31,125 nucleotides of DNA from a virus: positions 1-31,125 of IMG/VR virus record IMGVR_UViG_3300029397_000033; one strand, written 5' to 3'. Numbering within the stretch: the stretch's first letter is position 1; each line of letters begins with the position of its first letter. Shown here in pieces: positions 1-31,125 of the stretch. Both the position numbers and the translations under genes were made by a program. Below the pieces are notes generated by a model. It was not told the origin of the DNA. It saw nothing but the letters and a program-made list of their open reading frames with translations, and searched no databases.

Positions 1-378
1 ATGATCCCCAATGATGAATTGCATGACCTTGAACGATCCTATAGCGGATTCTTAGTTACTCGACCGCTCTCTGGACAAGAGGTTGAAGAAATCATTAGGC
101 TAGGCCGAGACGAAGGGTTGGAACTGGACGTGACTACATCCTCGATTGATTTCGAGTATATCGGTCGCGACACCAACCGCTTTATCGTGAAGTTGCTGCA
201 GCGCATTGCTCGAATAGTGAGAGGCGCCGAAGGTGAGATCCGGTGTCAAATCTCTGGTGATTCCGACAACCTGTCTTTCGAGTTCTTTCGAATCAGTGAC
301 GGCAAGGTCTTTCGACAATTAGCTCGGCTTGTCCGCCTCCCGGAAGAAGAGTTGGAGGAGGGCAATTTCGGCACATAA
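1..378 (+). CDS. Hypothetical protein, possible orphan immunity protein
   Basis: A 125-residue acidic soluble protein with no signal peptide or membrane segment. I do not recognise the family. An ATG sits at the first base of the window, so a start further upstream cannot be excluded. The stop codon TAA (376-378) is followed with no gap by the ATG of the Rhs core fragment. In Rhs loci, an immunity gene is commonly followed by a displaced Rhs core fragment carrying another toxin tail, and this arrangement fits that pattern. The immunity role is therefore inferred from context only; the cognate toxin would lie to the left, outside the window. Confidence 0.6.
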   Translation: MIPNDELHDLERSYSGFLVTRPLSGQEVEEIIRLGRDEGLELDVTTSSIDFEYIGRDTNRFIVKLLQRIARIVRGAEGEIRCQISGDSDNLSFEFFRISDGKVFRQLARLVRLPEEELEEGNFGT

Positions 379-2682
379 ATGGGCCCTGAAATTCTAGAAA
401 CGCTGGACCGTTTGAAACAGGTGACGCAGGGACGCAGCTTCACACATGACACGCTGGGGCGGCTGGTGACGACGGTGAATCCGGAGAGCGGGACCACGTG
501 CTACGGAGAGTGGGTGGGCGGGGTGTGCCAGGGCGGCTATGATCCCAATAGCAGCCTGGTGAAAAAGACGGACGCGCGGGGCGTGGTGACGACGGTGAAC
601 TACGACTCGCTGAATCGGGTTCTCACGAAAAGCTACAGCGACGGGACCGCAACGGTTGGGTACATGTACGACACGGATTTGGCAATCACCGGCGTGTCGA
701 ACGAGAACCGGAGCATCGGGCGGCTGGTGCAGGTGACGGGCGGGACGGGATCGACGGTGTACCGGTGGGATGGTGTGGGGCGCGCGGTGGCGAGCGGGCA
801 GGAGATGGATGGGACGGGGTACGTGTTTGAGTATGGGCACAAGCCGGCGGGGCCGGGGACGATGAGGTATCCGTCGGGGCGCGTGGTGAACTGGGGCTAT
901 GATGATGTGGGACGAGTGGACCGGCGCGGTGAGGGGTGCCACTGGCGTGACGGACTATGCGTCGTCGATTCTGTACTCACCGTTTGGCGGAGTGGCGCAG
1001 ATTACACTCGGCAATACATTGGTGGAAAAATGGGGCTACAGCGACATGCGCGGCCAGGTGAGACGGATTGCGCTCGGCACGGCGGTGAACGAGACCGCGG
1101 CGGGAGAGTGGCTGTTCAGCCACTGCGCCGGGGGCCTGTCCACGGCGGAGTGCAGGTCCAACAACGGCAATGTGCGGCACCAGACCGTCAACCCGCTGGG
1201 CAAGATCCAGAGTTACAGCTATGACGGGCTGAACCGGTTGTCGGCAGTGGTGGAAAGGGCTACCGTGGCGGCCGCGCCTTCGTGCAGTGCCAGCGGCCCG
1301 GATCCATGCCGGTGGTTTGATTTTGACCAGTTCGGCAACATGCGGGTAAGCGCGGCATACGTCTCGGCGTGGATTCGTTCACGCCGACGTCGGCGTCGAA
1401 CTTCAACACGAAGAACCAGGTGGTTTTGCAGAGCGCGCAATACGATGCGGCGGGGAATCAGAAAGTGATCGGCGGGTACAGTTCTCTGTATGACGCCGAG
1501 AGCCGGGTGAGGTCGAGCACGATCAACAGCGTGACCACGACGTTTGAGTACGACGGCGAGAGCCGGCGCGTGAAGAAGGGCTCGACGGTGTTTGCCTATG
1601 ACGCGCTGGGCAGATTGGCGGCGGAGTATGGCGGTTCTTCCGCTGGCGGTGGGCGGCAGTACCTGACGACTGACCATTTGGGCTCGACGCGCGTGGTGAC
1701 GAATGCGAACGGAGCGGTAGTAGACGGCCAGCGGCACGATTATCTGCCGTTTGGAGAATCGCTGCTCTCGGGGATCAATGGGCGGACAACGGCCCTGAAG
1801 TATGGCGCGTCAGAGAATCTGGGGACGTTGACGAATCTCTTCACCGGCAAGGAGCGGGACAGCGAAGCGAAGCTCGATTATTTTGGTGCGAGGTACTTCT
1901 CGGGGGCGCAGGGGAGGTTTACGTCACCGGATGAACCGCTTGTCGACCAGTATCCATCAGGCCCACAAAGCTGGAATCTGTATGGCTATGTTAGGAACAA
2001 CCCATTGAGGAATATCGACCCCAGTGGCCGCGACTGCATCTACAGCAATACTTTCGACGAAAAAGCTGGGACAGTGATCGTGGAGACGGGTTTTTGTAGT
2101 CTGAACGACGGCACCTATGTCGCCGGGACTATCAACTCCATCACATACGACTCGAACAGCCGCTCGTTGGACTACGGGTACACCGCCTATAAGACTGGTA
2201 CACCCAGCATTGGTTCAACGAACCTTCCGAATCCAGATGCTGGTCTTGTGCAATTGCGACGTGGAACACGACTTGCCGAACCAGTCGTGAATTTAGCAGC
2301 TGTTGGAACTGCCGCTGTGATGACGGGGGGATTCGCGGGTGCTGGATATGGCGCATGGGTAGGCGGATCTGCTCTCACCACGCTGACTATTCCGGTGGCA
2401 ACGCTACCCCCACTAGTCTCCAACCCCACGCTTCAGGACATCGTCAACAAACTATTTCAGGAGACAGACAAGCTGCCTGGCGGCACTGCCGGCGCTGTGC
2501 GATATGAGCTGTTAACCGGAGATCTCATGTCGCCGTCAGGTCACTCCATGAAAGCACAAGAGGCAATCGTCGCCATAACGAATCTCCTGAAAAGGGGAAA
2601 ACTGTCGTTCAATGATCAGATCGTGTCCCGGCGACTCATTCAAGACTTGAGTGATGCACTCAAGACAAAGCCAAGGAGATAG
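379..2682 (+). pseudogene. Rhs/YD-repeat core fragment with toxin tail, two frameshifts
   Basis: This is a displaced Rhs polymorphic-toxin fragment that lacks the N-terminal delivery part. YD-type repeats are readable in three successive segments: 379 to about 925 in one frame, about 925 to 1360 in the next frame, and about 1350 to 2682 back in the first. At least two indels therefore break the gene. The last segment carries the strongly conserved end of the Rhs core, with DHLGSTRVVT, YLPFGE, FTGKERD, DYFGARYFS, GRFTSPDE, SWNLYGYVRNNPL and the terminal DPSGR (gac at 2017). The C-terminal toxin tail follows. The start ATG (379) abuts the stop of the preceding gene. Intact Rhs proteins form a cage around the toxin and exceed 1000 residues. 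This fragment is most likely a recombination reservoir rather than a delivered toxin, although a GTG at 1369 leaves 437 codons open. Confidence 0.85.
2029..2682 (+). other. Rhs C-terminal toxin-like domain
   Basis: This is the variable tail after the DPSGR end of the Rhs core, about 217 residues and still open in frame. It has three parts: a Ser/Thr/Tyr-rich linker, a Gly/Ala-rich hydrophobic stretch at about 2290-2400 that could act as a membrane-entry segment, and a compact basic C-terminal module at about 2430-2680. The module contains LPGGTAGAVRYE, SGHSMKAQEA and a helical end rich in Lys and Arg. The position and composition suit a small nuclease-type effector. I cannot name the family, and no catalytic residues are proven. 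The tightly linked gene directly downstream is its likely immunity partner. Confidence 0.6.
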
Positions 2683-2683
2683 C

Positions 2684-3091
2684 ATGTCAGATCTGCGGTA
2701 CAGCGTGTTTATGGATTGCCTCCTCGCAGCAGTTCCGGAGATCAAACACAAATATCAGGTGCTTCAAGAGGATATCGGCCCTGATGTGCTTCCATATCCG
2801 ACCGTGGAGTTGGTGCTCGAACCGTTTGTGAAGCACCTCCTGCAAGCTAATGCCAATGTCGATCTACTGCGGCGAGTATTCTCGTTCTTCGAAGAGATGG
2901 CGCGGTCGCAGGATATTGAAGTAGTCAACCTCTTGCACGTGGGTATCTTCGAATCATGGGTGGGGGACCGCGAAATACTCGCTCGCGCATGGAGATATAT
3001 GGGAGAGACTACAAAACAGATCGCCAGTGATGCAGCCCATCGGTTAAGCCGGGGCGACAATCTCCCCCGGGTTTCCGATTCCCGGGCCTAA
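2684..3091 (+). CDS. Candidate immunity protein for the Rhs toxin tail
   Basis: A 135-residue, mostly helical cytoplasmic protein. The chosen ATG at 2684 lies one base after the Rhs stop codon and has a strong ribosome binding site (AAGGAGA, about 2670-2677), so it is translationally coupled to the toxin tail. An ATG at 2651 in the same frame would overlap the toxin gene and lacks such a site. The central segment (RRVFSFFEEMA, then EVVNLLHVGIFESW) resembles small helical immunity-like proteins of the DUF7674 kind; that is recalled, not verified. Its position as the gene directly after an Rhs toxin tail is the main evidence for the immunity role. Confidence 0.65.
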   Translation: MSDLRYSVFMDCLLAAVPEIKHKYQVLQEDIGPDVLPYPTVELVLEPFVKHLLQANANVDLLRRVFSFFEEMARSQDIEVVNLLHVGIFESWVGDREILARAWRYMGETTKQIASDAAHRLSRGDNLPRVSDSRA

Positions 3092-3097
3092 AGGTGA

Positions 3098-3340
3098 GAT
3101 TCCATCCGCTCCAAGCATGAGAGGGGCACAGAGAATTGGGATAAGGGAGGAAGGCATACCAACATCTCAGCAACCTGTATCTCAAAAGAACACTCCGCAG
3201 GTAGGCAGTACACGTATGAAGTCCCGACGCCTGGCGGAGGAACTCAAACAAAGATCGTTCAACGCAACACCGGGACTGACCGTAGCCATGCTGGGCAGCC
3301 GCTCGTCGAGGTTGGCAGTCCCAAGCCGGCAGGCGAATGA
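3098..3340 (+). pseudogene. Relic of a second polymorphic-toxin C-terminus
   Basis: No intact gene is visible in this frame, but from about 3206 to the stop at 3338-3340 it reads as a well-formed peptide containing YEVPTPGGGTQT, IVQRNTGT, HAGQPLVEVG and PKPAGE. Segments of this kind (a PTPGGGT loop followed by QRN-x-GT and H-x-QPHxEVG-like motifs) occur near the ends of bacterial polymorphic toxins, to my recollection. The frame upstream (3098-3205) is open but has no ATG start and looks degenerate. It is interpreted as the tail of a decayed second orphan Rhs cassette. Its frame is the same as that of the immunity gene upstream, from which it is separated by stop codons. Confidence 0.45.
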
Positions 3341-3480
3341 CAGCGTGGCAGCGGACGAGTCGCAGCCGGCGATTGTCGTGGACACGCTTTCAGCCATTCA
3401 AAACCGCCAGAGGCGAATGCCGGTGGGAAGGATACTGGCCTGGTGGGGCTGCACCACACCTGCCCGGCGAGCACCTCTCA

Positions 3481-3621
3481 ATGATCCGGCCAGAGGATGA
3501 GTGCTCGTGCGGTAACCGCATACCATACATGCACTGTTGCCGCCGCAAACACCTCGCCGCCGTACATCTCCGTGAGACTCGACTCCGGCCAGGCGTGGAC
3601 GGCGCGGCTCACGCGGCGTAG
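3481..3621 (+). CDS. Small SEC-C zinc-motif peptide
   Basis: A 46-codon ORF whose product contains CSCG-N-x6-CC (residues about 7-17, followed by a basic RRKH stretch). This matches the SEC-C zinc-binding signature CxCGxxxxxxxCC found at the SecA C-terminus and as an add-on in many bacterial proteins. The upstream bases hold no convincing ribosome binding site. The frame is open further upstream (back to about 3337), but that part is not protein-like. It may be a remnant of a larger protein that ended in a SEC-C motif. It lies between the toxin relic and the membrane hydrolase gene. The motif is clear; expression is doubtful. Confidence 0.4.
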   Translation: MIRPEDECSCGNRIPYMHCCRRKHLAAVHLRETRLRPGVDGAAHAA

Positions 3622-3645
3622 GTCCATAAGTCAAGGAGGAGCATT

Positions 3646-4005
3646 GTGAACGCGTCGCAACACATGATCGCCGGCATGATCACCACCAGCGCCACGTACC
3701 TCATCGCAGCACGGGCGCTAGGCGAACCGGCAACCATTGAGGGTCTCACCATAGCCGCTATCATCGGGATTCCCACGGGGCTCGCCCTCGACCTCATCGA
3801 GCCAGCGGTACATCCGGGACACCGTGGCCTTGCGCATAGCGTGGTCAGTCTCGCTGGGATCACCAAACTTGCGAACAACACATGGGGGGATGCCACGACG
3901 GCATCGGCCGCAAAACTCTGGACCGTCGTCATCCTTGCAGGCGTGATCAGCCACTTCGCACTGGACGCGACCACGAAGAGAAGCTTGCCGCTGTTGGGGC
4001 TTTGA
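3646..4005 (+). CDS. YdjM-like membrane-bound metal-dependent hydrolase
   Basis: A 119-residue integral membrane protein of the DUF457/YdjM type. Visible family residues are H6 near the N-terminus, D49 and P53, then H59-R60-G61 and H64-S65 (HRGxxHS), and a C-terminal SHFALD (H103, D107). These presumably bind a metal at the membrane. Hydrophobic segments lie at about 8-25, 32-50, 63-75 and 91-106. The start is GTG at 3646, supported by a strong ribosome binding site AAGGAGGA ending at 3640. The protein is short compared with the usual 150-200 residues, so the C-terminal part may be reduced. It is transcribed toward the phage lysin gene and sits at the presumed prophage edge, so it could be host or phage cargo. 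Confidence 0.75.
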   Translation: MNASQHMIAGMITTSATYLIAARALGEPATIEGLTIAAIIGIPTGLALDLIEPAVHPGHRGLAHSVVSLAGITKLANNTWGDATTASAAKLWTVVILAGVISHFALDATTKRSLPLLGL

Positions 4006-4164
4006 TTGAGATGTTCTCACTTGCTGGCTTGAGGAGTCGGCGCATCTCCGCCAATTGACTGTGCACCGCATCGGATCCGGCGGCAGCTACAGTTCTGAGC
4101 ATCAATGTGTACCATGGCGATTCATTGACCCAAGCGAGAAGCCAATTGGTGCACGTTCGCCACC

Positions 4165-4557
4165 TCACCCCTGTTGCAACTTGATGCGGATGGGCACATC
4201 TATCTCCATGCCAGACCAGGCGGCGACATTGTGGATGTACGCTGCAACGTCGTTTTCCTTCGCAGGCGCATATTTTGAGATCAGCTCCCTCAGCGTCAGT
4301 CCCCGGGAGATATCCATCCGCACTTGTCGACGCACTCCTTCCACGCCTTCGGCGTATGACTTCCAGCCGGCCCACAGCCGTCCATTAGGTGACAGCCTTA
4401 CGGGAACTGCACCGCGCTGGCGAGCCCAGACCAGGTGTCCGGGATTGTGGAGGCCAAACCGTTTGACCATGTGAGTGTGAACCGACTTGGGGTCGCTTCC
4501 TCCTTCTTGGCGGATGATGGCCTGGGCGATTGCTTCAACGCACTCGTCGAGTGTCAT
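4165..4557 (-). CDS. Phage muramidase/endolysin-like protein
   Basis: A 130-residue protein with the layout of small phage lysozyme-like proteins: an N-terminal helix ending in RQEGG (E18, candidate catalytic acid), a HNPGHL motif at 37-42 (family form NNPGNL), GWKSY at about 64-68, then TLRELISKYAP at 88-98 and a final AAYIHNVAAWSG. The role inferred from this family is cleavage of peptidoglycan, either in lysis or as a virion-associated enzyme. The ATG at 4557 is chosen because AAGGAG lies nine bases upstream; the frame stays open further upstream, but that part is not protein-like. It is the last gene of the late cluster, downstream of the fibre genes, as is usual for lysis genes. Replacement of the usual first Asn of NNPGN by His is noted. 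Confidence 0.7.
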   Translation of the reverse strand: MTLDECVEAIAQAIIRQEGGSDPKSVHTHMVKRFGLHNPGHLVWARQRGAVPVRLSPNGRLWAGWKSYAEGVEGVRRQVRMDISRGLTLRELISKYAPAKENDVAAYIHNVAAWSGMEIDVPIRIKLQQG

Positions 4558-4790
4558 GAATGAATGCTCCTTGGATGACTTTGTGGCTGCTGGGGAAGTG
4601 ATGGGGCCGTGCGCAGGTCCGGACGTGACTTCTTGGGCCTGGTGGTTTGGATTTGGACTTACAGGGAGGCAATGCCAACCCGATCTCCAGGGCGGTCCCA
4701 AGCCCGGGAGATCTCGGCAGGGCAGCCGGCCTTGCGCTCCACTTACACGCAGACTGCGGCGAGTTCTAGGAGTGCAGTAGGCTTGACAGT

Positions 4791-5120
4791 CTATACCTCA
4801 GGTGGGAGGAGCTGAATGGGCTGGATGTTGGCGGCGGCGATAATGGCTTCCGCTTCCTGTTGCAGCGCCGCGGCCTGAGCCAGCTTATCCAGAGCTTCTT
4901 GGGGCTGCGCATCGGGGAACGCATCTACGACGGGCTTCAGGATCTTGGTGTAGCACTCCTTAGCAAAGAACTCGGTCTTGCTGTTGATGTGGACGCCGAG
5001 AACCGGGTTGGTGTTAACCGCCTGGATGTACTGCTCCAGCTTGGTCACAACTTCGGCCGGAACGATGAAGGCCGACTGCACATCGCCTTCCTCTTGGAAT
5101 GTGATTGTGATTTTGGGCAT
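4791..5120 (-). CDS. Hypothetical phage protein near the fibre genes
   Basis: A 109-residue acidic protein, family not recognised. The N-terminal third is beta-like (ITITFQEEGDVQSAFIVP); the C-terminal half is Ala/Gln/Glu-rich and probably helical (about 75-100), ending in a proline-rich LLPPEV. There is no signal peptide or membrane segment. It lies ten bases after the stop codon of the glycine-rich adhesin gene and so belongs to the end of the late operon. The role could be a fibre-assembly or accessory structural protein; this is inferred from position only. Confidence 0.6.
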   Translation of the reverse strand: MPKITITFQEEGDVQSAFIVPAEVVTKLEQYIQAVNTNPVLGVHINSKTEFFAKECYTKILKPVVDAFPDAQPQEALDKLAQAAALQQEAEAIIAAANIQPIQLLPPEV

Positions 5121-5130
5121 GAGAAACTTT

Positions 5131-5928
5131 CTAGTCGTCTGAATCTGTTACTACGATGAGTCTCGGTTTGCCTGTGACTGCTGTGTAGGTGAGGCGCACG
5201 AAACCGGGACCACCATTGCCGCCCGATACATATTGAGTCGTTGGTTGATAAGTGGTCCCGCCTGATCCACCGCCCCCATAATTGCCGCCATTCGTACCGC
5301 TGCCCTGTGCGTTATTGCCTACGGCTCCTGCCCCACCGTACTCCGATTTAGCCCCTCCAGCCGTGAGATAGGATGCCGCTAGGCCTTGTCCTGTCGAGCC
5401 CGCACCACCACCACCAGCACCGCCACCGCCTGACCCCACTGGACAACACAAATAGGAACCAAGCCCACCATTCCCGCCCATATATCTCACGTCACCGTTG
5501 GTTTGGGAGAAGTCGCCGTAGCCACCCTGCCCAGTAGTATAGGTAGTCGGTCCAGCAGGACGGCCTCCCTGTCCACCTTGAGCTTTGACCGTGCTGGTAG
5601 ACGAGAACCATGTAGGGTTGCCGTCCGACCCAGCAAACTCTCCTGGTCCGCCCCCAACTCCACCAGTGCCAATCGTGATTGTATGGACGTTTCCAGGAGT
5701 GACAGCGAGGGTCTTCTTCGCGTAAGAACCTCCAGCACCGCCGCCAGCAGCAGTGCCCCCGCTGTACCACTCTGCGCCACCGCCGCCTCCGCCTCCGCCC
5801 CAAACTTCCACAATGACTGAAGAGACACCAGCGGGAACCGTCCAGGTTGTTGAGCTTGGGAAGGTAACGACGGTCTGACCGCAGAGAGACGTAGCGACTA
5901 GGAGTATGAGAAGTAGTGTTCGTCTCAT
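5131..5928 (-). CDS. Glycine-rich phage adhesin/tail-tip protein with signal-like N-terminus
   Basis: A 265-residue protein. Residues 1-20 form a classic secretion-signal pattern (MRRT, then a Leu/Ile/Val core ending in SLCGQ). The next segment, TWTVPAGVSSVIVEVWGGGGGGGG, followed by long glycine-rich stretches, matches the glycine-rich domain used as receptor-binding tip in phage tail proteins. Several Gly runs and GGxGGxG repeats would form polyglycine-type packing. The ATG at 5928 overlaps the stop codon of the upstream gene (TAATG), so translation is coupled; a longer reading upstream overlaps that gene and is rejected. It is probably a receptor-binding adhesin. A signal peptide on a tail protein is odd, because virion proteins assemble in the cytoplasm. 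Confidence 0.7.
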   Translation of the reverse strand: MRRTLLLILLVATSLCGQTVVTFPSSTTWTVPAGVSSVIVEVWGGGGGGGGAEWYSGGTAAGGGAGGSYAKKTLAVTPGNVHTITIGTGGVGGGPGEFAGSDGNPTWFSSTSTVKAQGGQGGRPAGPTTYTTGQGGYGDFSQTNGDVRYMGGNGGLGSYLCCPVGSGGGGAGGGGAGSTGQGLAASYLTAGGAKSEYGGAGAVGNNAQGSGTNGGNYGGGGSGGTTYQPTTQYVSGGNGGPGFVRLTYTAVTGKPRLIVVTDSDD

Positions 5929-6674
5929 TATGGATAGCTCCGCGTGTACTTGATGCTGACTGAGAGATTCTTCACGCTGGAGACTGACGCAGTAGTGAAA
6001 CCCAACCCCTCCCCAGCCGTCAGCGTCCCATAACTGTTGATCGTGCTGGTGGAGGCTCCACCCGTGGCGCACGTCAGAGCCCCGGCCACGGCGTTACCGG
6101 CGGAATCCTTGATGGTCAACGAGACCGTCCCTGCATCGGTCCAGCAGGCGATCTCCGTGATCGTTGCATTGTAGGCGTGGACACGCCAGACGTTATTGAC
6201 GGTAGTGGCGTCAATCGCGGTGCTGGCGCTGCCGCCATACACGAAGTTGATCTGGTGCGCCTGGGAAGGAACAAGCGTCTTATATGCCTGGGCCGCTGTC
6301 ACGCGGCGCAAGAACTGATCCGACGTGGCGTAGAAGCTGGTCGGGGTGATTGCCTCATCACCATTTGACGCGTTGAAGTACGTGGCGTAGATGTAGCCAT
6401 TGCTGTCCCTCTGGGCAATGGTGTTCCCAGTTGCCGATGTGGCGATGGTTGGCTTATTGGTCACCTGCGCCCAATCCACAAATCCAGGTACCCACTTGGA
6501 CAGCGAGTTGTTCCAGAGGTAGACATTGAGATCGCTGGGAGCGGCTATGTCCACAGCCCGACCCTGGATCTTGGCGACGGTCGGTGCCGGAAGGGCACCG
6601 GACAAATCGCCGCCCGCCGTGATCTGGCCGTCTGCGGCACAGATGAACAGAACAAAACTCAGGAAAAGTCTCAT
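5928..6674 (-). CDS. Tail-fibre-like protein with signal-like N-terminus
   Basis: A 248-residue protein. The N-terminus (MRLFLSFVLFICAADG) looks like a short signal peptide, possibly cleaved after an Ala or Gly near residue 16. The middle contains phage-fibre type wording: DLSGALPAPTVAKIQG, WAQVTNKPT, QRDSNGYIYATYFN and TSDQFLRRVTAAQAY. The C-terminal 100 residues are rich in Thr, Ser, Ala and Val and look like a beta-sandwich tip. The start overlaps the end of the preceding fibre gene by four bases (ATGA), and its own end overlaps the adhesin start. A role as a fibre or fibre-tip subunit is likely. The signal-like start is unexplained, as in its downstream neighbour. Confidence 0.7.
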   Translation of the reverse strand: MRLFLSFVLFICAADGQITAGGDLSGALPAPTVAKIQGRAVDIAAPSDLNVYLWNNSLSKWVPGFVDWAQVTNKPTIATSATGNTIAQRDSNGYIYATYFNASNGDEAITPTSFYATSDQFLRRVTAAQAYKTLVPSQAHQINFVYGGSASTAIDATTVNNVWRVHAYNATITEIACWTDAGTVSLTIKDSAGNAVAGALTCATGGASTSTINSYGTLTAGEGLGFTTASVSSVKNLSVSIKYTRSYP

Positions 6675-7474
6675 AGGTCAATTACTCCGAAGCGCTTCCA
6701 GGTAGTCCCGCTGATGCAGATCCAGCCGACATGCCCACCAGCAATGGGGGCAGAGTTGAAGACGAGATCGCCAGCATTCCCACTGCCTGTTGGAGCCGTC
6801 GTGCTGTAGATCAGGCTGGTGCCTTCGCCGCCAGTGCCGCCAGCGCCAAACTCCCAGCCGTTATTCGCTGCGTTTCGCTTCAGGTATAGGCCACCAGCTC
6901 CAGTCGTATCCGGTGTGATGAGCTTGGACGCCAGATCGGTGACGAGATTCGCCACCTCTGCCTGAGAATGAGCGTGCGCTGACGGCGCAAACGTGGCTGG
7001 GACTCCAACGAGCTTTGCCCAATCCAGGCTGGTAATCCAGGCCGGATTTGCATAAGCGCCTGAGAGTGATGCTTTATCGGCCAGCGCTGCCGCGAGGCCG
7101 GTGACATCGGCCTGTATGTGACTGTGAGCAGCCGGCGTGAACGTCGCCGGAAGGTTCTGGAGGTAGTTCCAGTCCAGGTTGCCTTTGAGCGTCGTGCTGA
7201 GAATCGAGCCGTTCACCTGAAGCTTGTCGGTGCCATTGTCCGCTGCACCAATCAGAATGCGGCCGTTGGCCTCAACGACGATCGACTCAGCGATCGCGCC
7301 AGCCGCAGTGACCTTGGTGAGCCGGCCTATGTTGCTCAGCGATGCGCCGCCAGTGACATCACCGGATGAAGAGACAGTCGCCAACTCCGCGTTTAACGCC
7401 GCAAAATTGCCGTTCAAGATCTGCGCGAGTGCTGAGACCAGGTCGTAGTCGTGAATGGTCGTGAGATTGGCCAT
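6671..7474 (-). CDS. Phage tail fibre protein
   Basis: A 267-residue protein with fibre hallmarks. Two AH-x-H motifs (AAHSHIQADVTGL and SAHAHSQAEVANL), each followed by a short helix, occur about 50-60 residues apart; such HxH sites can bind metal in trimeric phage fibres. The N-terminal part (about 30-80) reads like a beta-structured shaft (GDVTGGASLSNIG, VVEANGRILIGAADNGTDKLQVNG). The C-terminus (STTAPTGSGNAGDLVFNSAP to WICISGTTWKRFG) resembles the last domain of many fibre proteins. No signal peptide is present, unlike the two following genes. The start ATG lies three bases after the preceding stop codon. It is the first of three coupled fibre/adhesin genes. Confidence 0.8.
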   Translation of the reverse strand: MANLTTIHDYDLVSALAQILNGNFAALNAELATVSSSGDVTGGASLSNIGRLTKVTAAGAIAESIVVEANGRILIGAADNGTDKLQVNGSILSTTLKGNLDWNYLQNLPATFTPAAHSHIQADVTGLAAALADKASLSGAYANPAWITSLDWAKLVGVPATFAPSAHAHSQAEVANLVTDLASKLITPDTTGAGGLYLKRNAANNGWEFGAGGTGGEGTSLIYSTTAPTGSGNAGDLVFNSAPIAGGHVGWICISGTTWKRFGVIDL

Positions 7475-7477
7475 GTG

Positions 7478-7678
7478 TCACCTTCGGCCCGGATGAAGTG
7501 GTCTGTGGATGTGGGCCGGAGGAGTTTTTGCGGCGTTCCCAGCGCGCCTCACGACGAAGAGAAAAGTCGCCATGGACAGCGGGATTCCAGCCTTGTGTAG
7601 GGGAGTGGCTCCGCTGATGTTCAGCGGGAACGTGCCCTGAGCCAGAGTGAGTGTCCCGATTCTACCCAAAGTCAGCAT
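7478..7678 (-). CDS. Small hypothetical phage protein
   Basis: A 66-residue basic protein, family not recognised. The first half (LGRIGTLTLAQGTFPLNISG) is beta-like; the middle has a short hydrophobic stretch (IPLSMATFLFVV), and the C-terminus is rich in Arg, His and Pro. The ATG at 7678 is favoured because GGAGG lies six bases upstream. It overlaps the end of the preceding small gene by 17 bases. It sits between the tail-hub and fibre genes and may be an accessory structural or assembly factor; that is inference. Confidence 0.5.
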   Translation of the reverse strand: MLTLGRIGTLTLAQGTFPLNISGATPLHKAGIPLSMATFLFVVRRAGNAAKTPPAHIHRPLHPGRR

Positions 7679-7877
7679 TACCGCCCTCCGGCTTCTTTGG
7701 CTCAACCAGGATGGCGTGGGTGTTGCCATCTACCAATCCCCACTGGCCTTCCTTTTGTTCAGCCTTCAGGAACGTCGCTAAGAGCTGATACTTGGTCTGC
7801 ATCATGGCCTGGATCTGGCTGTCGATGAGGTTCATCGTGGCCGTGATATGAGCCGGAAGTGGAACTTTTGTGTTCAT
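7662..7877 (-). CDS. Small hypothetical phage protein following the tail hub
   Basis: A 71-residue protein starting with ATG four bases after the stop codon of the tail-hub gene. It is predicted to be helical over residues 8-45 (NLIDSQIQAMMQTKYQLLATFLKAEQKEG), followed by a short beta-like end (WGLVDGNTHAILVEPKKPEGG). The family is not recognised. The amphipathic helix suggests an oligomerising or chaperone-like protein, possibly for the neighbouring fibres. The same frame is open further upstream inside the hub gene, but that part is a shadow. Confidence 0.55.
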   Translation of the reverse strand: MNTKVPLPAHITATMNLIDSQIQAMMQTKYQLLATFLKAEQKEGQWGLVDGNTHAILVEPKKPEGGNADFG

Positions 7878-7881
7878 AGAA

Positions 7882-10800
7882 TTAGTAACTGCCCATCGCG
7901 ACGCGGAACTTGTTTCCGGACTTCTTATAGACCAGCCAAAGCGTGGAACCGTCCCACCACGTTGCGAACTTGTCATCCGCCAGATAGCCACTCGGATCGT
8001 AGGTGTAGTAGCCCGAATATGGCCTGTCAACGATGCTGGCGTAGCTCACACCGGATACGCTGCTGGCTAAGATCGGCCCGTTCACCGTCAATGAACTGCA
8101 GGTGATTCTGTTGCTGACGTCCAAGTTGCCGGAAACACTCATCCCGGTGGCGTCCCACCAGCCGATTTTCGTCATTCCGGACCAAAGCTCATATTGGCCG
8201 AGACACCAAAAACGCGGAGTGGAGACGGTGGTCGATGCCAGTACGATAGGCGCGTGTAATCCAGACGAGTCGAGATATGCTGTAACACCGCCACCCACGA
8301 TGTTCACCCCATTGCTCGTGGCCTGGACATAGTTGGAGCCGTTTTGGATCAGCACCCCGGAGGAGTCCACTACCACTTGGCGCACACCGTCAGTCACACT
8401 GACAGAGCCGCCCCGAATCGTCATGCCGGCCGTGCTGATTGAGACGTAGTTACTGGCATTGGCGTACACCGCGCAGCCAGAACTGTCAATGACCACTTTG
8501 GAAGCAGGGTTGGAGGAACTGGCGAACACGGTCTGCCCGGTAAACAAAGCAGTCCCGGCGAGCAGCTTGTTCACGGCGATGGCATTAATGACCAGGACAC
8601 CACCAGATTTCGTGAACTCACCGCTATAGTTGTACGACTTGGCCAGATCCACGGCATACTGCGTAAGCTTGCCATTTCCATCCACGACGAAGTCCGCATT
8701 GAGGTTGAGTGCGATCTTCAGACTGCCGTCAAACTGAACGCCGCCGCCGAGCTTGGGCTGGAGCACGCCCCCCACCAGTTCCAGCCCGCTGCCGACCTTG
8801 GGCCGGAGCGTGTCGCCTGTGATCTCCAACCCGCTGCCCACCTTGGGCTGTAGCTTGCCGCCCACGACTTCGAGCGCGGCGAGACTGCCCGGCTTGGCGT
8901 GTCCAAGATCCAGGCCCCCGGTGGCCGGGATCGTCACGTTGAAATAGACGACCGCGGCATCGTTGACCAGTTCTTGCCAGTTCACTGGCCGGAAGCGATA
9001 GGTCCAGTATTCCGTCTGAGCCGGGCGTTTGATGTCCCTCACCACGAAAGATGCGCGTTCACCGAAGTCACCGTTCTCTTCATAAGTTGCGCCTGGAGCT
9101 GAATCATAATTGGCGTTGAGACGCCAGATCCGCCCCACCTTCATGTACCAGTAGTCCGGTGAATTTGAAGGTGTGAAGTTGACAGCCAGGTCAAAGTACT
9201 CCGAGCCGTCAACGACGTGGACGTTCTGCGGAACTATGGAGTACGCTGTCGGCGCTCCGGGCATGCCCCATGCGTCGATGTCTACGTATCGGATGGGGCA
9301 CGAGGTGTCCACCGGCCGCCACACGCTTGCCGCTTGGCTGGCCGCGGTGATGAGCATGAACAGACGACATCCGTTCTTCGGCCGGCGATACCAACTGTCA
9401 AACGTATTGTTCGGCGACGTCAGATGCCCGACGAACTCCAGTGGATCCGGAGTGCCCGCGTATCCCAACGGCTTCTCACACACATAGGCCGAGATCAAGT
9501 CCGCTCCGGCGGGGATGGTGTAGGAGCCCACCACCAAGGCATAGAGATCGCCGTCCTCGCCGTTGGTGTATTGCGTAACCGCTAGGCTGAAATTGGAGAC
9601 TTGGCCAAGCGTTGTGCCGCCGCCCACATAGTCAGAGAGGTCCATTGTCAGCAGGACGCACGGGGTGTGATTGGCCGGCAGCCGATTCGTCACATCCGAG
9701 AGCAGAACCAACCGATTCGATCCGCCCCAAGTGCGGGGCAGGGCATAGATCACCCAGGTGATGATCTTGGAGGATAGAGTCTCTAAGTATTCCTTGGGTG
9801 GAGCAGGCACGATGAGTGTCGCAGTGAACGGCCTGCTGTCCTGTTCAGTACTGAACGCTCCGTAGTGCCAACCTTGGGGATAAAGCTGCAACGGGGCAGT
9901 CGGGTGCTGCGGTTCTGGGTCATCCTCTCGTGGAATCGTGAGGAACATCTCGCAACCGGCGAAGTTGCTGTCGAGCGGGCACTCGCCGGTGACGGAGACT
10001 TCGACATTGCCGGCCTCAGTCAAGCGCCAACTGGCCTGCAGATGGGTGACATCGGCTACAGTGACCTCGCCCACGGGAGCCGTCAGGGGCAGCGCAAGCG
10101 AGGCCGTGTGCGGTGTGTTGATCAGGTCGAGATTCTTTTCGTAGATCGGGCTGGCCGAGACGAGATAGATGGTGGCTGTGGAGTCAGCGTCGAATGGTCT
10201 CGGTACATCGACTTGGATGGTGTAGGAACCATCCAAGTCAATCAAGTTCCAATCGATACCGTGGCGCCCCCCAAACACAGCCTGAGGCGCGTCGCTCGGC
10301 ATGCGCACGTAAGCCACGACGGATTGAAATGAGCCACGAGGCGAGGGCGGCGTGAAGCGAACCGGAACAGTGATCTTGAGTTGGTCATTCAGCGGCTCCA
10401 GCGCCATCACATTGGTCACGTCGCCCGGAAGAAGGTCATAGGCGATTCGCTCAGGCAACGGCTCCGGTGTGACATCGGCAGGCTTCTCTCCGACCGTCAA
10501 GTCGTACATCGAGTCGGTGGTCGTTTCCCCTGCGACGTCGATGGACCAGTCTGGATTCAGGCGCCAACTCGTGACCCGGAATTCGCCAATCCCGCCGGGC
10601 ATCTCAGCAGAAGTCATCGAGCACACCATGCCGGGCTCGACATTGAGCGCTAAGACCGTGGTTCGGAATTGCACGCGCCGCGCAGAGAGCTGCTCTGCTG
10701 CCGTGATTCCGCCTAACTCTTCCCGCCCTTTGATCGTCGAGATGCGCGCCGCCTGGCTCTTGCTGGTCACGCCGAGTAGGTTGACGTTGGCCTTCAATGG

Positions 10801-12723
10801 GAGTCCCGTCGAGGTGATGTGATCGGAGTCTTTCCAATTGACGGTGTTCTGCTGGTAGCCGTACTCCTCGTCTGAGAAGGCCACGGTCAAATCGTTGAAG
10901 CGCGACGAGCGGCTCGACAGCTGGAGGCTGTTGAACAGGATGTTGCCGAGCGTGAAGGCTTCAAGCGCAGAGGAGTTGTAGCGGATGCCGAGCTTCAGCT
11001 TGCCGAAAGCCAGAGTGTAGTAGCCGAGGCAACTTCCCAGAATTTCCTGGATCCAATCGCGCAGCGGCTTCTCTTCCGCCACGATGCCTTGAAACGCAAA
11101 CTGGCGCTCGTCCCCAATGCCGATGATCTTGGCGACGGTGGTGTCGCAGACCGTTGCAGCCGTAATTGCCGCGGCTACATCGAACTCGGCCTGCTGAGTT
11201 TCATCCGAAGCCCAGAGCAAGCCGAGCCCGTTCAAATAGGTGTTGACGACGATCCAAATCGGATTCGTCAGCGACGTCTGCCAGCTTCGCGCGTACGGTC
11301 CGGAGCCAATCCACGTCCATCCGCCCAGGCCGCCTGTGACGTAGGCTGCCATCTTGCGCTCTTCGGAGCGGACGGGCTGAATACCTTTTTCGTCCGTTCG
11401 GCGAATCTGCAAGAAAGCGACGCCATCCAACGGATTCGCTGGCAGTGGCTGTCCGACCTCATCGAGTGCAAATGAGTCGCTACCGGCATCAGGCTGGTTG
11501 TTGGCGGCGGTCTCGTCCCCGCTCGTTGGCGTCCCGCCATAAGCTCGGCGCAGCCCGAGCGCTCCCGGTCCATGATGGGGCTGACCATCGAGAGTATGCC
11601 CGCTGCCATACCCGTTGATGGGGCCTCGCCCAGCCACGCCCAACGCCGCGAAATACTCGCTCTCATCCCGGCCCGCAATGACATCGCACTCCACGGGCAA
11701 GGCAGTGCTGGAGTTGACCCAGATGTCCTTGAGCGCGCGGCCATAGGCGGTGTCGTTGGCCACCGACACGCTCGTAATCCGGCTGATTCCCTTCTTGCCG
11801 CCGACGTTGACGGGCTGATTCGGGATATCGAAGGCGCGCCGCGGATCATCATCCTGGCGGGCGATCTTCCGCGCCGGATAGCCAAGCCTCAACGCATAGA
11901 GACCATCGTGGGCCTCGACGCGAAACTCGGGCCCACCATCAAACGACCAACTCCCAATGAAGCCCTTCCACAAGTCGAGCCGAGTTCGTGTCCCGACGTG
12001 GAAGACCGAGAAAGCCACTTCTGCTTTGAACAGGTCGACCTGGTTGACCAGCGCCGAAAACACGCGATCGCCGTTGCCAAACGTGAAGCTCGCCTGGTCT
12101 GCTTCGCCGTTGATGCCTTGGCTGATGCCACCCCAACTCATCAAACGAGGCTGGTAGAGATGGCCACCAACGGACACGCGCCGATCGGACAAGTAGAAGT
12201 CATCTAGCCCGGCATTGACCTGGACGAGTGGGATTACCTCCTGGGCCTGCGACAGCAATGCCGCTTTGAGACCACTTCCAGGGAACCGGGTCTCTGTGGC
12301 AGCGATTTCGTAGCTTGGCGTGGCGGTGGGTACTTCGAACAGTTCCACGGCGCCTCGCCACGAGCCATCGGCTGAAGCTTCAAGCTGCAGGGATGGCTGC
12401 GCGAAGCGAGCCGTGAAGGAGGAGTCGGAGCCATTCGGCTCGGCGACATTCAACGTGAATGGCTGGTAGCTGCCCCGGCGCGATTCGAAGAACTCGACCA
12501 GCGCCGTCCGGCGCGCCGACGTGAGCCGAGTCAATTGCACCTGGAAGGTCCGGACTCCGGGGCCTTCATAGAAGCGCTGTTCTATCTTCGCGTCGAGCGT
12601 CCCGAATTGATGCACCACCACGCGTGGCTCACGCACGGAGACACTCGAGTAGTCCAGTGGGACAGGAAACGTGCCGCTCACCCCGGGGTCGGGGATCGCG
12701 ATAGGTCCTATGAATTCGGGCAT
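7882..12723 (-). CDS. Giant tail-hub/tail-tip protein with fibre tail (J-like)
   Basis: A 1613-residue protein forming the tail tip. Approximate layout by eye: 15-140 an M-like or DUF2460-like domain (FEFFESRRGSYQPF, then GSWRGAVELFEV); 150-320 an L-like or DUF2163-like hub domain (AGLDDFYLSDRRV, LWKGFIGSW, EAHDGLYALRLGYPARK); 430-770 a J-like part (TNPIWIVVNTYLNGLGL, then EEKPLRDWIQEILGS, then EFRVTSWRLNPDW); 780-1260 Fn3-like beta domains; 1283-1327 three 15-residue repeats; the remainder a fibre-like C-terminus with VVxDSSG repeats. The ATG at 12723 lies two bases after the M-like gene; a TTG at 12753 would add ten residues, and neither has an ideal ribosome binding site. The role is to bind the tail tube end and contact the host receptor. 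No separate K or I homologue follows, so this protein may replace them. Confidence 0.85.
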   Translation of the reverse strand: MPEFIGPIAIPDPGVSGTFPVPLDYSSVSVREPRVVVHQFGTLDAKIEQRFYEGPGVRTFQVQLTRLTSARRTALVEFFESRRGSYQPFTLNVAEPNGSDSSFTARFAQPSLQLEASADGSWRGAVELFEVPTATPSYEIAATETRFPGSGLKAALLSQAQEVIPLVQVNAGLDDFYLSDRRVSVGGHLYQPRLMSWGGISQGINGEADQASFTFGNGDRVFSALVNQVDLFKAEVAFSVFHVGTRTRLDLWKGFIGSWSFDGGPEFRVEAHDGLYALRLGYPARKIARQDDDPRRAFDIPNQPVNVGGKKGISRITSVSVANDTAYGRALKDIWVNSSTALPVECDVIAGRDESEYFAALGVAGRGPINGYGSGHTLDGQPHHGPGALGLRRAYGGTPTSGDETAANNQPDAGSDSFALDEVGQPLPANPLDGVAFLQIRRTDEKGIQPVRSEERKMAAYVTGGLGGWTWIGSGPYARSWQTSLTNPIWIVVNTYLNGLGLLWASDETQQAEFDVAAAITAATVCDTTVAKIIGIGDERQFAFQGIVAEEKPLRDWIQEILGSCLGYYTLAFGKLKLGIRYNSSALEAFTLGNILFNSLQLSSRSSRFNDLTVAFSDEEYGYQQNTVNWKDSDHITSTGLPLKANVNLLGVTSKSQAARISTIKGREELGGITAAEQLSARRVQFRTTVLALNVEPGMVCSMTSAEMPGGIGEFRVTSWRLNPDWSIDVAGETTTDSMYDLTVGEKPADVTPEPLPERIAYDLLPGDVTNVMALEPLNDQLKITVPVRFTPPSPRGSFQSVVAYVRMPSDAPQAVFGGRHGIDWNLIDLDGSYTIQVDVPRPFDADSTATIYLVSASPIYEKNLDLINTPHTASLALPLTAPVGEVTVADVTHLQASWRLTEAGNVEVSVTGECPLDSNFAGCEMFLTIPREDDPEPQHPTAPLQLYPQGWHYGAFSTEQDSRPFTATLIVPAPPKEYLETLSSKIITWVIYALPRTWGGSNRLVLLSDVTNRLPANHTPCVLLTMDLSDYVGGGTTLGQVSNFSLAVTQYTNGEDGDLYALVVGSYTIPAGADLISAYVCEKPLGYAGTPDPLEFVGHLTSPNNTFDSWYRRPKNGCRLFMLITAASQAASVWRPVDTSCPIRYVDIDAWGMPGAPTAYSIVPQNVHVVDGSEYFDLAVNFTPSNSPDYWYMKVGRIWRLNANYDSAPGATYEENGDFGERASFVVRDIKRPAQTEYWTYRFRPVNWQELVNDAAVVYFNVTIPATGGLDLGHAKPGSLAALEVVGGKLQPKVGSGLEITGDTLRPKVGSGLELVGGVLQPKLGGGVQFDGSLKIALNLNADFVVDGNGKLTQYAVDLAKSYNYSGEFTKSGGVLVINAIAVNKLLAGTALFTGQTVFASSSNPASKVVIDSSGCAVYANASNYVSISTAGMTIRGGSVSVTDGVRQVVVDSSGVLIQNGSNYVQATSNGVNIVGGGVTAYLDSSGLHAPIVLASTTVSTPRFWCLGQYELWSGMTKIGWWDATGMSVSGNLDVSNRITCSSLTVNGPILASSVSGVSYASIVDRPYSGYYTYDPSGYLADDKFATWWDGSTLWLVYKKSGNKFRVAMGSY
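8743..8877 (-). repeat. Three tandem 45-bp (15-residue) repeats in the tail-hub gene
   Basis: Three adjacent in-frame units follow the pattern GLExxGGxLxPKVGS (8833-8877, 8788-8832, 8743-8787); the third ends in KLGG. The units differ at several bases, so they are old rather than newly copied. Each unit may form one turn of a beta-structured shaft joining the hub part to the fibre-like C-terminus. Confidence 0.8.
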
Positions 12724-12724
12724 G

Positions 12725-13114
12725 CTATTCGACTTGAAGGAGGCGGAGACCAATCTCCTGGCGGCCGAGGCGATAAGTACGGCTCAACGCGCCGTCAAAG
12801 CGCACGAGCCAGCGGCCGATCATGGATGCACCCGTGGGGTCGTAATCAGCGACAAGGGGGTACCAATGGAACGCTTGCTGCGAGCCATTTCTGGCATCAA
12901 AGAAAGTCCGCAGTTCCAGCCACTGCGCGAACGTCAGCAGCTTGGTGATCTCCCAGGATTTGCGGCTCGTGACCGCCTGCGGCTCCGCCTGGTAGCGTCC
13001 ATCCGGATAGCCGCCGCTTTCGCGGACAGACCACACGCGCATCTCACGAAAGAGGGCGCAGAGATGGTTCGGCAGGACCGCCACCGGGGTTGCTGGGGTC
13101 ACATTGCCGGGCAT
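12725..13114 (-). CDS. M-like minor tail protein
   Basis: A 129-residue protein with the pattern of lambda gpM-type minor tail proteins: an early WSVRESGGYPDGRYQ stretch, then WEITKLLTFAQWLELRTFFDARNGSQQAFHWYPL (an aromatic-rich core in which a polymer end region is added to the tail tip), and a final RFDGALSRTYRLGRQEIGLRL. It lies between the tape measure and the tail-hub genes, the place of M in lambda. The start ATG at 13114 is preceded by a 390-base gap that contains an opposite-strand gene. The stop codon is one base from the start of the hub gene. The hub itself begins with a similar domain, which suggests duplication. Confidence 0.7.
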   Translation of the reverse strand: MPGNVTPATPVAVLPNHLCALFREMRVWSVRESGGYPDGRYQAEPQAVTSRKSWEITKLLTFAQWLELRTFFDARNGSQQAFHWYPLVADYDPTGASMIGRWLVRFDGALSRTYRLGRQEIGLRLLQVE

Positions 13115-13195
13115 TCGGAGGGCAGTTTTGAGGGGATCGCCGAACTACTGAATAAATCTTGAGAGGAAACGCTTGCTGCCTGCACTTAGTGATTA

Positions 13196-13441
13196 ATGGG
13201 CCTGCTCGGCATCGTGCCGCGTATTTCCTCACCCCGGTCTCAGAAACCGGACCACTCCCCGCACGACCGAGCAACTCGCAAAGAAGAGCAATGGTATCCA
13301 GAGTTTGCGAGACTGAGGCGGCTCTCTGACTACCTCAGAGTCGGCAACTTGACCTGGTGGGAGATCCTCTCAAGGCTGTGCTTCCTCACTGGGTGCCTGT
13401 ACTTCTTCGCCATCTTCTATTTGCTGTTTACTGCCAGGTAA
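13196..13441 (+). CDS. Small membrane protein inserted in the tail operon (candidate moron)
   Basis: An 81-residue protein on the strand opposite to the surrounding tail genes. The first half is basic and polar (many Arg, Lys, Pro and Ser), followed by a charged stretch (about residues 30-50) and a C-terminal transmembrane helix (about 54-78, from WWEILSRLCFL to FYLLFTAR). This gives a cytoplasmic domain with a tail anchor. The ATG at 13196 has no strong ribosome binding site, so the start is uncertain. It lies in a 390-base gap between tape measure and M-like genes. A 10-bp inverted repeat follows at 13464-13500. The family is unknown. Confidence 0.5.
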   Translation: MGLLGIVPRISSPRSQKPDHSPHDRATRKEEQWYPEFARLRRLSDYLRVGNLTWWEILSRLCFLTGCLYFFAIFYLLFTAR

Positions 13442-13463
13442 TCTCTCTCCCACCTGCGCGAGA

Positions 13464-13500
13464 CTCAGCGTCCGGTCGCTTGCCGCGGCTGGACGCTGAG
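13464..13500. terminator. Inverted repeat between small membrane gene and tape measure (possible terminator)
   Basis: CTCAGCGTCC at 13464-13473 and GGACGCTGAG at 13491-13500 form a perfect 10-bp stem around a 17-base loop. It lies just after the + strand gene ending at 13441 and just beyond the tape-measure stop codon at 13504, where two converging transcripts meet. No uridine tract follows on either strand, so a classical rho-independent terminator is not proven. Confidence 0.4.
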
Positions 13501-13503
13501 GCG

Positions 13504-16500
13504 TCAAATCGTCACGGCCATTGGATCAATGAGGTTACCCGCCGCAGCGGTGCGTCCGTAGCTTTGATTGGTGGCAGCATTCGAGGCGGCCTGGACAGCC
13601 CGCGGAGCGTCCGCGATGCCTTCTTCCACAACACTCTTCCAGAAAGCTTTGGTCGCATTGGTGTCAAGCCTATAAGTGGGTGCCTGCGGCTGAGCGACAT
13701 TCAGGTTTCCGAGGCTCGGCAAGCTGGACGCATAGCCATACTGTTGGCCATTCAGAGACCAGCCGGACTGATAAAGTGAGCCGCCCTGCTGAGTCAGCCA
13801 CACGCCGCGCGGCTTGTTGTCAGCAATGCCGGCGCTCTGGCCCGTAGCGATGGCATATTCCATGACCATGTCGCGGACCTGCGAAGAGCGAATCGCGGCT
13901 TCGAGGTTGCCGCCGAAGCCCGACTTGGCCATTTCCACCACCGATCGGGCGAAGCTTTTGTCGACTGTGACCTTGTAGATATCGCGGATCTTGTCGATGG
14001 CCTTCTGATCCGAGCCCTTGATGAACATCCGCACGAAGCCCGCGGCCGCGCCGACCGTGGCTCCGATGGCCGCGCCAACCGGACCGCCAAACTTGAACCC
14101 GATCAGCGCGCCGCCCGCGGTCGTTTCAGCCAGGCCCGTCCAGCCGCCCCGCCGCAAACCGTCCATGGCGAGCATCCCGCCACCCAACAACGCGGCGTTC
14201 GACCGGCCGAGCGCGGAGAGCTTTTGACCCATCGTTGCAGCCTGCCAAGTCGTCGCCATGCCGGGAGCAAACTGGACGCCGCCGCCGAAACCGAGGAAGT
14301 CCTTCAAGCCCGCCAGGGCGCCTGTGCTCCCAATGCCTAAGAGACCCGCGCCACGCCCGCCGGAGGGCGACGGGATAAAGGGCGGCGTGGAGCCGGGGAA
14401 GCCGCCGGTACCGATTCCTGTGCCCCCAAATACTGGGGCGGCGCCAATGCCGAGCAGGCCTCCCAGCCTGCCCAACATGCCGGAGTTACTCGTGCCGCTG
14501 GAAGGGAGTGATACCCGCGCGCCCGCGAACATCTGCGTCAGCATCGCTGCCACGCGCGAGGTGACGACGTCCTTGATGGCGGTGAGCAACGCGGTCTTGA
14601 GAGAGTTTCCGATAGCCGACCAGACTGACTGCGACTTGGACAGCAGCGCATCGAAGACGCCCTCGGCCTGGCGTTTGAAGGAATCGAAAATCTGCCGGTT
14701 GTGATCGCGGACCATGGCCGCCGTGCGGTTGGCGGCATTCTGGCGCGCCGCGCCCACCGCAGTATCCGTTGCTTCCTGGTTCGCCTGGCGGATCTCGTCG
14801 CGCTGTTGGGTGAGTTCAGCGATGCGTGCCTTGATTTCGTCGGCCCGGTAACCGAGCCGATTCATATTGGCCTCTTCCTCCAACACCATGCGGGAGGTTT
14901 CGAGATCGAACAGGCGTGTCTTGATCTCGTGCACGCGTCCAAGATAGTCGACCTCGATTTGTGCCTTTTGCTGTTCCACCCAGACCTTTTGGCTGAGTGT
15001 CTGTGCGTCTATCGCATCAAGCGAGCGCAATTGGGCATCGCGGCTGATGCCAGCGCGCTGCTCTTCGACTGACTGCAGCCTCTCCAGGTGATCGAGATTC
15101 CGCCGCGAGATTTCTTCGTTGTACTGGAGCCGTCGCTGGACGACCGCGGCCTCAATCTCCATCCGCCGCTTGCTGGCCTCCTCCTCGCCCTTGAGGTACT
15201 CGGCCAGTTGCTCCCGGTTCTCTTTCTGGAACTTCTCCCGGAATGCCGACCAGCGGTTCGACAACTCCGTGAGGACGTTCTGCCATGCCTGGCGAGTGAG
15301 CGAGATCTTGTGCTCAACGCCCTTGTCATCCACGAACGTCGTCCACTTCTGGATCTGCGAATTCATCTCAGCCATTTCGCGAGCAAAGCCTAGCTGGCCT
15401 CGCGCTGCAGCATTGTTAGCCGCCTGCCGGGACTCACGCTCCACATCGGCCTGCCGCTTCCGGATCTCCGCCGCCTGCTTGAGAGCCTCGAGGTTTGGCC
15501 CGGCACCGGTTTGGATACTGAGTGTGGAGCCGCCGAAATCGAAACCACCACCGGCAGCCGGCCTACGGCCCGAGATCATTTCGCGGAGCTGGTCGTCGGT
15601 CATGCCCTGCTTCCGCAACGCCTCCACGCTTGTTTTCCCGCTCAGCAGGTCCTCTCGCATCGCGGCCTTCTTCATGTCGTCGGCACGCGCCTGCATCTGT
15701 TCCTGCGTTTTCTTCCAATTGGTGTAGACGATGGCTCCCGCCGCGACCACGCCGGTGGCCAACAGCGCATAGGGATTCAAACTGGCTAGGTTGAGGGCAG
15801 CGATCGACTTCGCCAGCGCCATGATCTTCTCGGCGAGAGCGTAGCTGGCGAGAACTCCGGATACCCACAGTGCAACTTCTCCGAACTTCGTCAGTAGATC
15901 AGTGTTCTCACGGAGCCAGCCGACCAAGCCGCGCAGGTTGCCGACCAGCGACTTGAGGTCGTCTTGGAACTTGGCTCCAATGTCCTCCCGCAGGTTATTG
16001 AACTCGCGCCGCAGCGCGCCAAGCTGCCCTTCAACTGTTTGCGACGCAGCAGCATGGGCGCCTTGGATCTTTGCGCCTTCGCGCATCACTGCGTTGTAGC
16101 GGAGTTGCTTCTCTTCTGTTTCCGTGAGGGTGCGGCCCAACTGCAGTTCCGAAATTTGAGCTTCCTTCTGGAAGTCGACGAAGAGTCCCAGCGTGCGTAG
16201 ACCACGCGAAGCGCCCGACTCAATAGCGAGGACAATGGATTCCATGGCTTCGCCGGCCGATACGTTCTGCACGGCGGCGGCGTCCTTGGCTAGTTTGGCG
16301 AGGCCCTCCGACTTCGCCAGGTCCATGTCCGCAACAATCAGGCGCTGAACAGCATGTGCCGCCTCGGTGAACTCAAAGCCGATGTCCTCAATTGCGGCAA
16401 CCTGTCTTGTGGCAGCGTCAGCGCCCACCCCGTGCGCGCGGGCCAGGGCTTTGAGCGAGGCTTCGACCTTGGCATTTTCCGCAGCCATCATCACCGAGCC

Positions 16501-16737
16501 GACCGTGAAGTCCTTAGCCCAGGTCAGGGCACTCTTGATGGCGTCGGCGAACAGGTTGCCGGCCACGGCGCCCTTGGCCATGCTCACTGTCAGGCCATCA
16601 ATACCTCGCGAGGCGCCGCGCGCCGCGTTGGCCGCTGTCGACTCTATATTGGATAAGCCAGCATTGACGCTTTTGATGGAGGCATTGGCCCTGTCGACGT
16701 CGACTTCGACGACGAGTTCGAGCTTGTTGTCAGACAT
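13504..16737 (-). CDS. Tail tape measure protein
   Basis: A 1077-residue protein that sets tail length and is passed into the host at infection in this class of phage. N-terminal part (about 1-60): NASIKSVNAGLSNIES followed by Ala-rich helices, typical of tape measure proteins. Two hydrophobic segments lie around residues 285-340 and 895-930. A long coiled coil runs from about 415 to 685 and is rich in Gln, Glu, Lys and Arg. A Gly-rich stretch at about 745-830 follows. By the general rule of about 0.15 nm per residue, the tail would be about 160 nm long, if no cleavage occurs. The ATG at 16737 lacks a clear ribosome binding site and is preceded by an opposite-strand gene. It is H-like by position after the G/GT chaperones. 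Confidence 0.9.
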   Translation of the reverse strand: MSDNKLELVVEVDVDRANASIKSVNAGLSNIESTAANAARGASRGIDGLTVSMAKGAVAGNLFADAIKSALTWAKDFTVGSVMMAAENAKVEASLKALARAHGVGADAATRQVAAIEDIGFEFTEAAHAVQRLIVADMDLAKSEGLAKLAKDAAAVQNVSAGEAMESIVLAIESGASRGLRTLGLFVDFQKEAQISELQLGRTLTETEEKQLRYNAVMREGAKIQGAHAAASQTVEGQLGALRREFNNLREDIGAKFQDDLKSLVGNLRGLVGWLRENTDLLTKFGEVALWVSGVLASYALAEKIMALAKSIAALNLASLNPYALLATGVVAAGAIVYTNWKKTQEQMQARADDMKKAAMREDLLSGKTSVEALRKQGMTDDQLREMISGRRPAAGGGFDFGGSTLSIQTGAGPNLEALKQAAEIRKRQADVERESRQAANNAAARGQLGFAREMAEMNSQIQKWTTFVDDKGVEHKISLTRQAWQNVLTELSNRWSAFREKFQKENREQLAEYLKGEEEASKRRMEIEAAVVQRRLQYNEEISRRNLDHLERLQSVEEQRAGISRDAQLRSLDAIDAQTLSQKVWVEQQKAQIEVDYLGRVHEIKTRLFDLETSRMVLEEEANMNRLGYRADEIKARIAELTQQRDEIRQANQEATDTAVGAARQNAANRTAAMVRDHNRQIFDSFKRQAEGVFDALLSKSQSVWSAIGNSLKTALLTAIKDVVTSRVAAMLTQMFAGARVSLPSSGTSNSGMLGRLGGLLGIGAAPVFGGTGIGTGGFPGSTPPFIPSPSGGRGAGLLGIGSTGALAGLKDFLGFGGGVQFAPGMATTWQAATMGQKLSALGRSNAALLGGGMLAMDGLRRGGWTGLAETTAGGALIGFKFGGPVGAAIGATVGAAAGFVRMFIKGSDQKAIDKIRDIYKVTVDKSFARSVVEMAKSGFGGNLEAAIRSSQVRDMVMEYAIATGQSAGIADNKPRGVWLTQQGGSLYQSGWSLNGQQYGYASSLPSLGNLNVAQPQAPTYRLDTNATKAFWKSVVEEGIADAPRAVQAASNAATNQSYGRTAAAGNLIDPMAVTI

Positions 16738-16799
16738 GCAAAATCTGATTAGACGGGTGATACACTTGGGATCGCGTCACTCAGAAAGGAATGGTCTTC

Positions 16800-17360
16800 A
16801 TGAACCTCAAGCCCTGCTCGCTAGTTGTAAGTCTTTGCATTAGCTGCGCATTTGCCCAGGAAGCAACAGAACAGAAGAAAGCTCCGTCCACTAAATTGGA
16901 GGCGTTCCAGTCACGAACAGGCGTCGTGCTTATCCGGGGCTTTTCGCGGGTTGGTACTTTCAGCGGGTCATTAGGGGGCAGCGTATCCGTGGCCGCGCGG
17001 GAGTTCCGCGATGGTAGTAACCCAAGCATGCCACGTGCAGTGGGAATTTCCGTTAGTGTCAAAGCGCCGGGCAGACTTGAACGAGAGAACACTTCTTACA
17101 TTGACCTTGAAGAGATCGATTCGCTGCTCAAGGGTATTGAGTACATATCAAAAGCCAGCAAAGACGTCACCAAACTCGGTCAGTTTGAGATCGACTATCG
17201 AACTAAAGGGGACTTGCGAGTCACCGTGTTCAATAACCAACAGGGTGAGGTGTCTGCCGCCATTTCAAGCGGAACGATCGGAAGGGCTGATGTGTTTGTG
17301 AGCCTTTCGGACTTGGGGAGACTTCGTGAACTGATCTCCGCGGCCAAAGACTTGCTGTAG
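16800..17360 (+). CDS. Secreted protein inserted in the tail operon (candidate moron)
   Basis: A 186-residue protein on the strand opposite to the tail genes. Residues 1-20 form a clear signal peptide (KPCSLVVSLCISCAFAQ, probable cleavage after AFA), so the mature protein would be periplasmic or exported. The rest is a single small domain of alternating beta and helical segments (FSRVGTFSGSLGGSVSVAAREF, SYIDLEEIDSLLKGIEYISKA, GQFEIDYRTKGDLRVTVFNN, RADVFVSLSDLGRLRELISAA). I do not recognise the family. The ATG at 16800 is chosen because AGAAAGGA lies nine bases upstream; an ATG at 16791 directly abuts it and is too close. It sits between the tape measure and the chaperone genes, divergent from the first, and may alter the lysogenic host. 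Confidence 0.75.
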   Translation: MNLKPCSLVVSLCISCAFAQEATEQKKAPSTKLEAFQSRTGVVLIRGFSRVGTFSGSLGGSVSVAAREFRDGSNPSMPRAVGISVSVKAPGRLERENTSYIDLEEIDSLLKGIEYISKASKDVTKLGQFEIDYRTKGDLRVTVFNNQQGEVSAAISSGTIGRADVFVSLSDLGRLRELISAAKDLL

Positions 17361-17384
17361 GTCGGAACCTGATGCAGTCATTTT

Positions 17385-18346
17385 CTAGAGCCTCGAATAC
17401 TGTGCTTGACTGTTCAGTCTGTCTTGTTCAAGGTGGCCCATCTCCTCTTCGATGATGAGCATGGCATTGAACTCAACGGCTTGGATTTCATCAAGCCCGA
17501 TTGCGATGCCCAGTTTGATTGCCGCGCGCAGATGGATTGCCTGACGCAGTAGGAATCCAACCTCTGAGTTCTGAGCAGCCTCCAACTTGTCCAGCGGGCA
17601 ATCGCCACAGCGCCCTCCGTCGTCTAGTGTGTCGGGGCAGAGCCCCGGCTCGCACAACTGCTCGCGGCGTAGTGCCCAGTGAATCAGGAATCGCAGGGAG
17701 GGGTGCTCAGGCCACTCCCCGCCAGTCAGTTTGGGTCGCCGGTCTCGTGGAACGCGGCATCGAGGGCGTCAATTGCCGCTTTCACGGCGACGGCCTGGTG
17801 GACGACAGGGACTTCGCCCGAGTATCCCTCCGCTCCCTGCACCAACTTCTTATATAAGGATGTGGCCGGCGCTAAATTGATGATCAGCTCCTGCCGGTTG
17901 TAGGGCAAATCGAGCACCCTGGCGAAGCTACGGCGATATTCGAAGACATCTTTGGCCGATGGCATCTTGAGCGAATGGGTCACTGTCCCGCCGAGCACGC
18001 GGAGAGTCACCTCGAATCCATCACCCACCTGGACAACGTCATCAACGTCCGCATGGCCGAGCTGTTCAATGACGCGACTGGCCTCGAAGGCATCCACCTC
18101 CGGCGCGTCTTCCTCCGCAATGCGGATCTTGGAAAGCAGGGCGGCGTCCGCATCCTCGGAGTTCGGGATGGTCGTCTCTGAGACACCTCGTCCCAACTGC
18201 TTCACGAGGACCTTGCGTTTTCGTTGACGTTCAATCCACTCCTCATCCTTCGGAAATCGAACACGGACAGTCTTCACGCCAACAGGCGTCCGGAGCTGCA
18301 GCGCGATCGGTCGCGCACTATCAAACACAACAGGATGTGCTTCCAT
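17385..18346 (-). CDS. GT-like tail chaperone made by -1 frameshift
   Basis: The predicted fusion of 320 residues shares residues 1-205 with the G-like protein and continues after a -1 slip at 17729-17735 for another 115 residues. The frame beyond the slip is open without a stop through 17388 and starts with KLTGGEWPEHPSLRFLIHWALRREQ, a protein-like stretch directly in line with the end of the first gene. The extension contains four cysteines (CEPGLC, then CGDC), a possible zinc site. In lambda, G and GT recruit the tape measure and the tube subunits; the same genomic position between tube and tape measure supports that role here. It ends 24 bases from the converging secreted-protein gene. 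Confidence 0.8.
17726..18346 (-). CDS. G-like tail assembly chaperone
   Basis: A 206-residue acidic cytoplasmic protein, the unshifted product of the chaperone pair. The sequence opens with a beta-type segment (MEAHPVVFDSARPIALQLRTPVG), has a charged region around residues 32-45, and a helical C-terminal part (MPSAKDVFEYRRSFARVLDL, LYKKLVQGAEGYSG, AIDALDAAFHETGD). It sits directly after the tube gene. The ATG at 18346 has AGAGGA about five bases upstream. The stop TGA (17726-17728) immediately follows the slippery heptamer, so most ribosomes end here and a minority go on to make GT. The family is assigned by position, size and frameshift arrangement. Confidence 0.8.
   Translation of the reverse strand: MEAHPVVFDSARPIALQLRTPVGVKTVRVRFPKDEEWIERQRKRKVLVKQLGRGVSETTIPNSEDADAALLSKIRIAEEDAPEVDAFEASRVIEQLGHADVDDVVQVGDGFEVTLRVLGGTVTHSLKMPSAKDVFEYRRSFARVLDLPYNRQELIINLAPATSLYKKLVQGAEGYSGEVPVVHQAVAVKAAIDALDAAFHETGDPN
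17729..17735 (-). promoter_or_regulatory. Programmed -1 ribosomal frameshift site CCCAAAC
   Basis: On the minus strand the G-like frame ends GAC CCA AAC TGA. The heptamer C CCA AAC fits the X XXY YYZ rule exactly, so both tRNAs can slip back to CCC and AAA. The stop codon directly downstream would also make ribosomes pause. The shifted frame is open to 17385. This is the conserved arrangement of lambda-type tail chaperone genes. Confidence 0.85.
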
Positions 18347-18356
18347 GAAATCCTCT

Positions 18357-19397
18357 CTACTGACAGATGCTGTCTACGCCGCACTTCGCGACAGCGGAGA
18401 TGATGCCGTTGGCGGTCTCGAACATCGGCAGGCACTCGACTGCCACTGTCACGATGCCATCGGTCTCGCCGACTTCAGCGGTGGCAAAAGAAACCTTTTC
18501 CCAGGTGAGCTGAAGTGAGTTGTTGGGATCGTATGTGAGTGAGGTGACCGCCGTGCCCGCAGTCTGGCTCTTGAGCTTGGCCAGTTCCGTTGAACCGCTT
18601 TCAAAACGCGCGGTAAATCGCAGCGTCCCCTGCCGTTTGCCGAACTCAAGGCGGCCACGGATCGCGCCAGTGGTAGCATCGCCCGGCGTCTGAAAACCCG
18701 AACCCGGATAGAAGCCGGCATCCAGCAGGATATTGTTCTTCCAGGAGGTCTCGAGCGAGACGATGTTCTTGTTGGAGACGTAATTGACACCGTTGATGGT
18801 CAGGGCGAGTGAGGCCGAGGGCAGCAGCTTTTCAAGAGTCGCTGCCGGAACCACAATTTCCGACGGTTCGGTGAGCTTGCCTGAGCCTACGAACTCGACG
18901 TTGATTTTTGAGTTCGCGCGCCCTGGGCCACTGCCGATGGAAATGGTCCAGCCTTCGATGGCACAGCCCACGGCCATGCGGTCGATCACCACGCCGGCGC
19001 CTGGGCGGATCTGCTCGACAAAGGAAAAGTAGGGCAACTCCGCCGGATCTCCATTGGAAGGAAACAGCGGCGTGCATGTGTAGGTGAAGTTGGGCGTAGC
19101 TCCAGATTTCACGACTTTGCCGAGCGAAAACGCCATCGCCCAAGCAGCGATTTCTGCACTCAGGTATTTCTCCAGCGTGCTACCGGCATCCCACGAGGTC
19201 TGGAAAGACTGCGTTGCGAACTCATGGCCCTTGCCGTATTCGTCGGCGTCGTTTTCGGTGTTGAGCTTTGGGTTGGCGAGCCCGGCGTTCAGCTTCTTCA
19301 GCTGCCACATCTGCAACGCAGTGTTCGCGGTGGCGATGTCGGCCTGCTTCTGCTTGCCGAAGCAGATCAACACCTCCTGCAGCCTAGTTGTCGACAT
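18357..19397 (-). CDS. Major tail tube protein (V-like)
   Basis: A 346-residue protein. It begins with a helical stretch (TRLQEVLICFGKQKQADIATANT), continues with a beta-rich body characteristic of tail tube proteins, for example GRLEFGKRQGTLRFTARF and SLTYDPNNSLQLTWEKVSFATAEVGETDGIVTVAVEC, and ends in CGVDSICQ. The order terminator protein, tube, chaperone, tape measure fits the siphophage plan. It starts with ATG at 19397 inside the end of a 53-aa gene and is followed closely by the G-like chaperone gene. It should polymerise in stacked rings to form the tail tube. It is somewhat longer than lambda gpV. Confidence 0.8.
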   Translation of the reverse strand: MSTTRLQEVLICFGKQKQADIATANTALQMWQLKKLNAGLANPKLNTENDADEYGKGHEFATQSFQTSWDAGSTLEKYLSAEIAAWAMAFSLGKVVKSGATPNFTYTCTPLFPSNGDPAELPYFSFVEQIRPGAGVVIDRMAVGCAIEGWTISIGSGPGRANSKINVEFVGSGKLTEPSEIVVPAATLEKLLPSASLALTINGVNYVSNKNIVSLETSWKNNILLDAGFYPGSGFQTPGDATTGAIRGRLEFGKRQGTLRFTARFESGSTELAKLKSQTAGTAVTSLTYDPNNSLQLTWEKVSFATAEVGETDGIVTVAVECLPMFETANGIISAVAKCGVDSICQ

Positions 19398-19545
19398 TAG
19401 ACTTCAACTCCTCGTTCTTTTCCGGAGGCGGGCACTGGTTCCAGCCAGCGACCATGAGAGGCACCAGAATCTCGGGCTTGGCTTCGAACTCTTGAGGTTC
19501 GCCTTGTCCATAAGGAGGCCGTAGCCACACGCTGTCGTCAGTCAT
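19384..19545 (-). CDS. 53-residue protein between tail terminator and tail tube
   Basis: A short ORF of 53 codons from ATG at 19545 to TAG at 19384-19386. It overlaps the end of the U-like gene by 8 bases and the start of the tube gene by 14 bases. Such short overlaps at both ends fill the gap precisely and suggest a real coupled gene. The product is acidic and Pro-rich (WLRPPYGQGEPQEFEAKPEI, then WNQCPPPEKNEE), with no membrane segment. The family is not recognised; no equivalent exists at this place in lambda. Confidence 0.55.
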   Translation of the reverse strand: MTDDSVWLRPPYGQGEPQEFEAKPEILVPLMVAGWNQCPPPEKNEELKSNVDN

Positions 19546-20011
19546 CGCCAGTCTCTACGAAGGAAAGATTCACTTCGAAATAATCGAGACCCTCAGCGTC
19601 CGTGGCGCGCTGGATGGACGGGATGTCCATCGGGTAGCAGGAGGGATGGATGGTCGAATTGATCATGGGCACTCCAGTGCTCTCTGGAATGCCTTTGGTG
19701 ATCAACCGGAATAGTCGGCAATACGCCGTCGGCGGGTCCCCATCGGCGGTCTCCCGTGCCCGCAAATACAACGTCGCCTGGTGCTTCCAAACGTCGTTGC
19801 CACCGAAACTCCCTGGCACAGTGCCTTGCCAGGCGACCAACATGGACGGAACCGGCATCTGATGGATGGCGAGTGCCAAGCTCGACCGCTTTGGATACTG
19901 ATCGTGGTAGGCGCAGATCCGGTCAGCATCACCATTCATCTCGGCGACGAGTTCCGGTATGTCCCGCAACAAGCCGACCAGGTTGTCGACGAGGACGGAG
20001 GCATCGATCAA
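19538..20011 (-). CDS. U-like tail terminator protein
   Basis: A 157-residue protein located between the Z-like tail completion gene and the tube gene, the position of lambda U. It begins with a helix typical of the fold (DASVLVDNLVGLLRDIPELVAEM). The middle has a beta stretch (SLALAIHQMPVPSMLVAWQGTVPG), and the segment DVWKHQATLYLRARE is also typical of such proteins, with YFEVNLSFVETGD at the end. It caps the tail tube and joins it to the head. The start overlaps the end of the Z-like gene by 4 bases (20008-20011). Assignment is mainly from synteny and secondary structure. Confidence 0.65.
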   Translation of the reverse strand: MIDASVLVDNLVGLLRDIPELVAEMNGDADRICAYHDQYPKRSSLALAIHQMPVPSMLVAWQGTVPGSFGGNDVWKHQATLYLRARETADGDPPTAYCRLFRLITKGIPESTGVPMINSTIHPSCYPMDIPSIQRATDAEGLDYFEVNLSFVETGDD

Positions 20012-20463
20012 CGTTGTTTCCCGCCGAAGTTCTTCTCCAACAGGAGCCGCTTCTTCATCTCGTCAAAGATCCGCCGTGTCGCTTCCAGCACGGCCGCCTT
20101 GTTCTTCGGCGAGAACAGGAGCCACGGTTCAATCTTCTGGTTTGCCCAGGCTTTGATCCGGTCCTTGCGCGTGGAAAGCGCTGCCTTGGCACGGCCCTCG
20201 CTGACCGTGCGCACCATCAAGTTGCGCAGCATGTCACCAGTGAAGGTGAGGTTGCGGCGATTTCCCAAGCCGAGTTTGGTCTTGCGGATTGCGTAGCGCT
20301 TCTTGAGAGGCTTGGCCGGTGAGTCCTCGGGGCCGAGCGCTGCGGAGAGCCGATTCTTGACAGCTCCTACGCCGACATTGCCGATCTTGAACATCTCGCT
20401 CTGGCGGAAGTTCAAAAGATCGAGTCGAAGCTGTTTCTTTTGCCAGACTCTGACACTGGGCAT
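20008..20463 (-). CDS. Z-like/HK97 gp10-like tail completion protein
   Basis: A 151-residue very basic protein (many Lys and Arg), as expected for the minor tail completion/connector proteins of the gp10/gpG type. It has an N-terminal helix (LRLDLLNFRQSEMFKIGNVGV), a central basic loop region (KKRYAIRKTKLGLGNRRNLTFTGDMLRNLM), and a C-terminal helix ending in FDEMKKRLLLEKNFGGKQR. The ATG is at 20463, six bases after the stop codon of the FII-like gene. It is flanked by the FII-like and U-like genes. Function is inferred from synteny and composition. Confidence 0.6.
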   Translation of the reverse strand: MPSVRVWQKKQLRLDLLNFRQSEMFKIGNVGVGAVKNRLSAALGPEDSPAKPLKKRYAIRKTKLGLGNRRNLTFTGDMLRNLMVRTVSEGRAKAALSTRKDRIKAWANQKIEPWLLFSPKNKAAVLEATRRIFDEMKKRLLLEKNFGGKQR

Positions 20464-20469
20464 GGGAGT

Positions 20470-20769
20470 TCACTCCAGCCGGAGGGCAAGTCTTACACCG
20501 CCCGCCGCGTCGGCTTCGACTTCGAACACCTTGTACCGAACACCGGCAATTTCCACCGCATCGCCGCGCTGTGCCTGCGATGGCAGGTCCGCCGATTGGA
20601 CGAACAGCAGCGCGTAGATGCCCGGAGCGCTTTCTTCGAGTTGCGCTCCGGTTTGGAGGATGCCGCGAATGGGAAGTGGGGCGCCCGCCGCAGGCCGATA
20701 AATGATCTCCCGGCCAAACGTGGCGAGGCACGCCGCATTGAGCGCTCCAGTGACCGCGTCCCAGGACAC
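20470..20769 (-). CDS. FII-like head-tail joining protein
   Basis: A 99-residue protein, mostly beta (GAQLEESAPGIYALLFVQSADLP, GDAVEIAGVRYKVFEVEADAAGGVRLALRLE), which is the usual shape of lambda FII-type head-tail connectors. The C-terminal pattern, with an acidic turn and GxRxxL end, is often seen in this class. The likely start is GTG at 20769, three bases after the stop codon of the capsid gene. The role is the head-side contact to which the tail attaches. Assignment is by size, composition and its place directly after the major capsid gene. Confidence 0.65.
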   Translation of the reverse strand: MSWDAVTGALNAACLATFGREIIYRPAAGAPLPIRGILQTGAQLEESAPGIYALLFVQSADLPSQAQRGDAVEIAGVRYKVFEVEADAAGGVRLALRLE

Positions 20770-20772
20770 TCG

Positions 20773-21777
20773 CTAGACCTTCGTGCCCTTGACCAGGACT
20801 TCCGGCCGCAAGCAGAGGGGCAGCGGATTCGACTGTGTGTGCACGTCGGTGCCCCGATCGAACTTCCGCGGCGCCTGCTTGGCATAGAGCGGCAGGCCGA
20901 GCGTATTGGCCGTTTCGTTGAAGTCCGCCGGCGCGAAGTAGGTCTTGAACGTCGAGGCCGTGCCGAGCGGGAAGAAGTGCGCCTCGTCGTCGGCAATGAA
21001 CTTCCGCACGTTGCCGGCGATATCGGTCGCCTGCCCCCTGTACTCCTCGAAGGTGATCCCACCGAAGCTGAAGTTGGTGCGGTTATCCGTGAACAGGAGT
21101 TGGCCGTTCTGCCAGCGCGAGTAAGCTTCCTTCACCTTCGGGTGCGTGGTGAGGGCATCGAAGAAGCCTTGCGAGCAGAGGCACATGATGCCGGTCATGA
21201 ACTCGCCGCGGAGGTTGTCCTCGATGTGGCGCTTCACTTCGAGCACCTTGGTGATCACCTCGGTGGTGTTGGTCGTGAGGGCAAATCCGACCGACTTCTG
21301 CGCGATCCCGAACTCCGAGTACAAGTCGTAGATGGTGGAGGCGTCGGCATCGAGGATGACGCCCTTGAGCGCGCCCATGCGCAGGTGCTCCAGCGTAATG
21401 CCATGCTTGTTGCGCATATTCTGGAGCTTCTTGGCGATGAGGCTGGAGAGAGCCTCCAGGTCGTTCTCCGAGCCGAAGGCGCGCAGGCCCTGGACCTCCT
21501 CGGGCAGGACTACATCGTCGTGCGGGATGTGCGGGATCACAAACGACCGCACTTTGCGCTTGGCCTGCGTACCCAGGGTGCCCGGTGAACCCACCGGCAT
21601 CGTCGGCAACAGGTTGAGCACGCCATTCTGCTCTTCGATCAGGATCGTTCGCGCGCGCACGCCCTCGGTCGGCATGAGGCCCAACTGCTCGAGGCGTCCG
21701 TAATTGTTCGGGATCCTGTTGATGGCAGCCGTCAGAGCCACCGTGTTGAAGGCGTCATTGGAAAAGGGATTCAGCAT
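20773..21777 (-). CDS. Major capsid protein E
   Basis: A 334-residue protein of the lambda gpE (phage major capsid protein E) family. Typical early wording is NPFSNDAFNTVALTAAINRIPNNYGRLEQLGL, followed by RARTILIEEQNGVLNLLPT and FVIPHIPHDDVVLPEEVQG, then LEALSSLIAKKLQNMRNKHGITLEHLRMGALKG. This corresponds to the HK97-fold capsid shell with an extended loop region. The start ATG has AAGGAG upstream (21788-21793). It follows the D-like decoration gene and precedes the FII-like gene, as in lambda. It should be produced in many copies; the good ribosome binding site is in line with that. Confidence 0.92.
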   Translation of the reverse strand: MLNPFSNDAFNTVALTAAINRIPNNYGRLEQLGLMPTEGVRARTILIEEQNGVLNLLPTMPVGSPGTLGTQAKRKVRSFVIPHIPHDDVVLPEEVQGLRAFGSENDLEALSSLIAKKLQNMRNKHGITLEHLRMGALKGVILDADASTIYDLYSEFGIAQKSVGFALTTNTTEVITKVLEVKRHIEDNLRGEFMTGIMCLCSQGFFDALTTHPKVKEAYSRWQNGQLLFTDNRTNFSFGGITFEEYRGQATDIAGNVRKFIADDEAHFFPLGTASTFKTYFAPADFNETANTLGLPLYAKQAPRKFDRGTDVHTQSNPLPLCLRPEVLVKGTKV

Positions 21778-21780
21778 CGA

Positions 21781-22155
21781 TTAGGCTCCTTGGCGGACGA
21801 GAATGCCCAACGCCTTGAGTTGAGCGATGGCGGCTGTTTTCTGCGGTCCAGTGATGCCGCCAGGCCATACCAGTCCGTTGTCGGAGCAAATGGCATGGCG
21901 TGCCACGATCACTGCCGGTTTGTCAGCACCCGTGGCATCGACCGGGAAGATCAAGACCCCTGCGGCATTCTGAGAGCCGTCAGCGGCAGCAGGCGCCAAC
22001 TGTGTGGCTTTGCCACTTGCGGTGATGATGCCCACCACGGTGCCGGTTGCCAGATTCTGGCCAGTGATCAGAGTGGTCTTGTCGCGGCTGTAGAGATTGT
22101 CTTCCTCGTGCTTCAGCCAATCGCCGAGGCGGTTCGATTCCGATTGAACAGGCAT
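21781..22155 (-). CDS. Head decoration protein D
   Basis: A 124-residue protein of the lambda gpD-like decoration family: DWLKHEEDNLYSRDKTTLITGQNLATGTVVGI at the N-terminus and a small beta barrel with AAGVLIFPVDATGADKPAVIVARHA. The final part is shorter than in lambda and ends in LGILVRQGA. It binds threefold axes of the expanded head to stabilise it. The ATG (22155) has a strong AAAGGAGG about ten bases upstream. It is placed between the protease/scaffold and major capsid genes, the standard order. Confidence 0.88.
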   Translation of the reverse strand: MPVQSESNRLGDWLKHEEDNLYSRDKTTLITGQNLATGTVVGIITASGKATQLAPAAADGSQNAAGVLIFPVDATGADKPAVIVARHAICSDNGLVWPGGITGPQKTAAIAQLKALGILVRQGA

Positions 22156-22158
22156 GAA

Positions 22159-22494
22159 TTACTTGCCTCCTTTCGCGGTGGCCATCGCCGCGCATGCCTT
22201 CACGACCGGGTTCTCATCAAGGTTCTGGGGTACGGCTGTGCCGGCTTCCGGCAAGACATGCGACTGGATCTCCTCCTGGTCGGAGGCAGCTCGCAAGGTG
22301 AGCAACTCACCACGAACCTGCGCCGCGGTCATGTTTTTGGCGATGAAACCGCCCGCCAGAGCCGGCCTTCCCGCGAGCCCACACAAGTCCACGATTTCCG
22401 CGGCCTCGGCATAGCCCTGCTGGCGGGCTTCAGCCTGAATGGCCTCAATGTCCACGGTGGGCGCAGTTGTGGCCGTTTGAGTAGCTTCCGACAC
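22159..22494 (-). CDS. Nested scaffold protein (Nu3-like) from internal start
   Basis: An in-frame GTG at 22494 inside the protease gene (residue 288 of the 398-residue protein) is preceded by a strong Shine-Dalgarno AAAGGAGAT (22501-22509), with AGGAG ending eight bases from the GTG. This would produce a 111-residue C-terminal product. It is helical and Ala/Glu-rich (DIEAIQAEARQQGYAEAAEIVDL, then MTAAQVRGELLTL), like a capsid scaffold. Lambda makes its scaffold Nu3 in just this way from within C. The product would share its C-terminus with the protease and hold the capsid subunits during assembly. Confidence 0.7.
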   Translation of the reverse strand: MSEATQTATTAPTVDIEAIQAEARQQGYAEAAEIVDLCGLAGRPALAGGFIAKNMTAAQVRGELLTLRAASDQEEIQSHVLPEAGTAVPQNLDENPVVKACAAMATAKGGK

Positions 22495-23355
22495 GCTGGT
22501 ATCTCCTTTCACGAAGCGAGTCCGATTCACAAGAGCAGTCATTTCCCCAAGGGCCTGCCGGAAGGTCCCGATGCGATCGGCCAGGCCGGCGCCAATGCCT
22601 TCCTCGCCGTGCAGGACTGCCGCTTCCGTGCCGCGAACAATGTCCGCACTGAGATTGCGGCGCCGGGCCACAGAGTCCACAAACATGCCGTAAAGCCGCG
22701 CGGCTTCCGACTGCAGGACGGCGCGCGCATCGTCCGTGAGTGGCTCGTGGGGATTGAAATCGTTTTTACGGGCGCCCTCGAAGACTGTCGTGTAGTGCAG
22801 TCCTTGCTCCTGATCCCAGCCACTCTGGTCGAGGTGCATCGCGATGATGCCGACTGAGCCGACGCCGCCCGTACGAGTGACATAGATTCTGCTCGCCGCC
22901 GAGGCGAGGAGATAGCCGGCGCTGAGCGCCCAATCATCGACGGCTGCCCAAACAGGCTTGATGCCCGCTGCCTCTTCAATCAGGTCGGCGACATCCCAGG
23001 CACCGTTGGCCTCACCGCCGTAACTGTCAAAGCGCAGCAAGATGCCTTTGACGGCTGGATCTGTGGCGGCATCCAGAACCTCGTTGCCCAACTGCTCATA
23101 GGAAGTGAGGCCCGATTGCGCTTCGAGACCAGAGGCCCGGTTGACCAGGCTGCCGGAGACTTCGATGATTGCGACCTCACCGGCGACAGCGTAGGGTTTC
23201 CGCGACCGCTCTTCCGCCAAGAGTGCGGCATCCACGACCGGAGGTTCGATGCCCAAGCGGGGGGCCAGTGCAGCCAGGATCGCGGCGCGTTTGCGCGAGT
23301 CGATCATCAGCGGCGTGTTGAACACGCGCGAAGCGATACGAGGAATTGTCGTCAT
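22159..23355 (-). CDS. S49-family capsid protease (C-like) with scaffold domain
   Basis: A 398-residue protein. The protease domain (about 60-285) has the S49 signature: FDSYGGEANG (about 109-118), SAGYLLASAASRIYVT with S145 as the likely nucleophile, GGVGSVGIIAMHLD, and GARKNDFNP with K197 as the likely general base. The C-terminal part (about 288-398) resembles a scaffold and can be made separately from an internal start. The protein matures the portal and head proteins during assembly. Start ATG 23355; the first bases overlap the portal stop codon (ATGA). The synteny portal, protease, decoration, capsid matches lambda. Confidence 0.9.
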   Translation of the reverse strand: MTTIPRIASRVFNTPLMIDSRKRAAILAALAPRLGIEPPVVDAALLAEERSRKPYAVAGEVAIIEVSGSLVNRASGLEAQSGLTSYEQLGNEVLDAATDPAVKGILLRFDSYGGEANGAWDVADLIEEAAGIKPVWAAVDDWALSAGYLLASAASRIYVTRTGGVGSVGIIAMHLDQSGWDQEQGLHYTTVFEGARKNDFNPHEPLTDDARAVLQSEAARLYGMFVDSVARRRNLSADIVRGTEAAVLHGEEGIGAGLADRIGTFRQALGEMTALVNRTRFVKGDTSVSEATQTATTAPTVDIEAIQAEARQQGYAEAAEIVDLCGLAGRPALAGGFIAKNMTAAQVRGELLTLRAASDQEEIQSHVLPEAGTAVPQNLDENPVVKACAAMATAKGGK

Positions 23356-24869
23356 TGGATGAGGGCGGTCTGCTCCGTGGAAACTTCAGCAGCGGCACTG
23401 GAGAGCAGGGCAGTGGCTTGCTGCCCGTTGGCTGTGGTCTTGCGTGGATCCGAGTCGAAGATCAAGCCCAGTGAGTCAGCCCGCGCATTGTCGGCCGCCA
23501 CCTGGCGATCGACGTCCTCCTCGTCGTAGCCCATCTCATTGATCACCGCGCTGCGCGATTTGAAACCACCGCGGACGGCGATGATCTGGGCGTTCATGTC
23601 CTTGAGCGGATCCACCCAGTCCCAGGACGGAGGCCGCCACTCAACATCCAGATAGAGATGACGGTTCCGGGTGTAGTCGCGCGCCGAAATCTCGCCAGCC
23701 AGCACAGCCGCTTCGATCCAGGCACGCCATACCGGCCGGCAGAACTGAAACACCATCACCTGGTGCTGGAACTGTTCGCAGCGTCGGCGGAATTCCAACA
23801 ACCCTGCTCGGATTGAGGAGTAGTTAACCTTCTCCAAGTCACCGGTCAGCTGCTCGTAAGTGATCCCAAGCCCCGCCGCGATGCAGCGCAGCTGCACCTT
23901 CATGAACTCGGAGTACATCCCGCCCACGTCGCCCGGCTCCGTGAACTTCACGTCCTCGCCGGGCAGGAGCTTCACCATCGAGCCCGGCTCAAGGCCCGCG
24001 AGTGGCACTCCACTCGCATCCGTTGCGGCTTCGCCAGGCTTGCTGCCTATCACCGGATCATCGGAATTGTTCTCGGTGATAAAGGCAGCAAACATCGCCG
24101 CCAGCTTCTTGCGCACGAGCTCGGCGTCGTCGTACTGGTCCAGTTCGTGGAGCTTCACCAGAACTTGCGTGAGCCACGGTTGGCCACGGTGCTGTCCCGG
24201 ACGAAGCGGCTTGTAGACATGCAGGACGGACTCAGCGGGTACGCGGGTCGTCTCACCGGCGCTGGCAAACAGCAGCGTCTCGCCAGGATGTTCCCGGTAG
24301 AGGTGATACGCCACGCGCCGAGCTAGCCGGTCGAATTCGATCCCAGCCCGGATCACATTGCCGTTGGCCAGGTTTTGGTTCTTGGCTGTCGGCAGATGCT
24401 CAGCTTCGAGGACCTGCAACTGCAGAGGAATGGTCAGCTGATCCTCAGGCCGCCTTTGGCGAGTCCGCACCACACACTCGCCGCCTTCGACCGTCGCGCG
24501 ACAGACTAGGGCTTCGAGCCCGTAGAAATCAGTCAGCCCCGACGCATCAGCCTCGTCGGTCCAGCGGAGCCAGAGTTCCTGAAGTCGTCGCTTCACCGCC
24601 GGATCGGGGTGTTTCGATTGGGGCTTAATGCCGGTGCCAACGCAGTTGCCGACGAAGCTCTCAATGGCATTGCTCGCCCAGGCGTTGCGGCGCACCATGT
24701 CCCGGGACCGGGAGCGCAAAGCGTCGCCGCCACCACTTACTAAAGCGTTGATGCCTTCCGTCGACGGGCTCCAACCCTGCGTGCGGCGGGTATTGGCTGC
24801 AGCTTCGTATCCGGAGGCTGCGCGCATCGACGGGAAAGCCGCTCGCAGGAGATTGCGCCAGTAGCCCAC
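23352..24869 (-). CDS. Portal protein (lambda B family)
   Basis: A 505-residue protein of the lambda portal family. Typical segments include DMVRRNAWASNAIESFVGNCVGTGIKPQ near the N-terminus, LEAEHLPT, GVRYHLYREHPGE-like wording, VLHVYKPLRPGQHRGQPWLTQVLVKL, then DDAELVRKKLAAMFAAFI, GMYSEFMKVQLRCIAAGLGITYEQLTGDLEKVNYSSIRAGLLEFRR (the most conserved part), and ending in DMNAQIIAVRGGFKSRSAVINEMGYDEEDVDRQVAADN. It forms the ring for DNA entry and exit. The start codon is GTG at 24869, overlapping the gpW-like stop (TAGTG). The end overlaps the protease start by four bases. Confidence 0.93.
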   Translation of the reverse strand: MGYWRNLLRAAFPSMRAASGYEAAANTRRTQGWSPSTEGINALVSGGGDALRSRSRDMVRRNAWASNAIESFVGNCVGTGIKPQSKHPDPAVKRRLQELWLRWTDEADASGLTDFYGLEALVCRATVEGGECVVRTRQRRPEDQLTIPLQLQVLEAEHLPTAKNQNLANGNVIRAGIEFDRLARRVAYHLYREHPGETLLFASAGETTRVPAESVLHVYKPLRPGQHRGQPWLTQVLVKLHELDQYDDAELVRKKLAAMFAAFITENNSDDPVIGSKPGEAATDASGVPLAGLEPGSMVKLLPGEDVKFTEPGDVGGMYSEFMKVQLRCIAAGLGITYEQLTGDLEKVNYSSIRAGLLEFRRRCEQFQHQVMVFQFCRPVWRAWIEAAVLAGEISARDYTRNRHLYLDVEWRPPSWDWVDPLKDMNAQIIAVRGGFKSRSAVINEMGYDEEDVDRQVAADNARADSLGLIFDSDPRKTTANGQQATALLSSAAAEVSTEQTALIQ

Positions 24870-25078
24870 TAAAAGCCTTTCTCCGTGTACAGCCGAATCA
24901 CTCGGGAACGCGGCGTCGTCGGATCGGCCGCAGCAAGGCTGGCCTTGACTTCTGCAATGGCCTTCTTCAACTCGTCGACACTGCGGTACTCCACACTGCG
25001 CCCTTCGTAGCTGACGCGGAGCGTGCCGCTGGCCAGCGCTGCCTCCAGCGCTTCGAGTTGAGATTGGGTGAATGCCAT
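24869..25078 (-). CDS. gpW-like head-tail joining protein
   Basis: A 69-residue protein of the gpW family: AFTQSQLEALEAALASGTLRVSYEGRSVEYRSVDELKKAIAEVKASLAA, in which a helix, a short beta hairpin with the GRSVEYRS pattern and a second helix are clearly seen. It plugs the portal in the filled head. The ATG lies directly after the terminase large subunit stop codon (TGAATG). It is followed by the portal with a one-base overlap. The order terminase, W, B matches lambda. Confidence 0.9.
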   Translation of the reverse strand: MAFTQSQLEALEAALASGTLRVSYEGRSVEYRSVDELKKAIAEVKASLAAADPTTPRSRVIRLYTEKGF

Positions 25079-26992
25079 TCAGCTGCGAATCCAGTTCGAG
25101 CGGACGACTCTGCGAATCGGTAGTGGCGGTACGACCAATGGAGGATCGGCCTGCTCCTGAGCGGCCTCTTCCGATACAGCGACCGCTGCTTCGAGTTCTC
25201 GCCAGTGCTTTTCCGTGAAGCGGTCGATCCCGTAGATCGATGCTGCGGCGCGGGCATACACGCGGGCGTCCAACGCTTCATTCCTGGTGTTAGCGCCGAG
25301 GACCCAGTGCCCTTTGATGAAGCTCTCCGAGGTCAGCTGCCGGAAGTACTCTTCCTCGTACCGAGGGAAGTGGCAATACCCTGCCGGAAACGGCTCTCCG
25401 CTTTCTTCCGTTGGCGGCGCCAGTCGCAATCTGCTGTACAGCTCCGATTTCGCCACCGGAGTACCCAGAGTCCACAGGCGAGTGCCGCGCCGCTTGCTCG
25501 CATCCACAGGCGAAGCGCCCAAGATCAGGCGATCCGTCCTCGCCGTACCTTTCACAGCCACGGCTGATTTCGGATGCGCGGCCCGCGCGCCAGCAGGACC
25601 CCAGGAAGCCTGCGGATGACTGCGCACCCAGTCATAGGTGATGCGTGGATTGAAGCCCGAATCGATGCAGAGGACCCGAATCGGCAGTCTAAGACCGCTG
25701 GCGTGCGAGAACTCCTCGTCCAACACGGCGTCCAGTTGCCGCCACACCTCAGGCCGAGCGGTATCGCCCATCAGTACGCGATAGTCGATCGACCACGACT
25801 CCTTGCCGCGGCCCCAGGCGACGACTTCCACCTCGATTCGATTCGGATGGACGTCGGCACCGGCCGTGAGAAACAGGCCACCGCGTGGGGCCGTCCCGAT
25901 CGGGTAATCTTCTCGGCGGTCATACAGAGGTTGCCAGTCCGGCGCATCGCCGCGCTCTTGCCAGGACTCGCCTAGCACCAGATTGACGAACGACTTCAGT
26001 CGCTCGACATCTCTTTGCGCCTTCTCCCAATCGTCTGCGGCGCGATCCCATCCGTACCAGCCCACGGGACTGTAAAGGCTCGACAGATGGTAGCCACGCG
26101 TGCGCCCGTCTCCGGCAGCCTCCGGCCGCCACTCGCCGCGTTCGAGCATCCCACCTTTCTGGTGATTGAAAATGGCCTGTTCGCAGCCGATGCAGAGGTA
26201 AGCCACTTTCTGCGGCTCGCCTTTGGGCCAGCGCAGCCGCTCGAACTTCAGCACCTGATACTCGCCGCAGCGCGGGCAGGGCACCCAGTACCGCCGTTGA
26301 TCACTCTCGGCGAACGCCGCTTCAATCCGGCTCGTGCCGGTGATGAGCGGCGTTGAGACCATGAAGACCTTGCGCCGCGCGAAGGTTCGCGTGCGAGCGA
26401 ACGCCAGATTGACAGGATCGCCCTCGCCATCGACATCCCCGGGATAGGCGTCCACCTCATCGAGGAAGAGATAACGGACCGCCATCGAGCGCAGGCCGAC
26501 GGCACTGTTGGCGCCCGTCATGACGAGCACCCCGCCGGGAAAGTCCTTCGACAGAACCGTATTGCCGGAATCGCGCGACCGCGGACTCTTCACCAGCGCG
26601 CGCAACGCTTCGCTCTCCTCGATCAGCGGATCGATGCGCTGCTTGGAGTTGCGCTTGGCCATCTCCACGGTCGGCTGGACCAGCATCATCGGGCCAGGCG
26701 ATTTGTGGATGACATAGCCGACCCAGTTGTTGGCGGCCTCGGTAAATCCAAGCTGCGCGCCCTTGGTCACCACCACGCGTTCGACCGGCGACAGCGGCGA
26801 AAGCGCGTCCATGATTTCGCGCAGATATGGGGTCCGCTCAGTCCGGTATGGTCCCGGCTCACTGGCAGCTTTGCCTGAAAGCCTCCGGTGCTGATCCGCC
26901 CACTCTGAGACCGTCAGCCGGGGATCCGGCCGGAGCCCTGAGCGGAATGCGTTTTCGTAGACTTCAGTTGCCGTTTGCGCCGGCAAGGTCAT
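25079..26992 (-). CDS. Terminase large subunit (gpA family)
   Basis: A 637-residue packaging motor and nuclease of the lambda gpA type. Visible: KGAQLGFTE at 77-85 (deviant Walker A), YLFLDEVDAYPGD at 174-186 (Walker B with catalytic Glu), STPLI at 213-217 (coupling motif), a zinc knuckle with CPRC at 239-242 and CIGC at 267-270, then nuclease-domain acids in TAGADVHPNRIEVEVVAW (D380) and CIDSGFN (D444). The C-terminal 60 residues are acidic and proline-rich and may contact the portal. The ATG at 26992 is inside the end of the small subunit gene (29-base overlap). It cuts and packages phage DNA; the family is typical of cos phages. Confidence 0.93.
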   Translation of the reverse strand: MTLPAQTATEVYENAFRSGLRPDPRLTVSEWADQHRRLSGKAASEPGPYRTERTPYLREIMDALSPLSPVERVVVTKGAQLGFTEAANNWVGYVIHKSPGPMMLVQPTVEMAKRNSKQRIDPLIEESEALRALVKSPRSRDSGNTVLSKDFPGGVLVMTGANSAVGLRSMAVRYLFLDEVDAYPGDVDGEGDPVNLAFARTRTFARRKVFMVSTPLITGTSRIEAAFAESDQRRYWVPCPRCGEYQVLKFERLRWPKGEPQKVAYLCIGCEQAIFNHQKGGMLERGEWRPEAAGDGRTRGYHLSSLYSPVGWYGWDRAADDWEKAQRDVERLKSFVNLVLGESWQERGDAPDWQPLYDRREDYPIGTAPRGGLFLTAGADVHPNRIEVEVVAWGRGKESWSIDYRVLMGDTARPEVWRQLDAVLDEEFSHASGLRLPIRVLCIDSGFNPRITYDWVRSHPQASWGPAGARAAHPKSAVAVKGTARTDRLILGASPVDASKRRGTRLWTLGTPVAKSELYSRLRLAPPTEESGEPFPAGYCHFPRYEEEYFRQLTSESFIKGHWVLGANTRNEALDARVYARAAASIYGIDRFTEKHWRELEAAVAVSEEAAQEQADPPLVVPPLPIRRVVRSNWIRS

Positions 26993-27485
26993 CGAGGGCT
27001 CGTCGAATCTCCTCAGTCAGAATCAAATGGACTTTGTCGGGGTCGGATTCCGCCGCCAACGTCGCGGCCAGCCGATCAGGGATGTTCAGCAGGTTGTCGC
27101 GCACCGCGCGGGCCTTTGTGAACGCCGCTACCTGCACCTCATCGCGGCTGATGAGCTTCGCGGTCTTCTCTTCGAACTCGATCTTGGCCAGCCGTGCGAG
27201 GTAGTTCTCGCGGATGGCTCGAGCACGGAAGTAGTCCAGGCTGCCGGCGCCGCCAGACTCCGCTCGCGGTGCGTCCGGATATGAACCTGCCGGCGATGGC
27301 GTAACGACTCTTGACGATCGCTTCTGCCCAGGTCGCGTCTTCGCGCTCCATTCGGCATCAGCTCGATCACTGTCGATTGTTCCGTCTTCGGTCGTCGCGA
27401 TTCGGCCGGAGCGGATCGCTTTCTGCACTGCGGCCAAGCTGACTCCACGATGCTTGGCATACGCGCGCAGGCTCAGCACCGGCAT
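26964..27485 (-). CDS. Terminase small subunit (Nu1-like)
   Basis: A 173-residue protein. Residues 1-30 (SLRAYAKHRGVSLAAVQKAIRSGRI) form a helix-turn-helix as in Nu1-type DNA-binding ends; a disordered basic stretch follows at about 48-80. The conserved helical C-terminus, with YLARLAKIEFEEKTAKLISRDEV, AAFTKARAVRDNLLNIPDRLAATLA and LTEEIRRALDDLA, is the part that contacts the large subunit. The ATG at 27485 lies in a divergent region facing a + strand cassette; the ribosome binding site is weak. It is the first gene of the leftward late cluster and recognises the phage packaging site. Confidence 0.88.
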   Translation of the reverse strand: MPVLSLRAYAKHRGVSLAAVQKAIRSGRIATTEDGTIDSDRADAEWSAKTRPGQKRSSRVVTPSPAGSYPDAPRAESGGAGSLDYFRARAIRENYLARLAKIEFEEKTAKLISRDEVQVAAFTKARAVRDNLLNIPDRLAATLAAESDPDKVHLILTEEIRRALDDLAGANGN

Positions 27486-27542
27486 CGCAGATTCTCAAAG
27501 ATCGCCGGAACATTCCACTTGCTTTGCATCGCCACCGAAGTG

Positions 27543-27797
27543 ATGAATGGGTTCGCCATGAGGAACACCAAAACCAAGCAGCCTGCCGCCGAGTGCCATT
27601 CGCAGCGGTTTGTCGAATGCATGGACCTGCTGACGCGCATCGCCAGCCGGCTCGCCGAGCACCAGAAACGCCAACGGGCTGAACCCAACGACTGGGGGTA
27701 TGCGGGCGACTTGGGCCGTGTCAGCGAGCAGCTTGCCTACGTCCTTGCCGCCCTGGGCGACCGCAGCGCAGTCGATGCCAAAGGGCTGGAGTACTGA
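27543..27797 (+). CDS. Small conserved-looking helical protein, first of a three-gene cassette
   Basis: A 84-residue protein if started at the ATG at 27543; the ATG at 27558 (79 residues) is also possible, and neither has a clear ribosome binding site. It is a helical protein with FVECMDLLTRIASRLAEHQKRQRAEPNDWGYAGDLGRVSEQLAYVLAALGD, a wording I have seen in small proteins of plasmids and integrated elements, always unnamed. It is transcribed away from the terminase genes, and its stop codon is two bases from the next start, so the three + strand genes form an operon. Function unknown. Confidence 0.65.
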   Translation: MNGFAMRNTKTKQPAAECHSQRFVECMDLLTRIASRLAEHQKRQRAEPNDWGYAGDLGRVSEQLAYVLAALGDRSAVDAKGLEY

Positions 27798-27799
27798 CC

Positions 27800-28027
27800 A
27801 TGACCCGCGCAGAACTCATCCGCTGGGCCACAAGCAACGGCTGGACGCTCGATCGCTTCGGCCACCTCAAGAGAGAGCTGGACAACAAGACGTACCGGCT
27901 GAGGTTGAGCCGGATTGCTGCACGCTACGAAATCAAAACGCCCTCGGGATGGACCCGCATCCGGAGTGGCCACTACAAGGACTTGCACATCACCGCCGAC
28001 GGGAAGCTCGGCGGTCTCACCAGATAG
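27800..28027 (+). CDS. Small conserved-looking protein, second of a three-gene cassette
   Basis: A 75-residue basic protein. It starts with an amphipathic helix (MTRAELIRWATSNGWTLDRFGHLKRE) followed by four or so short beta strands (TYRLRLSRIAARYEIKT, WTRIRSGHYKDLHITADGKLGGL). The fold looks like a compact alpha-beta nucleic acid- or protein-binding domain. I know close relatives only as hypothetical proteins of mobile elements. The start lies two bases after the preceding stop codon, and the end is 14 bases before the next start. Function unknown. Confidence 0.75.
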   Translation: MTRAELIRWATSNGWTLDRFGHLKRELDNKTYRLRLSRIAARYEIKTPSGWTRIRSGHYKDLHITADGKLGGLTR

Positions 28028-28041
28028 AAAGGACACTCGAC

Positions 28042-28617
28042 ATGACCATCTTTGCCCTCGACACCGAGAACATCATCACTGCCTACGACGCGCACGAAGA
28101 AGATCGGCTCGCCCGAGCCGAGAATCTCGAAGGCACTTTTTCGACTGAAAAGGAGTTCATCAAGCTCTCCAAGGGTTGGCCGCTCTCCCGGTTCGCCGAG
28201 GTCTGGAACGCTTTTGCCGGCGCACCTCCCTTTGGCGACCTCAAGGCGGTCCGGAAGTTCACGGACCGCAAGAGTGCCGTGGTTCGCATCTGGAAGGCGC
28301 TCCAAGCCCTGACGCCCACCCCCGCGCCGACGTTGGCCCCTGACGCGCCGAAGAAGACCAAGGCGGCCGAGGGCGCCAGCCGCACGAGCGCCGCCACGAA
28401 GCCCACCGGAGCGCGCGATGGCAGCAAGAAGGCCAAGGTGCTCGAACTCCTCTGCCAGACCGAAGGCGCGACGATTGCCGACATCATGGCTGCCACGGAC
28501 TGGCAATCGCACAGCGTGCGCGGCTTTATCAGCGGCAGCCTGGTCAAGAAAATGGGACTCAGAGTCGACTCCGCCAAACGCTCCGATGGCGTGCGCGCCT
28601 ACCGGATCGCCGAGTAG
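28042..28617 (+). CDS. DUF3489 protein, third of a three-gene cassette
   Basis: A 191-residue protein. The N-terminal part (about 1-90) is helical (DTENIITAYDAHEE, then EFIKLSKGWPLSRFAEVWNAFAG and KKFTDRKSAVVRIWKALQAL-like wording), followed by a Lys/Ala/Pro/Thr-rich linker (about 95-130). The C-terminal 60 residues match the DUF3489 pattern: KKAKVLELLCQTEGATIADIMAATDWQSHSVRGFISGSLVKKMG, a winged-helix-like end with GVRAYRI. It is probably a DNA-binding regulator, a role inferred from the helix-turn-helix-like end. AAAGGA lies about eight bases before ATG 28042. A strong terminator follows. Confidence 0.85.
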   Translation: MTIFALDTENIITAYDAHEEDRLARAENLEGTFSTEKEFIKLSKGWPLSRFAEVWNAFAGAPPFGDLKAVRKFTDRKSAVVRIWKALQALTPTPAPTLAPDAPKKTKAAEGASRTSAATKPTGARDGSKKAKVLELLCQTEGATIADIMAATDWQSHSVRGFISGSLVKKMGLRVDSAKRSDGVRAYRIAE

Positions 28618-28633
28618 ACTCTCCGGTGAGAAC

Positions 28634-28670
28634 CGCCGCCGGTTAACCACCGGCGGCGTTCTTGTTCTTC
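28634..28670 (+). terminator. Rho-independent terminator of the three-gene cassette
   Basis: A perfect 10-bp stem (28634-28643 and 28649-28658, CGCCGCCGGT/ACCGGCGGCG) around a five-base loop, followed by TTCTTGTTCTTC. It lies 16 bases after the stop codon of the DUF3489 gene on the + strand. The stem also encodes the C-terminal residues and stop codon of the opposite-strand gene that ends at 28643. Confidence 0.85.
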
Positions 28671-28912
28671 ACGTGTCCCTCGATCATCTGCAGCCATTCC
28701 ATCTGGTGATCCATTCGCAGATGGCACTCGCCAGCGCGAACGTAGGTGCCATTGATCCTGGCGATGATGCGGTTCTCTAGCTCCGCGATCTCGCGTCGGA
28801 CCTCTGCAAGCAGTGCCCGATTCTGCAGGCCCACATAAGCACCCAGCAGTCCAGGGATCAAGCCGATGACAGGCACCACCAGTTCAAGTCCCATTTTCAA
28901 TTCTTCCGTCAT
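28643..28912 (-). CDS. Small membrane protein with cytoplasmic-style helical tail
   Basis: An 89-residue protein: one transmembrane helix (about 10-29, LELVVPVIGLIPGLLGAYVG) followed by a charged helix (ALLAEVRREIAELENRIIARI) and a polar tail that carries two His (CHLRMDHQMEW). It could be a holin- or spanin-like protein, or another membrane accessory factor; no family recognised. Its start overlaps the end of the next gene by four bases (ATGA). Its final codons lie in the terminator stem of the converging cassette. Confidence 0.6.
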   Translation of the reverse strand: MTEELKMGLELVVPVIGLIPGLLGAYVGLQNRALLAEVRREIAELENRIIARINGTYVRAGECHLRMDHQMEWLQMIEGHVKNKNAAGG

Positions 28913-29160
28913 TCAGCCTGCGTGCTGGCTCTTTGCGCCATTGCCTCCTCGAGAAGCTGAAGTTCCACGTGCCAATCCGCCCAACCCATCAACAAGCCGA
29001 TGCCGTCTTGACATGGCTCCTGCATCGCTCGCTCGATGTCCGCGATCTCTCGGCGGCAGCGGGCAATCTCAAGTTGCACTCGGTACTCGGAATCCACCGA
29101 GCCGGGGGAAAGACTCTCCGTCCGCTTCAATCGTAGTCCCCCTATCAAACGAGGGTTCAC
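28909..29160 (-). CDS. Small helical protein overlapping the HNH gene
   Basis: An 83-residue product if started at GTG 29160. The segment EYRVQLEIARCRREIADIERAMQE is a clear amphipathic helix, with a second one near the end (ELQLLEEAMAQ). The first 90 bases overlap the end of the HNH gene in another frame, so the real start may be later: a TTG near 29127 has GGGGGA six bases before it. The ATGA overlap with the following membrane-protein gene supports a real coupled gene. Function unknown; membrane segment absent. Confidence 0.5.
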   Translation of the reverse strand: MNPRLIGGLRLKRTESLSPGSVDSEYRVQLEIARCRREIADIERAMQEPCQDGIGLLMGWADWHVELQLLEEAMAQRASTQAE

Positions 29161-29557
29161 AATCTGGCCATTGACTCTCTGTTCTGCCTTTGGACTCTTG
29201 CCGACGCTGTTTGTTTCTCACGGCATTCTCGATCTTGCAGGATCGACACCAGGGTGAAATCCAGATCTTCTGTGGGTAGTATTCAGTGACCGGCTTCAAG
29301 GCTCCGCATTTGCGGCAAGGCTTCCACCAGACCCCCTCACGCAACTCACAACCGCTGTGGATCCGCTTGTGGGTGAGCGGATCCAGTAACTCCAAGTTGT
29401 CGAGGCGATTGTCGAGTTTGTCTTGGTTGATGTGGTGAATAACGAAGCCAGCGGGAATGCGCCCATTGGCGCTCTCCCACACCAACACGTGCTCCATGCG
29501 GAGGCGCTTGGAGGCCGGGTCGTAAACCCGCTGGTAGCCTTTCGCCGTGATCGCCAT
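29069..29557 (-). CDS. HNH endonuclease
   Basis: A 162-residue protein. The N-terminal half carries the HNH module: HVLVWESANGRIPAGFVIHHINQDKLDNRLDNLELLDPLTHKRIHS, with H41-H42, N50 and H67 as metal and catalytic positions. A zinc-finger-like part follows (CRKC at 81-84 and CRSC at 104-107). The C-terminal 40 residues overlap the next gene in another frame and may be poorly conserved. HNH nucleases occur near phage terminases, where some help in DNA cutting, and also as homing enzymes. The ATG (29557) is seven bases after the methyltransferase stop codon. Confidence 0.85.
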   Translation of the reverse strand: MAITAKGYQRVYDPASKRLRMEHVLVWESANGRIPAGFVIHHINQDKLDNRLDNLELLDPLTHKRIHSGCELREGVWWKPCRKCGALKPVTEYYPQKIWISPWCRSCKIENAVRNKQRRQESKGRTESQWPDCEPSFDRGTTIEADGESFPRLGGFRVPSAT

Positions 29558-29563
29558 GAACTC

Positions 29564-30823
29564 TCAGGCAGCGTGGGCAGATCTTGAGTGTTTGACTTGG
29601 TCGAAAGTGAGTCCTTCGCCACTGAGGAGGGCTGGTTTGCCCGTGAAGTCTGCAAATCGGCGAATCACCACATCGCAGTAATGAGTGTCAAGTTCGATGA
29701 GGCGAGCAGTTCTCGCATGTTTCTCGCAGGCGATTAGAGTGCTGCCACTGCCCGCAAATGGATCGAGTACGATGTCGCGAGTCTTCGACGAGTTGTGCAG
29801 AGCCCGCTCAATCAGTTCCACCGGTTTGGTCGTCGGATGGAGGTCATTCCTGACCGGCTTCTTCACGAACCAGACATCGCCTTGGTCCCTGGCGCCGCAC
29901 CAGAAATGCGCGGTGCCCTCTTTCCAGCCGTACAGAATCGGTTCGTACTGCCGCTGGTAATCGGCACGGCCCATCGTGAAGGTGTTCTTGGCCCAAATGA
30001 GAAAAGTGGACCAGTGACCGCCCGACTCGCGGAACGCCTTCTGCAGCGTGTGCAACTCCGACGAGGACATGCAGATGTAAACGGCGCCTTTGGTCACCGT
30101 CAGCAGATTCGTGCACGCATCGCGCAGGAACTGCTCGAAGCCCTCGCCCAGATTGTCGTTGGCGATCGTCCGCTGCTTGCCGCGGAGTTTGTCTTTCATC
30201 GACGAGCCGTAGTTCACGTTGTAAGGAGGATCTGTCCAGACCATGTCCGCCAGACTGCCGTCCAGCACCTTCTCTACGGCCTCGATCTGCGTGGAGTCGC
30301 CACATAGCAGGCGGTGGTCCCCTAGGATCCACAGGTCTCCCAGCACCGTAACGGAGGCCTCGGGCCTTTCCGGGACGGCGTCGTCGTCCGTGTTGCCGGC
30401 GACCGTCTCTTCCGGCCCCATGAGAAGGGCCTCGACCTCATCCTCCGCAAACCCCAGCAGATCGAGGTCAAAGTCATCCTCCCGGAGCGCCTCCAACTCG
30501 ACCCGGAGCATCTCCTCGTCCCAGCTTGCATTCAGGGCAAGCCGATTGTCGGCCAAAACCAGCGCACGCCGCTGTGTTTCACTCAGATGATCCAGGACGA
30601 TGACCGGGACTTCGGTCATGCCCAGCTTGCGGGCCGCCTGCAGGCGGGCGTGGCCGGCGATTACGATCCCATCGCTACCGGCAAGAATTGGCGAGGTCCA
30701 CCCAAACTCGGCGATTGACGCCGCAATCTGAGCTAACTGCTCGTCACTATGCGTGCGCGCATTCCGTGCGTAGGGGATCAGCTTTTCGACCGGCCAGCGC
30801 CTAACTTGCAGATCGCGATTCAT
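29564..30823 (-). CDS. ParB-domain/DNA methyltransferase fusion
   Basis: A 419-residue protein from ATG 30823. Residues 10-95 form a ParB-like N-terminal nuclease domain (NARTHSDEQLAQIAASIAEFG, GHARLQAARKLG). After a linker comes a DNA methyltransferase: DPPYNV at 198-203 (motif IV, catalytic), HPTTKPVEL at 329-337 and DPFAGSGS at 354-361 (cofactor motif I). Motif IV before motif I points to the beta class, which methylates adenine N6 or cytosine N4. Such fusions occur in phages and mobile elements. No restriction enzyme gene is adjacent, so it is an orphan methylase that may protect phage DNA or regulate. The upstream gene overlaps by four bases (ATGA). Confidence 0.9.
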   Translation of the reverse strand: MNRDLQVRRWPVEKLIPYARNARTHSDEQLAQIAASIAEFGWTSPILAGSDGIVIAGHARLQAARKLGMTEVPVIVLDHLSETQRRALVLADNRLALNASWDEEMLRVELEALREDDFDLDLLGFAEDEVEALLMGPEETVAGNTDDDAVPERPEASVTVLGDLWILGDHRLLCGDSTQIEAVEKVLDGSLADMVWTDPPYNVNYGSSMKDKLRGKQRTIANDNLGEGFEQFLRDACTNLLTVTKGAVYICMSSSELHTLQKAFRESGGHWSTFLIWAKNTFTMGRADYQRQYEPILYGWKEGTAHFWCGARDQGDVWFVKKPVRNDLHPTTKPVELIERALHNSSKTRDIVLDPFAGSGSTLIACEKHARTARLIELDTHYCDVVIRRFADFTGKPALLSGEGLTFDQVKHSRSAHAA

Positions 30824-31089
30824 TGCTTGACGTAGGGGACCTGCGACGGCGTGCCATCGGGATTGGCGAAGTGCGCTGCCACGGCACCAAGTCCTTGGAT
30901 GGCCGACAACGCCACCAAAGCCCAAAACTTGCCCTTGGCGGGAAGGAGGTCCTGCGTGGCATTGATGCCTTGCGCCGCGAGGGCAAGCATCTGAATCACA
31001 ACATTGGCTGACAACTTCATCTGGGTGAGCTCCTGGAACTGTTTCAAGAGCGGCCTAAGCCGCAGATAGATGCGCAGTTCGCGAATCAT
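30820..31089 (-). CDS. Small membrane-associated phage protein
   Basis: An 89-residue protein. The N-terminal 30 residues are a basic helix with many Leu (MIRELRIYLRLRPLLKQFQEL), then a region about 30-45 of moderate hydrophobicity and one stronger candidate membrane segment (about 53-74, FWALVALSAIQGLGAVAAHF). The end is polar. The stop codon overlaps the methyltransferase start, so the two are coupled. A holin-like role is possible but unsupported. The ATG at 31089 is only 36 bases from the window edge. Confidence 0.55.
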   Translation of the reverse strand: MIRELRIYLRLRPLLKQFQELTQMKLSANVVIQMLALAAQGINATQDLLPAKGKFWALVALSAIQGLGAVAAHFANPDGTPSQVPYVKQ

Positions 31090-31125
31090 CGTTGAGAAGA
31101 AAAGACCGGGGCGGCCGCATCCGAG

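Follow-up and report, generated by a model that had tools for sequence, protein, structure and literature searches.

Secretion-signal-like starts on two tail-cluster adhesins of an Acidobacteria prophage point to probable export from the cytoplasm

Since tailed virions are put together in the cytoplasm, their fibres are assumed to stay there as well, and tailed phages are not known to assemble parts of the particle elsewhere. Exported proteins adjoining receptor-binding genes are already known, namely Llp, Cor and Lom. In phage T5, llp lies directly downstream of the gene for the receptor-binding protein pb5; Llp blocks FhuA by a mechanism other than adhesin occupancy, and added pb5 also blocks (PMC9586334). 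Lom, a signal-peptide protein of phage lambda, has its gene between J and the side-fibre genes (PMC12309495). In a 2025 study, some 'outer membrane' proteins encoded behind the spike were argued to be virion parts, on the grounds of modelling and one SDS-PAGE band (PMC12309495). For Sec signals on tail fibres as a conserved class, no report was found in the open-access literature, which is weak evidence of absence.

The DNA analysed here (the window) is a viral stretch of 31,125 nt occupied by a minus-strand lambda-type prophage. Its head genes comprise terminase, portal, head protease and major head protein, and a long protein without PHROG match stands at the tape-measure position. The tail cluster, encoded on the minus strand, runs in the order J, fibre C, B, A, S and an endolysin-like gene. 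The J-like central tail protein (7882–12753; phrog_31, Phage-tail_3) is followed by gene C (6671–7474), a tail fibre without signal peptide whose N-terminal head is conserved (MANLTTI..NGNFAALNAEL). Gene B (5928–6674) encodes a putatively secreted fibre-like adhesin of 248 aa, and gene A (5131–5928) a putatively secreted glycine-rich adhesin of 265 aa (Pfam Gly_rich_2, phrog_863). After A comes S (4791–5120), a small companion protein without signal peptide, of which a paralogue sits after J in related phages, and the endolysin-like gene (4165–4701, start uncertain) adjoins the cluster.

S-type proteins were seen behind J or A (L004:3275-3622, L024:4999-5352, window 4791–5120), and S also lies behind signal-less fibres in L011 and L012; it is possibly a tail-fibre companion or chaperone. 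RHS/YD-repeat-like genes were noted at the left flank of the prophage (379–2682). On the plus strand, opposite to the tail genes, a 189-aa ORF (16791–17360) with the in-frame start MNLKPCSLVVSLCISCAFA|QEATEQKK appears to encode a further signal-peptide protein of the prophage, with a host-type A|Q junction; it is moron-like and without Pfam match.

The earlier note had described secretion-signal-like starts on B and A and none on the upstream fibre C. Both statements hold, and the coordinates and strand given for B and A are exact. The predicted signal peptide of B has 16 aa (6627–6674, minus strand; MRLFLSFVLFICAADG|QITAGG) and that of A 17 aa (5878–5928, minus strand; MRRTLLLILLVATSLCG|QTVVTF), cleavage being predicted before the glutamine. 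Both N-termini consist of a basic start, an uncharged hydrophobic core and small residues at −3 and −1. A lipobox is absent from both proteins, and the junction is G|Q in both. The start codons are firm, because the ATG of B overlaps the stop of fibre C by 4 nt (ATGA, 6671–6674), the ATG of A overlaps the stop of B by 1 nt (TAATG at 5928), and GGAG ribosome-binding sites lie 9–10 nt upstream of both (6685–6688 for B, 5938–5941 for A; minus strand).

Signal peptides were called by a home-made rule demanding A, G or S at −1, not Gln at +1. By this rule the prediction proposed in the earlier note was positive for B and for A. In the related phage loci it passed 16 of 83 ORFs, 13 of which were B/A-type genes; over the whole set it passed 33 of 33 proteins of the signal-bearing class versus 0 of 43 other tail-cluster proteins, the latter being hand-picked controls. 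The same rule passed 126 of 720 host ORFs. An n-, h- and c-region with small −3/−1 residues was present in all 33 proteins, and recurrence in related loci excludes signal peptides arising by chance.

When compared with the described systems, B and A share with T5 Llp and T1-type Cor, which are exported superinfection-exclusion proteins, the predicted export, and with Llp the position directly after a receptor-binding gene. Llp and Cor, however, are small lipoproteins (Llp acting from the periplasm), whereas B and A carry signals of the signal peptidase I type and larger, fibre- or lectin-like bodies. Lom resembles them in its signal peptide and gene position but is an outer-membrane beta-barrel; a Pfam scan of A and B gave no barrel family match, nor did it reveal an autotransporter C-terminal translocator domain. 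The small 'outer membrane' proteins after the spike in Dhillonvirus, Traversvirus and Littlefixvirus are likewise annotated as exported, lie in a receptor-binding cluster and may be virion parts, the likeness to B and A lying in annotation and position. Canonical tail fibres (e.g., that of L099; phrog_2885, phrog_4406) have an N-terminal domain homologous to that in sister phages and the same fibre repeat families, but no signal peptide and no cysteine pair.

Relatives of B and of its C-terminal domain were found in four viral contigs (L002–L005) and six Acidobacteria genome stretches, five of the six named Bryobacteraceae. In all ten intact loci (window, L002–L005, L021, L022, L024–L026), a signal peptide on B was followed by a second signal-peptide gene at the A position, and homologues of either gene starting after the hydrophobic part were found in none of the ten. 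Because the L026 contig ends within the A gene, nine A proteins are complete. L024 contains a third signal-peptide gene between B and A (L024:7327-8040), encoding a Dockerin_1 domain. A tblastn search of GenBank phages for A, B and the L127 fibre found nothing, and neither did a search of viral contigs with A alone. In the same genome the B/A cluster is present a second time, in decayed form, at G000:C13:51814-52119 (L015), where the body of A is another one (MIRIAAILLMTCSLWA|DTKRS).

These proteins count as fibres or adhesins by their sequence similarity to fibre proteins and by their position after J in all loci. Window B had no PHROG match; its relatives match phrog_14, 9574 and 8443, its middle part is similar to phage protein L006, and A matches phrog_863 and others. 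The fibre families matched by the signal-less window C are also matched by the signal-bearing B of L024. B ends in a predicted beta-sandwich of 110 aa (5931–6260, minus strand) with invariant Cys177 and Cys202, a domain common to 10 phages. Structure prediction yielded a pLDDT of 50 for full-length B and 85 for this domain alone, whose predicted fold matched phage 7-7-1 tail fibres, a cyanophage Pam1 capsid chain and CBM36 (Z 8–10); such matches of a model reflect a common beta-sandwich type and say nothing on function.

The C-terminus of A is a short tag (PRLIVVTDSDD; 5134–5169, minus strand) common to A proteins with unrelated bodies. A PRLIVVTDSD-type tag ends 9 of 9 complete A proteins and none of the 720 host ORFs. 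The bodies at the A position vary between phages: Gly_rich_2 in the window (5185–5856, minus strand; 70.7 bits against PF21722, gathering cut-off 24.3), DUF2341 with LamG in L002, and others without Pfam match. Window A therefore has the body of Gly_rich_2 proteins (PF21722, phrog_863) but adds a signal peptide and the C-terminal tag.

Gln occupied +1 in 29 of the 33 predicted cleavage sites. At +1 of host signal peptides, too, Gln is more frequent than any other residue, and [AGS]Q stood at 46 of 126 host junctions (37%) versus a background of 7%; these host statistics derive from about 1 Mb of genome stretches with 720 ORFs. The G|Q junction of B and A is thus of the kind favoured by the Bryobacteraceae host.

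The number of mature cysteines was even in 18 of the 20 nonredundant signal-bearing proteins with any cysteine (p = 2e-4), the odd counts belonging to A of L002 and the second gene of L127. Among signal-less tail-cluster neighbours it was even in 12 of 26 (Fisher p = 0.002 versus the signal-bearing proteins), and cysteine density was 1.34 per 100 aa in signal-bearing versus 0.79 in signal-less proteins. In a fibre domain common to both kinds of protein, the copies with a signal peptide all have a cysteine pair (ILICS...NTLTVCSGGRG), whereas the full-domain copies without a signal peptide all have one cysteine (LIVYTG...FTGCQRG). Since copies without a signal are also present in prophage-like elements from the genus to which the window's host belongs, the host was rejected as the cause of the cysteine difference.

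In the L002/L003/L021 pairs, the signal segment was 40–47% identical and the mature part 86–88%, while charge, hydrophobicity and cleavage junction were kept; in other pairs both parts diverged alike. The fast change in some pairs appears, on these alignments, to be what cleaved signals do. From junctions, cysteines and drift, all visible in the sequence, we infer export, cleavage and oxidation.

Signal-bearing fibres were also met outside the B/A phages. A search of IMG/VR with J yielded 80 loci, in which forward-strand signal-peptide genes behind J were almost confined to a minority (L086, L087, L127, L140 and the B/A phages); the majority of contigs with a J carried no such gene behind it. 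Searching with the fibre head domain of L127, L140 and L087 added L163 and L165, so that signal peptides were found on fibre proteins of six further phages. In five of them (L087, L127, L140, L163, L165) the signal peptide directly precedes a fibre N-terminal domain homologous to that of the signal-less L099 fibre (hhalign probability 95.6, E 1.3e-8). L163 carries three tandem signal-bearing fibre paralogues (L163:4956-8599) with a common head and diverging ends, which look like a store of alternative adhesins, and the signal-bearing fibres of L165 have 950 and 805 aa with 18 mature cysteines each. The B/A set and this wider set are connected through L127, where an A-like tag (VQVIVVTSGPAR) ends the second gene and a B-like C-terminal domain ends the fibre. 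The hosts of the six phages are presumptive, since a phylum-wide search of 297 genomes with fibre domain A10 gave no match.

On host chromosomes, too, there are loci for secreted fibre-like proteins that contain B-related domains (L014/L038, of another family, and L195–L197), so that phage fibres and the adhesins secreted by hosts have likely exchanged modules. The TC..W..C-type motif present in the bodies of L004 B and L005 B is also found in L196. Tandem signal-peptide pairs occur among the host genes as well. Two such pairs (L196:4299-9955 and L038:8485-14215), a fibre-like protein of ~546 aa followed by one of ~1340–1370 aa, resemble the B–A arrangement. The suggestion that the phage genes were rebuilt from host secreted proteins is partly supported, in that host fibre-like proteins share B domains and the L024 cluster includes a dockerin protein. 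In a separate observation, elements with a J of about 1250 aa, a protein of 1270–1280 aa and a signal-less fibre of 622–635 aa (L186, L187, L191, L194) were met repeatedly in Bryobacteraceae genomes; the DNA directly after them has few other phage genes, and they are possibly domesticated tail elements.

Taken together, B and A can with good confidence be predicted to be Sec-exported, oxidised adhesins, and their export and processing appear very likely from sequence features. The proposal that they are exported by the lysogen is strongly supported as regards export, given the recurrent signals, the A/G|Q junction and the paired cysteines; the lysogen fits less well. As B and A are translationally coupled and lie within the tail operon, with fibre C before them and a lysis gene after them, late lytic expression is more likely, and their synthesis probably falls late, with that operon.

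In the explanation preferred here, to which as a whole we give a probability of roughly 0.6, B and A would be produced late along with the tail operon, recognised by the host Sec machinery and cleaved at the (A/G)|Q junction by signal peptidase I. Disulphide-bonded folding would take place outside the cytoplasm, in the periplasm. A would be a replaceable binding body between signal peptide and constant C-terminal tag, and B a set of fibre modules ending in a constant beta-sandwich. Both would wait in the periplasm until the holin opens the inner membrane and then dock onto finished virions, so that the fibre set would be completed outside the cytoplasm.

In lambda-type lysis, cytoplasm and periplasm mix through holin lesions before the outer membrane breaks, and free fibres or spikes of T4 and P22 join finished particles in vitro. 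Docking during lysis is itself a tentative step, which we rate somewhat below even odds and prefer to masking. It is favoured because a fibre head domain is kept behind the signal in L087, L127, L140, L163 and L165, which would be difficult to account for in proteins that have no contact with virions. Window B and A are themselves without this N-terminal domain that supports docking in the sister phages, and the export may be unrelated to virions, as host chromosomes contain secreted relatives.

The masking just mentioned would make B and A masks or decoys, secreted late, that bind the phage receptor or the glycans on the surface of a dying cell and of its remains. Progeny would then be prevented from adsorbing again, or related phages kept out, in the manner of T5 Llp or T1 Cor but by proteins with a fibre-type body. 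All the export evidence applies to it, the bodies are variable and of carbohydrate-binding type, and the place of B/A directly behind fibre genes recalls that of llp, adjacent to and downstream of pb5, where purified pb5 alone blocks infection (PMC9586334), as well as that of lom, which J and the side-fibre genes flank (PMC12309495). Masking is nevertheless rather unlikely in our view: B and A have no lipobox and match no barrel family, the signal in sister phages is still followed by the fibre N-terminal domain, and A is followed by S, a small companion gene shared with signal-less fibres. Captured host adhesins, carried as passengers for attachment of the lysogen or phage population to soil particles or biofilm and without a role in adsorption, would account for the B-type motifs and C-terminal domains in fibre-like proteins that hosts secrete (L014, L195, L196, L197), the Dockerin_1 protein of the L024 cluster, and the second gene of L127, whose first half is unlike any phage family. 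Such passengers seem improbable given the strict gene order and translational coupling in the tail operon, the conserved C-terminal tag and phage-type C-terminal domain, and closest homologues that are borne by phages.

The idea, also raised in the earlier note, that an uncleaved hydrophobic N-terminus anchors B and A in the tail or baseplate while they stay cytoplasmic accords with genes in the tail cluster and fibre modules in common, but fares poorly otherwise. The segment drifts far faster than the mature part in some pairs yet retains charge, hydrophobicity and junction; an A/G|Q junction and paired cysteines are unexpected for an internal anchor, and the segment is present on all of several non-homologous proteins. 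We consider this very unlikely. A chance or gene-calling artefact, with the true starts after the hydrophobic stretch, is barely credible when the starts are fixed by stop/start overlaps and GGAG sites and the feature recurs in 10 loci and 33 proteins.

The docking route, if shown, would be a categorically new possibility. That tailed phages of Acidobacteria finish their virions by a secretory route, with Sec export, trimming, periplasmic disulphides and mounting at lysis, is conceivable, albeit doubtful. A conserved signal-bearing, cysteine-paired fibre class would mean either that virion adhesins can cross the periplasm or that phages export some of their adhesins to act on the host surface. 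Either meaning would change the annotation of receptor-binding genes, and would suggest that phages of the Acidobacteria, a dominant, little-studied soil phylum, have adhesins stabilised by oxidation.
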